From Haladaptatus sp. R4 (GTDB taxonomy: Archaea; Halobacteriota; Halobacteria; Halobacteriales; Haladaptataceae), in contig NZ_LWHG01000007.1 of assembly GCF_001625445.1 (NCBI RefSeq), positions 1 to 56,836 on the forward strand: a stretch of 56,836 nucleotides of DNA, written 5' to 3'. The notes under the pieces were generated by a model. It did not search any database, was not told where the DNA came from, and was given only the letters and a program-made list of their open reading frames with translations. The position numbers were made by a program, and so were the translations under genes. Below, piece by piece: positions 1-56,836 of this stretch (the stretch's first letter is position 1; the number at the start of each line of letters is the position of its first letter).

Positions 1-10
1 CGTCGCGTCC

Positions 11-169
11 CTTCAAACCCTCATGGGTTCGTCTGAAACTAGTCATTGGGATACCCTGCTTCAATGAGGTTTCCTTCAAACCCTCATGGGTTCGTCTGAA
101 ACCGCCATAGTGAGAGGGTTCGTCCAGCCAGATCGCGTTCCTTCAAACCCTCATGGGTTCGTCTGAAAC
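11..169 (-). CRISPR. CRISPR array, leader-proximal part (3 repeats)
   Basis: Three identical 29-nt repeats lie at 11-39, 74-102 and 141-169, with spacers of 34 and 38 nt. On the minus strand each repeat begins GTTTCAGACGAACCCATGAG and ends TTTGAAG, the usual haloarchaeal type I-B form, so transcription runs from about 170 downward. The same repeat continues at 56265-56815; if the molecule is circular the joining spacer is 31 nt (56816-56836 plus 1-10). Counted together the array has 12 repeats and 11 spacers. It lies downstream of cas2 on the same strand, as expected for an array served by this cas operon. Confidence 0.97.
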
Positions 170-297
170 CCGCCGTATTTTGGACGGGTGAGAGCGTATT
201 GACGCTGGTTTCACAAAGAAATTTCCATCGACCTCCAATTCCTTCTCAACCCCTTGGGGTCGATGGAAATTTAGAATCACAGCGGATCAACCCCCTC
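170..297 (-). promoter_or_regulatory. CRISPR leader between cas2 and the array
   Basis: This 128-nt gap separates the cas2 stop from the first repeat. By position and repeat orientation it is the leader, where pre-crRNA transcription should start and new spacers should be inserted. It also holds a 15-bp perfect inverted repeat (219-233 and 258-272), and a segment at 241-270 that resembles the CRISPR repeat at 20 of 30 positions. The hairpin could serve as the terminator of the cas operon. The leader role is inferred from position; the inverted repeat and repeat-like segment are seen directly. Confidence 0.7.
219..272. repeat. 15-bp perfect inverted repeat with embedded CRISPR-like sequence
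   Basis: The arms AAATTTCCATCGACC (219-233) and GGTCGATGGAAATTT (258-272) are exact reverse complements around a 24-nt loop. The loop end and right arm overlap a smaller palindrome ACCCCTTGGGGT (249-260). The stretch 241-270 aligns without gaps to the CRISPR repeat at 20 of 30 positions, with the starting CCTTC, the central TGGG and the GAAA near the end conserved. Confidence 0.75.
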
Positions 298-558
298 TCA
301 AGTGAACCGACTACCTGGTTCCTCACTCGAACCATACGTAGTGAAGTTGAATGCGGCGGGATTTGTGGACTCAAAGATAACAACCGAATCATTTGGCTCT
401 AACTTGTCCTCGATTTCGTTTTTCATAGCGGTAACCTGACCGTCCGTGAGCTTTCCAAAAAACACTGACTGCTGAAGGTGCTCTAGCCGCCTGCGCAACA
501 ATTTTCGGAAGATGTGTGTTCTCTCGGCAGGGACATCGTATACGACGATCACTTGCAT
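298..558 (-). CDS. cas2: CRISPR-associated endonuclease Cas2
   Basis: Cas2 is the small dimeric partner of Cas1 in the spacer integration complex. The 86-residue product begins MQVIVVYDVPAER, the typical first beta strand of the ferredoxin-like Cas2 fold with the conserved YDV aspartate, followed by the HIFRKLLRR helix and a FGKLTDG segment. The start is the ATG at 556-558, one base after the cas1 stop and preceded by a purine-rich GGTGGTGAG that fits the ribosome binding site. An upstream in-frame ATG at 594 would put 12 non-conserved residues inside cas1 and is less likely. It is the last gene of the cas operon before the array leader. Confidence 0.95.
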   Translation of the reverse strand: MQVIVVYDVPAERTHIFRKLLRRRLEHLQQSVFFGKLTDGQVTAMKNEIEDKLEPNDSVVIFESTNPAAFNFTTYGSSEEPGSRFT

Positions 559-559
559 C

Positions 560-1555
560 TCACCACCACCGGGCCGTTGCGTGGTACGGTTCATCAGTCA
601 AGATATGCTTTTTCAAACTGTAGACATCAGTTTGCACTAGCGTTTTGAAACTCACTTTCCGGTTCAAACGGGGATGATCGATGGTCTCGTCGAGCATTTC
701 TTCGAACTCCTCAAGGACGATCATTCGTCCATTCTCGTTTAGCAAACAGCCGTTGAGTTCGTCTTCGAAATCATTGATCGATAACTGTTGTCGATTCACC
801 AGCCGGAAGAGCAGCCGATCCGCCAGGATTGGTTTGAATATATCTGCGATGTCAAGCGAGAGCGTGAATCGCCGCTCACCAGGCTCATGAACGAATCCGA
901 TCGTCGGATCGAGAGCCGTTTTCCGAATTGCGGAGACACAGGTAGTATAGACCATCCCATTCAGGAATGAAATTCCAGCATTCGCTTCATTTGTTGGAGG
1001 GTTGTATTCTCGTCGAGTCAGTGTAAATGGATCACGAAGAATTTGATCAAAGCACTCATAATACTTTTTCCGTGCGTTCCCCTCGACTGATCGGAGTTCG
1101 TTAATATCTGTGGTTGTCGAGACGGATTGTTTCAATTCTTCAAGTTTAGTGACGGTGTTCGAAAATTTCCCCCGTCGGCCATCGTAATACCGGATATTTC
1201 CTCGCATATTGTGAATGCTTGCTTCGATGATACTCTGTCCGATCCGGAGCCGGCGCGCCGGGTCATCGTATGCTCGAACTTGTTCGACCACTGTATTACC
1301 GGACACCTGACCGCGCTTTGGCAAATAGGTGCCTCGATAGTAGTCTTTCCAGCCGAACACGTGCAGCGGGACGTTGTGCTCATTTAGAAGTCCTAGTGCC
1401 CGGGTGTTAAAATCGAGTTGTCCGTGAAGATACAGCGAGTCTACGGATTCGATAGGGAGGTATTCGGTCTTTCCCTCTAGCGTATCGATTCGCAATGTCC
1501 CTTCATTTCGTGAAAGTTCACCGTCGGCGAAGATATGATGGTTTGGTTTGGGCAT
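560..1555 (-). CDS. cas1: CRISPR-associated endonuclease Cas1 (type I-B)
   Basis: Cas1 is the integrase that inserts new spacers at the leader end of the array. The product is 331 residues when started at the ATG 1553-1555, two bases after the cas4 stop; longer in-frame starts run into cas4 and encode sequence with no Cas1 likeness. The N-terminal half has the beta-rich Cas1 pattern (LYLHGQLDFNTRALGLLNEH), and the helical half carries the expected acidic and His positions around NAGISFLNGMVYTTC, GFVHEPGERRFTLSLDIADIFKP and the C-terminal region. The order cas4-cas1-cas2 with 1-2 base gaps indicates a translationally linked adaptation unit. Confidence 0.96.
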   Translation of the reverse strand: MPKPNHHIFADGELSRNEGTLRIDTLEGKTEYLPIESVDSLYLHGQLDFNTRALGLLNEHNVPLHVFGWKDYYRGTYLPKRGQVSGNTVVEQVRAYDDPARRLRIGQSIIEASIHNMRGNIRYYDGRRGKFSNTVTKLEELKQSVSTTTDINELRSVEGNARKKYYECFDQILRDPFTLTRREYNPPTNEANAGISFLNGMVYTTCVSAIRKTALDPTIGFVHEPGERRFTLSLDIADIFKPILADRLLFRLVNRQQLSINDFEDELNGCLLNENGRMIVLEEFEEMLDETIDHPRLNRKVSFKTLVQTDVYSLKKHILTDEPYHATARWW

Positions 1556-1557
1556 GA

Positions 1558-2121
1558 TTACATCCAACAGAGATCCTGATACAGGCAGGAATCGCAGTAT
1601 GGTTTCTTCTCTAATTCTGGGGGTTGATCCCGGCTTACCACATCCAGGATTCCGCCAACAGTCGATTCGACCTGATCTGTAGCTGAATTGTCTAGTGTGA
1701 TTGACTCTCGCTTTCGTTCCGTGGGATATGCTAGGACTCCATCTCTCTCGACCCCATGAATCTCTCTCAGGTACCATAGATAGAACAGTAACTGCATCCG
1801 CGCCGGCTTCTCCAGTGTAGAAGAGACTTTGACCTCCATCACGTCACCCGAGTCTAGAACATCGAGTTGGATTCGGTTGTCAATCATGAATGACTTACGT
1901 GCGTTCTGATAACTGGTATCGTCGATGTGAGTTCCACGTTGGATGTTGGTTGTCTCTCGGTCTATGTCGATTCCTCGAGACATGAACCAAAGTTCTCGTT
2001 TACAAACGTGGTAATACTGCACCATGAGGCCAGTAATCCTGACCTTTGGTTCATTCGCTGGACGCCGTTCGTCTCTAACGTATTCTGCAACCGGTCTGTC
2101 TGTAGTCACAAGAACCGACAC
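1558..2121 (-). CDS. cas4: CRISPR-associated Cas4, RecB-like nuclease with Fe-S cluster
   Basis: Cas4 trims prespacers and helps select PAM-bearing ends for Cas1-Cas2. The 187-residue product has the first cluster cysteine in VCKRELW, the GTHID histidine motif, the aspartate of the IQLDVLD strand, the EVKVSS Glu-x-Lys motif, a Q-containing QLLFYLWYL helix and the C-terminal triad CDSCLYQDLC. All four cluster cysteines and the RecB nuclease residues are therefore present. Translation starts at a GTG (2119-2121). A 19-bp palindrome at 2141-2159 sits just upstream, so cas4-cas1-cas2 may have their own promoter apart from the interference genes. Confidence 0.95.
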   Translation of the reverse strand: MSVLVTTDRPVAEYVRDERRPANEPKVRITGLMVQYYHVCKRELWFMSRGIDIDRETTNIQRGTHIDDTSYQNARKSFMIDNRIQLDVLDSGDVMEVKVSSTLEKPARMQLLFYLWYLREIHGVERDGVLAYPTERKRESITLDNSATDQVESTVGGILDVVSRDQPPELEKKPYCDSCLYQDLCWM

Positions 2122-2140
2122 CTCACTTGAGGGGTTTGTT

Positions 2141-2159
2141 TATTGAATGTCATTCAATA
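2141..2159. promoter_or_regulatory. 19-bp palindrome in front of cas4 (operator candidate)
   Basis: TATTGAATG and CATTCAATA are perfect 9-bp inverted arms around one base. The site ends 20 bases upstream of the cas4 GTG in the 94-base gap between cas3 and cas4, where a leaderless haloarchaeal promoter would have its TATA element. It is an obvious candidate operator for the adaptation genes; the binding protein is unknown. Confidence 0.55.
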
Positions 2160-2215
2160 TGAGTTTCTTAGAGGACGTTCATTACTCTTCTCCTCACTCA
2201 GAGAGGGGCCCCAAC

Positions 2216-5047
2216 TCACCGTGTAAACCGAGCCGAGACAGGATCTGTTATTGGTTTTAACCCCCCCGTGGCAAGATCATATTTGAGCTCGCTACCACCA
2301 GAATATCGGAAGACCTGAACACCATCACTATCGCGCTCTTGGTTATCGATTCGGGATAACCGCGGTGCGTCTTCGATAATCGATTTTGGCAGCGACACAC
2401 GGATTCCAGAGGCATTTTGGAGACGGTCATAGCCAACTGAATCCCCATTCACAAGGAGATCAGAGATTCGCTCGATTTCAACCCTGTCGGCCTCTGTCAG
2501 TGCGACTAGGACATCCAGCGTTTGGATTCCGCCGATCAGGGATTGGCGCCCAAGCCAGCGGGCCTTCGCATTATCAACCGCTTCTCGGAGGTCACCATTC
2601 CACAGTGACTTTTCATCAAGTGCCCTGAAATAGGAGGCTACGGCGTCTCGAGACAGCGCCACATCGGCTGCATCGGTATGATTCGGTATCTCTGCGAGAA
2701 CGTTCGAAATGATCCTAAGGTGTCCCGGAATCCCCGCGTCAGTCGCTCCTTTCTCATAGACGTAGTAGGCCGGCGGTTCCGTAGAGGGGTTCTGTGGGGT
2801 TTCTTCATCCGGAGCAGCCAGCATCCAGACAATTACTCGACCGCCATTTTCGCCCCATTCGTATGACCGATTGCACCGACCTGCTGCCTGAACAATACTG
2901 TCCAGCGGAGCGATATCACGGAAGACAGTTTCGAAACTGAGATCAACGCCCGCCTCGATGGCTTGGGTTGAAACGAGAACGAACGACTTTTCCCCTGTTG
3001 ACAGGCGGTCGGCGAGTTCAATTAGAACTCGCCGATCAAAGGGACGATACCGCGAATTCAGTGTCAGGAGGTAAATCTCAGAGTTCGCTGATGACCGTCT
3101 TGCTCGTTTCGAGCTGACCGGATTGATCTCTGATGTGGAGTTCCCAGTAGATTGGGTGCTACGTGTTAGTACCTGGTCGACGATCTCCGTAGGAGTTAGA
3201 GCTGGATTGGTTGCATCTAAATTGTATTCTTCAAGGACCGCTTCGATTTTGCTCCCGAGATGAGTTACGTTGGGACGGTCTTCGAGGACTTCTGTGAGTT
3301 TTCTTGAGCTACTGATGGTGTTGCAAATAGCTAATGTCGATGCATTACCGTTGGTTGCTTTGAGAATGCGATCGACAGCTGTATCGTATCCGACGTGTGT
3401 TTCCTGGAGGCCAACTTGGCGGCTCAGAGCTGTTGGATCAATCGTGTATTGGACGCGCTCTGCTTCCGCAAAATAGGTCTCCTGGGATATTGGCGAGAGG
3501 ACTGTTTCATATGATGGGCCTTTCTGGCAGAATTGGCAGTTGGCTCCATCATGATTCTGGCCAGCAGCCAATAGCGACTCTGTTTGAAGATTTCTGACTA
3601 GATTCGGTTGGGTCGCAGTCATCGCAATGATGTGGGCGTCGTATTCATCGGTCATGATATCCAGCAACCGCTCAATCCCGTCCCACCAGTCTTTCGGTAG
3701 TGCTTGGGGTTCGTCCAGAATGATGATGCTTGATTTGAGGGCCGATAGTTTCAGTCCTTGTCTGTTGGTTGGTCCAGCGAGGCTTTCGAATAATTGGACG
3801 AACGTCGTGAGTATCGTTCCATCACGCCATGCTTCTCCGAGTAATTCGGCGGTTTCATCGTCAGTATCCGTCGTGTCGGTTTCCTCGTACTCGTCGTGGC
3901 GGACAATCGTTTCACTGAGATAGTGATGTACCGTCAGAGCCGATTGTTTTGGGTCAGCGCCCCACAGGTCTGGATCCTCGAAGAGAGCCCGAGTCTGTTC
4001 GATGATACTCGTATACGGAAGGGCGTAGATGATCGGTCTCGGTGTCTCAGCGCTGTCGCAGTCCGAGAGCAAATCTCTTGCCTCGAAGGCTGCCGACAGT
4101 CCGGTGAACGTTTTTCCCAACCCTGTCGGAAGAGTGAGTGTCGCGATTCGTGAGTCCGGACTGACCAGCCACTCGTGCACCCCCTGAATGGTTTGTCTGC
4201 GAGCCCGTTCACGCTCGTCGTTCAGGCGCGCTTCGAGGGTGGGTTCGGGCGGCTCGTTTCGTATGTCTGCAATGTAGTTCTCGATCGCTTCCCGGTCAAG
4301 GGTGTTCAGATCGAATATCCAATTTTCGGGGATATCCATCGCGTGGCTCTTATCGGCTAGCGTGATGGCCGACCAATATCGAATGGTTCGATCGTAGAGC
4401 TTCTGGGGAAGAGATGCAGAAGTTGGTGTGTGGCCCTCCAACGTTTTTCGCGCGCTCACTTCCCGGAGTTCTGACGCTACTTCTCCGGACATTACCCACG
4501 AACGGAACGCGTTCCAGTCCGGCTCTGACAGTGGTGTCTGTGCGAGCAGCTCTGTTGCTGCCGTCGGCCACATCTCGTTGAGTCCATCCATTTGAGCCTG
4601 GATTACCCCGTCTTGTTCTTCGAACGCCCGGGCAAGTGGTTCAGCAGTGTACTGCGCAGCATTAGGAAGGGCTTGGTGATGACGAGCAACTGCTAAGGTC
4701 GCTGCGAGTCGGTCTCGGTCAGGGGCATTCAGCTCGCCTAGCACGTACCATGTAGCCAATGCGCCGAGGCGTGCGTGTGTTGTCTCCTCGCGGGGACAGT
4801 CAGGAGTTTCTTCAGGCCGTACGTAGGACTGAAACTGTGGAGTTGCCTTGCCGAAATCATGGAGGACAGCCGCTGCACGAAGATACGTGGCAACCGCCCC
4901 GTTTTCACCGAGCAGGCGAATCGCTCGATCTGCAACAACCTGGTTGTGAGCAGTGAGCCGCAGATCCCCACGCTCTGTCAACTGGTCTTCAGTGTACGTG
5001 TTTGTTTTTTCGTCTCGTATTGGGTGTGAAATGAGCGGTGGATGCAT
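2216..5047 (-). CDS. cas3: CRISPR-associated Cas3 helicase-nuclease
   Basis: Cas3 is recruited by Cascade to a matched target and unwinds and degrades it. The 943-residue product has an N-terminal HD nuclease domain, with His-Asp at residues 63-64 (VLHDFGKATPQFQ), His 91 and the ARHHQ pair near 123. A superfamily 2 helicase follows: Walker A LPTGLGKT near 305-312, the DEPQ box at 444-447, the TATQP motif near 476-480, and motif VI QAAGRCNRS. All catalytic motifs look intact, and the HD and helicase parts are fused. It begins 24 bases after the cas5 stop and probably shares its transcript. Confidence 0.96.
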   Translation of the reverse strand: MHPPLISHPIRDEKTNTYTEDQLTERGDLRLTAHNQVVADRAIRLLGENGAVATYLRAAAVLHDFGKATPQFQSYVRPEETPDCPREETTHARLGALATWYVLGELNAPDRDRLAATLAVARHHQALPNAAQYTAEPLARAFEEQDGVIQAQMDGLNEMWPTAATELLAQTPLSEPDWNAFRSWVMSGEVASELREVSARKTLEGHTPTSASLPQKLYDRTIRYWSAITLADKSHAMDIPENWIFDLNTLDREAIENYIADIRNEPPEPTLEARLNDERERARRQTIQGVHEWLVSPDSRIATLTLPTGLGKTFTGLSAAFEARDLLSDCDSAETPRPIIYALPYTSIIEQTRALFEDPDLWGADPKQSALTVHHYLSETIVRHDEYEETDTTDTDDETAELLGEAWRDGTILTTFVQLFESLAGPTNRQGLKLSALKSSIIILDEPQALPKDWWDGIERLLDIMTDEYDAHIIAMTATQPNLVRNLQTESLLAAGQNHDGANCQFCQKGPSYETVLSPISQETYFAEAERVQYTIDPTALSRQVGLQETHVGYDTAVDRILKATNGNASTLAICNTISSSRKLTEVLEDRPNVTHLGSKIEAVLEEYNLDATNPALTPTEIVDQVLTRSTQSTGNSTSEINPVSSKRARRSSANSEIYLLTLNSRYRPFDRRVLIELADRLSTGEKSFVLVSTQAIEAGVDLSFETVFRDIAPLDSIVQAAGRCNRSYEWGENGGRVIVWMLAAPDEETPQNPSTEPPAYYVYEKGATDAGIPGHLRIISNVLAEIPNHTDAADVALSRDAVASYFRALDEKSLWNGDLREAVDNAKARWLGRQSLIGGIQTLDVLVALTEADRVEIERISDLLVNGDSVGYDRLQNASGIRVSLPKSIIEDAPRLSRIDNQERDSDGVQVFRYSGGSELKYDLATGGLKPITDPVSARFTR

Positions 5048-5070
5048 GGAAAGTTGATTAGAGGATGTAG

Positions 5071-5883
5071 TTAGCGAAACACGACGGTTCGTGAGCCGAC
5101 GGAAACCGGCGCGGGATCTGCATCAGCTTTGATCCGAACTGAGTTCTCGGCCTGTTGAGTGTAGACATAGTCGTCGAATCTCGTTGTTCGACGGCCTCCG
5201 CCATCCTGTTCCATCACTGCTGGGGATCGCTCAATGCCGTAGGTAACTCCTCCTTGTGGAATCGCATCCGAGAGCGACCCAGGGACAATCGAATCGACAT
5301 CAATCGTGGTGTCATTCTCGATCCTGCCTGGGGATTGCCCCGATCGAACATCTTCGATAGTCGCTAGATATTCGGACTTTCCAAGGCTGGGTGGATACAC
5401 AGAGGTGCCTGACGTGAGGTGCTCTCGAAGGTCGGTGTAGAATGCTTCATCCTCCAGTGCGACGTCGATTCGGTAGGCCGGGTCAGCCAGAACTTCGTAT
5501 GCATGGAGTTGTCGGTCCTTCGTTGTATCTTGGTACGTCAGGTTGTAGGTGCTATAGTAGTTCCCGACTTTCGTCGTGACGTCTTGTCCGGGGTCAGTGC
5601 CGACTCCGACCGTCGGAATGTTGATTGTTCGTAGATCAGACAACGGTGTGATCGCGATGGCGGCATTGTCGGCTCCGAAGACGTCATAATATGAGTCCCG
5701 GTCGGCGCCTACGATGGCTGCCAACATGCCAGCGATGGTCGTCCGCGGTGGTATTCGATAGGTTTGTTTGGTAACGCTTCTGCCGACGCGCTTGAAATGA
5801 CCCCAGGAGGACCGAACGGTGAATGAGAGACAGCGATCTGGAACGCTGTCGGCGTCAATCTGTGGCGACATCTGCTGGCTCAC
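5071..5883 (-). CDS. cas5: Cascade subunit Cas5 (type I-B)
   Basis: Cas5 caps the 5-prime handle of the crRNA in the Cascade complex. The 270-residue product has the family N-terminal strand and basic loop, [32 protein letters not shown], followed by [19 protein letters not shown], which matches haloarchaeal Cas5 of the I-B group. Its start overlaps the cas7 stop by four bases (ATGA at 5880-5883), indicating coupled translation. A second in-frame methionine at residue 5 is a possible alternative start. No frameshift or missing segment is visible. Confidence 0.92.
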
Positions 5884-6917
5884 GTTTGACTTGCAGCCGC
5901 CAAGTCCCGTTCTTCGAGCACGTCGATCCGGTGCACATCGTGGCCATCTGACTCGAGATAGTCGGCGAATGCATCGCCTTGCATCGTCTCGTTCTCGATT
6001 TCGACTGTTAGGCGATCATCGCCGACGATGTGAATCGTTTTGATCCGATCACTAGCGGCGTTCAATCCATCAACTAGATCCGATGCATCGACGATCACAT
6101 CATTCACCGAACGGGGCGACTCAGCGCTCTCGTTGGCGAGGTCGAGCATCTCATGGAGGCCACCAATGTGATAATTCCCGTTCTCATATTCGACGCGGAG
6201 GTACAGGCGAGGTTCTTGACCCAACTTCGAGCGTGAAGTGGTTTGATTTTTCAGAGCGCGCCAGCAGAGTGTGTCGAGGCGTTCGATATCTTCCTGGCTC
6301 AGTTGGGTCGACTCAGCTCCGTTGTTGTCGACAAGACCCCAGAACGGAAAAATTCCGTATTTAATTCGCTTGTCATCCAAGTCGAATCCTCCTTGTCGGT
6401 TTTCCTCTCCCGTGGAAATAACACTCGTAAGTGAGTCGTATTCTTCATTTTCCTCGACTTCATTCAGTGATTTTGAGGGAAGGAACTGGACCGGGCCCTG
6501 ATAATGATTTGGCAAGACATCGTTCAGCCCTGTTCGGAAGGCCTCGTCTTCCTCATCATCGCTGGATTCGAAGCTGAGCGTTGCCCCGAAGTAGCGGACA
6601 TCGGTCGCAGCTTGGAGAAAGTCGGAGCCGAGATCTTCGATCTCTTCGATCTCTTCAGCATCGCCAACCAAGTCTAAGACGTCCTTGATCAGGGTAGTAC
6701 GGGTTTTCGACTCGCCGTTGACCTTCTTGACGTAGATGTCATAGCCGTCATCCAGAAGCTGATCCCGAAGGTAGCGTTTGAGACGAACGTCAGTGATAAT
6801 CCCCTGACCAGTATCCGGATCACGTCGGGGTCGGTTATCGCCAATGGGGTTGCCATTGGGATTGCAGTCCTGCGCGTCGTACACGAACAGCAGTTCGGAG
6901 CGGTTGAGTGTTGTCAT
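5880..6917 (-). CDS. cas7: Cascade backbone subunit Cas7 (Csh2 type)
   Basis: Cas7 polymerises along the crRNA to form the Cascade backbone. The 345-residue product begins [24 protein letters not shown], and the [21 protein letters not shown] stretch is the hallmark of the Csh2/Cas7 group of type I-B. Strongly acidic segments such as [10 protein letters not shown] and EVEENEEYD fit a halophilic proteome. It lies 21 bases after cas8b and overlaps cas5 by four bases. It should be the most abundant Cascade protein. Confidence 0.94.
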
Positions 6918-6938
6918 TGGTATGTCGATGGACGGTTA

Positions 6939-9074
6939 TTACTTGGCAGTACTTTCCGCAGTAGCAGTTTTGTCATTCTTTGCCTCGTCGCCTTCGTGCA
7001 TTTGGAATGCGACTGGCATTGATCGTCGACCATGAGCGTGTCCCAGGACATAACAAAACTGGAGTTCGCGTTTGTCGATTTCCCAGTCAGTGGGCATCGT
7101 CTCGGTTTCATCTAACAGTCGGTCAACTGTTTCTGGGAAGAGCAGGTCACGATCGAACGACCGGTTTGAATCCTGTGCATAGACTTTGGCCTTCTCCAGT
7201 GCTGCAGTTAGTGCGTTCTCCAAGCCGTGCTTCGTGAGTTGATCGCCCTTCGTCCCGGCGTCGAGCGGGCGGCCAACTCCTCGAACGGAATCCTGGTGCC
7301 AGCTAATCTGTCCAACCAGAACGCCCGCCAGTGCTGCTGCCTTTCGTGTCTTATCGTCGAACAGCGGACGGTCGAGAAACGCGTCGAGACGGTGTTCACG
7401 GATCGCTGCAATGTTACTCGTGTCAATCATGGGTTCTGTGTTCGTCATAGTGTCAGTGTGTTCAATTGGGACGTCGATTCCTTTGAGCAACCCCGCTCGC
7501 GAGAGTGTTTCTAGGTGGACGAGCTGCTGGGCGACGATTTGCACTGGTGGACTGTCGCTGCCTTCCGAAGCGTTGTCATATCGCTGGAGATACTCCTCAA
7601 AGAGCGTTTTCACGTCTAGTGGCGTTCCGGAGAGAAGCCGATGGTCAACAACACGTCGAAAGTCGTCGCCCTCCTCGTCACGGTAGGCGAACACCGCGTC
7701 CGTAAATTCGTGATTCGTAATTCGAGCAAACGCCAGTCGACGTGCTCGCGTCGTATCCGTATCGAGGGTGAGTAGCGGCCAATTGTTGAACTGTTCGAAG
7801 CCACCGTTGGCTGGGCTCAGCGTCGGGCCGTCGATTGTCTTTCGGAGTGCCTCTGCCAGTTCGGTCGGCCAGTAGACTGTCGCAGCCGGTTCTTCAGCGA
7901 TGATATTCTTATCATCGCTAATCGGCATGCTAATCGTGTAGAAGCGGAGTTCTTGCTTGGCTAACTCTCGAATGGCCGGATTTTCGTTCTCGGTGAGGTT
8001 GAACGTAACTTGCGCCATCGGTGGATCTGCCGATTCATCGATTTGGCGACCTCTGTCGACCGAATCGATGGCTCGATAGAGAGCATCGGCTTTTAGCCCC
8101 GTCATCTCACCAGCGAAGTACGGGAGGACGTACGTTTCCATCCCACCGTTTCGGTAGACGCATCGTTCGATCAGGTCCTGGCCTTTAGCGAACAGCATAG
8201 CTACGTCGTCACTGATCGGGTAATTCCGCCAAGATTCGGTCTTTCGAAGCCCTGGCTGGGAATCGGGATGCTTCACGGAAAAAATCCCGAGCGGACTTTC
8301 AGGTGTACCGACCACACGGCCTTCTCCTCCCGAAACCACGTCTGTGCCCTGCCCTTCGGAGGCTCCCTTGTCGATATTCTTGTTTGCGGCGTTTGCGGTA
8401 GCATACCGCTTCATCGCCTCTTTGAGAACGGTGATTTCCGCTGGATAGAACCACTCCTGATCAGTCGTATCAATCGATTCTAAGTTTTCGGCATTGAGTT
8501 TCATTCGGACTGTTACGACATAGGGAATGGATTCATCGGATGGCAGAAGATCAATAATTTTGGACTGTAAGGACGTTAGAGTCTCGGAGTCCTTTTCAAA
8601 GACCTCCGCGAGCATCTCAATGAGCCATCCATCTGGATGGCCAGCTTCACCAATAAGGCTCTGAATGCTATCTTGGCCGGTCCACGATCGGATTCGACCC
8701 AGGATCGTGTTACTGACTCCCTTGGCGTCGTTTCCGTTTTTCGAACCGATCTGGGTCAAACTATACTTCGCTCCCCGACCGGACGATTTGTGCGAGTAGC
8801 CAAGTTTTGGGATATCTTCCTTACGGAGGACATCTTGACTCAAGTCGGCTATTTCTGGTGCGTCCCCCGTCAGATCCAACGAAATCGTCACTAGACGACC
8901 GTCATCAACAAACGGCTGGAGTTTGCTGGGTGTCGTATAAAGACTGCCACCGCTTTCGGCGACGGCCAGGATGCCGTACAAGGCCATGACATCCTCCAGA
9001 CTTGCCGGCGGGCGGGCGTGCCAGTATTCATCCAGCGCGTTCTGGAAGTCTTCAGGAATTGGTCTCTTGTTCAT
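6939..9074 (-). CDS. cas8b: Cascade large subunit Cas8b (Csh1-like)
   Basis: Cas8b is the large subunit expected to read the PAM and recruit Cas3. The 711-residue product starts [18 protein letters not shown], is of the usual length for haloarchaeal Csh1-type Cas8b, and occupies the conserved place between cas6 and cas7. Cas8 proteins diverge fast, so the name rests on position, length and the general Csh1 pattern rather than on a short catalytic motif. The start overlaps the cas6 stop by four bases (ATGA at 9071-9074). There is thus no cas6-cas8 gap in which a CreTA-type toxin-antitoxin could sit, unlike in some other haloarchaeal I-B loci. Confidence 0.9.
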
Positions 9075-9892
9075 GTGGTGTTGGCTCGAGGTGGATTCTG
9101 TTCACGGAGGTTGAGGAACCCGAACCCGTGTTCTCGTCGCTGACCGATTCCTGAATCCAGTGCCAAGTTCAGGTGATATCGATGGGTGTCATCCCGAACT
9201 CGGTAGCCTAGCCGCCACTTCGACAGAATGACCGTTCGGTCGACAGCCGTGGCGGGCTGGAACTGAATGGAGTAGGTGACATCGTCCTTGATCGGCTCAA
9301 TTCGGTTGAACAAGGGGTCGTCAACCTCGGTGGGGCCGTCGTAATACTCATCTCCGAACTGTTCGTGAGTCTGTTGGATCGACCGGCGGATTGTGGCCTG
9401 CAAAGGTTCCATCCCATGCTCTGGCCGCCAGAACAGTTTGGTCTCTGACTCTCCGGCGTCCATCTTTGAGGTGTCGAGACCGTGTTCCTTGGCTAACCGC
9501 CGATTAAGTGCACAAAACACGCCCGTCCCTGTGTCGATGCGACCGGTTGAGCCTGCTTCCCCTACTTGCGGAGCGTGAGCGGTAATGTCTGCGATTTTGA
9601 ACCGCATTTGACCGACTTCGAACTTACGGTTCCGCCCGAAATGCGCGATCAGGTCATCTAAAATATCCCGACGAGGTGAGGCAATCCGAATGTACCGTTG
9701 GTCACCCTCTTCGATCATTCCCCAGGGGAAGATGTTCGAGAACGCGAATCCAATACCGTGGCTTGTGTCGTGAAGGTCAGTATATTCTTTGTTTCCCTCG
9801 AGGCCACGCCAGATTCGGCCACGGATCTTATGGTGGGCTGCGGGGTCGTAACCCGCGTCTGAGAGGGCTTTTAGTGTTAGTTCGATTCGCAA
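9071..9892 (-). CDS. cas6: crRNA-processing endoribonuclease Cas6
   Basis: Cas6 cuts the repeat RNA to release crRNAs with an 8-nt handle. The 273-residue product begins with the ferredoxin-like strand RIELTLKAL and ends with the glycine-rich loop [17 protein letters not shown], the Cas6 signature. [14 protein letters not shown] near the N-terminus supplies candidate catalytic His residues. Translation starts at TTG (9890-9892): the second codon upstream is a TAA stop in frame and no ATG lies close downstream. It is the promoter-proximal gene of the operon and overlaps cas8b by four bases. Confidence 0.93.
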
Positions 9893-10204
9893 TCGTTAGA
9901 TCACCATTTTAATTCTGTCATTTGATCGCATAGGTGGGTGTTCTTGGGATGTCACTTGAATGTGTTGGTTATATAATTTTTAATTTTGGCACTTTATGGA
10001 TAAATGGATATTTCAGCGGTGGGCGGATAAAAATACTTTGAGAGAAATTTTGAATCATCGGACAAAACACTCTTCGCAATCGTACCGCTGTCGTCGGGTT
10101 TCCCTTATATAGACAGTGCCAAATAGAACAAGATGTGAAAAAACAATGGGAGCGTCCTGACTGCTATTTTTATTCAGTTCAAGAAGGGATGACTACGGCT
10201 CGGA
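9893..10204 (-). promoter_or_regulatory. cas operon promoter region
   Basis: This 312-base AT-rich gap lies between the end of the CBASS effector gene and the cas6 start. TTATATAA at 9969-9976 is a good archaeal TATA element on the minus strand and would give a start site near 9945, with about 50 nt of leader before the cas6 TTG. A second TATA-like TTATATAG lies at 10105-10112. No coding sequence is seen. The assignment is from base pattern and position only. Confidence 0.4.
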
Positions 10205-10825
10205 TTACTCGTCCTTTCGGTAGAGTTCCAAGTACCCTTGGCTGTCGCGTTGGTCGGGACGATTATAGTACGGACCCTCCAGCTTGTTCGCGTCTTCGTC
10301 GTACTCTAAGGATGTCGTCCCATAGTGCATATTGAGATCCCCATTCGTGGCAGTCCCCTCATTCAGGTAGTTGTACGTGATTGTCGGCCACGCTTTCTCA
10401 TTGACCGTGATGGTCGCTCCCTCGCTATGTGACTGTGACTCGGGGCCGTCAAGCGTCACCTCTACTTTATCCCACGTCTGCTCAATCGTCACCGAGGCTT
10501 CCATCTTCGTGAGATCGTCTTTCTGCTCTCCCTCATTGAGGATCAACTCATCTTTAATCTCGTCGGAATCTGCCGATGTGTACAGGTACCCTTCCCATTC
10601 CCCGCGAAGATCCGGGACTTTGACCCGCGCTATCTTTCGCACCCACGACCATCGCCAGAGAAACCTCGTGAACAGGGTGTAGATGATTGTTGCGGCACCC
10701 CCGAACGAGACGATACCGAGAACACCCAGCACTGCTTGTCCAAGCCAGAGTGCTCCCATCGCCAATGCACCCATGAGCATGTAGTGGTAGTATCGGCGTG
10801 GTTGGTCGGTAGAGAAACTGTGCAT
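10205..10825 (-). CDS. cap15: CBASS effector, two-TM beta-barrel protein (Cap15-like)
   Basis: Cap15-type effectors bind a cyclic nucleotide through a small beta-barrel and oligomerise in the membrane to break it during phage or virus infection. The 206-residue product has two hydrophobic helices near residues 16-35 and 37-56, a basic junction (WSWVRKIARVKV), then the barrel opening PDLRGEWEGYLYT and repeated strand signals (VTIEQTWDKVEVTL, ITYNYLNEG, SLEYDED) ending QGYLELYRKDE. Helix pair plus G-x-W-x-G barrel is the Cap15 layout. It starts three bases after the CD-NTase stop, so the two genes form a minimal type I CBASS operon. An unrelated two-TM barrel protein is the alternative. Confidence 0.75.
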   Translation of the reverse strand: MHSFSTDQPRRYYHYMLMGALAMGALWLGQAVLGVLGIVSFGGAATIIYTLFTRFLWRWSWVRKIARVKVPDLRGEWEGYLYTSADSDEIKDELILNEGEQKDDLTKMEASVTIEQTWDKVEVTLDGPESQSHSEGATITVNEKAWPTITYNYLNEGTATNGDLNMHYGTTSLEYDEDANKLEGPYYNRPDQRDSQGYLELYRKDE

Positions 10826-10828
10826 CCG

Positions 10829-11743
10829 CTACCAGTCCTCCCACATCCGATGCAGACGTGCAATCATTGTCTCGGCGGAGTCGGTGTTCCACTGCGTGTT
10901 GTTGTCCCCGAATATCGGTTCCATTTCCGAAACCTGATCAAACGTCGTCAGGTCTATCTCGTCATCGTCCAAATGGTCGAGGACCTCAATGAACCGGTCA
11001 CTCATGTTTGACCGCTTGAGGATGCGCTGAGGGACATTGTAGATCAGGCACTCGATGAAGTATGACGGCGCATCAATCGACCATAGCGAGTCCCAGTGGT
11101 CGTTGTAGTAGTCCCGCGCGTTTTTGAAGATCCGGACTGTCTCCTTGTAGTTCGAGTGTTTATCGCAACCGTTCTCATGGTGGAGCTTAGGGAAATTGAT
11201 GATGCGGTCGGTGCCGTAGAGTGGCATAAAGTGCATCCCTTCGTCGTATTCCGCATCTTCGTTGCCACCTTCAGGATACGTATGGTAGACACGATATTCG
11301 CCGCACGCGACTACATCAACATCGACGTCGAGTTGTGAGGTCTCTTCTTCATCGATTTTAATCGCTTTATTCCCTCGGCTCACAGCAGACGGGTTGAACT
11401 TCGTTTGGAGTGCCCGCCGAACGTCGTCGTAGAAATCCTCACGGCCGTAGTCAGGATCACCATGATCGTCCTGATAACGCTCCTCTTCTTCATCGGTGAG
11501 ATTGCTGCGGTCGGAATGCCACACGCTGGTGATTTTCGTAACTACGTCGATGTCACTTGATGACCGTGTATGAGTCGTATTTCTGTACGACCCTTGCAGG
11601 TATACCTCGTATTCTTCATCGCCTTGTTCGAGCGGTGACCGCTCGGTCATGAGCGCAGTCTTCACCTTCTTGCGTGCATCAGCCGATCCTTTGTCTGCTC
11701 CTGTGCTGTTCCAATCGCCGAACTTACTCTCGGGGATCGCCAT
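10829..11743 (-). CDS. CBASS cyclic-oligonucleotide synthase (CD-NTase)
   Basis: CD-NTases make a cyclic di- or trinucleotide signal after sensing infection. The 304-residue product carries the nucleotidyltransferase signature LQGSYRNTT with Gly51-Ser52, the metal-binding SDIDVV at about residues 64-66, and a third acidic strand, QLDVDVDVVAC, near 138-146. These are the cGAS/DncV-like active-site residues, in the right order. The closely following membrane effector supports a CBASS role over a tRNA or antibiotic nucleotidyltransferase. The start ATG has a purine-rich GGGGGTGGG upstream. Which nucleotide it makes cannot be told from sequence. Confidence 0.85.
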   Translation of the reverse strand: MAIPESKFGDWNSTGADKGSADARKKVKTALMTERSPLEQGDEEYEVYLQGSYRNTTHTRSSSDIDVVTKITSVWHSDRSNLTDEEEERYQDDHGDPDYGREDFYDDVRRALQTKFNPSAVSRGNKAIKIDEEETSQLDVDVDVVACGEYRVYHTYPEGGNEDAEYDEGMHFMPLYGTDRIINFPKLHHENGCDKHSNYKETVRIFKNARDYYNDHWDSLWSIDAPSYFIECLIYNVPQRILKRSNMSDRFIEVLDHLDDDEIDLTTFDQVSEMEPIFGDNNTQWNTDSAETMIARLHRMWEDW

Positions 11744-12223
11744 CTATCGACCCACCCCCAGTGATTCGGCGGTAGTCTTCGTGTACTGTTCAAATTCGTT
11801 CGTTAGTTGCGTTCTCGACATAACTTCCGTAAATTACTGCGATTTATTTCGCCTGAACATCGAAGCAAATATATGGTGCCGACTCTATTCTCAAAGAGAG
11901 GTTTGCGGAAACCTGTACGCTCAATGTGCAGGGTTGGGCACCACCGCGCCCACGGTGTTGCCCCTAATTCACTTCCCCAACTTCTATTCATTAGTCAATC
12001 ACATGTTTCTCAATATACGGGCGCGCGTATTAAATGGTAACATCTCTTACCAATTTAATTTGAATTTTTCGATTTGCTTGATTTGATTGATTTAGAGTAT
12101 AAAAAAGATTGAACGGATCTTGTCGATTATACCGGTTGAATCTCAGACTAGATCGGTTCCTCTGGCTTCTTGAGCCAACTATTCACCACAATGTACTTAG
12201 TCCTTCGCAAACTGGTTAACTAT
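11744..12223. promoter_or_regulatory. divergent intergenic region with hairpin
   Basis: This 480-base gap separates the divergent CBASS operon and CARF regulator gene. A strong imperfect hairpin lies at 11936-11963: GGGCACCACCG and CGGTGTTGCCC pair with one mismatch around a 6-nt loop. TATAAAAAAG near 12098-12107 could be the TATA element for the plus-strand gene. The region 12020-12110 is AT-rich. I see no coding sequence; the hairpin could end a short RNA or be a remnant. Confidence 0.45.
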
Positions 12224-13027
12224 ATGACTGCTTCCTATTCCGAACGGATTTACATCGCCCCTCAAGGCTACGAAGATGAGCGAATCTATTGTCCAGCAAT
12301 CGGTCTTAATGCAGAAAAGGTGATTCTTCTCACCCATACTGGAAACGAAGGAGATAGTAGGGCGAACCGCTGTCAAGAACGTGTTGAAGAAAAACTCGAA
12401 GAAGAAAGCATAGAAATCGAGAATTTTGACTGTGATATATTCGACCCAATAGACGCGCTTAAGGCCTTCATGACCTGTATTCGTAGGATTGAGCCGAATG
12501 CGGATGTTATCGTTAATGTTTCATCAGGTTCGAAAATAACCGCAATTGCCGGTATGATGGCCTGCATGTTTACCGAAGCTGATCCAATGTACGTGCGGCC
12601 GGAAGGATACGGAAGTAGGGAAACAGCAGAAGGGAGAATGGGGGACAGCGATGCGGTTAGTTATGGAATGAAAGAAATGGTGGACCTTCCTGCATACCCC
12701 GTCACGGAACCGGATTACGAATTCATTCAGGTTCTCGCATATATATCTGATAACCAGCCAGGTTCAGGGATTAAGGGCGTAATCATCAAAGAGATTGGGG
12801 GATTTTTACTTGAGAATGATTTTTCTGCGGTTGAAACCAGTAATGCTGAAGATCCTGAGAAAATCTATCCGCTTGTAAATAGGAAAATAATTGAGCCCTT
12901 ATACAGTCAGGGCTTAATCGATAAACAGAGATTTGAGAAGAGCATTCATATTCGGACGACCCGGAACGGTGAACGAATGCTCGAATTAGGTAGGAGTCTA
13001 ATCAGTGACGAGGGGGACGTAATATAA
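12224..13027 (+). CDS. CARF-domain winged-helix regulator (Csa3/DUF6293-like)
   Basis: The product (267 residues from the ATG at 12224; a TTG at 12170 is a less likely start) has an N-terminal Rossmann-like CARF domain: ERIYIAPQGYEDERIYCPAI, the strand KVILLTH, and the ligand-loop motif VIVNVSSGSKITAIAGMMA. CARF domains bind cyclic oligoadenylates or related nucleotides. The C-terminal third (DYEFIQVLAYISDN to the end) looks like a winged helix. Such proteins regulate cas or stress genes. Here it stands divergent to a CD-NTase and next to cas6, so it could respond to the CBASS signal; that link is inference. A DUF6293 regulator unrelated to immunity is the alternative. Confidence 0.75.
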   Translation: MTASYSERIYIAPQGYEDERIYCPAIGLNAEKVILLTHTGNEGDSRANRCQERVEEKLEEESIEIENFDCDIFDPIDALKAFMTCIRRIEPNADVIVNVSSGSKITAIAGMMACMFTEADPMYVRPEGYGSRETAEGRMGDSDAVSYGMKEMVDLPAYPVTEPDYEFIQVLAYISDNQPGSGIKGVIIKEIGGFLLENDFSAVETSNAEDPEKIYPLVNRKIIEPLYSQGLIDKQRFEKSIHIRTTRNGERMLELGRSLISDEGDVI

Positions 13028-13168
13028 CTTCTCAGGCGTAGTTTCTGTCTCAAGTAGATTCAACGGCTGATGGCGAATCTACTTGCTAGTTGATCTGTAT
13101 TCTCTCCCCAAGATAACCGCCTGTTTCGCGTCGCTTTATTTATGTTCAGTCTCTATCTGTAGGTATGA

Positions 13169-13381
13169 GGGATTGTCGAGTACAACACGGGCGGCCCGAA
13201 TCGTGAGACCATTGACCGCAATCATATTGGCGTGATTGTACGTCACCATGGTCGCTTTGACAGCAATCTGGACGACGCGATAGCCGAAGCCCTTGCTGAA
13301 GGATACATTGCAGAGCAGGCTGGTGCGTATGTTGCTACAGATCAAGTCTGGGACCTTCTGCCCGGTACCTCGCGCACGTAA
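13169..13381 (+). pseudogene. headless remnant of an unknown gene
   Basis: A 70-codon open stretch with acidic haloarchaeal residue use (GVIVRHHGRFDSNLDDAIAE, then ALAEGYIAEQAG and TDQVWDLLPG) runs from just after a TGA (13166-13168) to a TAA at 13379-13381, without an ATG at its head. It reads like the C-terminal end of a real protein whose front has been lost. I do not recognise the family. Confidence 0.4.
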
Positions 13382-14221
13382 TCGCTCGTGATCTTATCCG
13401 GCACATTTCTCACATATTTGCCTAATAAAAAGGACTATATTCTCTGGGAATTGAAGACTCTATGTGGCAAGCAAGACGGCCACCGGCCTGCTCCAGCGAC
13501 CACTGGTAAGACATTGGCCAGATTGACGGCGTTTCTCCGTCGAGAACCACGGTCACACGGAGCTTGCCCGCGCCGATGCCCGGGACAACCGGAACAAGCG
13601 GCAGTTTGCGGGCGACCACACGCCTGTCAGACTCGAAACGCGCTCTCGGCACCCAAGTGACGCACACCACTCAGTACGAGAGGCCGCGGAGATGAGTTGG
13701 TTCCCGTTGAACGATACAGGCACGTGGAACAGGCCAGACTCGTCTGCCTGAAACCCCTCGCTCGCAAGAGTGGGGGAGAGTAGGTTGCTGTTAACCATTA
13801 CACTGCACCAACTGATACTCACCCAATAGCCGCTGTATCGCTCGTTTTCGGCCACTGACCTACTAGTGGAGTCCCAAGTTTTATCCTAGTTGAATCCCAA
13901 TTATAGGATAGGTAAATTAACGGAGTAGTATTTACGTATAAATCGACGAAGTTATCTGAAAGCAACAGCCCCCCTCGGCCTCAGCACCAGCCTCGCAGGC
14001 TGTGGCATGTCCATGGGCGACAGCGGTGGGAGTATGTCCACATTGGGCAATAACCCCAGTAACACCTGATGTCGGCTAGGTAGATTTGTTACACCTGTAC
14101 ACTAACGCAGACATTATATCCTTACTATAAATAAACCAAATAACCAACGAAAAACTTATCCATATTAGTATAATAATATTATCTAGAAAAAACGCCTGCA
14201 CTGAACCACGAGTGATTCACT
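13382..14221. other. 840-base gap with possible decayed coding sequence
   Basis: Between the gene remnant and the beta-helix lipoprotein I see no intact gene. Minus-strand frames between 13422 and 13855 contain two broken segments with protein-like stretches (for example ESGLFHVPVSFNGNQLI, and KLPLVPVVPGIGAGKLRVT in another frame), suggesting a frameshifted, decaying gene. The last 120 bases before 14222 are AT-rich, with several TATA-like stretches near 14160-14190 that could drive the next gene. Confidence 0.3.
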
Positions 14222-15586
14222 ATGACACCACCTCCAACCGATACCACAGGTAACCGCGAATTGCATAGTAGACGGGCGTTTCTCGCTGCTAGTGCATGTG
14301 TTGGAGCGACAGCACTATCGGGCTGTCTCCTCCCAACAGGCGCAAGTGGTGGAGGTGTGCCGCCTGCAGGCCCGACAAACAACAGCACGAACGCAACGAG
14401 TGGTAATTTCGGATCGATCGATCCACGACATTGGCGAGGTGAGTTCCATAATGTGGTGAACATGGCGAAGGCAGGCGCAGATCCCACTGGGGATGAGGAC
14501 GTCTCGCCTGTGATCCAGCGGGAAATTGGGAGTGATACGCTCCTCTACTTCCCGCCCGGCCGCTACAAGATGAACAGCCAGGTTCGGCGCGTCGGTCTTC
14601 GGAATATCGGTATCATTGGGCAGAACGCGACGCTTGTTCACGGGCGCGTCGACGCGATCAAAGGCTTCGACGTCTCGGCGGGTGAGTTCCACGGCCCCGC
14701 TCAGCACTTCAAAATCGGCATTCCCGACAACCCACATCGGGGGAAGTTCTTGTTCGGCGGATTTACCCTCGATTGGCGCGGGGACAATCAGGGGATACAG
14801 GTGTTGAATCACCATACAGCGGGGACGTCGGAGATTCACTCCCTTCGCCAGGTCGGAATACATTCGCTCGGATGCCAGGGACCGCTTCGAGTCAACCCGG
14901 CGACTGAGAAAGCCCGAGCCCGCGTGAGTAACGTTGATTTTCGCTTTGGTGGGCTCACCTACCAGAAAACGATCAACACGCGGAACACGTATGACGGTGG
15001 TCCGTACGCTGGCCGTTCGTGGGCGACGTCGGGGATCACGATGCATCCGAGGGCGCAGGGATTCCTTCGTGTCGAGAGCTCATTATTCGGCGGGTGGCCG
15101 GACAACGGTATCTACGTGATCGGTGGCGATCCTGAAACGGGCGATGGGACGGTCGAGGTCATGAACTGTATTGCGGCGAACAGTCAGGCGTCCAATATCC
15201 GCATCGGCGGCGACAACTCACGAATCCACAACTGTGTAGTGGTAACCGATCGCTCGTTTGGAGAGGAGTTCTACTACGAGCAACGCCCGATCCGCGTCGA
15301 TGATGGCACCTGTACGGTCTCAAATACGAAAATCATCCAGAAGAACCCGACCGGGTGGTCGCTTACGATTCAGCACGCCGTCCAGAAAGCGATGGTGAAA
15401 AATGTACAAGTGACGATCAAGGACGCGCCAATGAAGGCACTCGTCGTCGACGACGGCGTTGGTCAGGCAACTGTACAAGACTTTGTGATCAACACACCTG
15501 GGTGGAATGCGACAAAGGCCCGTGTCATTCGGAACGGAGGGGCGACGCTCAAGAATGTGTATCTCGACGGCGAAAAGATCGCGTGA
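14222..15586 (+). CDS. Tat-exported lipoprotein with right-handed beta-helix
   Basis: The 454-residue protein has a twin-arginine signal, SRRAFLAASACVGATALSGC, whose lipobox Cys marks a lipoprotein exported folded through Tat and anchored outside the cell. After a Ser/Thr/Asn-rich linker (NNSTNATSGN) comes a repetitive beta-rich domain with pectate-lyase-like features: the opening NMAKAGADPTGDEDVSPVIQ, LYFPPGRYKM, then many short strands with Asn and Gly turns. Such folds bind or cleave surface polysaccharides. Its place at the edge of the transfer operon suggests a cell-surface or mating-contact role, but a glycan-degrading enzyme is possible. No catalytic residues could be assigned. Confidence 0.75.
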   Translation: MTPPPTDTTGNRELHSRRAFLAASACVGATALSGCLLPTGASGGGVPPAGPTNNSTNATSGNFGSIDPRHWRGEFHNVVNMAKAGADPTGDEDVSPVIQREIGSDTLLYFPPGRYKMNSQVRRVGLRNIGIIGQNATLVHGRVDAIKGFDVSAGEFHGPAQHFKIGIPDNPHRGKFLFGGFTLDWRGDNQGIQVLNHHTAGTSEIHSLRQVGIHSLGCQGPLRVNPATEKARARVSNVDFRFGGLTYQKTINTRNTYDGGPYAGRSWATSGITMHPRAQGFLRVESSLFGGWPDNGIYVIGGDPETGDGTVEVMNCIAANSQASNIRIGGDNSRIHNCVVVTDRSFGEEFYYEQRPIRVDDGTCTVSNTKIIQKNPTGWSLTIQHAVQKAMVKNVQVTIKDAPMKALVVDDGVGQATVQDFVINTPGWNATKARVIRNGGATLKNVYLDGEKIA

Positions 15587-15598
15587 TCAGTTTGGGTT

Positions 15599-15886
15599 TC
15601 AGACTCGGGTAAACTGATCGGCATTTACAGGGAAGATGCTCCGTCCGTATAGCTTGATGAAATACGCCGCAAGGAACCACGAGAGAATCACCAGAAAGCC
15701 ACCGTTTGCACCCTTCCAGCCGAGACCGTACATCGCGATAACGCCCGTGGTTCCGAGGACAACGATCTGGATGATGCTGCCGACGACAACGACCTTCAGA
15801 AGGCCGACGAGTATCGCCAAGTGTCGACGCACTGCTTCTCGCGCAGATTCGTTTCGCGGTTTGATCGATAGTGGCGGAATTTGCAT
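15599..15886 (-). CDS. small membrane protein, two TM segments
   Basis: The 95-residue product has two hydrophobic stretches (LAILVGLLKVVVVGSIIQIVV, and GFLVILSWFLAAYFIKL) after a basic N-terminus (SIKPRNESAREAVRRH). The family is not recognised. It lies 6 bases after the small HTH gene, probably in the same operon, and both stand divergent to the secretion operon. A role as an accessory or entry-exclusion type membrane protein of the transfer system is possible but unproven. Confidence 0.6.
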   Translation of the reverse strand: MQIPPLSIKPRNESAREAVRRHLAILVGLLKVVVVGSIIQIVVLGTTGVIAMYGLGWKGANGGFLVILSWFLAAYFIKLYGRSIFPVNADQFTRV

Positions 15887-15892
15887 GGTCTC

Positions 15893-16114
15893 TTACACTC
15901 CGTTTTCTTCTCCTTTGAGGGGGTCGTCTATTAATTCGTATAGTGCGGTCTTTGGATGAATGTTTTCCACAATCTCTGCAGCCGCCAAGATTCCCAGTCG
16001 ATTATGGATATACTGTCGGGAGCGCCCTGTTTCATCTACGATATAGGACTGCGTCGCCCGTCCGTCGCGTAGTATTGCAATAATCTCCTTGTCGACCTCT
16101 GTGAGAGTAACCAT
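15893..16114 (-). CDS. small winged-helix regulator of the transfer operon (inferred)
   Basis: The 73-residue protein, MVTLTEVDKEIIAILRDGRA and on, is a compact winged helix: recognition-helix region TQSYIVDETGRSRQYIHNRL, and a wing near ENIHPKTALYELIDD. The ATG at 16112-16114 is preferred over a longer reading that enters the operator region. It is transcribed away from the secretion operon across an intergenic region dense with inverted repeats, the layout of an autoregulated repressor controlling transfer genes. The target is inferred from arrangement. Confidence 0.7.
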   Translation of the reverse strand: MVTLTEVDKEIIAILRDGRATQSYIVDETGRSRQYIHNRLGILAAAEIVENIHPKTALYELIDDPLKGEENGV

Positions 16115-16127
16115 ATTAGTGGGTTTG

Positions 16128-16225
16128 TTAACAGTCCTGAAAAATATTCTCGTCTCCCCTGTTAATAGGTTTACGGACACTATGGGTGAGACCGTAAACT
16201 ATAACTAACCCACTGTGTCCGTAAC
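16128..16225. promoter_or_regulatory. nested inverted repeats in divergent promoter region
   Basis: Three inverted pairs are visible. TTAACAG (16128-16134) pairs with CTGTTAA (16159-16165). GTTTACGG (16170-16177) pairs with CCGTAAAC (16192-16199). TTACGGACAC (16171-16180) pairs, one base short, with GTGTCCGTAA (16214-16223). They lie between a small winged-helix gene and the first secretion gene, so they are probable operators acting on both promoters. Confidence 0.6.
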
Positions 16226-16261
16226 CTATATGTGGTAATATGATATATTCCTTATTGTATT

Positions 16262-16753
16262 ATGTCCAAAGACACCGAAAGAATTGGGTTGGAATTCGTC
16301 AGCGAACCGCTCTTGAACGCTCTCAATCGGGCGGCTGAGACGTATCGTTCCCAGGAACGCATAGTTAACGAGAAGTGGAACACCATCCCCGATCGCTATA
16401 TTCGTCAGGGTGCTGGCATCATCACGGTAACCTCGGTCTTCTCGGCGCCAGTAGCAGCCCAAGCCACCCAGGAAGCGAGCGACGTCATGTGTTCATCGGG
16501 GCTCGGTCCTGTGATCACGCTCGCGTTCGGGATGATCACGATCGGGATGATCCTCCTCTCGGCGTTCCGCGGTGCGCTCGCCGTGAACAAGATGGGAAGC
16601 GCCCGGTCGGACAAGAAGAAAGAGGGCCGTGAAGCGCTCAAGGGGGCGATTATCACGTTCTGTGGCGCGTGGTTCTTCCCGCTGTTCGCGGTCGTAATCG
16701 ACAAAGCGGGTGTGAGTACGCTCTCGTGCGTGAATTTCGGGAACATCATGTGA
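16262..16753 (+). CDS. small membrane protein, pilin-like component of the transfer system
   Basis: The 163-residue product has three hydrophobic segments: IITVTSVFSAPVAAQA, which looks like a signal with an AQA cleavage site, then GPVITLAFGMITIGMILLSA and AIITFCGAWFFPLFAVVI, with a short basic loop (KMGSARSDKKKEGREALK) between the last two. Signal plus two TM helices is the layout of VirB2/TrbC conjugative pilins, though this one has a longer N-terminus. It is the first gene of the secretion operon. The pilin role is inferred from layout and context, not from a specific motif. Confidence 0.55.
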   Translation: MSKDTERIGLEFVSEPLLNALNRAAETYRSQERIVNEKWNTIPDRYIRQGAGIITVTSVFSAPVAAQATQEASDVMCSSGLGPVITLAFGMITIGMILLSAFRGALAVNKMGSARSDKKKEGREALKGAIITFCGAWFFPLFAVVIDKAGVSTLSCVNFGNIM

Positions 16754-16770
16754 GCCACCTGGCTCACTCT
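16751..16770 (+). terminator. short hairpin between first two transfer genes
   Basis: TGAGCCA (16751-16757, including the stop codon) and TGGCTCA (16760-16766) are perfect 7-bp arms, followed by a T-rich CTCTTTT. It could attenuate transcription after the pilin-like gene so that this product is made in excess, as is common for pilins. Confidence 0.4.
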
Positions 16771-16777
16771 TTTGACC

Positions 16778-18184
16778 ATGATACGGAACCGTAACACCAG
16801 CTGGCTGCCGGCGCTCTGTCTCGTCGCGATAGTCGTACTACTCGCCACACCCGTCGGTGCTCAATCAGCCGCGGCGAACAACTCAACCACCGAGCAGAAC
16901 CACTGGATCGGTCTGCCAGGTCAAACGTCGCCACCGGCTAACACGACGACAACGACGGCCACAACGACAACGACGACGAGCGGGAACAACTCGACAACCG
17001 GCGGGAATGGCAACGACGACGGCGGTGGCATTGTCGACGACATCCTCGGCGGTGGAAGCGGCGGGCTGGTCCCCTCGATCAACCCGGTCGATATGGCGAA
17101 GGGGCAGCTCAAAGCGATCGCCGGGATCTTCCTCGGCATCGGGAAGGGCATCGCGAATATGGTTCGCGATAGCGTCGCTGCAGTGCCTGCGCCCGGGCAA
17201 GCAGACAAGCCGAGTACGTGGGTGAATCCACAGAATGGGCTGTGGCCGGGTGTGTACAAGGCTTCTCGATGGACGTCCGGCCTCGCTGCCGTGGCGCTCA
17301 TGGGCGGGTTCGGCATGTCGTTCTACCGTTCGGACCCGTACGAGAAGCGCCAGGCCTGGAAGAGTGTCGGTATCGCGTTTCTCATGGTCGCGACGACCTG
17401 GATCATTCCCCCGCTTATCCTCCACCTCGCGAATGAGACGGCGGTGTCGGTCGCTCCTGATGGCGCCGAGTTCATTCAGACGAACTCGAAACTCGCGAAA
17501 CTGGGTGTCGGGATTGGTGTCGGTGCGCTCCTCGGATTGATACAATCGGGGACGATCGCGGTCGGGATTCTCGTCCTCGGTCTTGAGCGCGCGCTCATCT
17601 ATGTGTGCGTGTTCCTGTGGCCACTCGCCTGGGCGTGTCGGTCCTTCTCCGGGTTCCTGAAGAGCATCGGCGACACCTTCGTCCATCTCTTCGGCGTCGT
17701 GATCATCACGAAGCTCTTTCAAGCACTCGTCCTTCGGTTGCTCGCCGATCTGCCCTGGACATCAAGCGCACTCGGCGTGTTGGAGACGTTCACGCTCGTC
17801 GTTGGCGGGCTCGTCTTCGCCTTGCTCATTTTCCCGAAGGAGATGCTCGCGCACGCGAACGATGCGGCGTCGGTCGCCCTTGGCACCTCCGCGGCGAACC
17901 AGCGCAAGGCGGGCGAATACGTCGACAAAGCCGGCGAACGCGTCGGCCACGCGGTCCATGAAAAGTACCAGGATTACCGCGGCGACGATTCGAGTTGGGA
18001 GCAGTCGAAGAACTCGACGTTTAGCACCGGCACGTCGGCAGACGATGAGACGGTGAACTACCACTCGGTAGACAATGCGCTGAATGCCGATGGTGGGATC
18101 GACGCCCAAGCTGCCCGCGAAGAACAGGAACGCGCCGATTACGAACTCAATCGGGGGCGCAACATCCTCCAGCGATACGAGTGA
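16778..18184 (+). CDS. polytopic channel protein of type IV secretion (VirB6/TrbL-like)
   Basis: From the ATG at 16778 the product has a signal-like segment (LPALCLVAIVVLLATPVGAQ), a low-complexity Thr/Asn/Gly linker with many TTT and TTTT runs, then about six TM helices: LAAVALMGGFGMSF, KSVGIAFLMVATTWIIPPLI, VGIGVGALLGLIQSGTIAV, ALIYVCVFLWPLAWA, HLFGVVIITKLFQALVL and FTLVVGGLVFALLIF. A long polar tail ends in charged residues. This matches the VirB6/TrbL inner-membrane channel of conjugation systems. The hydrophobic pattern and operon context support the call; sequence alone would not. The in-frame TTG at 16772 is an alternative start. Confidence 0.65.
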   Translation: MIRNRNTSWLPALCLVAIVVLLATPVGAQSAAANNSTTEQNHWIGLPGQTSPPANTTTTTATTTTTTSGNNSTTGGNGNDDGGGIVDDILGGGSGGLVPSINPVDMAKGQLKAIAGIFLGIGKGIANMVRDSVAAVPAPGQADKPSTWVNPQNGLWPGVYKASRWTSGLAAVALMGGFGMSFYRSDPYEKRQAWKSVGIAFLMVATTWIIPPLILHLANETAVSVAPDGAEFIQTNSKLAKLGVGIGVGALLGLIQSGTIAVGILVLGLERALIYVCVFLWPLAWACRSFSGFLKSIGDTFVHLFGVVIITKLFQALVLRLLADLPWTSSALGVLETFTLVVGGLVFALLIFPKEMLAHANDAASVALGTSAANQRKAGEYVDKAGERVGHAVHEKYQDYRGDDSSWEQSKNSTFSTGTSADDETVNYHSVDNALNADGGIDAQAAREEQERADYELNRGRNILQRYE

Positions 18185-18190
18185 TCAACG

Positions 18191-18337
18191 ATGACAGATG
18201 ATACCACTGCCGACCCGTTCGAACTGGCAGAAGACGACGGCTACCACCGGATCACGCATGGTCAGACCGGGATCGGAAAGTCCCGCTTGATGGCTGCGAA
18301 TGTGGCTCGGTGGTATGCAGAACAGCACGACGAATAA
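18191..18337 (+). CDS. 48-residue P-loop miniprotein
   Basis: The ATG at 18191 and TAA at 18335-18337 bound a 48-residue product containing HGQTGIGKSRLMAANVARWY, a perfect Walker A motif (GQTGIGKS) with the helix that follows it, but nothing after. It starts 6 bases after the channel gene and has the residue use of its neighbours. It may be the severed front end of a VirD4/HerA-type ATPase, or a real short protein in the operon. No Walker B lies in the short space before the next gene. Confidence 0.5.
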   Translation: MTDDTTADPFELAEDDGYHRITHGQTGIGKSRLMAANVARWYAEQHDE

Positions 18338-18338
18338 C

Positions 18339-18385
18339 CCCGTTTCGGTTCACGCCGCCCTCCCAGTGCAAGGCTGGGAAACGGG
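18339..18385 (+). ncRNA. structured RNA element, copy 1 (upstream of virB4-like gene)
   Basis: An outer stem CCCGTTT/AAACGGG (18339-18345 and 18379-18385) encloses two hairpins: CGG-TTCACG-CCG (18346-18357) and CCCAG-TGCAAGG-CTGGG (18362-18378). The element ends 8 bases before the ATG of the next gene. A second copy at 22676-22729 keeps both loop sequences while all three stems differ by paired changes, which argues for selected RNA structure. The element is probably cis-acting in the 5-prime region of the ATPase gene. Confidence 0.65.
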
Positions 18386-18393
18386 CCTTACCT

Positions 18394-21300
18394 ATGACAA
18401 CCAACGAAGACGCGCCGAAAGATCCGACGCAACTCGTCCCGCCCTATGTCGATTCCGGCCTCGACTTTCACGGGTTCAAAGTGAACGACATGCTCTACGG
18501 CGCGCCGGGCGCCGGTCTGATGGGCGTTAGTGGCCTCGCCGCCCTGTTCGGCGCCCCACTTGCCCCCTCTGCAGTGGGCGCCGGAATCGGTGCTCTGGGT
18601 GGGCTTGGTGCCTTTGGGCTCGCGATCTCTTCGGACGAGTACACCTCGGGATTGGACCGGATCAAAGCCCCGCTCGCTCAGCTGAAAGCCAGCCGTCGCC
18701 TGCCAAAGACGGGTGACGAAGCGGCGACTGTCCACGGTGTGAAACGGATTCACGCTGACGGCACCGCCGAAATGGAGGATGGCCGTCTCGTCGCGATAGC
18801 CCGCATTTCGGGCCGCAACACGGCGATGCAGAAAGACAGCGAGGCACGGGAAATGATTGGCCGGGTTCGGACCGAACTCGACCAGCACGTGAGCGATTTC
18901 AGTTTCCGGCTGTTCAGCTCGGCGCTGGAACTCGACCCGCGGGACGTCACCGACAAGTACCGCGCGAAGCTCTATTCCTCGGAGTACGCCGGCGAGGAAT
19001 GGAAACTGGCCCGCGAACTGTTACGGAGCGTCATTCAGTGGACCGAGAACACCGACTTCCCGCGCTTCGACGCGCGGGAATGGCAGCACTATCTCGTCGT
19101 CGAAGTCCGCCCGGACGAAGTTGCCGTGTCGGATATGACCGACGACGGTGAGATCCGCTCGTTGCTATTCGGTGGCGACGATGAACAGTGGGAGGCGAAG
19201 CGGCGACGGATGCAGCGGGAAGTGAAAACGCGCCTGTCTCGCCTCTGCCGGGCGTTCGGGAGCACCGACGGGTGTGAGACGACCCACGTCGGTCCCGCCG
19301 AGCATGCGCTCCTCTTGGGGCGCTACTGGAGCGGGACGGAGCACTCCTTCGACACCGAGCGGGTGACGAAAGATATCGATGCCGCGGTATGGCCCCACAC
19401 CGCCGAGAAGGGCGACAGTCCGCGCCCGGAAGCGGTAGACGAAACCGACACGCCACGGACAGGTGTGGCGGATGTCGCGACGGTGGAAGCGACGACCGAC
19501 GGCGGCACTGTCTCGCAACCAGTCGCAACGAGTACGCACGTGGATGAGGATGCCGACGAAGACACATCGTTCCTTGCGCAGGTTCGTGAAGGCTTACTCG
19601 CCCCGCTCACGAACGGCGATGACGGCGCCGGCCTGGCGCATGACCGCATTCAGGAACTCCTCGCGCCACAGACGTTTGACGCCCGCGACGGCTACGTGCG
19701 AACGGGCCAACAGTACTGTCGGACCTACTGGATTGCTGATTGGCCGGTCGAGCCCCGAGAGAAGTTCCTGGAGCAGATCTACACCATGCGAGGCGTGGAT
19801 GTGGACGTCTGTTTGGACGTTCGCGAGCGGGACAAGCGCATGACCGAGCTGGAATTGAAGGACACGATCGGGGAGATTGACGCGAACATCGACGAGCGCA
19901 AAGACGTGAGCGACGTGTCGGCGATTCTCGTCGAGGACGACCTCGACCCGTACGTGAAGATGTACAAACTCCTCCACCACACCCAGGCCCAACCGTGGGA
20001 CTTGAGCGGGTACGTGACGGTTCGCGCAGGAACGCGCCAAGCGCTCGACAAAGCCGAGGAACGAATCGAGGAGGGGCTGGCGACAGAAGAGGATCTTACG
20101 CTGGATATCGCGAAACACCGGGCACTCGAAGACGATTGCAACAAGGTCCGGGACACGCTCGAAAGCGCACCCGCTCACCTGACGGTGCTGGCCCCGGAAC
20201 AGCGCCAGGCCGAGCTATTCGAATCCTGCTCACCGAACGGGCGGGACAAATTCGCCGACGTCTCAACGCGCGAGCGCTATTCGCTCACGTTGTCGGGAAC
20301 AGTCGCGGCGGCCTTCCCACCCGTTTCGGCGTACATCGACGAGGAGGGCGGCGTCGAACAAGGTCGAAACGTCCAGAACGGCAGTGAAATCGTCAAAGAT
20401 CAATTCTCGGTTGCGCCGGGCCATCGGTTGACGATCGGGAACTCTGGGAGCGGCAAATCGTACCACGTCGGTAAGCAAGCGGTTCGCTGGTATTTGGCTG
20501 ACGAGAACCGCACGCTGATCCTCTGTGACACGATGGGCGAGTTCGGGAGTCTCATGGACCTACTGAACGGTGAGCACATCACTCTTGACGGCTCCCAGAC
20601 GATCAATCCGCTTCACATTGAGGAAACACCGGAAAGGGCACTGGAAGCGTCAGGGAATCTTGACCCTTACGCGATGAAGTTCTCTGAAGCGCGCAACTTC
20701 ATTCTCGACATGATTGGTGATGAGGAGGGCGATTTCGCCCCACTCGTCTCTGACGCACTGAACAATACCTACGAACAGGCAGGGGTGATGAAAGAGGATG
20801 TCACGACGCACAAACCCGAGAACAGTCCGACCATGGCCGACTTTCGAGAGGTCGTCAACGACATGGGCGAGAATCCGGGCGAGTACGTCGATTCAGAACT
20901 CGAGAAGGCACAGATAAAAGAGAACGCCGGCCCACTTCTCCGACGGCTCAGTGGCTTCAAAGAGGGCGGTGAACACGACGCGCTCGTCGGGGAATCCGAG
21001 GCACACATCCGCCCCGGAGAAGTGTCGTATCTCGACTTGCAGCAAATCCAGGGCATTGGTGAAGCGGCAGACAAGGCAACAACACTTCAGCTCATGCTCG
21101 GGCAGGTCTACCAAGCAGTGAAACGTGCCCCGAGTAAGACCCTCTTCGTCATTGACGAAGCGCACTACCTCTTCCAATCGAAGGAAATCCTATCGTGGCT
21201 TCAACAGTCAGCACGCCACTGGCGGCACTTCAACGCCGGACTGTGGTTCCTCTCCCACCGCCCGGCAGACTTCGCAAGTGCCGATGACACGGATATGCAA

Positions 21301-21609
21301 GAGGCGAAACGTGCCATCCTCGGCCAAGTTCCAACAACCGAGTTCTTCTACACAGACCGACTGGAAGAAGAGGACGCCAAGCAGCGCTTCGGGATGAACG
21401 ACGAGCAACTGAACTTCATTACTTCCCAAGCCAAACGCGGAGAGGACGATGTCGGATACTCCGACTACCTCGTCGATTATGCGGACGTCGAAGGGTGGAT
21501 GCACGCCCAAGAACGGGCCTCTCCATTCGAGCATATCATCTACAGCTACAAATCCAGTGAACACGGTCCCTTCGAGGAGTACGTCGCGGACGAATGGGGT
21601 GACATCTAA
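18394..21609 (+). CDS. VirB4-like ATPase of the conjugation apparatus
   Basis: This 1071-residue protein powers assembly of, and transport through, the conjugation channel. The N-terminus has a hydrophobic glycine/alanine-rich region (APGAGLMGVSGLAALFGAPL and GIGALGGLGAFGLAI) resembling a fused VirB3-like membrane hairpin. A long middle domain follows, then a C-terminal ATPase with Walker A TIGNSGSGKSYHVGKQ, Walker B KTLFVIDEAHYLF and a sensor-like ARHWRHFNAGLWFLSHRP. The start is the ATG at 18394; longer readings would cover the RNA element. The stop overlaps the next gene by one base (TAATG), indicating coupling. It is the core marker of the transfer system. Confidence 0.88.
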   Translation: MTTNEDAPKDPTQLVPPYVDSGLDFHGFKVNDMLYGAPGAGLMGVSGLAALFGAPLAPSAVGAGIGALGGLGAFGLAISSDEYTSGLDRIKAPLAQLKASRRLPKTGDEAATVHGVKRIHADGTAEMEDGRLVAIARISGRNTAMQKDSEAREMIGRVRTELDQHVSDFSFRLFSSALELDPRDVTDKYRAKLYSSEYAGEEWKLARELLRSVIQWTENTDFPRFDAREWQHYLVVEVRPDEVAVSDMTDDGEIRSLLFGGDDEQWEAKRRRMQREVKTRLSRLCRAFGSTDGCETTHVGPAEHALLLGRYWSGTEHSFDTERVTKDIDAAVWPHTAEKGDSPRPEAVDETDTPRTGVADVATVEATTDGGTVSQPVATSTHVDEDADEDTSFLAQVREGLLAPLTNGDDGAGLAHDRIQELLAPQTFDARDGYVRTGQQYCRTYWIADWPVEPREKFLEQIYTMRGVDVDVCLDVRERDKRMTELELKDTIGEIDANIDERKDVSDVSAILVEDDLDPYVKMYKLLHHTQAQPWDLSGYVTVRAGTRQALDKAEERIEEGLATEEDLTLDIAKHRALEDDCNKVRDTLESAPAHLTVLAPEQRQAELFESCSPNGRDKFADVSTRERYSLTLSGTVAAAFPPVSAYIDEEGGVEQGRNVQNGSEIVKDQFSVAPGHRLTIGNSGSGKSYHVGKQAVRWYLADENRTLILCDTMGEFGSLMDLLNGEHITLDGSQTINPLHIEETPERALEASGNLDPYAMKFSEARNFILDMIGDEEGDFAPLVSDALNNTYEQAGVMKEDVTTHKPENSPTMADFREVVNDMGENPGEYVDSELEKAQIKENAGPLLRRLSGFKEGGEHDALVGESEAHIRPGEVSYLDLQQIQGIGEAADKATTLQLMLGQVYQAVKRAPSKTLFVIDEAHYLFQSKEILSWLQQSARHWRHFNAGLWFLSHRPADFASADDTDMQEAKRAILGQVPTTEFFYTDRLEEEDAKQRFGMNDEQLNFITSQAKRGEDDVGYSDYLVDYADVEGWMHAQERASPFEHIIYSYKSSEHGPFEEYVADEWGDI

Positions 21610-22661
21610 TGGGGTTGTTCGGCAGTGACGAGGAGACGGGCGACTACACTGCAACACAACTCGGCGAGTCGTACACCCAAACCGTCGACGAGACGCCGGG
21701 CGTGTTGCTCGGCATTCGGCCCTACAAAGACAACCAGGGGATTGTCGACGGTGCCGCGATGCTCCAATCGCTTCACGACGTTCGGACGAAGGGATTTCGG
21801 GACAAGAACATCAGCCAGCACCACTCCTTCGAACTGTGGTACGACGAGGAGAAGCTGAAGTTCTACATGCACGCCGCCGACGAGGACGCCGCCGACAAGT
21901 TCCGCCGGCGCGTCGCAAACAGCTATTCGAACACCCAGGTGTTTCAGGTGGAAGGTGGCGATGCGTTCCCACAGATCCGCCCTGACGACTACGTGGCGGG
22001 CGCGGAACTCGACTTGAACCGCCACTACTACTACCCGATTCGCAACCATCAGGGCGAAGGCTTCGAGCGGGACCCATACGGCGAAGTGACGAGCGAGATG
22101 CTCACGACGCCGGAAACGCGAGTGGTTGTCCAGGTCGTCTTTCGCCCGGCAAAGAACGACTGGACGGAAGGCAACGGCGGCCTCCTGTCCCGGGACGAAG
22201 GCGTCGACGACGTCGCCGAAGGGCTTCGATCGGACCAGGTCGTCGGGTGGCTGAACCCCCGCACTCGTGACGCGAGTAAGAAAGACCGCGAAGCGGCGGA
22301 TATCGTCGAAATGCAGCGGGGACAGTACGGGTTCCACACCAACATGCGGATCCTCGCCGCCTCGCCCGACAAGTACGAAGCCGAATCACGGGCCCGAGGC
22401 GTGGCGGGGATGTTCACGCGCTACTACAACACGATGACCGAACAGGGCTTCACCGACGCGCCTGTCCCGGCCAGCGATCGTCCCGCGTTCATCGAGAAAC
22501 TTCACACTCGCGAGTGGGAGGACCGTGAGATGATCCTCTCGGTGAACGAACTCGCTGGGGCCGCGCATATTCCGAACAAGGAGATTGAAACGCCGAAAAT
22601 CGACTGGCGTTACGCCCAACGTGGCGGCGAAGTGCCGGCCGACAGTCAACGCGAAGAGTAA
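21609..22661 (+). CDS. conserved transfer-operon protein (DUF8128-like)
   Basis: The 350-residue soluble protein MGLFGSDEETGDYTATQLGE overlaps the VirB4-like gene by one base and stands 82 bases before the coupling protein. It has no TM helix. It reads like a domain that in other haloarchaeal systems precedes the HerA/VirD4 ATPase, with motifs such as SLHDVRTKGFRDKNISQHHS, FELWYDEEKLKFYMHA and QRGQYGFHTNMRILA, reminiscent of the N-terminal region of archaeal conjugation ATPases. It probably works with the coupling protein in moving DNA. The specific family name is a memory-based guess. Confidence 0.6.
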   Translation: MGLFGSDEETGDYTATQLGESYTQTVDETPGVLLGIRPYKDNQGIVDGAAMLQSLHDVRTKGFRDKNISQHHSFELWYDEEKLKFYMHAADEDAADKFRRRVANSYSNTQVFQVEGGDAFPQIRPDDYVAGAELDLNRHYYYPIRNHQGEGFERDPYGEVTSEMLTTPETRVVVQVVFRPAKNDWTEGNGGLLSRDEGVDDVAEGLRSDQVVGWLNPRTRDASKKDREAADIVEMQRGQYGFHTNMRILAASPDKYEAESRARGVAGMFTRYYNTMTEQGFTDAPVPASDRPAFIEKLHTREWEDREMILSVNELAGAAHIPNKEIETPKIDWRYAQRGGEVPADSQREE

Positions 22662-22675
22662 CAGCGACGGCGATC

Positions 22676-22729
22676 CCCCGTTTCCCGGATGGTTCACGCC
22701 ATCACGTCGGTGCAAGTCCGACGCCGGGG
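22676..22729 (+). ncRNA. structured RNA element, copy 2 (upstream of coupling protein gene)
   Basis: The outer stem CCCCG/CGGGG (22676-22680 and 22725-22729) encloses GATGG-TTCACG-CCATC (22688-22703) and CGTCGG-TGCAAGT-CCGACG (22705-22723). The loops TTCACG and TGCAAG match copy 1 at 18339-18385, while the stem bases differ and stay paired. It ends 14 bases before the ATG of the coupling protein gene. Confidence 0.65.
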
Positions 22730-22743
22730 CTTGGTGATTCACG

Positions 22744-25446
22744 ATGTTCAACAACCTATTCGGCGGCGACGAGCCCGACGATGAAGACGACGACACACAC
22801 GCCCAGAACACCGATCGCGAGGACGAGATCTCCGATGAGCTTCGCACACCGACGGGTGAGCCGTATCAGATTACGCCAACCGGGAACGATCGAATCGGCG
22901 GCGCCGAGGTGCTCACACACACGGAGGAAAACGACGTCGTCGCCGGCCCGAAGGTCCGCCAACTGATCGAAGGGTCACGCGACCGCCCTAAGGGGCCGCT
23001 GTGGATTGGCTACAACGACAGCGCCCAGGAAGGCTTTCGCGAGGTCCCGGTCGAGTTCGGCTCGCTCTTTCAGCACAACTGGGTGTGTGGCACGACCGGC
23101 GCCGGGAAGACGACCGAGCTCCTGAACTGGATGGTTCAGTTAGCGTACGCCGGCCACGGGTTCGTCTACTTCGACCCGAAGGCACGTGACTCAAAGGAAC
23201 TCCTCCAGCTGCTCCCGGAGGACCGCCTCGATGATGTGGTCTGGATTGAACCCGGCGACGAAGACTTTGAGCGCAACATCGGCATCAACTTCCTCGAAAT
23301 CCCCGAGACGGATAGCCAGGTCGAACTGGAGCGGGAGATCGAGGACCGCCTGGAAAATCTGAAAGCGATTCTCGACAACGACGACTATTGGGGCCCACGA
23401 ATGCGGGCGATTACCGAGAGTATGGGCCGCGCGATGATGAAATCGGACAAAGACTACTCGGTGATCGATTTCTACTTTGTGCTGCTGAACCAGGAGCGCC
23501 GCGAACAGTTCGCCGAGGAGGTCGAGGACCCATACATCAGGGAGTTCGTGAATGAGATTGCGGAGATGGACGACGACGCCGTTCGCCCCCTCCTGTCGCG
23601 AGTGAAAAACTGGGTTGAGAACGGCGTGATCCGCCGGATTATCGCCCAGCGTGAGAGTTCGATTGACTTTCAGAACATCATCAACGAGAACAAGATCGTG
23701 ATCGTCCGCACGCCCGTCTCGAATCAGGACGTCAAACAGATGATCACGCTCGGGGTCATGCGGCCGATTTGGAGTGCCGTCCAGGACCGATCTTTTGAAA
23801 ACGACGACAACGAGCCGTTTTTCGCTATCTTCGACGAGTTCGACGCCATCGCCAGTAACAACCTCGACGTGAAGAACATGCTCTCACGCGCCCGGTCGAT
23901 GCGCCTCTCGGTGACGATCGCCTGCCAGTATCCGGAACAACTGAACGAAGTCGGTGTGTTGAGCGCCGTGAAAGCAAACTGTAACAATCGCGTGATCTTC
24001 CGGCTGCCGAACGACGAAGACGCTCGTCCCGTCGCGAAGCTGTTCAAAGGGTACACAGAGGAAGACCTTATGGAAACCGAGAACTACCAGGTTTGGACGA
24101 AAATCCCCATCAAAGGCGGCACGCAGTACTCCGACCCACTCAAGATTCACACCTTCGCGCCGTATCCACCGCTCCGGTCGGAAGCCGATGCCGAGGACGT
24201 GATTCGCCGAAGCCTCGAACGGTATGGGAGCCCGCCAGTCACCGACGCCGAGATTCAGCGCGAGCTTCCCTACGGCGACCTCCAGGAAGGCACCACGCCG
24301 ACCACCGCCGCGGAGATCGACACCGCGAACGACGAGCGAACGCGGGATTTGGCACTGAAAGCCGTCTTCGACACCTCCATTCGGGACGGCAACCCTGGGG
24401 GTTTCGTCCCGATAACCGCCTGTCTCGACCGCCTCCAGCGGTACCTTGCGGTGAGCAACGGGTTGGAAACGAGTGGAAAGGCATGGCGCCACGTCTTCAA
24501 GAGCATTCCCGAAACGCACCTCGCCCACGAAGAACGCGACGGGGACATGTTCGTCAAAGTGCTTACGAAGAGCTTCATGCAAGTCGGGGACAACGAGAAC
24601 GACGGGAGCGCCGAACACTGGGCGCCGATGGAAGATGCCTACGTGCCGCTCACACAACTCGGGTTCATCGTCGACATTCCGGCACAGGACACCAGCGACA
24701 TGCCCGACGCGACCGCAAGCATCGAGGACGCGCTCACCATCCCTGAGAACGCGGACAACGAGGAGATCGCTGACGCCGTCGCGCGGTACCGAGAGTATCA
24801 TCCGCTCCTCAACCGCCTGGCTGGAACGAAGGACGTCTACATCGAAAGCGAGCACACAACCGGGGATAGCCAACCCTCGCAGACAGTCCGCAACGTCATG
24901 CAGGCGGTGAATGAGGGCCGGCGGTGCTTGCTCGTTTCCCGTGAAAAGACGGCCAAGCGGGTGCATACGACACTGCTCCAGGAGCCGAAAGGGAGCCACA
25001 AAAACCACCCAGTCGAAGGCGAGCGGCGCTTTTACACACTGACGAGCGGCGTCACGATCGACGGCGACGCCATGACTCGCCCCGGGAGTTCGGATAACGT
25101 CTGGGTGTACGAGGAGAGCAGCGTCGAGTACGTCCTTCGCGACGACAAGGGAACGGAACACGCCCGCTTCGAGAGCGCGGAGGCCATCTTCGAGGACGAG
25201 ACAGCCTACCCGATGGGCGGCGATCGGGGAATCAAGGCGCCGATCATCCCCGAGTACGACACGGACATGCTGGACATCATCGTGGTCAAAGAGGACGCGA
25301 AGACGCCGGCGGACTTACTGGTTTATCGGGAGGACGGGGACCACATCCCGCTGGATATGCTCGTCGACCAGGAGGCAGAGCAGCAAGCGGAGAGCACCGA
25401 CGAGAGCGACAAAGGCGGCGAGGATATCATCGACGCGCTTCGCTAA
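22744..25446 (+). CDS. VirD4/TraD-like coupling protein ATPase
   Basis: The 900-residue protein should bring DNA to the secretion channel. After an acidic N-terminus it has Walker A WVCGTTGAGKTTELLNWMVQ, the TraD-type strand FVYFDPKARDSKELL, Walker B PFFAIFDEFDAIAS, and the downstream motif SRARSMRLSVTIACQYPEQL typical of HerA/VirD4 proteins. The long C-terminal part from about residue 450 is unfamiliar and may recruit the relaxosome. No N-terminal TM anchor is evident, unlike bacterial VirD4. No relaxase gene was recognised on the plasmid. The gene ends by overlapping the convergent HTH gene by four bases. Confidence 0.85.
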   Translation: MFNNLFGGDEPDDEDDDTHAQNTDREDEISDELRTPTGEPYQITPTGNDRIGGAEVLTHTEENDVVAGPKVRQLIEGSRDRPKGPLWIGYNDSAQEGFREVPVEFGSLFQHNWVCGTTGAGKTTELLNWMVQLAYAGHGFVYFDPKARDSKELLQLLPEDRLDDVVWIEPGDEDFERNIGINFLEIPETDSQVELEREIEDRLENLKAILDNDDYWGPRMRAITESMGRAMMKSDKDYSVIDFYFVLLNQERREQFAEEVEDPYIREFVNEIAEMDDDAVRPLLSRVKNWVENGVIRRIIAQRESSIDFQNIINENKIVIVRTPVSNQDVKQMITLGVMRPIWSAVQDRSFENDDNEPFFAIFDEFDAIASNNLDVKNMLSRARSMRLSVTIACQYPEQLNEVGVLSAVKANCNNRVIFRLPNDEDARPVAKLFKGYTEEDLMETENYQVWTKIPIKGGTQYSDPLKIHTFAPYPPLRSEADAEDVIRRSLERYGSPPVTDAEIQRELPYGDLQEGTTPTTAAEIDTANDERTRDLALKAVFDTSIRDGNPGGFVPITACLDRLQRYLAVSNGLETSGKAWRHVFKSIPETHLAHEERDGDMFVKVLTKSFMQVGDNENDGSAEHWAPMEDAYVPLTQLGFIVDIPAQDTSDMPDATASIEDALTIPENADNEEIADAVARYREYHPLLNRLAGTKDVYIESEHTTGDSQPSQTVRNVMQAVNEGRRCLLVSREKTAKRVHTTLLQEPKGSHKNHPVEGERRFYTLTSGVTIDGDAMTRPGSSDNVWVYEESSVEYVLRDDKGTEHARFESAEAIFEDETAYPMGGDRGIKAPIIPEYDTDMLDIIVVKEDAKTPADLLVYREDGDHIPLDMLVDQEAEQQAESTDESDKGGEDIIDALR

Positions 25447-25961
25447 TTCACGCCGAGCAGCTCACGCATTTCGGCGACATTCTCGTCACTCACTGCATCG
25501 CTTTGGGACGCCAACAGGACAAGCGCCTTCTTGATTTTCTCCTGGTCGTCCAGCTGATTCTCGACTGTTTCGAGCCGATTCTCGACAGCACCAACCCGCG
25601 CCGCTGTCTCGGCGGTTGGCGGTGGCGTCAGCGCCGTGTCTGTCTGCTTGATGAACTCCTCGGCGAACTCGGTCAGTCGCCAGATCCGAGCCGGACGGCC
25701 ACCCCCAGCGGGGTACTCGCGCTCTCCTGTATCCTCGATTAATCCCCACTCTTCCAGCGTCACCAAATGGTGGTTAGCGCTCCCTGTCGGGACGTCGGCA
25801 CGCTCGCGAAGAACGGATGTATTCAACTCGGTTTCATCGCTGCTCGCGAAGGCCGCGAGGATGCTCCGGCGGTGCTGGCTCCCCTGGTCGAGCTTCCGCT
25901 TAATGGTCTCCATTTTGGGCCCGTGATACGTATCGTCAGTGATGGAATTGTCAGCTGGCAT
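25443..25961 (-). CDS. winged-helix transcription regulator
   Basis: The 172-residue protein has an ArsR/TrmB-like winged helix: HRRSILAAFASSDETELNTS, then LRERADVPTGSANHHLVTLE (recognition helix SANHHLVTL) and a wing, EREYPAGGGRPARIWRLT. A short coiled coil near the C-terminus (VGAVENRLETVENQLDDQEK) suggests dimerisation. It is convergent with the coupling protein gene and its promoter faces the repeat-rich gap to the right, so it may bind there. Haloarchaeal plasmids often carry this kind of regulator at the end of transfer operons. Confidence 0.75.
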   Translation of the reverse strand: MPADNSITDDTYHGPKMETIKRKLDQGSQHRRSILAAFASSDETELNTSVLRERADVPTGSANHHLVTLEEWGLIEDTGEREYPAGGGRPARIWRLTEFAEEFIKQTDTALTPPPTAETAARVGAVENRLETVENQLDDQEKIKKALVLLASQSDAVSDENVAEMRELLGVN

Positions 25962-27473
25962 AACCGGTCACAAGCAAGGATAACGGAGTGAGACAACAAT
26001 AATATTCCGATTGTACCAAGTTGGTTTGAGATTCCCGAAGGAAAGCCATGGGAAACAACATCGGAGAAAAAATAACGAGAAGAGGGGTCAATAGCAGAAA
26101 GGTGCGGGATGTGATAGGAAGAAAAGCATAGGAAATACTGGAGTGTCGAGCAGGGCGGCACCCTCTGAACCGAAGTGAAAACAACACCCCACAGTACGAG
26201 TGAAATGGCACCCCAGATGGGCGCAAAAATGGGCACCCAACAGAAGCGCGAGAGACGGCCGTCAGGACGGAGGAGTACCGGGAGGTCCCACAGCATATAG
26301 TGGACAGTCCGCCGGGCACGAGGACACCGAGAACGGTGAGAAAATAGCCCGAGCAACAATACGCGAAATGGGACAGTCCTGGGAAAGAAAACAAACAGAA
26401 ATCCCTCCGTGAAGGCGCCAGTTTCCGAGGTGAAAAACGAAACCCCATGGAAGCACCGAAATGGGACAGTCCCACAGACGAGTAAACACACAAATAAATC
26501 CCCGAAAGGGGACAGTCAGGCCCGCTACGTACCACAGACATGCGAAAGGAAGCCGACAGCTGACAGTCAGCGGAGCACCACGAGGAAAACACCTCATGGA
26601 GGAACGCGGGACAGTCGACAACGCGACAGTGGGAGACAACTGGCTCCAGGAGAAGACAGCCATGCGAAGGGCTCCGACAGTCCCGCCATGCTGCAGTACG
26701 TCCTCTGGGTGTGGGATAGATCTTCCAAGATACGAAATGCTACAGCGACGATCTGGCGGCGTCTCACAGCAACCGAATCCGAGAATGCTATAGCACAGTT
26801 AGGGTGCCAACAATCGAAGCCGTGGGGGTGCCAAGTTTTCAGAAGCAGTAACCGCCAGAATGCTGAAGCCCATCCTCATAACAGTACGAGGCGGCACGCG
26901 AGAAACGTCACGTGGGACTGTCGAATTGTGGTAGCTTTGATGAAAGGGTGTTGAGAGCCATGTCAGGCGCTAAGCACCCAGAAGCAGGCAACGAATGCCA
27001 CCTAACTCCGTTTTTGCTGATCCGCGCAGGAAGACCAGCATCCTTCTATACAATGGAGAAGGGTTTAAATTTGTGAGGTCACCCAGCAATAGTGACCTAG
27101 TGGATACCGCCAGGCCAGCACTAACCCAGGAGCAGCGAGGAACTGTCGAGTAGCAGTATCAGTGAGGATAGGATGTTGGTGGCCATGCTGGTCCACCCAT
27201 CACCCTAGAAGGAGGAGCGTTGTGCTCCCGCTTCAAGCTTTGCTAGTCCCCGTGGAAAGACCAGCACGTCCCCATACGAAGTCTATAATCTTAACTTTAT
27301 TACATTACCTGTCAGCAGTAGTTTAGTAGACATCCAACCAGCAATATCTCGCGGGATCAGAGGGACTGTCAGCCGTGCCGAGAAGGGGAGATTGTCCAAG
27401 ATTACAACGGAAGTCCGGTGTCCCCTATGGTCGACTGTCACTCGAGCTGGAGACCGTTTCACTTCTACTCCCT
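25962..27473. other. gene-poor, repeat-rich region
   Basis: About 1.5 kb lacks convincing genes. From roughly 26030 to 26700 the plus strand is purine-rich, which opens long minus-strand frames with Ser/Phe/Leu/Cys-rich, non-halophilic composition that I judge not coding. The region carries most of the GAC[A/T]GTC motifs and a diverged tandem duplication (see separate entries). It could be a transfer origin, a long non-coding RNA or a regulatory landing zone; sequence alone does not decide. Confidence 0.5.
26951..27375. repeat. diverged tandem duplication, about 225-bp unit
   Basis: Two adjacent units share ordered landmarks at a constant offset: TTTGCT...AAGACCAGCA at 27013 and again at 27239, followed in both by a CAGCA[A/G]TAGT segment, a CCAGCA segment and a GA[A/C]TGTC-type motif (near 27141 and 27364). 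Identity is only moderate, so the duplication is old. No open frame spans the unit. Confidence 0.45.
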
Positions 27474-27843
27474 ATGGAAGAGAATTGGATGCTCTCCATC
27501 CGTTGTTCTGGTATGCTCCGGGAGACGGTGCTCTTCGACGCCCTGCATAGTGAACTGGCCGCGATGCTTGATGACCACCGGGAGATCGATAGCGACCGTG
27601 TCGCGACGACCATCCTCGAGAATGACGGCCAAAGAATGCTCACTATTGGGATTGTCGGCGACGGCCTCGATGGGAACGGAAGCCACCACGTCGACCGTCA
27701 GCGGACAGAGGGGCAAGTACCCGAAGCCGTCCAGGGGCTTGGGCCCGAGTTCTTCACATGGATGTATCTACGCTACCGCTGGGTTTTCGAGCCGGAGTAC
27801 CGTCCTGAGTGACGTCATGGTCGACTGTCGACCGAGCTGGAGA
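27427..27843 (+). repeat. 27-bp direct repeat flanking a small gene
   Basis: ATGGTCGACTGTC at 27427-27439 continues with CGAGCTGGAGA to 27453; the same 27-bp block is found at 27817-27843 with 3 mismatches. Both contain a GACTGTC motif. The copies bracket the coding sequence at 27474-27812 almost exactly, as if the gene sits in a repeated frame or was inserted between two sites. Confidence 0.6.
27474..27812 (+). CDS. hypothetical acidic protein, 112 residues
   Basis: From the ATG at 27474 the product (MEENWMLSIRCSGMLRETVL onward) has haloarchaeal acidic composition: LHSELAAMLDDHREIDSDRV, MLTIGIVGDGLDGN and a C-terminal WMYLRYRWVFEPEYRPE. I do not recognise the family. A longer reading to 27375 adds basic, repeat-derived residues and is unlikely. 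It is the only credible gene between the transfer block and 28054, and it is bracketed by a 27-bp direct repeat. Confidence 0.5.
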   Translation: MEENWMLSIRCSGMLRETVLFDALHSELAAMLDDHREIDSDRVATTILENDGQRMLTIGIVGDGLDGNGSHHVDRQRTEGQVPEAVQGLGPEFFTWMYLRYRWVFEPEYRPE

Positions 27844-28053
27844 ACAGATGAAAGACGGTGTGTCTCCCAGCCGACTGTCAACTGTCGGTACGTCAGCGGG
27901 ATGGACTTAAATGTATAAACACGGTTGTCATACAAGTCGTATATTTGGCACCCCGTTATCTGAAGCCGACTGTCCACCATTCACCGAGGCGACATTCGGG
28001 CAATCTGCTCTTAGGGGTAATACTTTAGCCGCCGTCTCTCATCACAATCATTC

Positions 28054-28572
28054 ATGTCGCAAATAAACTTCAGAGAAACCGCCCGGCTGAAAGTCAGCCG
28101 ATTAGCGGGATATACAATCCAGATCCTTCTGATGGGAATGTTCTTTGGTTGGATCGCAGCAACTCCCATGCCAACTCTCATCAGAATGCTGGAGCAGCAA
28201 GGTTATTCGCCGATGATGGCGGAACTAAGCGCATTTTTGTTCCATCTATCGCTGTACCCCATCTTTGCGATTGCCGCCACAAGTGTGTTCAGTGACCGGA
28301 AGAACGGACAGTCACTGTGGGGCGCGTTCTGGACTCGTCCCCTTCGTTCGCTATTTGGTATTCCAATAACCTTTGCCATGCTCTGTTGCTGTGCCGCATT
28401 TGGGATCGGATTTGGTGGGGCAGCATTTCAAGCTAAGATACTCACCCCCAAGTGGTGGTACACTAGTGTGGCCATGGCTGGCGTCACGCTTTTTGCCGTC
28501 TGGATGACGGACTTCTTCTACGAGATCATCTACGGCGAACAGTCCGAGCAAGAACTTGCCAACGCCATCTAG
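28054..28572 (+). CDS. membrane protein, about four TM segments
   Basis: The 172-residue product has hydrophobic stretches YTIQILLMGMFFGWIAAT, MMAELSAFLFHLSLYPIFAI, IPITFAMLCCCAAFGIGFGG and WYTSVAMAGVTLFAVWMTDF, with charged ends. The family is not recognised and no catalytic motif is seen. A hairpin right after the stop suggests it is a single-gene transcript. The next gene also encodes a membrane protein. Confidence 0.65.
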   Translation: MSQINFRETARLKVSRLAGYTIQILLMGMFFGWIAATPMPTLIRMLEQQGYSPMMAELSAFLFHLSLYPIFAIAATSVFSDRKNGQSLWGAFWTRPLRSLFGIPITFAMLCCCAAFGIGFGGAAFQAKILTPKWWYTSVAMAGVTLFAVWMTDFFYEIIYGEQSEQELANAI

Positions 28573-28595
28573 AGACGGACAGAGCGATCCGTCTC
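28572..28595 (+). terminator. hairpin after membrane protein gene
   Basis: GAGACGGA (28572-28579) and TCCGTCTC (28588-28595) form a perfect 8-bp stem with an 8-nt loop, beginning at the last base of the stop codon of the upstream gene. No long T-run follows, so termination is plausible but not certain. Confidence 0.45.
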
Positions 28596-28694
28596 AGCAG
28601 GTCGTAGATCAGAATTAGGCAAGAAGCAACGCTCCGAGCAGGGACAACAGCACGCCCAGCGGAATGGGTTTGGCGAGTGAAGCACCACGATCAA

Positions 28695-29282
28695 ATGACC
28701 TACGACAAGCCTCTCAACTACGAGTCGTTTGAACCCTCATGGAGTGTTGGCCCAATCTTTCCGCCAGTCATGGGGGTGATGTGGGTGTTGTTTGTGCTTA
28801 TCGACATGGGTGCGTTTTTGGTGTTTACAACTACCCACTCGCTCACAGATTCGCTCCCGATAGCGATATTACCGCTCATAACGGTCTGCACAACCTATTT
28901 ACTCCATGAAGGTGTGCTTGCGCTGGTTGGCCAGTGGTATGGCTGTGAGGTATCGTTTGGGATCGATGTTGAGCGCTGGAGTGCGACGCCGTATGTCGTC
29001 ACAGCTGGCCGGAAAACCCGCACCCAGCAATTCGTAATCTCGCTTGCACCGTTGATCCTCCTCGATGGTATCGCGATGATCGTGATTGCCCTGAGCAGTC
29101 TGCTCTCGGTACCATGGTTGCTTGGTGTGATCGTCTTCGCCACGAATACGTTCGGGTCGATTCAGGGCATTGACTCCGACATTGCGACCGTATATCGACT
29201 CTGGCAGCTCCCACCCACAGTACAGATTAGGGATCAAATGGGTGAACCACGCCAGTATCTTCGATTGCAGACCGATGGGTGA
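28695..29282 (+). CDS. membrane protein resembling DUF3267 putative zincin peptidases
   Basis: The product (195 residues from the ATG at 28695; a GTG at 28677 is the alternative) has four hydrophobic segments: GVMWVLFVLIDMGAFLVF, PIAILPLITVCTTYLLHEGV, FVISLAPLILLDGIAMIVI and SVPWLLGVIVFATNTF. The LLHEGVLALVGQWYG motif at the end of TM2 and the later TNTFGSIQGIDSDI (Asn and Asp in a membrane context) recall DUF3267 membrane proteases, but a full HExxH is absent (HEGVL), so it may be inactive or a different family. No partner gene indicates a substrate. Confidence 0.5.
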   Translation: MTYDKPLNYESFEPSWSVGPIFPPVMGVMWVLFVLIDMGAFLVFTTTHSLTDSLPIAILPLITVCTTYLLHEGVLALVGQWYGCEVSFGIDVERWSATPYVVTAGRKTRTQQFVISLAPLILLDGIAMIVIALSSLLSVPWLLGVIVFATNTFGSIQGIDSDIATVYRLWQLPPTVQIRDQMGEPRQYLRLQTDG

Positions 29283-29393
29283 AATGCAATGTGCTACCCA
29301 TTCGATGCAATAATCGGCATCATCCACTGCCTCATGTTGCACTAAGCGGGTGTGGAGGGACTCGCGATTAATTTCAAATTACTCTACTCGAAA

Positions 29394-29816
29394 TCACGTG
29401 TGGTCACAATTCTGCGCCAGTAATTGAAGGTCAATCTCCCTCTCTGAAGAGACGAACGTCGCATAGCTGTTCTTTGCACAGTCCCGTCCGGTGACTTTCC
29501 ACTGCACTGTTTTCTCTAAGGCAGGAGTCATATCATCAGTGGCAACTCGCAATTGATACGTTGCCTTTGGCACCTTCATACCGAGTTTCTGAACCATCCC
29601 GGGATCCAGTAGAACCGATTCTCCGGCTTGGTCATTGCCAGTATCAGTATCGGTTAGCTGTACCCATGCTTCGATATTTTCGTCAGTGGTATTCAAGATA
29701 TGAATTTGAACCTGAATCTGAGAATTGAGTCCCGATAGTGACTGACACCCAGTTAGAGCGGTTAGCCCTCCAGCGGTGACAGTGAGCAGCCGACGGCGAG
29801 TGACAGAGGAAACCAT
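29394..29816 (-). CDS. Tat-type lipoprotein of unknown function
   Basis: The 140-residue product has a twin-arginine type signal with lipobox, TRRRLLTVTAGGLTALTGCQ, then a small beta-rich domain (QIQVQIHILNTTDENIEAWV, TYQLRVATDDMTPALEKTV) of the immunoglobulin-like kind seen in many haloarchaeal surface lipoproteins. It is expected to be anchored outside the membrane. It stands alone between intergenic stretches and has no visible operon partner. Confidence 0.7.
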   Translation of the reverse strand: MVSSVTRRRLLTVTAGGLTALTGCQSLSGLNSQIQVQIHILNTTDENIEAWVQLTDTDTGNDQAGESVLLDPGMVQKLGMKVPKATYQLRVATDDMTPALEKTVQWKVTGRDCAKNSYATFVSSEREIDLQLLAQNCDHT

Positions 29817-30226
29817 ATACAGATATATGTGTTATTTAGTAAATGTCTTCTGGTGATATTCACTGACAACGTGGTGAACCATATTCCCTTAACAATCAAC
29901 TTACCCATCTCCACTGCCGCTTATACTGCCCACAGGAAGTCAATCACCGAAATCGGCCAAATTCGAGAAGTTGACCTCGCTGCTGTCGCACGTTCTATTT
30001 CGGTTATCAAACCAATCACGTATTTTGAAACGGGCCGAAATCACAGAACGGAGACTACTTTTTTGCCAATTGTTCGGGGCAGCCAAATTCGATTGACGAA
30101 ACCAACGGCAGTTGGTTCGCTAAATATGTACACCGGTCGCCATTCAAGCCAGTGATGGAGGTGGAAACCAGAGGCGGTAGCGGTACGGCCGCTATGTATC
30201 TGTGACTAGTTTTACCCGAAAAAAGT
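29817..30226. other. 410-base gap without a clear gene
   Basis: A plus-strand frame from 29829 to 30155 is open but begins with hydrophobic, then basic, residues unlike its neighbours, and has no recognisable motif or ribosome binding site. I treat it as non-coding or as decayed sequence. AT-rich flanks could hold promoters for the lipoprotein gene on the left. Confidence 0.3.
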
Positions 30227-30451
30227 TTACGCTGTTAACAGTGTGTATATGATTATTATAGCTCCTGATAAAGAGATAAGAAGCCCAAATACCTGGTACA
30301 TTTTGACTCCTCCACCGTTCATTTTCATGCTTTTGTCTACTCCCGGCCAATTTCGAAGTCTAAAAAGAAATTGTGGGTATTTTATCCATGGTAGTCCGAG
30401 AAATATGAGAACAGCTCCAAACAATAGATTTCGAAGTATAATCCATTTCAT
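30227..30451 (-). CDS. small two-TM membrane protein (DUF6199-like)
   Basis: From the ATG at 30449-30451 the 74-residue product has TM helices KWIILRNLLFGAVLIFLGL and YQVFGLLISLSGAIIIIYTL, with the loop PWIKYPQFLFRLRNWPGVDK between. The PW...YP.F..R pattern before the second helix resembles DUF6199 small membrane proteins; this is a weak resemblance. Base composition is much more AT-rich than the plasmid core, suggesting recent transfer. An in-frame start at 30511 would add a polar N-terminus. Confidence 0.5.
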   Translation of the reverse strand: MKWIILRNLLFGAVLIFLGLPWIKYPQFLFRLRNWPGVDKSMKMNGGGVKMYQVFGLLISLSGAIIIIYTLLTA

Positions 30452-30603
30452 TATAGACTCACTTCGATTTTTGCTCTTATGAATATTTTGTGCCTGTTTC
30501 AATTGTATCATTTTTATGAACGCAACACATTATATGGTGTCAAAGTAAACAGGTGTCTGCAATTAGGCGGAAGCTCGAGGAAGGGTTTGAATCTGGTGGA
30601 GAC

Positions 30604-30678
30604 GTCCTACGGATTGCACACAGATCGGTTCGGGGGTCCCGAGGGCTGGTTACTTCCACTTATGGAATTAACCGGCAG
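30604..30678 (-). repeat. dispersed 70-nt repeat, copy 1
   Basis: Read on the minus strand, this stretch matches 48074-48149 and 53371-53441. Shared landmarks are CTGCC, an ATAAG.GGAAGTAACCA-like segment, CGGGACCCCC and a TCTGTGTGCA segment. The GTTAATTCC/GGAAGTAAC portion forms an imperfect hairpin. The repeat has no coding frame in common between copies at the expected codon spacing and is more likely a small mobile or recombination element. Confidence 0.7.
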
Positions 30679-30867
30679 GAAATCAGGTTCAACCTTCTTG
30701 TGTGTCCTCGCCGATGAGGACATTGTCAATCGCATCGAGCAGACTACCGGATGGCACTTCTAGCTTGGTAGCGATTACTGCCATTAATTCCCACGCTCGT
30801 TGACGACGATCTAAACCAAATTGTCTAGTGGGTCATCGCTAGCCAAACCAGAAGTGAATACACCGAA

Positions 30868-30886
30868 GTTAGTATATTATACTAAC
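30868..30886. promoter_or_regulatory. 19-bp palindrome GTTAGTATANNATACTAAC-type, copy 1
   Basis: GTTAGTATATTATACTAAC at this site is identical to the one at 43762-43780 and differs only in the centre from 54526-54544. Flanks are unrelated, so the 19 bp are the conserved unit. It lies downstream of the zinc-protein gene cluster and not at an obvious promoter here. Confidence 0.7.
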
Positions 30887-30957
30887 CACTGTTAGCACTT
30901 GTACCACCGAAAAACGAACGAATGATAGAATGGGGAGGGTAGAAACGTTCGCGGAAG

Positions 30958-31149
30958 TCAGTGAGAGTCAGCGAGGAAGTCCGTTACCCACACATCAGGG
31001 TGCGGTGGGTGCAAATCACCCATCACAAGCACCGCATCAGGAGCAGCGAGACGATGGCCGCACGGACTCACATGGACCCGCAACGGACCCGCCACCGTCA
31101 TCGTCCCAATAACTCGCAGACAGCGCGGACAGCGGTACTTCTGCGTCAT
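30958..31149 (-). CDS. small zinc-ribbon protein
   Basis: The 63-residue product begins MTQKYRCPRCLRVIGTMTVA; the CPRC pair and a later PCGHRL provide a probable Cys/His zinc site. Its ATG overlaps the stop of the SprT-like gene by four bases (31146-31149), so the two are translationally coupled. Its function is unknown; such ribbons on haloarchaeal plasmids often accompany SprT and SWIM proteins. Confidence 0.6.
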   Translation of the reverse strand: MTQKYRCPRCLRVIGTMTVAGPLRVHVSPCGHRLAAPDAVLVMGDLHPPHPDVWVTDFLADSH

Positions 31150-31712
31150 TCGGTGGCCTCCTCGACGCGGAGCGACCCGCCGCAGTCGCCACAGCTGTAA
31201 CTCTCAGGCTGTTTGACGACCTTCGAGCGTCGATAGCGGGCGATCTTCCCGCTGCACTCCTCGCAAATCACCCACCAGTTCGGCGATGTGAAGCGCTCGC
31301 AGTGCTGGGTTGTGTCGAGCGCATCCGTCCACCGCTTGAACGTTCGCCCGTGGTCCGCTTCCCCGAACTCGTGATACTGCCATGCGTGGATCAACTCATG
31401 ACGCACCGTCGAACTGAATTGCTCCCAACCGTGTTGCTCGAACGCGTCCCATGCGAGCGAGATCGTTATCTCGCCGGTCGCAGGGTCGTATTTCGTCGCT
31501 CCTGCCGACCGCTGTCGTCGGTGGGACACCTCCCATTCAATCGCTTCAAAAGGCAGATCAGGAAAATACTCAGTGGCGACGTCTACCGCATGCTGTTGCG
31601 CGCGGTCGAGCAGCCCGCGCTTCGTCGTTGGTGTGTCGTCGCGTTCGGTCGTCTCCGCGCACTCGCTCAGCGTTCGCTGGGCACTATCGGACAGCGTTGT
31701 TTGGCGTGACAT
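31146..31712 (-). CDS. SprT-like zinc metalloprotease
   Basis: SprT-like proteases of this fold cleave DNA-protein crosslinks in eukaryotes; archaeal roles are unproven. From the ATG at 31710-31712 the 188-residue product has the HExxH motif in VRHELIHAWQYHEFGEADHG, with the third zinc ligand probably the downstream His of GEADHG. A C-terminal zinc ribbon has CEEC and CGDCG pairs. It is the middle gene of a three-gene minus-strand cluster of zinc proteins, between a SWIM protein and a small ribbon protein, which suggests a shared DNA-related task. Confidence 0.85.
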   Translation of the reverse strand: MSRQTTLSDSAQRTLSECAETTERDDTPTTKRGLLDRAQQHAVDVATEYFPDLPFEAIEWEVSHRRQRSAGATKYDPATGEITISLAWDAFEQHGWEQFSSTVRHELIHAWQYHEFGEADHGRTFKRWTDALDTTQHCERFTSPNWWVICEECSGKIARYRRSKVVKQPESYSCGDCGGSLRVEEATE

Positions 31713-31734
31713 AAATGAAAAGAGTGAGACGGGA

Positions 31735-32133
31735 TTAGTTCGGCAGTTCTTTGCGACCCGTCCGCACGCACGGCCAACACGGGAAGCCATTCAGGCCGTC
31801 ACAGTCGCACTCTGCCGATTCAGTATCGTCTTCGTCCGTCTCGTCGTCCGATGGGAACGCCGTGAGCGTCCCGTCATCAGTCGCATTCTCGACGGCAGTC
31901 ATGTGCTTGCAGAACGCGCTCCGGTGGACGTGATGCGGGCAGGTACACGCCATTGCTTCGCCCGTCACGTCGTCCAGCGTCACGACGTATTGATGCTCAG
32001 CGGGATTCTCGTGGCTTTCATTGGTCACGTCGACCTGTCCAGGGGCTTCGAGGCGGAAGCCGAACTGTTCCCACTGCGCGCGTTTCTGTGCCTTCTCGTC
32101 AGATTCAAGTTCCGTAGGCGATTTCGTACTCAT
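31735..32133 (-). CDS. SWIM zinc-finger protein
   Basis: The 132-residue product has the SWIM signature CTCPHHVHRSAFCKHMTAVE (CxCx...CxH), a zinc-binding fold used for DNA or protein contacts, followed by a very acidic linker (SDDETDEDDTESAE) and a Cys-rich tail (CDCDGLNGFPCWPC). It begins the zinc-protein cluster and lies 22 bases before the SprT-like gene. The exact function is unknown; partners in DNA repair or recombination are common for SWIM proteins. Confidence 0.8.
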   Translation of the reverse strand: MSTKSPTELESDEKAQKRAQWEQFGFRLEAPGQVDVTNESHENPAEHQYVVTLDDVTGEAMACTCPHHVHRSAFCKHMTAVENATDDGTLTAFPSDDETDEDDTESAECDCDGLNGFPCWPCVRTGRKELPN

Positions 32134-32303
32134 GGGTTTCTAGCCGTAGTTTGTGAGAAGCCCACTCCCGCGCTGTACCAGCAGCGCGGGGAATTCTGAT
32201 TTCCCCCGAGGGGAGCGACCTTCTCACCTATACCTATGGTGGCATGGGGCTTAAAACTTCCCCATTCCGACTCAGGCATAGGCCTTATCATGTTAGGGCA
32301 CCA

Positions 32304-32313
32304 ATACCGGTAT
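32304..32313. promoter_or_regulatory. 10-bp palindrome before HTH gene
   Basis: ATACCGGTAT is a perfect palindrome 26 bases upstream of the HTH gene ATG at 32339, in the divergent region facing the SWIM gene. It is a likely operator for autoregulation. Confidence 0.35.
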
Positions 32314-32338
32314 AGGAATGGTCCCCAAAACACGAGCC

Positions 32339-32596
32339 ATGGCCAACGAGAAGGAACGTAACCCAAACCGCAACGAGGACACCGGTCAGTACTCCGCAGG
32401 GTACACTCCTGATGACGCCCTCGACGCCCTCCGCGAGCTTGGCGGCACAGCGGGAACTGCCGAAGTCGGTGAGCAAATGGGCTGTGCCCGCCGGACAGCG
32501 TACAACAAGCTCAAGGAACTCTATGAGACCAACCGAATCGACTCACGGGAAGTTGGGAGCAGCCGTCTGTGGATGCTTATAGACGATAAAGAATAG
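32339..32596 (+). CDS. small helix-turn-helix regulator
   Basis: From the ATG at 32339 the 85-residue product has a hydrophilic N-terminus (MANEKERNPNRNEDTGQYS) and a winged helix: DDALDALRELGGTAGTAEVG, EQMGCARRTAYNKLKELYET (recognition helix RRTAYNKLKEL), and wing DSREVGSSRLWML. It is divergent to the zinc-protein cluster with a palindrome between, so it is probably the local regulator. An in-frame ATG at 32318 is an alternative start. Confidence 0.75.
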   Translation: MANEKERNPNRNEDTGQYSAGYTPDDALDALRELGGTAGTAEVGEQMGCARRTAYNKLKELYETNRIDSREVGSSRLWMLIDDKE

Positions 32597-32981
32597 CAGT
32601 CGCTCTCGAGAATTAACAGCGAAGAGAATGGGCATGAAGCCCGTCCTCGCGGGGATCGGTATCCGCGACGATGTGCGAGATCTACTCGCGCGTTCGTCAC
32701 GAGCGTAGGACAACAACAAGTCTCCCACTTTTGTGGGAACCACTGCCAAGTCAGAGGCACATCATCCTGCTTTCGGTTCAATTATCGCCAGAAAATCAGT
32801 CGTCAGTGTCGCCCTTATCGACGCTGAAGAGTGCGAAAGGCACCTCTCGCCTTGAATCGTATTCGACATTTTTAGGCCCTCTATCGCCCCATACCACGCC
32901 TATGTGTATCCACATATCTATACACAATGCTTAAGATAAATTTATACACAAAGCGTTAGCTATGTTTAGATGGTGATCCCA
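32597..32981. other. 385-base gap before parA
   Basis: No gene is seen. The left part (32635-32720) has several short hairpins, such as GGGC-ATGAA-GCCC near 32631-32643, and recalls the right end of IS200/IS605-type elements, though no transposase is present. The right part (32900-32950) holds partition-type repeats facing parA. Confidence 0.4.
32900..32926 (-). promoter_or_regulatory. inverted copy of the partition repeat upstream of parA
   Basis: CTATGTGTATCCACATAT (32900-32917) is the reverse complement of the CCACATATGGATACACATAG repeat core found downstream of parA, missing only the two central G bases. TATACACA recurs at 32919-32926 and 32943-32950. It is a probable binding site for the partition partner protein and a parA operator. 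Confidence 0.55.
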
Positions 32982-33851
32982 ATGACGGAAGAAACAGACT
33001 CTCAACCAACACACACCGTTGCAACGTTCGTTGACAAAGGCGGCGTGGGAAAAACCACAACTACCGCCCATCTCGGCGTCGCACTCGCACAGCGAGGATA
33101 TGATGTACTACTCATCGATCTTGCTGGAAAACAAGGCGATTTGAGCAAGCAGTTTGGAATCACGCCAGATCCCGATGCGTGGCCCGACATCTCCACCGTG
33201 TTCCGCGACAAGTGGAAGGAAATCACCGAAAAACTTCCCGACGTAGTTGATGAACTCGTGACCCCAACCGGCGAAGGTCCCGATCTCATCCCAGCAACAG
33301 AAGCACTTGATGGTCTTGATGCCGAACTCAACTCAGTTGACAACGCTCGCGAGCGATATTCCCGATTCGATCAGTTTCTCACCAACTCGATCGACGGCCG
33401 CTATGATTTCGTACTGATCGACCTACCGGGAGTGACGAATAATGTCACACTCAATGGGTTATGGGCTGCCGAGAATGTGATGGTTCCTGTCCGTCCAGGT
33501 CCCTTCGAAGCTGAACAAGCCGCCGCACTCCAAGATGATGTTGCGGAGATTAACGACCAATTCGACCTCGCTATTGAACTCACGCTCGTCATTCCAAACG
33601 AGGTTGATCTCCGAACGAAGCTTGGCAAACACTATGTCGAGGCATTTGCCGACGAGTACCCAAATGCAATCGGCGAGCATATTCCATCAAGTCAGGACAT
33701 TCAGAATCAACAGAAACGTGGTGAGACAGTCTTTGCACTCGAAGAACCATCTAAGACAGCCCATCGTGCGTTAGAGGCGTATGAAGCGAATGCAGAACTC
33801 CTCGAGACACGTGTCGGTAAGTCCACTGCCAACACTCCATCAGTGCAGTAA
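32982..33851 (+). CDS. parA: ParA-family partition ATPase
   Basis: ParA-type ATPases move plasmid copies apart on the nucleoid. From the ATG at 32982 the 289-residue product has the deviant Walker A KGGVGKTTTTAHL at the N-terminus, the A' motif VLLIDLAGKQGDLSK (LIDLAG in place of the usual LIDLDPQ), and DFVLIDLPGVTNNVT as Walker B, all typical of Soj/ParA. There is no N-terminal DNA-binding domain, so it is a type Ib-like protein needing a small partner, the likely one being the gene at 33979. Repeats on both sides of the gene fit a centromere. Confidence 0.9.
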   Translation: MTEETDSQPTHTVATFVDKGGVGKTTTTAHLGVALAQRGYDVLLIDLAGKQGDLSKQFGITPDPDAWPDISTVFRDKWKEITEKLPDVVDELVTPTGEGPDLIPATEALDGLDAELNSVDNARERYSRFDQFLTNSIDGRYDFVLIDLPGVTNNVTLNGLWAAENVMVPVRPGPFEAEQAAALQDDVAEINDQFDLAIELTLVIPNEVDLRTKLGKHYVEAFADEYPNAIGEHIPSSQDIQNQQKRGETVFALEEPSKTAHRALEAYEANAELLETRVGKSTANTPSVQ

Positions 33852-33876
33852 AAATGACGCTCCATGATCATCAGCG

Positions 33877-33972
33877 CCACATAGAAACCCACAGTTGAAT
33901 CCACATATGGATACACATAGGAAAGCACTTAGAGATACACATGGGAAACCACATGAGAATACACATAGGAGA
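33877..33972 (+). repeat. 24-bp tandem repeats between parA and its partner (centromere candidate)
   Basis: Three units lie head to tail at exactly 24-bp spacing (33901-33924, 33925-33948, 33949-33972), with core ATACACAT[A/G]GGA[A/G]A and a CCACAT head in two of the three. A fourth, degenerate unit precedes them (33877-33900). An inverted copy lies upstream of parA (32900-32926). The layout fits a plasmid centromere and operator for a small DNA-binding partner. Confidence 0.7.
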
Positions 33973-33978
33973 TCATAA

Positions 33979-34383
33979 ATGGTAGACGAAAGCGATCTTG
34001 ATAGCGATCTCAAGGCTCTGAAAGAAGAAACACAGGGAGGGAATCGAATCCAAGACGTAGCGAAAGAAGACGCGTATCGGGAGTTTCAGGAGGCGGTCGT
34101 GGAGAGCTTGCACAACCGATCGGCGAGCGGAACGAATCAAACCGTCTCAATATGGGACAAGGAACTTGCCGCACTCACTGACGTACTGAAAGCGAATCCT
34201 GAGTTGTTGGACCGAGTTGGAACAGAGCTCGAAAATGAGCTTGGACGACCCACATCCGAAGATGAACAGATGACACGGGGAGAGCTGTTAGGAATGTTTG
34301 TTCGAGTTGGGATGCAAGAGGCTGACCCAGAGTTATTTGAGATGTGGCGAGATGCTGTTGCTGACTGGGTTCGAGCACCCTAA
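33979..34383 (+). CDS. probable partition partner protein
   Basis: The 134-residue acidic product (MVDESDLDSDLKALKEETQG) lies directly after the 24-bp repeats and is cotranscribed with parA. No ParB or ribbon-helix-helix motif is obvious; the middle (VSIWDKELAALTDVLKANPE) and the end (MTRGELLGMFVRVGMQEADP) are helical. By position it is the ParB-equivalent that binds the repeats and stimulates ParA. This is inference from arrangement; the family is not recognised. Confidence 0.6.
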   Translation: MVDESDLDSDLKALKEETQGGNRIQDVAKEDAYREFQEAVVESLHNRSASGTNQTVSIWDKELAALTDVLKANPELLDRVGTELENELGRPTSEDEQMTRGELLGMFVRVGMQEADPELFEMWRDAVADWVRAP

Positions 34384-34403
34384 GCAGGAAAAACGTTCAA
34401 AGA

Positions 34404-34780
34404 TTAGGATTCGTCAGCACTATTTTCGGCTTTCTCCGGGTCGAGCGCTTCGAGTTCGTCCCGCGAGAGATTACCAGCGAGAAATTCTCGTCCAAGGTCA
34501 GATAGTTCGAAGGTTCCGCTGTCGTGTTGTACCAGTAATCCGGCATCTCGAAGCGTTCGAGCCGTCTCCCAGTATACGTTCGGTTGTAGTCAATGTTACA
34601 AGCGAGGACTTTAGCCGTCACTTGGATGTCATGGTCCGATAGAAAATCAAAGAGTGGGTAGTCTATTTTTGCAAACCACGAAACTCGCTTGACCATCTGT
34701 TTGAGACAGTCGGTTCCGACACAAAAGTCGGTAACATCCATATCCATCCTATCGTCGTTCAGTGAGAAGGGTATCACCAT
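34404..34780 (-). pseudogene. winged-helix gene with a one-base frameshift
   Basis: The N-terminal frame (CLKQMVKRVSWFAKIDYPLF, then DFLSDHDIQVTAKVLACNID) and the C-terminal frame (YWETARTLRDAGLLVQHDSG, then TFELSDLGREFLAGNLSRDE and LEALDPEKAENSADES) join near 34573-34577 only if one base is added. Both parts have good haloarchaeal residue use, and together they form a classic winged helix: helix, recognition helix TARTLRDAGL, wing TFELSDLGREF. The single-frame reading loses this in a basic, unnatural tail. Either the gene is freshly broken or the assembly has a one-base error. A 7-bp inverted repeat at its promoter suggests autoregulation. Confidence 0.7.
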
Positions 34781-34800
34781 ACGGTGATTAGATTTAAGTC

Positions 34801-34821
34801 GTACAATTAAATATATTGTAC
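34801..34821. promoter_or_regulatory. palindromic operator with TATA-like centre
   Basis: GTACAAT (34801-34807) and ATTGTAC (34815-34821) are perfect arms around the AT-rich TAAATAT centre. The site stands between a minus-strand winged-helix gene and the plus-strand zinc-finger operon and covers a likely TATA box. Confidence 0.55.
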
Positions 34822-34828
34822 CAACGGC

Positions 34829-34894
34829 TTAGCGCGGGCGCTCTGCGTCCAAAAGTACGAGCGGACGTGTGTCTACAGCACACGCCCGCGTTAA
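34829..34894 (+). ncRNA. three-way-junction structure in the 5-prime region of the zinc-finger operon
   Basis: A 12-bp outer stem (34829-34840 with 34883-34894, one G-T pair) encloses CGTCC-12 nt-GGACG (34846-34867) and TGTG-7 nt-CACA (34868-34882) with almost no unpaired junction bases. It lies 14 bases upstream of the ATG at 34909. It could act as RNA (leader structure) or as DNA (cruciform or single-strand transfer/replication signal). Confidence 0.5.
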
Positions 34895-34908
34895 GTCCTG
34901 AACCGCAT

Positions 34909-35307
34909 ATGTCACAACGCACGATACCCCCAAGGAACTTTCCCTCCGGTCGAACCGAGACGACTCAAACACGACTTACTCACCAGTGGGACCAGTCCAC
35001 GCCGAAACCCAGCACGCTCGACGGACTACCCGAAGACATCCAGACAGTCCTGTATTCCGTTACAGGCGATTCATCTGTGAGCGTCTGTCACCTGATGAAC
35101 ATCGACGGACAGCCGCTCTGTGGCTGTCGTGGATCGTTCTCCCAGCTCGCAGTTGAAGAAGCACGTTCGCAGATTGACCGTCTCTGTGAGAATTGCCGCA
35201 TCCAGTACGATGGCGCGCAGCGGACTAGACCTTGCCCGAACTGCCACATACCTGTCTGCATGAGTGCTTGGCCACAGCACGTTCGGGGGTGCGACGGCGA
35301 TGAGTAG
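34909..35307 (+). CDS. zinc-finger protein
   Basis: From the ATG at 34909 the 132-residue product has a Thr/Pro-rich basic N-terminus (MSQRTIPPRNFPSGRTETTQ) and a Cys/His-rich C-terminal half: CHLMNIDGQPLCGC, LCENCRIQYDG and CPNCHIPVCMSAWPQHVRGC. The last resembles a C2H2- or C2HC-type finger. It probably binds nucleic acid. It opens an operon with a 26-residue microprotein and a coiled-coil DNA-binding protein, all overlapping. The family is not known to me. Confidence 0.65.
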   Translation: MSQRTIPPRNFPSGRTETTQTRLTHQWDQSTPKPSTLDGLPEDIQTVLYSVTGDSSVSVCHLMNIDGQPLCGCRGSFSQLAVEEARSQIDRLCENCRIQYDGAQRTRPCPNCHIPVCMSAWPQHVRGCDGDE

Positions 35308-35380
35308 TCTTGGTTCCGCCGACATCGGACACTTTGGTCACTCCCTGGATTGTGGGAACGGTTTCGGAGGAGAGAACTGA
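35300..35380 (+). CDS. 26-residue microprotein coupled to both neighbours
   Basis: The reading MSSLGSADIGHFGHSLDCGN followed by GFGGEN lies between ATG 35300 and TGA 35378-35380. Its start overlaps the zinc-finger gene by 8 bases and its stop overlaps the next ATG (TGATG). A GGAGGAGAG ribosome binding site for the next gene lies inside it. It may be a real Gly/His-rich peptide or only a translational coupling device. Confidence 0.4.
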   Translation: MSSLGSADIGHFGHSLDCGNGFGGEN

Positions 35381-36246
35381 TGTCTATCGGACTCTCACCC
35401 GAGGAAGTCGATGAAAACACGGTATCGGATGAAGACTTTGCCGCTGCGATGGGAATAGACGGAGTAGAGTCGAATACGTCGAACCCGGTCGTGTCCAAGT
35501 CGGATCACGAGCAGAAGCTCCCAAGCCGGGAAACGATGTGGACGGTGATTCAACAGCAGGCCGAGCAGATCGATGCGCTTGAAGAGCGCGTTGGTGAACT
35601 CGAAGTGGACGCTGAGAAAGCCAGTACAGCCCGAGAGGATCTGGCTGCAAACGCACACGAAGCGAAAGAAAACGCGGAGAACGCGCGAGAGGTCTCGAAA
35701 GCTGCCACGGCAAAGGTGAACCAGCTCGAATCTGAAATCGAAGACGACAGTAATTCGTCGAACACCACTGGACTGCCAGGTGACGTAGATCCAGCCACAT
35801 CCCCGCTGGATCTGTACACGAACTGTTCGCCGTACCAAGTGAAAAAGCGGCTCGTGGACAAGAAGAACAAAAAGAACTCGTGGCGTGCGGTAACAGCCGC
35901 TCGACGATGGAACGAATTCGCCACGCGGCGGAAAAACGGCTCAGGTATCTTCTGGACGCGTGCAGATCTGAAAGAAGCGATCACCGCTATCGATGGCGAG
36001 AAACCACACGGGACAACCATTACCCGTGTCTGGAACGCGCTCGTTGAACTCGGAGGGTCGGACGTGACGGTCAAAGAGCGCCGTGTGAGTCAGAAACAAG
36101 AGAAAATCGAAATCGTGGCGATGGACATGGACACGGCGGAAGGGCTGAATGAAATGCGGTATCACGAGTTCGATCTCCTTGAGGATGGCACGGTCACGGG
36201 TGGAGTCACACCCGTTGTGACCGGACGTGATGGTAGCGGGGTGTGA
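35380..36246 (+). CDS. coiled-coil protein with C-terminal winged-helix-like domain
   Basis: From the ATG at 35380 (ribosome binding site GGAGGAGAG) the 288-residue product has a long heptad-rich coiled coil at about 55-125 (QQQAEQIDALEERVGELEVD onward), a short linker, then an alpha/beta domain (SWRAVTAARRWNEFATRRKN, FWTRADLKEAITAIDGEKPH, TTITRVWNALVELGGSDVTV) that looks like a winged helix. The order and spacing match the protein at 42433-43296, suggesting distant paralogues. KfrA-like plasmid proteins have a comparable DNA-binding plus coiled-coil build. A role in plasmid maintenance is inferred. Confidence 0.6.
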   Translation: MSIGLSPEEVDENTVSDEDFAAAMGIDGVESNTSNPVVSKSDHEQKLPSRETMWTVIQQQAEQIDALEERVGELEVDAEKASTAREDLAANAHEAKENAENAREVSKAATAKVNQLESEIEDDSNSSNTTGLPGDVDPATSPLDLYTNCSPYQVKKRLVDKKNKKNSWRAVTAARRWNEFATRRKNGSGIFWTRADLKEAITAIDGEKPHGTTITRVWNALVELGGSDVTVKERRVSQKQEKIEIVAMDMDTAEGLNEMRYHEFDLLEDGTVTGGVTPVVTGRDGSGV

Positions 36247-36522
36247 GAACGGCGAGAAAATAGAACCACATTGAAAGGTTGGACGGGACGTGACATGTAG
36301 ACCGCCTCTGGTTTCAGCTTGGGGCGGTTCCTCACGTCTCCGACGCCTTTTACTCTAGTCACAACTACGGAAGAAGGCCCTTTTTGTTCAGTAGTAGTGT
36401 AGTGGTATGTTACGGCTACCTCGTGGTTTCGCTCTCGTGTCCGGTCACAACAGGTGTGACTCGTCAAATCCGTAATGTTTCGTCGGATCGGCAACGCGTT
36501 CGCGGTCAATCCGATAATGGAA

Positions 36523-36963
36523 TCAGTTGACGCGAAGATGCGAAAATTGAGAAAAGACCATATCTGTCCAAGCATCCAACTCGTGCTGGAGCCACTGTTT
36601 GGTTTCCGGAAGCGACTGGGCCTCGTAGAGGTACTTGATACCGCCATTGTCCACCGTTCGCGGATATCGCTCAACAAGATCCTGTTCGAGCAGCGGTTTC
36701 AACTGCTTGCCAACCGTACTCGAGTCGCGGTCGAGAATGTCAACAATTTCAGCAATTGAGCAGTGTGGATGGTCGAGAACGGTCAGATACACCCGAAACT
36801 CGGCTTCGTTGATGCCACAAATGGTAGCCATCGCACCTATCAGCTCTAGCTTGGGGTTCTCTACCAGTAGTTGCTGAAATGCTTGGGATCGTTCGGATGC
36901 GTCCTCATCTCGGTCATCAGCGAGTCCATCCTTTCGTATTATGTCGCAGCCAGACTGATCCAT
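36523..36963 (-). CDS. TrmB-like helix-turn-helix regulator
   Basis: From the ATG at 36961-36963 the 146-residue product has a winged helix of the TrmB type: GINEAEFRVYLTVLDHPHCS, IAEIVDILDRDSSTVGKQLK (recognition helix SSTVGKQLKPLL), and wing ERYPRTVDNGGIKYLYEAQS. No sugar-binding domain follows. It is divergent to the prenyltransferase gene 58 bases away, which it may regulate. An in-frame start at 36984 is also possible. Confidence 0.8.
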   Translation of the reverse strand: MDQSGCDIIRKDGLADDRDEDASERSQAFQQLLVENPKLELIGAMATICGINEAEFRVYLTVLDHPHCSIAEIVDILDRDSSTVGKQLKPLLEQDLVERYPRTVDNGGIKYLYEAQSLPETKQWLQHELDAWTDMVFSQFSHLRVN

Positions 36964-37021
36964 GCATAAATTATCTAGTGACAATTAATAGGCTTTTCCG
37001 ACACACCGACGTAAGCGCGCA

Positions 37022-37948
37022 ATGAGATCTTGTCAGTTCGAGTGTGACAGCGTGCGTTTCGTGCTGTTTATACTGACGGCAAAGAAAGCCCCCAGCGTGT
37101 CGCATGCAGAGCGGGTCAGTGGACTCATCGAACTTACTCGGCCAGGGAATGCGATTGCCTCCGGCGTGCTGACGTTCACGGGCGCGTTCGTTGCGGAAGG
37201 CAGTGGAATACTTTCACACCTCGGCGCAACCAGTGCCGCCACCATCACAACGATTCTCGCAACCGGAGCAGGAATGGCCATCAACGACTACTTTGACCGA
37301 GATATTGATCGGATCAACAACCCTGAGCGACCAATCCCTCGTGGTGCGGTTGCTCCGAGAACGGTACTTGGCTTCAGCCTCGTCATGTTTGCCGTCGCTG
37401 CTGGCTTTGCTCTCATACTTCCACCGCTAGCGATGGGAATTGCAATAGTAAATCTCGTCGCGCTCGTCACTTATACAGAATTCTTCAAAGGGCTGCCGGG
37501 TGTCGGGAACCTACTTGTGTCGTATCTTGGTGGGAGTACATTCCTCTTCGGTGCCGCTGCTGTCGGCCAGTTGAGCCCTGCCGTGGGTGTTCTCTTTCTC
37601 TTAGCAGCACTATCGACATTCGCCCGTGAAGTGATTAAGGACGTTGAAGATCTCGCGGGAGACCGGGAAGAAGGGCTGAATACACTCCCGATTTCCATTG
37701 GACGACGTCCTGCACTATTGATCGCGATGGCGGTGCTGCTGATCGCGATGGTTGCAAGTCCAGTGCCGTATTTTATTGGGACGTTCGGAATAGCGTATCT
37801 TGTATTGGTTACACCGGCAGTGTTCGTGATGCTCTACTCTGGCTATCAGAGTTTCGACGACCCAACGGGTGGTCAGTCTCTATTAAAATATGGTATGTAC
37901 TTCTCGGCAGTAGCATTCATTGGTGGCCGACTGACTCTCCTTTTGTGA
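37022..37948 (+). CDS. UbiA-family prenyltransferase (digeranylgeranylglyceryl phosphate synthase-like)
   Basis: In archaea this enzyme adds the second geranylgeranyl chain to glycerol-1-phosphate in membrane lipid synthesis. The product has about eight TM helices and both Asp-rich motifs: NDYFDRDIDRINNPERPIPR, and DVEDLAGDREEGLNTLPISI. The opening SHAERVSGLIELTRPGNAIA is typical; the natural start may be the GTG at 37097, since residues 1-25 are not family-like. It is plasmid-borne and probably an extra copy or a modified-specificity enzyme, next to a TrmB regulator. Other UbiA prenyl acceptors cannot be excluded. Confidence 0.85.
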   Translation: MRSCQFECDSVRFVLFILTAKKAPSVSHAERVSGLIELTRPGNAIASGVLTFTGAFVAEGSGILSHLGATSAATITTILATGAGMAINDYFDRDIDRINNPERPIPRGAVAPRTVLGFSLVMFAVAAGFALILPPLAMGIAIVNLVALVTYTEFFKGLPGVGNLLVSYLGGSTFLFGAAAVGQLSPAVGVLFLLAALSTFAREVIKDVEDLAGDREEGLNTLPISIGRRPALLIAMAVLLIAMVASPVPYFIGTFGIAYLVLVTPAVFVMLYSGYQSFDDPTGGQSLLKYGMYFSAVAFIGGRLTLLL

Positions 37949-38195
37949 AAATACCGCTGGCTCTGTTGAAACTAATATATAGTGACTATTTGAGTAAGTC
38001 GTGCTGAATAGAGAGGATGTATGGAACACTGCAACTGTGTTCAATTCACCGTTGAACGGCTGTATTGAACGTTCGAATACTCGAGCGTAGTTAACGTGAA
38101 GTGACCAATAACTGCGCATGCAAAACGCGTTCTGATGACCATCTACTCCTATTGATTGCCCGAACAAATTTGTTCAGTAACCACTTGAGATACCC

Positions 38196-38513
38196 ATGGT
38201 TAACCCACCACGCGTCACACTGACTGTAGAAGAAAGCTATCCGACTGATTCCAAGTGTGGGTATGTTCGAATTCATCTGGATGATATCACTACACTTGAA
38301 CTCCGTGCTGGGGACGCCATTACCATCAAACCCGAAGGTCAGCGACCTCTCTCTGGATTCGCGATTCGTCGGCTCGATATAGTTGACGAGGGAATGATCC
38401 GAATCCCAGAGGTGCTTCGGGATCGTCTTGATGTCTCTGTTGGTGACACGGTTACTATCGCTCATGAAAAGTACAGTCTCACTCCAGAGAGCCTGGATAA
38501 CGATATTCTGTAA
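38196..38513 (+). CDS. stand-alone Cdc48 N-domain-like double-psi beta-barrel protein
   Basis: The 105-residue product has two related halves, each with the pattern of a double-psi barrel strand pair: CGYVRIHLDDITTLELRAGD then AITIKPEGQ, and EGMIRIPEVLRDRLDVSVGD then TVTIAHEKY. This is the substrate/adaptor-binding N-subdomain of Cdc48/VAT-type AAA ATPases without the ATPase. It might compete for Cdc48 partners or be a transition-state regulator-like DNA-binding barrel. It stands alone between two intergenic gaps. Confidence 0.6.
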   Translation: MVNPPRVTLTVEESYPTDSKCGYVRIHLDDITTLELRAGDAITIKPEGQRPLSGFAIRRLDIVDEGMIRIPEVLRDRLDVSVGDTVTIAHEKYSLTPESLDNDIL

Positions 38514-38748
38514 CGCTAGTTAACCACCCAATGGCAGGCGACCGATTCACAACCAAACTACACCATTTTTGATTATGTCGTTTCGTTGCGTACACGCTCT
38601 GTCTCTACCGATTCGGGCAGCCACCATATGAGGCAGCTCCCGTGGTGGATACGCGCTCTGTATTCAGCACGCTACTCTCATCACGCTCTGAGGAGTTCAA
38701 CAGAGTCATACCGTCGTCAAAGACCGAACGAAAACCAACTACCACCGA

Positions 38749-40086
38749 TTATCGCCGTTTCAGCCACATCGGCAAACCAGCTTGAGTCTGGAGGGTGAGT
38801 CCAGGTTCAACCGCTAGCTCATCTTCCCCCTTCCATTCAAATTCCCAGTCTTGTCCGATTGTCGCGAGCACGAGTGTTGCTTCAAGCAGAGCAAATTCAC
38901 GGCCAACACACGCTCGGCGTCCCCCACCAAACGGCATATAGGCATGCTCTGGAAGCTCATCTTCTAGATTTGATTCCCATCGATCCGGCTGGAACGAGAG
39001 CGGATCATCGTAGAATCGTTCGTCACGGTGGACAGCGAGAATACCCAGATGGACTTCTTCATTAGCGGGCAGCTGATAGCCGTTCACATCAACCGTTCGA
39101 GTTGTTTTGCGAGGAATAGTGTGTATCGGCGGATAGAGTCGCATTGTTTCTTTTAGAATCCGACGAGTGAGCTCCAACTCATCAATATCTGCTTGAGTAG
39201 GCGAATCGCCATCCAGAACAGTATCAACTTCGTCGTGAAACGCCTCTTGGAGATCGGGATGTGTCGCAAGTGCGTACCACGCAAACGCGAGTGCCGAGGC
39301 AGTCGTTTCATACCCCGCGAAAATCATCGTAATCATCATCCCCTCAACTTCTTCCTGACTTAACTGGTTTTGACCAGTCCCATTGCGCGCGTTGTGGAGT
39401 TTCGAGAGGAGCGTTTCTGAGTGAGATCCCCTGTTCGCATCAGACGTGCGCTGTTCTGTCAGTAGTTGCTGAATTTCGGTGCGAAGTCGTTCCTTTGAGT
39501 TTTTGAAGCTGTGTCGTGATAGAGTTGGTACCCAGTTCGGTAATAACCACGATGTCGGAGCGAACCATCCGTGAAGGCCATCGGCTGCGGTTCGGAGGTC
39601 GTCACCTTCACCCGGTTGGAGTTCTCGTCCAAATAAGGTAGCGAACAGCACTTCTAATGTGAGATTCTTCATTTCGGTTTCCATGTCCAGAATCTCTCGA
39701 TCCAACCATGTATCGACACGTTGCTGTGTCGCCTTGACCATCTGATTACTGTATTTTCCGACCTGCTTTCGGGTAAAGAACGGTTGAAGCACGCCTCGCT
39801 GCCGACGCCACTGGTCACCTTCTGTCGCAATCACGCCGTTCCCGAATGCAGTCTGAAAATCGTCGCTCTTCCCGAAGGCATCGATTTCGGTCACGAGAGC
39901 CTGTGTAAAGTAGTCCGGATGAGCCAGGACAAATACCTGCGTACTCGGGAGTTTCATTTGGTAGATATCGCCACACTCTTCGATCGCCCTATCAACAAAA
40001 TCGAATGGACTCTGGGCAAAGTCGATGGTGTGGCCAATAAATGGGTGACCATCGGGAGTTGGCGGTTGGCGAAGATCTGATTTCAT
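38749..40086 (-). CDS. cytochrome P450
   Basis: The 445-residue soluble haem monooxygenase has the I-helix oxygen motif FAGYETTASA, the K-helix ExxR in KETMRLYPP, the aromatic PDRW motif (FQPDRWE) and the haem-ligand loop FGGGRRACVGREFALLEA with its cysteine. The PPTPDGHPFIGHTIDF opening is normal, so the gene is full-length. It should hydroxylate a hydrophobic substrate, perhaps an isoprenoid or fatty acid; no redox partner gene is nearby. It is divergent to a FilR1-type regulator, an arrangement that suggests direct control. Confidence 0.95.
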   Translation of the reverse strand: MKSDLRQPPTPDGHPFIGHTIDFAQSPFDFVDRAIEECGDIYQMKLPSTQVFVLAHPDYFTQALVTEIDAFGKSDDFQTAFGNGVIATEGDQWRRQRGVLQPFFTRKQVGKYSNQMVKATQQRVDTWLDREILDMETEMKNLTLEVLFATLFGRELQPGEGDDLRTAADGLHGWFAPTSWLLPNWVPTLSRHSFKNSKERLRTEIQQLLTEQRTSDANRGSHSETLLSKLHNARNGTGQNQLSQEEVEGMMITMIFAGYETTASALAFAWYALATHPDLQEAFHDEVDTVLDGDSPTQADIDELELTRRILKETMRLYPPIHTIPRKTTRTVDVNGYQLPANEEVHLGILAVHRDERFYDDPLSFQPDRWESNLEDELPEHAYMPFGGGRRACVGREFALLEATLVLATIGQDWEFEWKGEDELAVEPGLTLQTQAGLPMWLKRR

Positions 40087-40229
40087 AGTATCGTATCCTG
40101 CGAGCCTACAAATAAATCCAGTGAGGTTCTACCGCGATCATGCTTCTGTATTCACAATTTACACCCTGCATGGATTAAATCACAATTCTATAAATGATAT
40201 GGATGAAAGCTACTGTCGGAGATGCTACT

Positions 40230-41336
40230 ATGACTACTATGGACTACCGAGCGACAAATCCACTCTCTGGAGAAGAACTTGTCATTCGGGAAGTTATTAA
40301 TGAGACTGTCGATACAACTCGTCATATTGTACTTCGTAGCGTCCAGACGCTTTCGGAGCCGATCGTCCAAGACATTCATGACGAAACAGATATTGTTCGG
40401 CAGTCGATCTCAAATCATCTTGCAGCTCTTAGCGATCGTGGATTTGTGAATCGGCATGACGAGGGAATTGAGATGACTGGTGGTGGTATTCTGTTTCTTG
40501 ATATCATCGACTCGTGCCTTACCACAATTCCGCGGCAGGAATTGGCATATTGCACTCGATCAGACCATCCAGTACCAGTTTTGGCAGCGGTTTCGAGCAA
40601 GCAAGTCCATGTAACCGAACTTCGCACAGAACTTGAGGATCCACCCTCAGATTCGACACTCAGGCGTGTTTTGCAGCATTTCGCTGAGAACGGTTGGGTA
40701 GAGAAAATCAGTGGTGAGTATCAAATCACAGCCACCGGAGAGCAAGTACTGGCTGCATATGATGAGTTGGCAGCATCACTCACGCAACTCATCGAAAAGG
40801 CCCCATGGTTTCAGCGGCTGCCACCGGAAGATGCGACCGTACCAATCCAAGCACTCACTGATGCTAATTTAGTTGTCTCAAACCCGAGTAGTCCATCATC
40901 GGTGCTTGCAACTGCACTCTCCCTCTATGACCGGAATATTGATCGGTTTCGTGGTCTCTGCTCTATTTACAACTCTGTCTTATTCAAAACCTACTCGACT
41001 ATGCATAAGCTAAATATCGGGCCAGAATTTGAAGCCATCCTTGACCGGCCAACCTTCATGAAGGCCGTTGAATCAACTGACTCTCGATATGTGGTTGATG
41101 AATCAGATGATCCAAACTATGATCCGCTTGTTCTTGATCGGTCTCATACGCTTGGCATCGGTATTTATGATTCTCGAAAGGTAGCGATTGGCGCATACAA
41201 TAAATCCGGCAAAGGGCAACACATTGCAATGATCGTCAGTACAAACGAACAAGTTGTCGATTGGGCAACTGATCTCTATGAATCGTATCGTGCAGAGGCA
41301 AAACGACCTTCTGAAATTGAACCAATCCTGCCGTAG
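40230..41336 (+). CDS. winged-helix regulator with FilR1-type C-terminal domain
   Basis: From the ATG at 40230 (in-frame ATGs at 40194, 40203 and 40239 are alternatives) the 368-residue product has two winged-helix parts: VQDIHDETDIVRQSISNHLA, and KQVHVTELRTELEDPPSDST with LRRVLQHFAENGW. A C-terminal region (SVLATALSLYDRNIDRFRGL, LGIGIYDSRKVAIGAYNKSG) resembles the methanogenesis-regulator FilR1/DUF1724 sensor domain common in haloarchaeal regulators. It is divergent to the P450 gene, the likely target. Confidence 0.75.
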   Translation: MTTMDYRATNPLSGEELVIREVINETVDTTRHIVLRSVQTLSEPIVQDIHDETDIVRQSISNHLAALSDRGFVNRHDEGIEMTGGGILFLDIIDSCLTTIPRQELAYCTRSDHPVPVLAAVSSKQVHVTELRTELEDPPSDSTLRRVLQHFAENGWVEKISGEYQITATGEQVLAAYDELAASLTQLIEKAPWFQRLPPEDATVPIQALTDANLVVSNPSSPSSVLATALSLYDRNIDRFRGLCSIYNSVLFKTYSTMHKLNIGPEFEAILDRPTFMKAVESTDSRYVVDESDDPNYDPLVLDRSHTLGIGIYDSRKVAIGAYNKSGKGQHIAMIVSTNEQVVDWATDLYESYRAEAKRPSEIEPILP

Positions 41337-41840
41337 CACCGGTTATATCCTCTATTACGGTGCTTTTCTAGTGTCCCTCAATTTCTCCAAGATATCAGCG
41401 TCTTTTTCTTAATCTCACACAGATTAACATTGGTAACGGCGGTGCAAATAATACATCCCCGTGAGAAGCGATAGCCACGCTGGAGATCGTTTCGTAATCC
41501 GAGATCCTGGATACATCGTCGTGTAACGCCATGCAGAGGGCACATGATGGTCACATCGCTCTCGGATCAATGTCGGCGGTGCGCAAATCAGCGAACACGT
41601 GGCCCTAATCACTCGTTCGCGGGCGCACCAGCCATCTCTGGCGTATCATGACCAAGCAACAGGCCAATGAGTATGTCCCAGAGTAAGCGAAGCATAGAGA
41701 CCAGTTCTTGTAAAGCTTCCCCGCTGTCCGACGCGCAATGCCAACTAAACCAGTGGGCAAACAGTCCAGATGAGAACCCTTCGAGTTCGTCCACGAATTC
41801 CTCCACACAGTCAACAAGCACTTCACAGAAACAGTCCTCG
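41337..41840. other. 504-base gap, no clear gene
   Basis: A minus-strand open frame at 41609-41821 gives an acidic, Leu/Trp-rich sequence (CVEEFVDELEGFSSGLFAHW) that could be a gene fragment, but it starts at GTG inside the approach to the next gene and has no clear motif. No other feature is seen. The next gene probably has its promoter here. Confidence 0.3.
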
Positions 41841-42086
41841 ATGGCGTCAATCGACGAACTCGAACTGTATCCGTACCGTGATCCAGAGCAGTTGCAGACA
41901 GTCTATGACGAAGTTGGAACAATCGCCGGTACTGCTGCCCACTTCGACGTGTCAGATACCACCGCCCGTATATGGTTGATTCACCATGGGATCTATGATC
42001 CCGAAATACAAGGAGTGGACTCTGTTGCTAATCAGCTGGAAGAGCTGTCACCCGAGGATCTTGGGCTCCCCCCGTTGGGGGAATAA
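41841..42086 (+). CDS. small helix-turn-helix protein
   Basis: From the ATG at 41841 the 81-residue product contains a helix-turn-helix: QLQTVYDEVGTIAGTAAHFD then VSDTTARIWLIHHGIYDPEI. This is the pattern of small homeodomain-like DNA-binding proteins. A longer reading to 41667 adds a Ser/Gln/Asn-rich segment and is less likely. It begins a cluster that ends with the coiled-coil protein before the origin. Confidence 0.65.
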   Translation: MASIDELELYPYRDPEQLQTVYDEVGTIAGTAAHFDVSDTTARIWLIHHGIYDPEIQGVDSVANQLEELSPEDLGLPPLGE

Positions 42087-42088
42087 CG

Positions 42089-42436
42089 ATGAGAGCGATG
42101 GATTCAACGCCGTACGTCAATACGAGAGACGGAATCCGATGCTCGCAGCGACTCGCTTCAATTGATTTTCGATTGAGAAATGACCGTATAGGTCATAGGT
42201 TTGTGCCACTGGTCGAGAGATGTACAGCTAAGCTAGGTGAACATCAGCGCCAAGAAATGTCAGCCTCGTCGGAAGCCAATGGGTGTCCTACCACCCGCTC
42301 CCTCCGACGTTTCCACAACTGTCGTTTCTTGCTCAGTCGGCAAAATATTTCGGGTTACGCTCATAGTCGTAACTCCGTGTATGCTAGTCTGAGTGGTTCT
42401 GAGATGAATCAGCGTGTCACCCGACACGTCCAATGA
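42089..42436 (+). CDS. possible small gene coupled to the coiled-coil gene
   Basis: The frame begins 2 bases after the preceding stop and ends in an ATGA overlap with the next start, which favours coupling. Its 115-residue product is Arg/Ser-rich and not acidic, unlike the other proteins, so it may only be an accidental open frame. No motif is recognised. Confidence 0.3.
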   Translation: MRAMDSTPYVNTRDGIRCSQRLASIDFRLRNDRIGHRFVPLVERCTAKLGEHQRQEMSASSEANGCPTTRSLRRFHNCRFLLSRQNISGYAHSRNSVYASLSGSEMNQRVTRHVQ

Positions 42437-43296
42437 GTAATTCAGCAACACACGGAACGACCCAACAGCATCGGAATGCAAACAGCCAGCAGCGCGATAC
42501 GGAAAGAACACACCAAGAAGTTGAGGAACGACTCGCATCGTTTGAGGCACGGCTAGATCAGAAAGACGAACAAATAGAATCGCTCCAGCAGCGCGTGGAG
42601 ATGCTGGAGCAAGAACTAGCCGACGCACGAAATCGTGTTGACCACGCCAAGGCCGTGGCCGACGCTGCGATTGGTCATGTTCAGAACCTCCACAAGGAAC
42701 TCAATTCACTTCGGAAGGGTCAGCAGGGTATCAACAAGACACTCTGGGAAGACCGTGATAGCCACGATGGAACGGGGAAAATCAAGTCGTTTAACTCTCG
42801 AATCTCCGATTTAGAACACGATCGAGTTGACGTAAGCGACCTCATCAATTCAGATGCAACCCACGACCTCGAAATTCAACGGAAGACGGCCGCACGACTG
42901 ACCGCTGAACGGGAAGACACCGACTCACCTCTGTCGGGGAACAAGCATCGGATGACGTTCCTCTGGCGCGAGTTCATCGAATCAGCGCAGAAGACGAAAG
43001 GCGGGAAGCTGGAACTTGATTCGTCGGCGTGCCGTCGTCGGTTGGAACACCGCGCCGGGATTCACGATCCGAACACGAACACGGTGCAGCGGTCGATGAA
43101 AATGCTGGCGCGCCACACGCGGCGAGACGGTGGCGTGAGTGGGTCAGGCGAGTGGGACGACGAAGACAACCTCGTTCGCTTCGAACCCGGCGAGCGGGGT
43201 GGACAGATTGCCCGGTTGGTTGCTAACGCAAACGAGTTCCGTGAGTTTGCTGCCGAACAGTCACGGACCGCACTCGAACAGGGAGGTGACGAGTAG
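42433..43296 (+). CDS. coiled-coil protein with C-terminal DNA-binding-like domain, beside the origin
   Basis: The 287-residue product has a Gln/Asn/Thr-rich N-terminus, a long coiled coil at about 25-95 (EERLASFEARLDQKDEQIES, LQQRVEMLEQELADARNRVD), a linker, and a C-terminal domain with TFLWREFIESAQKTKGGKLE, SACRRRLEHRAGIHDPNTNT and VQRSMKMLARHTRRDGGVSG. The W-x-E-F...R...T..R...L pattern matches the protein at 35380-36246. It precedes the origin region directly, with hairpins and an inverted pair after its stop. A plasmid-maintenance or replication-control role is likely but inferred. Confidence 0.6.
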   Translation: MSNSATHGTTQQHRNANSQQRDTERTHQEVEERLASFEARLDQKDEQIESLQQRVEMLEQELADARNRVDHAKAVADAAIGHVQNLHKELNSLRKGQQGINKTLWEDRDSHDGTGKIKSFNSRISDLEHDRVDVSDLINSDATHDLEIQRKTAARLTAEREDTDSPLSGNKHRMTFLWREFIESAQKTKGGKLELDSSACRRRLEHRAGIHDPNTNTVQRSMKMLARHTRRDGGVSGSGEWDDEDNLVRFEPGERGGQIARLVANANEFREFAAEQSRTALEQGGDE

Positions 43297-43301
43297 CGAT
43301 A

Positions 43302-43549
43302 ATTACACTGTCGTAATTATCCCTCGAACGCGGGGCGTAATCTTGCCCCGAAGCGGTTCCGGAGTATCCCTCCACAGATGACAAGGGGGGCGCAAATTGC
43401 GCCCCCCTTCGATGCGGAACGAACGGTCGACTACTGTGGAGTGTAATTACTCTCACTTTTCTCACCGCACTTGTGAGGTGGAAAAAGTAGGGAGAACAGC
43501 TATGACGTGATTACGGTTCACTTTCGGGTGTTAATTACGACAGTGTAAT
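43302..43549. repeat. distant 18-bp inverted pair enclosing two strong hairpins
   Basis: ATTACACTGTCGTAATTA (43302-43319) returns as its reverse complement at 43532-43549. Between them lie CGGGGC-8 nt-GCCCCG (43331-43350) and a 13-bp perfect palindrome, AAGGGGGGCGCAA/TTGCGCCCCCCTT (43383-43409, one central base). The GC-rich palindrome could terminate transcription running from the coiled-coil gene toward the origin; the outer pair looks like protein-binding sites. Confidence 0.65.
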
Positions 43550-43761
43550 CTTGATGGGCACGGTACCGTCGCATCATCACCATCCGTCGTTGCTTTGACG
43601 ATCAAGAGACACCCTTCTATCAGTGAGACGAAAGCCGCCCTCGATCTCATAGAGACAGCCCCTCATATGCAGTCGTTCGATAATATCCGCGGCTGCAGAC
43701 TGATTCAGACGAGCTTCTCGGCGAGAATGGTAGACGTCTGCTGCTTGAGGAGAAAAAGTAC

Positions 43762-43780
43762 GTTAGTATATTATACTAAC
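43762..43780. promoter_or_regulatory. 19-bp palindrome, copy 2 (next to origin)
   Basis: GTTAGTATATTATACTAAC, identical to 30868-30886 and 17 of 19 bases identical to 54526-54544. It lies 31 bases before the first ORB of the replication origin. Confidence 0.7.
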
Positions 43781-43810
43781 TGACGAAGTCTATGAGATGA
43801 CCTCGCTAGA

Positions 43811-44120
43811 CACCACCCGTTCCAGTGTCCGTAGAGATAGCCGAGTCTTTATAACTACCCCCACCCCTCGGTTCCAGTGTTTTCTGCGAATTAAGACGGT
43901 TGCCTTCTAAAAGAGTGCTAGTGACTAAACCTAAACCGGTTTTCTAAATATACTACGGGTATGGTTTAACATGCTTTGGCATAAAACTATCGTCATCTAG
44001 AGTGCTGATCGAGTCTCAGGTGTTCAACTGAGTGACGAAGACACTGGAACCGAGGGGTGCCTGTGTTTTTAAAAGCCATCGGCAAATCGAGAACATTGGA
44101 AACACTGGAACGGGTGGTCG
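43811..44120. other. replication origin: four ORBs in mirrored pairs around an AT-rich core
   Basis: Four origin recognition boxes share ACACTGGAAC followed by CGAGGGGTG or GGGTGGT. Two lie on the minus strand (43811-43830 and 43861-43880) and two on the plus strand (44041-44060 and 44101-44120). The outer pair (first and fourth) share the CGGGTGGT form and the inner pair the CGAGGGGTG form, so the arrangement is a mirror. The inner 160 bases (43881-44040) contain AT-rich stretches suited to unwinding. Haloarchaeal Orc1-dependent origins have this layout, and the orc1 gene starts 41 bases after the last box. Confidence 0.9.
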
Positions 44121-44160
44121 CAGGTTTTATTACTGATTCGTGAATGCAGCTAACTAACGC

Positions 44161-45375
44161 ATGCCCCTTCGCTTCGCCCCCGACGACCATCCGTTCAACA
44201 ATCGAGACGCGCTGAAAAGCGACTATACACCAAACGAACTCGTCGGCCGAGATGACGAGATGGAAAACTACCACGCTGCCCTCCAACCCGTCATTAACCG
44301 CGAAGACCCTGACAACATCTTCTTGTACGGCAAAACCGGCGTCGGCAAAACGGCAGCAACAAAATATATCCTCGAAATCCTCGAAAGTGACGCTAGCAAA
44401 TACGATATTCCTGTCCGCTCGGAATACATCGACTGTGACAACGCCGATACCAGCTATCGAACCGCCGTCAAACTCCTCAACCGGCTCCGCACTTCAGGTG
44501 AAGAAATCAGCGAAACAGGCCATTCCAAATCCTACGTCTACGATCAACTCTGGGTCGAAATCGACAACCTCGAGGGCACCTTTCTCGTCATACTCGACGA
44601 AGTTGATCACTTGAAAGACGACAGTATTCTCTATCAGCTTTCTCGTACTGGCGAGAAGGAGACACTCCAAAGCACGAACATCGCCGTCATTGGTATCTCG
44701 AACGATATGACATACCGTGATTCCCTCTCACCAAAGGTTCGTTCGTCGCTCTGTGAGCGATCAATCCAATTTCCACCCTATGACGCCGAAGAACTCCAAG
44801 CGGTACTCCAGCAGCGAGCAGACGTCGCCTTTCTCGATGATATATTGTCTGACGACGTGATTCCTCTCTGCTCTGCGTATGGAGCACAAGAGTCGGGAGA
44901 CGCTCGGAAATCCCTTGACCTACTCATGAAAGCTGGCGATATTGAACGCCGGGAGAACGACGGGAAAGTGACTGCAGAGCACGTTCGACGCGGTCGAGAG
45001 GAACTACAGCGTGAGGAACTTGCTAACGGTATCGCGAATCTTAATGAACACGAACGACTCGTTATCTATGCTCTAGCGACTTTTGAAGCTGAAGGGAATA
45101 CTCCAGTTCGCTCGAAGAATCTCTATGATCGATATCAGAAACTTGCCGAGCGGACGACAGATGCTCTTACAAGTCGATGGATGCGTGACCATCTCGATGA
45201 AATGGATATGCTCGGGATCGTCAATACGTCAAAACAGAATTTAGGTATGAGTGGTGGTCAGTATTGGCAAATCTCTCTTGCAGCTGATCTACAGCTCACA
45301 GTCGATGCAATAGAAGATATAATCGAGTTCACAGGTACTCACGAATCAATTCGAGAGTACGTTGATGATTCCTGA
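44161..45375 (+). CDS. orc1: Orc1/Cdc6-family replication initiator
   Basis: This protein binds the adjacent ORBs and recruits the replicative helicase. The 404-residue product has the family opening RFAPDDHPFNNRDALKSDYT, then PNELVGRDDEMENY, Walker A NIFLYGKTGVGKTAATKYIL, Walker B GTFLVILDEVDHLKDD, sensor 1 around IAVIGISNDMTYRDSL, arginine-finger region SPKVRSSLCERS, and a C-terminal winged helix (TSRWMRDHLDEMDMLGIVNT). All AAA+ motifs are intact. It should define the replication and incompatibility type of this plasmid. Confidence 0.96.
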   Translation: MPLRFAPDDHPFNNRDALKSDYTPNELVGRDDEMENYHAALQPVINREDPDNIFLYGKTGVGKTAATKYILEILESDASKYDIPVRSEYIDCDNADTSYRTAVKLLNRLRTSGEEISETGHSKSYVYDQLWVEIDNLEGTFLVILDEVDHLKDDSILYQLSRTGEKETLQSTNIAVIGISNDMTYRDSLSPKVRSSLCERSIQFPPYDAEELQAVLQQRADVAFLDDILSDDVIPLCSAYGAQESGDARKSLDLLMKAGDIERRENDGKVTAEHVRRGREELQREELANGIANLNEHERLVIYALATFEAEGNTPVRSKNLYDRYQKLAERTTDALTSRWMRDHLDEMDMLGIVNTSKQNLGMSGGQYWQISLAADLQLTVDAIEDIIEFTGTHESIREYVDDS

Positions 45376-45425
45376 GTCCCAGACGTGCGTCAATAGTTCG
45401 CGCGTCGAATGAAACTGTTAGATGA

Positions 45426-45848
45426 TCACCGACCGAGAAGACGGCCCAGTAAGCCACTAAATTCTTCATCCGTTTGTTGAACAGGTTGGAGTTCTGTTTG
45501 TTTTCGCGTACTGTTTGCGTGTCTCTGTGCCTTCTGCGCTTCGGAGAGACGCACGTTCAGAGTTTGTTTATCGGCTTGGAGTTCTTCAATCCGCTCGTCT
45601 TTCTCATCGAGGAGATCTTGCGTTCGATTCAATTCACCTCTCAAACGTTCTGCTTGTTTGAGAAATTCTTCCCGTTCTTCTCGCAATTTCCTATCTTCAT
45701 TCGTATTACCTTCATTTTCTCTGTGTATCGTTTCGTAATGGTTTAGCTTTTCTCGTAGGAGGCTACTAACCGACATATCCCGATTTTCGGCTTCTTGACG
45801 GTATTTATCCGCCGTATCGTCAGCCACACGTACCGAGAGTGGTTCCAT
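45426..45848 (-). CDS. ribbon-helix-helix protein with long coiled coil
   Basis: The 140-residue product begins EPLSVRVADDTADKYRQEAE then NRDMSVSSLLREKL, a CopG/MetJ-like ribbon-helix-helix, and continues into a charged coiled coil from about 50 to 105 (EEREEFLKQAERLRGELNRT, QDLLDEKDERIEELQADKQT), with a short tail, EEFSGLLGRLLGR. It is convergent with orc1. Such proteins can control copy number or partition. It may act with the two other coiled-coil DNA-binding proteins of this plasmid. Confidence 0.75.
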   Translation of the reverse strand: MEPLSVRVADDTADKYRQEAENRDMSVSSLLREKLNHYETIHRENEGNTNEDRKLREEREEFLKQAERLRGELNRTQDLLDEKDERIEELQADKQTLNVRLSEAQKAQRHANSTRKQTELQPVQQTDEEFSGLLGRLLGR

Positions 45849-46027
45849 ACAATCGTATACAAACCATTACGCTTCGCATTTTCTAAGTAAATCTGATATT
45901 TATAGACAATTCTATATTTATGATCATTCAATTGTCGAGTACCTCCCATCGAGCCTTGATTGCAAGTTGCGACTGGCTGGCACAATGCATGGTGGGAAAT
46001 CTAGCTAAGTCGAAAATTTGTCAAGAC

Positions 46028-46924
46028 CTACGTCGTGCCGACTCGGCGAACGTCCTCAACACATCCTGTAGCAGTAATCACTGCAGAGACGGTTTCTTCG
46101 CCCATTGAAAAATGAACCTCTACCTCCAGTGGGTTCTCAGAGACAGTCTGAACAGCCGATGAATCGAGAGCACGCCATACCTGCGTCGGGTGTTGACGGT
46201 TGGTCTCGAGTCCGTGTTGACGAAAGAACCCCTCAACGACCGGATGAAACGTCACTAGTGTCGCTCCAGACATCGATGCACTGGCACCGCAACAGCGACA
46301 GTCAAACCGAACAACAGACGGCGTCGGCGTGTCAGCATCGGGGTCTACGCCCTCAACGAGTCGACGGTCTGTTTGGCTCGAACAGCGGTGACAAAACCCA
46401 GCACGGAGGTGTTGCATCTGCGTCCGATACCATTGAATAAGGGTTGTGGGGAGATCTTCTTTTGAGATTGATTCCACCGCATTGGGTGGAACCGAAAAGA
46501 TACTTCCAGATCCACAGGTATCACACCGGAGTTGAGCGCGCTTATCGACACACCTCACAGTGAAGTGCCCATCACATTGGAGACACTCCCAATCGGTTGG
46601 GATGGGATTTATCGAGAGGTCAGCGTCGAAAGTTCCCGCCACCAATGCGCCGACGATTTCCGTGCCACCTGGCGTGAGCTTGTATATCCCGTCCTGCTTT
46701 CGTACGAACGAACCGGTCAGTTGGGTGAGATGGTAGTTGAAGTTGCCTGTATCGTCGATAGGAACGGCGTCGTACAGTTGCGAAAACGACAGTCCAGAGG
46801 ACGCATCTGCGAGTACATCAAGGATGGTGAGTCGGGTCTCGTTGGCAAGCGAACTGAACATTGAGACAGCCGGTTGCCGATCAACTGTCGGCATGTCACA
46901 ACCCGTCGAATTTGTGCCGTTCAT
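46028..46924 (-). CDS. ArsR-like winged helix with zinc-ribbon sensor part (DUF7347/DUF7351-like)
   Basis: The product (298 residues from the ATG at 46924; 46894 is another candidate) has an ArsR-like winged helix: MFSSLANETRLTILDVLADA, GLSFSQLYDAVPIDDTGNFN and YHLTQLTGSFVRKQDGIYKL. A C-terminal part follows with two zinc ribbons, WECLQCDGHF with LRCDTCGSG, and FCHRCSSQT with DCRCCGASA. This arrangement is common in haloarchaeal regulators of unknown signal. It is divergent to a methyltransferase gene. Confidence 0.75.
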   Translation of the reverse strand: MNGTNSTGCDMPTVDRQPAVSMFSSLANETRLTILDVLADASSGLSFSQLYDAVPIDDTGNFNYHLTQLTGSFVRKQDGIYKLTPGGTEIVGALVAGTFDADLSINPIPTDWECLQCDGHFTVRCVDKRAQLRCDTCGSGSIFSVPPNAVESISKEDLPTTLIQWYRTQMQHLRAGFCHRCSSQTDRRLVEGVDPDADTPTPSVVRFDCRCCGASASMSGATLVTFHPVVEGFFRQHGLETNRQHPTQVWRALDSSAVQTVSENPLEVEVHFSMGEETVSAVITATGCVEDVRRVGTT

Positions 46925-47061
46925 CTGTTGCCTCACGATCTGATTGGTACCGCTCGAAGAAAACTCACAGCATCTCACACGCACCCACCAAGAGACATTA
47001 AATCGACTACTGTAATCGATTGCTGAAAGCACATATCTGTCGACGGGTCCACCGTGTTGCT

Positions 47062-47814
47062 ATGTCGGACAATAGTAGTGATGAGGTGCAAGCACGAAAC
47101 TGGTGGAACGCGTGGTCCGAGGAGTTTCAGGAAGCAGGCGGTCATTCGATAGCAGTCGCATTTGGACCTGGGGCTCCGGAAGGAGACGATCTAGGATTGC
47201 TCGGTGACGTATCGGGACAAAACGCGATCGAACTCGGCTGTGGCGGTGGACAGTTCGGTATCGCTCTCGCACAGCAGGGTGCAACTATCACGGGAGTCGA
47301 CATCTCAGAGGAGCAACTCAACTACGCCCGAACCCTTGCTGAGGAACACGATGTTGATATCGAGTTCCTCCACCGGAGCGTAACGGACTTATCTGATATT
47401 CAAGACAACACCCTCGACCTCGCATTCTCTGCGTTTGCATTCCAGTGGGTCGAAGACTTGGGGGCATGCTTCAGCGAGACGTCACGAGTTCTACGAGATG
47501 GTGGTCGACTAGTGTTCAGCGTTGACCATCCGTACTACAAAACCGTCGATACCGATAGCCACGAGGTCACGCGGAGCTACTTCAGCGACGAACCACGCCG
47601 AGTGTACAGCGAGTCGCTCGACGCCGAGATGGTAATATACTCCCGAGGAATCGGAGAAACGGTTCAATTGTTGACCGAAGCAGGATTTACCGTCGAAGCG
47701 ATTCAAGAGCCGGGATACGAACACCCTGAGAGCTACGAGTCGGAGTTCGGGAGTTTCGATGCAGATCTCATGGCGAAGGTCCCTCCGACCGTCGTGTACG
47801 CTGCTCAACTCTGA
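47062..47814 (+). CDS. class I SAM-dependent methyltransferase
   Basis: From the ATG at 47062 the 250-residue product has the Rossmann motifs of class I methyltransferases: motif I AIELGCGGGQFGIALAQQGA, motif II ITGVDISEEQLNYARTLAEE, and post-motif region NTLDLAFSAFAFQWVEDLGA. The N-terminal RNWWNAWSEEFQEAGG resembles small-molecule methyltransferases. The substrate is unknown. It is divergent to the zinc-ribbon regulator 137 bases away, which may control it. Confidence 0.9.
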   Translation: MSDNSSDEVQARNWWNAWSEEFQEAGGHSIAVAFGPGAPEGDDLGLLGDVSGQNAIELGCGGGQFGIALAQQGATITGVDISEEQLNYARTLAEEHDVDIEFLHRSVTDLSDIQDNTLDLAFSAFAFQWVEDLGACFSETSRVLRDGGRLVFSVDHPYYKTVDTDSHEVTRSYFSDEPRRVYSESLDAEMVIYSRGIGETVQLLTEAGFTVEAIQEPGYEHPESYESEFGSFDADLMAKVPPTVVYAAQL

Positions 47815-48194
47815 GAAGATGTGCATTCTATAGTGGGTTCGGGAGTTAGATTGCTAACGAGAGTGAACATTGAAACCGGAGTTTGAAGCACTTACAGCAG
47901 GTGAATTGGCTAAAATCGTGTGTTTTGGGCTCTCTATATTGGGTGTAGTCTCATCTTCCAGGGAGATGAATTTGATGTAGCGATATACAATTTATAAACA
48001 TGAGGATAGCTGCTATCGGGAAATAGGGGCCTTGTGTCGGGAGATTACACGGGAAGTGGTGGTGTGTTGGGTACTGCCGGTTACTTTCATAAGCGGAAGT
48101 AACCAACCCCCGGGACCCCCGAATCGATCTGTGTGCAGTTCGTAGTGCTAACTTAGGGGAGGAGGAAAACACAACGAGAAACCTAGGCAATATC
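47815..48194. other. 380-base gap containing dispersed repeat copy 2
   Basis: No gene is seen. The dispersed 70-nt repeat (48074-48149) occupies the centre and marks the left edge of the low-GC secretion island. Confidence 0.4.
48074..48149 (+). repeat. dispersed 70-nt repeat, copy 2
   Basis: CTGCCGGTTACTTTCATAAG continues with a GGAAGTAACC arm that pairs with GGTTACTT (8 bp, 10-nt loop), then CCCCCGGGACCCCC and a TCTGTGTGCAGTTCG tail. Copy 3 at 53371 has the same orientation; copy 1 at 30604 is inverted. Confidence 0.75.
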
Positions 48195-48536
48195 TCAGAT
48201 GACGATGATGGTCGCAGTGAGGCTCCAGAGGACAATGCCGAGGAGGTAGAATGTGAGGATCGCTCGATTGTTCGTAGGAAGTGATGATCCGATGTGCAGC
48301 TGTGATGGTGCGGCGTCCATTTCTAGGTAGTCGCCTTGTTCACCACCTCCCCCACCTTCCATCGCCATGGTTGGGCCGCTTCCAGTCTGTGCATGAAGAA
48401 GGGCAAACACAAACAGGGACACGATTAGTAGGAGGAAGACGGCTTCACCATAGAAATACGCGAGTGGGACGACCGTTACACCTGCTGCAATGACGGTATA
48501 TGCGAGGAGAGCTGAGGCGAGCGTATTTCGTTCCAT
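48195..48536 (-). CDS. small membrane protein, three TM segments
   Basis: The 113-residue product has TM segments LASALLAYTVIAAGVTVVPL, AVFLLLIVSLFVFALLHA and ILTFYLLGIVLWSLTATIIV, separated by a polar Gly-rich loop (MEGGGGGEQGDYLEMD). I do not recognise the family. It stands 100 bases from the next lipoprotein gene on the same strand. Confidence 0.6.
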   Translation of the reverse strand: MERNTLASALLAYTVIAAGVTVVPLAYFYGEAVFLLLIVSLFVFALLHAQTGSGPTMAMEGGGGGEQGDYLEMDAAPSQLHIGSSLPTNNRAILTFYLLGIVLWSLTATIIVI

Positions 48537-48636
48537 AGTTCAATGCAGTGAGTTGTGGAGTTATGAGTTTGGGGAGTCATTAACTCTACTGCTATTGGCT
48601 AGGTCCCTGAGCAGTCATCCGTTCAGGAAACTCACG

Positions 48637-49467
48637 TTAGCTATTAGTGGTCTGCTGGGTCGTATTTGTAACTGCGGCAGTATACCATGCTGGTTTTGAG
48701 ATTTGTGTCTCACCGATCGCCGAGTAATTCGCCGACTCTTGGATATGAACAGTTGACTGATTGTATTTCCCTGTTCCACTGAATGAATAGCGGTGGATGA
48801 TGCCCCATGCGTCGATGATAGCAGTGAACGAGCCATTTGTGACTTTTACTGGCCGAAAGGAGCTTTCTAAAGACGTTGAATCGCTCAAATTGCTCGAATG
48901 CAAGCGATATAGAGGGGGACCTGAACCGGAATCGTTGACCTTTTTAATCGAATGGATTGTAGACGTAGTAATGAAAAGATAGAGTCGATCGGTATTTATC
49001 AGTGGTCGTACTATACTAGGCCTATCTGTGGTTAGGTAAAAACGCCGATTTCCATTGAGAACTATTTTACTATGTGTTTGGTTACCGTTTGACCAGTAAC
49101 TAGTCTTTCCTTGTGTTGCATCAAATAGAACCTGAATTTGGCCTGCATACGTTGTGTTAGCGAGAAAATGAGTGTTGTTGTGCGTCGCTTGGATTGTAGT
49201 GGACTTGTGGCGTAAGAGTGTTCCATTCGTATAGCGTAGATTAAGAGTTTGATGATACGTGAATGTTTCCTCAGTGAGGATTCGAGCGTGTGCGCTCGTG
49301 AGTTCCTCGGCGCTCGTAATCCCTTCAGCTGTCACCCCTGGAGCGAGTGTTCCAGAAAGGGTAGTGGTTGATTCGGACTGGGTTGGGGAGGTAGCAGGTG
49401 AAAAGAAGCTGTTACAGCCAGCGGTGAGGATGATGAGCAAGCAACCAAGATAGACGATTCGGCGCAT
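48637..49467 (-). CDS. secreted lipoprotein (DUF7537-like)
   Basis: The 276-residue product has a Sec-type lipobox signal, RRIVYLGCLLIILTAGCNSF, then a Ser/Thr-rich linker and a beta-rich domain with many Asn-x-Ser/Thr sites (LRYTNGTLLRH, YWSNGNQTHSK, SANYSAIGE). Haloarchaea have many such lipoproteins with an LTSAHARILTEETFTY-type opening of unknown function. It should be anchored to the outer face of the membrane. Confidence 0.7.
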   Translation of the reverse strand: MRRIVYLGCLLIILTAGCNSFFSPATSPTQSESTTTLSGTLAPGVTAEGITSAEELTSAHARILTEETFTYHQTLNLRYTNGTLLRHKSTTIQATHNNTHFLANTTYAGQIQVLFDATQGKTSYWSNGNQTHSKIVLNGNRRFYLTTDRPSIVRPLINTDRLYLFITTSTIHSIKKVNDSGSGPPLYRLHSSNLSDSTSLESSFRPVKVTNGSFTAIIDAWGIIHRYSFSGTGKYNQSTVHIQESANYSAIGETQISKPAWYTAAVTNTTQQTTNS

Positions 49468-49764
49468 TGTTATTTGTTTTTAATACACCAAAATAAAGGT
49501 ATTGGTGCATTAATATATGTAGATACAAATATGTGGTGAAAAAACTCGCTCTAATTCTTTTAAACTAAAAAACTTTGACTAAAAAGACTGGTGACTGTGG
49601 GACATCTATCTCCATGATTTATTGATCTTGGCATTGGATCGGTGCATAGAAAAAATGAATTTAGAAATATTCAATATTCACGCTATTCTAAGCATTAGTT
49701 AGTACATGATACAAAGTGAAAAAATTAGATTCGTAGCAAGGAAATTTATATAGGACGTTGGATC

Positions 49765-50058
49765 ATGGATACTATGATGATCTCTAAACAGTTGATTTTA
49801 TTATTTTTTGCCATATCCATATCTTTCATATATTCGACACGTAATGATAAAACGTGGCGAATACTTGGGTTACTTTGTACCATGTCTGGATTTACTATCG
49901 TCTATGTGGATTATTTAGCCGGTCAAATTTTACCCACATATCTTTTAGTGATAATTGTTGGGTCTTTCAACATTTCATTAGCCAGTGGGTTATTTATATC
50001 TTATTTAAATAGGAAGAAAAATCTCCGAAGACAACAAATGTTTGACAAATCTGATTAG
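49765..50058 (+). CDS. small low-GC membrane protein
   Basis: The 97-residue product has three hydrophobic segments (KQLILLFFAISISFIYST, WRILGLLCTMSGFTIVYVDY and YLLVIIVGSFNISLASGLFI) and a basic tail (NRKKNLRRQQMF). Base composition is far more AT-rich than the plasmid core. The neighbouring halocin-like gene is convergent with it, so it might be an immunity or transport helper; no family is recognised. Confidence 0.55.
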   Translation: MDTMMISKQLILLFFAISISFIYSTRNDKTWRILGLLCTMSGFTIVYVDYLAGQILPTYLLVIIVGSFNISLASGLFISYLNRKKNLRRQQMFDKSD

Positions 50059-50435
50059 TAATATTCAGATCTGTGTTTGATACCTTCCCAGACATATTAA
50101 AGCATATTGACTTGTTATGAATTAAAATATGATTTAATACACTGTTTAGTAAAACTCCTCTTTACTGCCCACGATATCTACTATATTATAAAAATTTGTT
50201 TAGGTATTATTTGGTAGATTATATGTATATAATGGAAATCATATGTGATTAACATATGATGGCCCAACTTTAGAGTGAATCCTCATAGAATATATAGTGT
50301 ATCAATTGGTTGTTCGAAGAACAGATTATACAATGCGATAGAAATTGGATACTATGACGAAAGTGGGGCTGTGGTAATATATGCTAGTGTCTATCAATAA
50401 AATCTTATAGTATAAGATAGATTTGACGAGTTCAA
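50059..50435. other. AT-rich gap with 17-bp palindrome
   Basis: No gene is seen. ATCTTATA-G-TATAAGAT (50402-50418) is a perfect palindrome 18 bases downstream of the halocin-like gene stop and may end its transcript. Confidence 0.45.
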
Positions 50436-51317
50436 CTAACAAGTAGGTGAATAACAGCAATTACTACAACCAGTGCCAGAACTACAACTAAACGAGTCAG
50501 GTCTGCAACCTGGGGGGTGTGTACATTGATAATCTCCACAGACCTCACAGCACCGATCTTGCGAACCACAACAACAACAACCACCACAGCAGATGCTACC
50601 GGTACAATCGTATAGGGTACATGATTCACCAAGACATTCTCCTTCCCAAGAATAGCACCTGTATGCACCACAACCGGAATCTCCACGGTTTCTACACAAG
50701 TATATTATCATTCCTTGGGGTGATATATATCCCTGTGATGTTGACAATTTTTCTGCCTCATTTAAATCCAACTCTTTTGGACGTTGAGGAACTATTGTTT
50801 TTGTATCTTTCTTCAAATCACCTTTTTCTACAATATATCGGGACGACTGAATAGATGAACCGCCTGTTTCTGGGACTTTTTTCCGAAGAAGTGCTCGTGG
50901 TTTTGTATCAGAACGATCTGGATTAAAAGCGATTACTAATTTACCAGCAGGAATTTTCCGACGGATTGTAACGTGAGCAGTTGGTTTGTCATCTGCGGGG
51001 TGGCTTACGCCCCAGACACGTGCACCATTATCACTTGCTAAATACTCATCAGTACATAGTAAATTATTTACTTCCAAATCATCTTTCTGGAGAATATTAT
51101 CTTGTTCAAGTGTTTGGAACAGTTGTGGGCTATCCTTTATCAATGTCTGTACTGTAGAAACTGATTCATATTTATCACGTATCTCATTTAGTTGTTCAAA
51201 CCCGTCCTTTTCCGATTCAGCGCTAACTGGCTGGATTATTGAACCAGCTGATGCTGAAGCTGCGATACCGGCCATCAAACTTCTTCTATTGACTCCACCA
51301 TTACTGTTTCTCTTCAT
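50436..51317 (-). CDS. Cys-rich halocin-like peptide precursor (halocin C8-type build)
   Basis: From the ATG at 51317 (a TTG at 51323 is the alternative) the 293-residue product has a Tat-like signal (NRRSLMAGIAASASAGSIIQ), a helical middle part of about 180 residues, and a C-terminal 86-residue segment with 22 cysteines, including ICCGGCCCCG and CSNCC. Halocin C8 is made as a Tat-exported precursor with an N-terminal immunity part and a C-terminal Cys-rich peptide of similar size; here the Cys content is about twice as high and the sequence differs. This suggests a new secreted antimicrobial or metal-binding peptide. Membrane and Tat-secreted partners lie next to it in the same low-GC island. 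Confidence 0.65.
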   Translation of the reverse strand: MKRNSNGGVNRRSLMAGIAASASAGSIIQPVSAESEKDGFEQLNEIRDKYESVSTVQTLIKDSPQLFQTLEQDNILQKDDLEVNNLLCTDEYLASDNGARVWGVSHPADDKPTAHVTIRRKIPAGKLVIAFNPDRSDTKPRALLRKKVPETGGSSIQSSRYIVEKGDLKKDTKTIVPQRPKELDLNEAEKLSTSQGYISPQGMIIYLCRNRGDSGCGAYRCYSWEGECLGESCTLYDCTGSICCGGCCCCGSQDRCCEVCGDYQCTHPPGCRPDSFSCSSGTGCSNCCYSPTC

Positions 51318-51323
51318 GGGCAA

Positions 51324-51760
51324 TTATATATTAACTACATCTAATAATAAATTTACTATTTCATAGGATTTATATGGTAATAATTCTCTATTGGAAACAA
51401 CAGATGGTAGGTACTGTCTAGTCAATGGTTTCACACCTCCATAACCAGCTTTCATCCGTCGAACACTTGATCTGGTCGCTAGGAATTATACTAGTAGGTG
51501 AATACGCTGATACAGTGCTCGTTGACTGACGCGACTAGCTCAATGTCAGCTCTGACGTGGATTGCTTGCGGATAAGCTTTCTGGTCTGTCCAAATGTGTT
51601 AAGTCGAGTACGCTTGCTCCACCGAATGCCCACTTATCCCGTGCGTTTGAAACAGGTACTTAGCGGTCTAGCAACCATTGAATCTTTTTTGTATAGATCA
51701 ACGGGTTCAACTATCCGAATTAAACAAACACTTTTTGCGATCGATGCACTATATCTAATT
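51324..51760. other. 437-base divergent promoter region
   Basis: This separates the divergent halocin-like gene and membrane protein gene. It is AT-rich near both ends, with TATA-like TATATTA at 51326-51332 for the minus-strand gene. The in-frame extension of the plus-strand gene back to 51557 has non-membrane, basic composition and is probably untranslated. Confidence 0.35.
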
Positions 51761-52222
51761 ATGTCCTCAGCTAACATGTCCCGCTTGGTGCTCGGCCACT
51801 ACTCTGATCAGCAAAAAATCCTTCGCGCTATTGCCTTCGTTATTGTAATTCTACTTGGGAGCTATGCTATTGTTAAAGGTGCTCAATCAATGAAAGTGTT
51901 TTACAAGATGACTGTTGATCTCGGTACTGGTGCAGTAGGACTAAACACGTGGTTTGAATTTTTCACCAAGGATGCGCCTCTCCTAACAATTGCTTTAATC
52001 TGTCTTGCTGCTGGTAACGCATATAGGGGCGGTGGCATCCTTATGAGTTGTGTACTAACAAGCGCCCTCATTATTGGAATGGTATTCGCTATTTTTGGCA
52101 ATCCACCAGTTATTATGAATGTTGCGGATATAGCGTATTTTGCTGCCCCTATCTATGGCATTCTTGGCTGGTTTCTTGGATATAGCATGCGAATTTTGCA
52201 ATCGCAATATACTAAAAATTGA
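51761..52222 (+). CDS. membrane protein, candidate immunity partner
   Basis: From the ATG at 51761 the 153-residue product has four TM segments: KILRAIAFVIVILLGSYAIV, DAPLLTIALICLAAGNAYRG, MSCVLTSALIIGMVFAIFGN and AYFAAPIYGILGWFLGYSMR. The family is not recognised. It is divergent to the halocin-like gene. Small multi-TM proteins are frequent bacteriocin immunity or export factors, so that role is suggested by context only. Confidence 0.55.
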   Translation: MSSANMSRLVLGHYSDQQKILRAIAFVIVILLGSYAIVKGAQSMKVFYKMTVDLGTGAVGLNTWFEFFTKDAPLLTIALICLAAGNAYRGGGILMSCVLTSALIIGMVFAIFGNPPVIMNVADIAYFAAPIYGILGWFLGYSMRILQSQYTKN

Positions 52223-52302
52223 TTTTCCTTGTAGGAAATTATATAAAATAGTTTAAGATAAATTTATTAATTTATACTACCATCAATTTCTTGGAGGAAA
52301 AC

Positions 52303-52977
52303 ATGATGGAAAAAAATCGAAGAACGTTCCTAAAGTCAGCCGTCGGGTCATCAATTGGATTGGGTACCATTTCCGCGTTCAGCGGTCAAGTAGAAGCAGC
52401 CAGAACAACATTAGAAGTTGGCCTTCATAAACCGGATATGTCTAACCCAACTACAGTAGATTATACTATAAAAGTAAATACTACAGATTGTCGGAAGGAG
52501 GGGAAGGCAGATAGTAACGACCATCTATCTAAAGATTATAATCAAGGAGAGACTACGATTCATGGCACGTTACAGCCTGGCTATTGGGACAGTTTCAGTC
52601 ATAATGGTTTAATAAACAAAGCTAGTTTTATTCCTCGCTCGAATACGTTAGAAGTACTAAAAATTAAACAAAGTGGGTACATAAGCCAAAATCCTGAGGG
52701 GGCAATGGATGTGACTAGTTATTCATCAGATTTCATCTCTACTTGTGAATTTTGGACATCTCTATGGGTGGCTGCAGGTGGCGATGGTACCATTGAAGAT
52801 GGCGTTGAACATGGAAATACACGAGACGCGGCACATGACAACTACGGACGTTCCAGAACTGTTGATGGCGGACATGACCATTTTGACATAACTGGTCAGT
52901 TCACAAAAATAAATATGACGTCTCCCTTGGGTAACAGTCCTCTTACTTTTACTGTTGATTGGGGAGAGCGATGGTGA
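52303..52977 (+). CDS. Tat-secreted protein of unknown function
   Basis: The ATG at 52303 follows a good GGAGG ribosome binding site. The 224-residue product has a twin-arginine signal, NRRTFLKSAVGSSIGLGTIS, with probable cleavage after VEA in SGQVEAARTT. The mature part is beta-rich and polar (TTVDYTIKVNTTDCRKEGKA, FTKINMTSPLGNSPLTFTVD). It lies 80 bases after the membrane protein gene on the same strand and may be a second secreted factor or a halocin accessory. Confidence 0.6.
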   Translation: MMEKNRRTFLKSAVGSSIGLGTISAFSGQVEAARTTLEVGLHKPDMSNPTTVDYTIKVNTTDCRKEGKADSNDHLSKDYNQGETTIHGTLQPGYWDSFSHNGLINKASFIPRSNTLEVLKIKQSGYISQNPEGAMDVTSYSSDFISTCEFWTSLWVAAGGDGTIEDGVEHGNTRDAAHDNYGRSRTVDGGHDHFDITGQFTKINMTSPLGNSPLTFTVDWGERW

Positions 52978-53655
52978 TAAAGTACGTCAGTATCTCGCAT
53001 CGTTGATGCTCGAAGCGAGTATTTGTAAATCACTTTTCTCTGTAGAATTAGTCTATTCCAGTCGGTTTTATAGACATATCACGCTCCAGTACCAATTGTA
53101 GCTCATCGGACTCATCCGTGCGTTGTGCGCGGATTGGGAATTCAATGCAGGTCTACTCGATATGCATAACAACTCGTGGGAGCCCATCATCACAATCAGA
53201 ACCTTAATTCGATCTCTGCGCACAACTGCTTAGTGCAATAGGTGGTAGTGAGACAAACGGGTCCCAATCAATCAAGCGGAGGTAGACCACCTCCGTGACC
53301 CTGCTGGATTCTGGGACCACAAAGGACGGTAAGTGGAGCAAAAACCCAAAGTAGGCTGACCGCCCTTCTACTGCCTGATTTGATAAGCGAAAGTAGACCA
53401 TCCCGGGACCCCCCTATCAATCTATGCACAGTTCGTGATGCGTATTTATTAGTGACCAGCTTCCGGGTTCTACCGTGACTGGGCCAAGAATTCTTCTGGT
53501 CAGGCATCTTCCCGGCTACATTGGGGGTCGGTGTGTCGGCTTCGTCGTACCCACGTCGAACCAACTTCGGGACGTGAGGCCAAAACACTGGGTCGCCATA
53601 CTTCCACCGCTTTCAGTACGTTGTGTAGATTATTCAGTCATCGAAGACCACCTGT
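52978..53655. other. 678-base gap with dispersed repeat copy 3
   Basis: No intact gene is seen. The gap holds copy 3 of the dispersed repeat (53371-53441), and a weak fourth copy may lie at 53273-53310 (AAGCGGAGGTAGACCACC-like). Open frames on both strands near 53268-53588 and 53475-53746 lack haloarchaeal residue use and are judged non-coding or remnant. Confidence 0.4.
53371..53441 (+). repeat. dispersed 70-nt repeat, copy 3
   Basis: CTGCCTGATTTGATAAGCGA, then AAGTAGACCATCCCGGGACC, then CCCCTATCAATCTATGCACA and GTTCGTGATGC follow the same order as copies at 30604-30678 and 48074-48149. It has the same orientation as copy 2, and the two bracket the 5.2-kb secretion island. Confidence 0.65.
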
Positions 53656-54018
53656 CTATTCTTCATCCGCTCGGCCTGCACCAATTGCGTTGATCTCTGC
53701 ATTCAATTCAGCCACGATCTGGCCAGTCTTACTCTCAAGGTTGTAATGGTATCTGCGACCGTTAGCTGTCTCCTCAACAATACCTAGCTCAACAAGCTTT
53801 CCTATGTGCCGTCGGACACTCTGCGTACTGACACCCGCGAATTCTGCTAACTCAGTCTTGTTAAACTCCTTTCTGGGATCAACCTGGAGGAGTGCATCAA
53901 GCATCAAGTGAACACTCTCATGCTGACAGAGATACAACCAGCCGGACGGATAGGCTAGGCGTTGCTCTTTCGTGGTCATGTCGTTCGGCGTTTTAGCATC
54001 CATACCTGGTTTGCTCAT
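53656..54018 (-). CDS. winged-helix transcription regulator
   Basis: The 120-residue product has helix-turn-helix parts LMLDALLQVDPRKEFNKTEL and AEFAGVSTQSVRRHIGKLVE (recognition helix QSVRRHIGKLV), and wing TANGRRYHYNLESKTG. It faces a perfect 10-bp inverted repeat with the divergent gene at 54136. It is a typical autoregulated haloarchaeal plasmid regulator and may also act on the nearby secretion island. Confidence 0.8.
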   Translation of the reverse strand: MSKPGMDAKTPNDMTTKEQRLAYPSGWLYLCQHESVHLMLDALLQVDPRKEFNKTELAEFAGVSTQSVRRHIGKLVELGIVEETANGRRYHYNLESKTGQIVAELNAEINAIGAGRADEE

Positions 54019-54026
54019 GACTACAC

Positions 54027-54094
54027 CAAAGTAAGGCTAGAACATAAGTATTGGCATGCTAGCCACCACTCGAAGTATGCCTAACCTTACTTTG
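54027..54094. promoter_or_regulatory. perfect 10-bp inverted repeat in divergent promoter
   Basis: CAAAGTAAGG (54027-54036) and CCTTACTTTG (54085-54094) are exact reverse complements flanking a 48-base centre. One arm is near each gene start, so the regulator at 53656-54018 could repress both itself and the gene at 54136. Confidence 0.65.
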
Positions 54095-54135
54095 AAGTAG
54101 GAACCTTTATTAACCCTTACACCCATGTAGCATAC

Positions 54136-54453
54136 ATGCAAGACACAGAACTAGTTTGTTCTATTATTCGTGTCCTCGTTACTAACCACGGATATGGGAA
54201 ACCACTTCCCGCTGACGTGGTTCTCAATAAAGCGTCTTATCCCCCACACAAAGGTGGTGACGCGAAGAAATCTCTCGAAATCGTCCGACGACAATCATTC
54301 ATTATCGACCACGGGAACCGGGGAATCATGCTTGATAACGGCGAATTCGGTTCTCTGGTCCAATTCCTCTATGACAACTGTGGATGGGACGAATTTGAAT
54401 TGAAACTCCGAATCAAGCACTTCGAAGGGTGGGAAGAAATCGATTGGGATTGA
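54136..54453 (+). CDS. hypothetical protein, 105 residues
   Basis: The product MQDTELVCSIIRVLVTNHGY continues with an acidic, helical sequence: GDAKKSLEIVRRQSFIIDHG, NRGIMLDNGEFGSLVQFLYD and FELKLRIKHFEGWEEIDWD. It has the character of a small haloarchaeal regulator or adaptor, but I do not recognise it. It is divergent to the winged-helix gene across the 10-bp inverted repeat. Confidence 0.6.
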   Translation: MQDTELVCSIIRVLVTNHGYGKPLPADVVLNKASYPPHKGGDAKKSLEIVRRQSFIIDHGNRGIMLDNGEFGSLVQFLYDNCGWDEFELKLRIKHFEGWEEIDWD

Positions 54454-54525
54454 CGCAGCGCCCGTTTGGATGTCCAGATTGCACGGTCGCGCCAATCAGT
54501 GCTGGTTTCTATTGGCATGTGGTGG

Positions 54526-54544
54526 GTTAGTATACAATACTAAC
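54526..54544. promoter_or_regulatory. 19-bp palindrome, copy 3 (upstream of recombinase)
   Basis: GTTAGTATACAATACTAAC has the same arms as the copies at 30868 and 43762. It lies 171 bases before the tyrosine recombinase ATG, in the 262-base gap after the hypothetical gene. Confidence 0.7.
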
Positions 54545-54715
54545 TCTGACTTCTGAACGAGATCAGATCATGTGAATAGTTCAATTTCGTGCTTATCCAT
54601 AAACGTGCAATCAAAAACACCGACAACCCACGAGACTACCGAAATCACCCGACTCAACATCTCGATAGCACCGTCCCCAACCGCTATATTGCACGAAAAT
54701 CATGACTAACACGCA

Positions 54716-55321
54716 ATGAGGACGGAACGGAACAAAGACGGGACGTTCAATATGTGGCTCAGTCGTGAGGAATACCGTGCGATTCCGCGCGCCGCTGATT
54801 CGTTCGAACATGAGATCGCCATTCGCCTGATGGGCGACTGTGGTCTGCGAGTGACGGAAGTTCTCGGCGTCACACCAGCAGACATCGCGCGCATGGACGA
54901 CGGCCGCCACTACGAGCTAGAGGTCACGAATGGGAAGGACACGACTGGAAGCTACCAAGGCGGGAAACAACGCAAGACATGGTTACCGGTTGAGATCGAG
55001 GCAACGATCAATCGCTATGTTCGGGAGACCGGTCTTCGGGACGACGACCCCCTGATTCAGCGGTCGAAACGCACCGTTCAGTACTGGGTTGAGCACGCTG
55101 CCGACCGCGTTGCCGACGAGACAGACAACGAGGACTATCAACGTGTCTCTACCCATGATTTGCGCCGCTGCTGGGCGAACCACCTACTTGTTGAGGAAAA
55201 TGTGTCTCCGCGAATTGTGATGGCGCTCGGTGGATGGTCAAGCTATGACGCGATTGAGCCGTATTTGGCTGCACCCACGGAAGCGAATATCATTGAGTCG
55301 ATGAGCACTGTTGAGTTGTAA
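54716..55321 (+). CDS. tyrosine recombinase (XerC/D-like, catalytic domain only)
   Basis: The 201-residue product carries the catalytic set of tyrosine recombinases: Arg I in GDCGLRVTEVLGV, a Lys in the QGGKQRKTWLP turn, HDLRR (His-x-x-Arg) in STHDLRRCWANHLL, Trp in ALGGWSSYD and the nucleophile Tyr in IEPYLAAPT. The usual N-terminal SAM-like DNA-binding domain is missing, so it is a short form, as often seen on haloarchaeal plasmids. It may resolve plasmid multimers or drive integration. One 19-bp palindrome lies just upstream and one beside the origin. Confidence 0.88.
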   Translation: MRTERNKDGTFNMWLSREEYRAIPRAADSFEHEIAIRLMGDCGLRVTEVLGVTPADIARMDDGRHYELEVTNGKDTTGSYQGGKQRKTWLPVEIEATINRYVRETGLRDDDPLIQRSKRTVQYWVEHAADRVADETDNEDYQRVSTHDLRRCWANHLLVEENVSPRIVMALGGWSSYDAIEPYLAAPTEANIIESMSTVEL

Positions 55322-55683
55322 CCGGCTAATCGAGGGAACGAGAAGCACTACTCCTGAATTCCATCAGCGAAAGTGGAAACGGTCGGGTCGCCGCCCTCCG
55401 GGAAGCACAAAACCTCGCTCGCCACGACGAGCGGCCTTTGCAAGCTGGTTTCGCCTCTTCGAAGGTGGGGGTTCGGTGGAGGTGACGCTGGTCGCAATCG
55501 GCTGTCTCGTCATGTGGCGCCACAATAATTGGATATCTAACATTAATTGGCGGGCCAAGATTGCGGGCTCGCGGGAATTTTGCATAATGGATTAGGTTGC
55601 GAGTGGGAAGATCGGGGTTCGTGTTCTCAATTCGATTCTCTCCCAAACACTTAAGAAGATCAGAGTTGTAAGGATTAACAACG
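55322..55683. other. 362-base gap, no gene seen
   Basis: No convincing open frame or repeat is seen. The final 40 bases before the antitoxin ATG contain AT-rich sequence suited to its promoter. Confidence 0.35.
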
Positions 55684-55872
55684 ATGTCCGCAGATAAGCG
55701 CATCCCTGTCACGGAAGAACGGTTCCGCGAACTCGGAGACCTGAAAGGTGCTGGCGAAACCTATGACGAATTACTGGCAGAACTCATCGAAGAACACAAG
55801 AAACGCCGTCTCCTCCGAGATATGAAGCAGATTGAAGACGAAAGCGAGTTCGTCCCACTTGACGAGGCATAA
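55684..55872 (+). CDS. antitoxin of a RelBE-type pair
   Basis: The 62-residue acidic product (KRIPVTEERFRELGDLKGAG, then ETYDELLAELIEEHKKRRLL) resembles small haloarchaeal antitoxins with an N-terminal DNA-binding strand and a long helix that wraps the toxin. It ends 3 bases before the toxin gene. Both genes lie beside the old end of the CRISPR array, where they could stabilise the plasmid. Confidence 0.75.
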   Translation: MSADKRIPVTEERFRELGDLKGAGETYDELLAELIEEHKKRRLLRDMKQIEDESEFVPLDEA

Positions 55873-55875
55873 CCG

Positions 55876-56166
55876 ATGGCTGACGACTACGTCGTGTTGG
55901 TCTCCGAGGAAGTGCGTAGCTTTCTCGCAGAAGCCGATAAGAAGACCGAGCGCATCGTCCGAGATAACCTCACGAAGCTCTCACAACCGTACCCCGGCCG
56001 TGGTTCGGGGGATAAAGAGAAACTGACGATAGAGGGTGAAGACCGATATCGGTTGCACATTGGTCGAACATGGACGGCCTTCTACGACATTGATGAGGAC
56101 GAGAATGCCGTCGAGGTCTCCTTGGTATTGCCAATTGACGAAGCGCACAAGCGCTACGGTCACTGA
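55876..56166 (+). CDS. RelE/ParE-type toxin
   Basis: The 96-residue product has the RelE fold pattern: VVLVSEEVRSFLAEADKKTE, a helical region RIVRDNLTKLSQPYPGRGSG, then strands EDRYRLHIGRTWTAFYDIDE and VEVSLVLPIDEAHKRYGH. The RYRLHIGRTWTAFYDID core and the C-terminal His/Lys/Tyr are typical of RelE mRNA interferases. Its antitoxin precedes it. Target choice (ribosome or gyrase, as for ParE) cannot be told from sequence. Confidence 0.85.
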   Translation: MADDYVVLVSEEVRSFLAEADKKTERIVRDNLTKLSQPYPGRGSGDKEKLTIEGEDRYRLHIGRTWTAFYDIDEDENAVEVSLVLPIDEAHKRYGH

Positions 56167-56264
56167 TCTCTCAAACCAATTGCCAACTGATGTCTCAAAA
56201 GAAAACGCTCGATGGTTTCGAAGTCGAGCAGATCACGACATCCACCCAGGAAGGAATCGAATTG

Positions 56265-56815
56265 CTTCAAACCCCCATGGGTTCGTCTGAAACAACGGAG
56301 TTTCTTCAACTGGCCAACCGAGCCAGTCTTCAAACCCTCATGGGTTCGTCTGAAACTTCGATGGTGTTGACCTGGCCTCTGATCGCCGCTTTGCTTCAAA
56401 CCCTCATGGGTTCGTCTGAAACCGATGAAATGCCAGTAATCTCACCCAACGAACCGTCTTCAAACCCTCATGGGTTCGTCTGAAACGCCGTTGAAGGTGA
56501 AGTCAGCACCCCACCGTCTTCAAACCCTCATGGGTTCGTCTGAAACACTCATCTTGGTTGATGAGTTGGGGCAACGAGCGTTCCTTCAAACCCTCATGGG
56601 TTCGTCTGAAACCCGGGGCCTTGCACCCGGTAGACGGCGATAATCCCCTTCAAACCCTCATGGGTTCGTCCTGAAACGAGGTGAGTTCGATGAGTTGGAC
56701 GCGGAGTGCTTCGAAGGTCCTTCAAACCCTCATGGGTTCGTCTGAAACGATGGCAATGTCGCTCATGGTTTTGATTTGAAACGTCCCTTCAAACCCTCAT
56801 GGGTTCGTCTGAAAC
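56265..56815 (-). CRISPR. CRISPR array, trailer part (9 repeats)
   Basis: Repeats start at 56265, 56328, 56394, 56458, 56518, 56584, 56648, 56720 and 56787. Spacers are 34, 37, 35, 31, 37, 35, 42 and 38 nt. The repeat at 56265 has a T-to-C change (CCCCCATGG), as expected at the old, leader-distal end. The repeat at 56648-56677 has one inserted C (TTCGTCCTGAAAC), giving 30 nt. All others match the repeats at 11-169. Transcription is from the leader at 170-297 across the window junction. Confidence 0.97.
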
Positions 56816-56836
56816 GACCGGACTCGTTGCATTGCG

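Follow-up and report, generated by a model that had tools for sequence, protein, structure and literature searches.

The low-GC region between positions 48150 and 53441 of a contig from Haladaptatus sp. R4 raises the question of whether an exported protein with a Cys-rich C-terminal end is the precursor of a secreted peptide directed against other haloarchaea, and whether the genes around it protect the producer. Here, the window denotes the whole stretch of DNA that was analysed, 56,836 nucleotides, which corresponds to the entire assembly contig. To our knowledge, sequences are available for only a small number of the peptides that archaea use as weapons or signals. The initial annotation of the region had described a Tat-exported precursor of 293 residues with 22 Cys residues in the last 86, and the open reading frame, the RR signal and the cysteine count were all confirmed (Table 1). 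The flanking genes are likewise present as described, and encode the 113-residue, 97-residue and DUF7537 proteins, the polytopic membrane protein and the second Tat-exported protein.

Table 1. Coordinates of the precursor gene, its parts and the surrounding features in the window.
Feature	Position	Strand	Remarks
Precursor gene, 293 aa	50436..51317	minus	ATG at 51317, stop at 50436; RR Tat signal, N-domain, tail
Precursor Tat signal	about 51219-51317	minus	
Precursor alpha/beta N-domain and linker	about 50697-51218	minus	
Precursor Cys-rich tail, residues 208-293 (86 aa)	50439..50696	minus	22 Cys
Polytopic membrane protein, 153 aa	51761..52222	plus	Divergent from precursor; candidate immunity protein
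Second Tat-exported protein, 224 aa	52303..52977	plus	GGAGG ribosome-binding site; putative accessory partner
97-aa two-segment membrane ORF	49765..50058	plus	GC 0.32
DUF7537 protein, lipoprotein-like	48637..49467	minus	Lipobox-like signal; association possible
113-aa membrane protein	48195..48536	minus	GC 0.54; judged outside the system
Dispersed Haladaptatus repeat, left copy	48109..48155	plus	
Dispersed Haladaptatus repeat, right copy	53402..53448	plus	

A homologue search recovered full-length relatives of the precursor in two further genomes, Halorussus litoreus HD8-51 (G162) and a genome of the window's own genus (G123), at 42-46% identity; furthermore, with the precursor alone as query, independent relatives were found at an E value of 5e-5. 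Starting from weaker precursor matches, a profile of 23 proteins (A2) was built, which the window precursor, itself one of the 23 rows, matches over positions 1 to 213 of 217 with an E value of 6e-51. On the strength of this near-full-length match and of the even number of cysteines in its tail (22), the precursor is assigned to a haloarchaeal superfamily that combines a Tat signal, an alpha/beta domain of about 130 residues and a Cys-rich tail. The superfamily occurs in at least about 40 of the 391 sampled haloarchaeal genomes, as counted by hand, with seven candidates scored per genome, among ORF-based gene calls matching at E < 1e-12 and well past the Tat signal; weaker A2 matches, often to the Tat signal alone, were left out. 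At least three further members are encoded in the host genome of the window, tandem members are present in several genomes, and the tails vary widely in length and pattern. In Pfam and NCBIfam no family covers the N-domain, the matches being limited to Tat models and one weak hit to DUF7776, and a search of the PDB with profiles A2 and A5 returned Tat signals and weak noise only. The superfamily is absent from Pfam and NCBIfam, and some of its members may have been predicted previously (Makarova et al. 2019).

The precursor had been described as halocin-like, which holds for its layout and fails for kinship. As in the halocin C8 family, a Tat signal, an N-domain and a Cys-rich end follow one another within one precursor, and both kinds of gene occur on haloarchaeal plasmids; different from halocin C8, with its 10 cysteines, the window tail contains 22, and a separate dedicated membrane gene adjoins the precursor gene. 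The window precursor matched neither PF22862, the halocin 8-like N-terminal domain, nor, up to an E value of 1, TIGR04449, the halocin C8-like C-terminal domain, which also matched none of the 23 superfamily proteins, whereas annotated halocin C8-like precursors match both models (TIGR04449 at E values of 1e-11 to 1e-12). The records retrieved with the halocin C8 query are annotated as halocin C8-like and match the curated models. In the hhalign comparison with the halocin C8 family, the alignment was restricted to 24 columns of the Tat signal, and in the plasmid collections neither the precursor nor the membrane protein was matched. In view of these results, it is extremely improbable that the precursor represents a distant branch of the halocin C8 family, in spite of the two-part layout common to both.

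The number of cysteines in the tail was compared among the superfamily members collected (n=84). It ranges from 4 to 22 and is even in 83 of them (binomial p 4e-24, a value which overstates independence, as the members are kin); with one member per sequence cluster, 14 out of 14 are even (p 6e-5), and the neighbouring proteins with at least four cysteines, taken as a control, have an even number in 41 cases out of 81. Within the largest cluster, the tail count runs from 6 to 22. The sole odd tail (L140) contains 7 cysteines and is preceded by one more, which brings the mature count to 8. In the window precursor and its two full-length relatives the tails contain 22, 20 and 16 cysteines, and the whole mature proteins contain an odd number, owing to a single Cys residue in the N-domain. 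Since the tail alone is even while the mature protein is odd, the 86-residue tail would appear to be a closed, independent disulfide-bonded unit, and the parity thus lends support to a precursor with a self-contained, probably disulfide-rich tail.

The dense CC and CCCC runs of the window tail could also suggest an exported metal- or thiol-binding protein, similar to a metallothionein. Such a protein would be expected to show no parity or, in the case of Cys4 sites, multiples of four, and the tails follow neither pattern, as the 83 even counts divide into 38 of the form 2 mod 4 and 45 of the form 0 mod 4. Because the former are about as common as the latter, the counts argue for disulfide pairs rather than for Cys4 metal sites. 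Moreover, no metal-handling gene is found in the conserved cassette, and we regard a metallothionein-like role as very unlikely.

Comparison of the two parts of the precursor points to constraint on the tail, which is 61% identical between the window and Halorussus, against 42% for the N-domain; in probable orthologues, the tail is mostly conserved equally to or better than the N-domain. Paralogues can follow the opposite pattern, as in the tandem pair of locus L045, where the N-domains are 63% identical and the non-Cys residues of the tails 11%. Since paralogues with similar N-domains can have unrelated tails, the pattern reads as that of a conserved carrier domain bearing exchangeable, presumably active tails. 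One could alternatively envisage a disulfide-rich surface or matrix protein, kept on the cell and involved in adhesion, envelope stability or protease inhibition; the precursor is in fact exported, and several superfamily members adjoin genes for surface-protein-like or DUF7537 lipoproteins. However, exchangeable tails, a patchy distribution, plasmid carriage and low GC are ill-suited to a structural protein, and in the window precursor the tail is followed by no anchor or transmembrane segment, which makes this explanation rather improbable.

As far as the partners are concerned, two neighbouring genes appear to be dedicated to the precursor. The reading frame of the polytopic membrane protein is open from 51557 (221 aa); clear conservation sets in only at the ATG at 51761, which is therefore the most likely start (153 aa). 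In Halorussus litoreus, a relative of the membrane protein lies beside the precursor gene, in divergent orientation and as a tandem duplication, and a relative of the second Tat protein lies immediately downstream of the precursor. In the class-wide search, the membrane-protein profile matched 2 of the 391 genomes, with the precursor adjacent in both; the chance that both genomes fall among the three precursor genomes is about 4e-5, adjacency not counted, under the assumption of a random draw and with a profile made from those same two sequences. The second Tat protein was found at full length only in the window genome and in Halorussus litoreus, while G123, G356 and G361 gave weak matches; the partner profiles contain two sequences each, and more distant partners could escape detection. 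At the precursor locus of G123, neither partner is present, and the gene downstream encodes a relative of the DUF7537 protein of the window. Genes of the DUF7537 type lie within three genes of a superfamily member in four loci, that of G123 among them, and are present in several copies per genome. No convincing relative of the 97-residue membrane ORF was detected beside other superfamily members. The 113-residue membrane gene was rejected as a partner, as the host genome contains a second copy of it with 84% identity (G000:C11), further relatives occur in the genus and its GC content is 0.54; it is probably unrelated to the precursor system. Thus, of the membrane and secreted partners initially envisaged, the polytopic membrane protein and the second Tat protein are retained and the 113-residue protein is not.

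The base composition of the region, with a GC content of 0.413 versus 0.532 in the remaining window, agrees with the earlier description of its genes as uniformly low in GC, except for the 113-residue membrane gene. A GC content far under that of the surroundings characterizes the cassette in all three known contexts (0.41 against 0.53 in the window, and 0.49 against 0.67 and 0.38 against 0.59 in the other two genomes) and points to horizontal gain. The plasmid-like nature of the contig is also borne out: since a CRISPR array spans both contig ends, with repeats at each, and genes for ParA, Cdc6, a TraG-like protein and cas proteins are present, the contig probably represents a plasmid, circular and about 57 kb in size. 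Both direct copies of the repeat thought to frame the region exist, 77% identical to each other, but they do not mark the ends of an island. The repeat is a genus-wide intergenic element, whose core is present in five copies in the host genome and in more in other Haladaptatus plasmids, to which its matches in the plasmid search were confined; a repeat-bounded mobile island is therefore not supported. The second Tat protein was not found in phage collections, nor the precursor in viral contigs; in five of these contigs, the membrane protein was matched weakly over about 50 residues, probably by chance.

On the whole, we propose, with a probability of about 0.5, that positions 50436-52977 constitute a plasmid-borne three-gene cassette for an archaeocin-like exported disulfide-rich peptide with membrane immunity. 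According to this proposal, the precursor would leave the cell via the Tat pathway; its alpha/beta N-domain would be the conserved carrier and its 22-Cys tail, folded with about 11 disulfides, the active part, acting outside the cell. The divergent membrane protein would most likely shield the producer. An assisting role outside the cell may fall to the second Tat protein. The likely role would be the inhibition of neighbouring haloarchaea, similar to that of halocin C8 in action, with unrelated parts. Release of the tail by extracellular proteases would be a plausible route: in Haloferax mediterranei, an antagonistic peptide is freed from the exported precursor HFX_0892 (HmHapP), and extracellular proteases, whether from the same strain or from another, can activate a precursor secreted by a haloarchaeon (PMC12893001). 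HFX_0892 is set beside the window family by description only, as an exported haloarchaeal precursor releasing a peptide; it differs in that the activity resides in the N-terminal alpha-helical part, freed by halolysin (PMC12893001).

In favour of the cassette we count the even tails, the dedicated partners, the constrained tail, the divergence of the tails between tandem paralogues with similar N-domains, the low GC and the plasmid genes, as well as the occurrence, in other clades, of ABC-2 exporters (with an ATPase similar to drug-resistance and lantibiotic-protection subunits) or ComQ-like enzymes. Against it we count that most superfamily members have no adjoining membrane protein, that no processing site or protease was identified for the precursor, that one N-domain Cys is unpaired in the window precursor and its two full-length relatives, and that the AlphaFold mean pLDDT was 34 for the precursor alone and 33 for the precursor together with one relative. 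In particular, a general rule of an adjacent membrane immunity gene did not emerge, as membrane proteins represent 22% of the nearest neighbours of the members and 21% of the neighbours at distance 2, which corresponds to no enrichment.

Clustering of the neighbouring genes revealed ABC-2 ATPase and permease genes adjoining superfamily members in six loci (L047, L111, L113, L151, L157 and L160). In L111 and L113 a gap of about 15 bases separates the ATPase and precursor genes, which share a strand. The highest-scoring model for the L111 ATPase is DrrA, and lantibiotic-protection models also score high. These operon-like sets recall bacteriocins protected by ABC transporters; however, the window clade has its own polytopic membrane protein instead of an ABC pair, and, different from lantibiotic-type systems, the superfamily would rely on disulfides and not on lanthionines.

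In seven loci of another clade, members adjoin genes for a protein family about 287 residues long, which contains a DxxDD motif. When the PDB was searched with its profile, a nonaprenyl diphosphate synthase was matched at an E value of 1.8e-6, which makes the family trans-isoprenyl-synthase-like, the type to which ComQ belongs. Each of the nine precursors next to this ComQ-like enzyme has Trp at one of its two final positions; among the 75 other members, 5 have one within the final three (Fisher p 5e-9). In all characterised trans-IDS-like prenyltransferases, Trp is the target (PMC13290415), and a census of 2014 placed ComQXPA-like loci in Firmicutes only (PMC4008528). Because of this clade, the strongest rival to the cassette is that the tail is a peptide signal, a pheromone exported, released and sensed by kin rather than killing. 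The pairing of enzyme and terminal Trp resembles that of ComQ-ComX in Bacillus (PMC4008528, PMC13290415), though the superfamily precursors are Tat exported and Cys rich, and the retention of tails in probable orthologues, with paralogues differing, would equally suit a signal. Nevertheless, the window precursor lies outside that clade and its tail ends in Cys, no ComQ-like gene is present in its host genome, and no conserved sensor kinase or regulator adjoins the window cassette, so that signalling appears unlikely here.

At the level of the superfamily, we tentatively consider, at slightly less than even odds, that these proteins form a previously undescribed haloarchaeal group in which a carrier bears exchangeable disulfide-rich tails and the partners are clade specific, the ComQ-like enzymes being those that would prenylate the C-terminal Trp. 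If so, haloarchaea would possess an arsenal of exported peptides built from modules, some of them archaeal peptides prenylated on Trp, and the genomes that encode the superfamily, with their clade-specific partners, would offer many testable candidates together. A further question is how disulfides in such numbers form before or after Tat export in high salt. One of the five Trp-bearing members outside the enzyme-linked loci ends in GECGW, and its genome (G208) encodes a ComQ-like enzyme elsewhere.

A ComQ-like enzyme, that is, an isoprenyl-synthase-like protein resembling that of the Bacillus ComQ-ComX pheromone system, is encoded at 12 loci, distributed among 11 of the 361 haloarchaeal genomes. 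At seven loci its gene adjoins Tat-exported Cys-rich precursors of the superfamily, and all nine precursors so placed carry a Trp among the final two residues of the tail. Furthermore, in two genomes the ComQ-like gene lies at most 20 bases from a 34-residue reading frame, and these two homologous frames (L187 and L188), with the C-terminal ends ...RDEEYAKLAPW and ...RDEEYARLGVW, represent candidate ComX-like peptides of archaea. The Tat-exported protein adjoining a further ComQ-like gene (L185) presents a hydrophobic, Gly/Ala-rich core and ends in ...NNSWI; its likeness to the superfamily is limited to the Tat signal.

Other members occur in different contexts. Three form operon-like sets with an ABC-2 ATPase and permease, the ATPase of L111 resembling DrrA and lantibiotic-protection subunits. 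At L047, an additional precursor, with an N-terminal part unlike that of the superfamily, is found near the member and its ABC-2 pair. Five members are directly adjoined by genes of a surface or lipoprotein family, and a frame read by eye opposite the G123 precursor, from a genome of the window's genus, is possibly a decayed partner gene.

In the window, a single CRISPR array next to cas1 apparently spans both contig ends (1-170 and 56264-56836); therefore, this contig probably represents an entire circular plasmid, roughly 57 kb long, with its own CRISPR-Cas system. Two proteins encoded beside the cas genes could constitute a nucleotide-signal defence pair. Many Haladaptatus plasmids carry the dispersed repeat, an intergenic element some 65 bases long (TAAGCGGAAGTA...CCGGGACCCCCGAATCGATCTGTG) that has no match in Rfam.

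Coordinates of the features in the window, its genome (G000) and other haloarchaeal loci (L)
Feature	Location
ComQ-like gene adjoining precursor	L109:3765-4628
ComQ-like gene adjoining precursor	L115:1914-2783
ComQ-like gene adjoining precursor	L127:2036-2896
ComQ-like gene adjoining precursor	L130:3913-5067
ComQ-like gene adjoining precursor	L146:2074-2952
ComQ-like gene adjoining precursor	L148:3673-4524
ComQ-like gene adjoining precursor	L149:1879-2769
34-residue frame	L187:4716-4820
34-residue frame	L188:5992-6096
Tat-exported protein, 232 residues	L185:5048-5746
Precursor/ABC-2 set	L111:2998-5386
Precursor/ABC-2 set	L113:1253-3657
Precursor/ABC-2 set	L047:294-2849
Additional Tat-exported precursor, 10 Cys	L047:3422-4267
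Surface/lipoprotein gene, Hvo_1808-related	L141:1689-2999
Surface/lipoprotein gene	L150:1504-2712
Surface/lipoprotein gene	L159:3679-4869
Surface/lipoprotein gene	L161:3787-5094
Surface/lipoprotein gene	L123:3708-4862
Short membrane-like frame, TGA-interrupted	L003:2413-2710
Nucleotidyltransferase-domain protein and HFX_2341-like sensor-regulator	window 10829-13027
Repeat copy	window 30619-30641
Repeat copy	window 48111-48133
Repeat copy	window 53402-53448
Further repeat copies	G000:C29 and G000:C33
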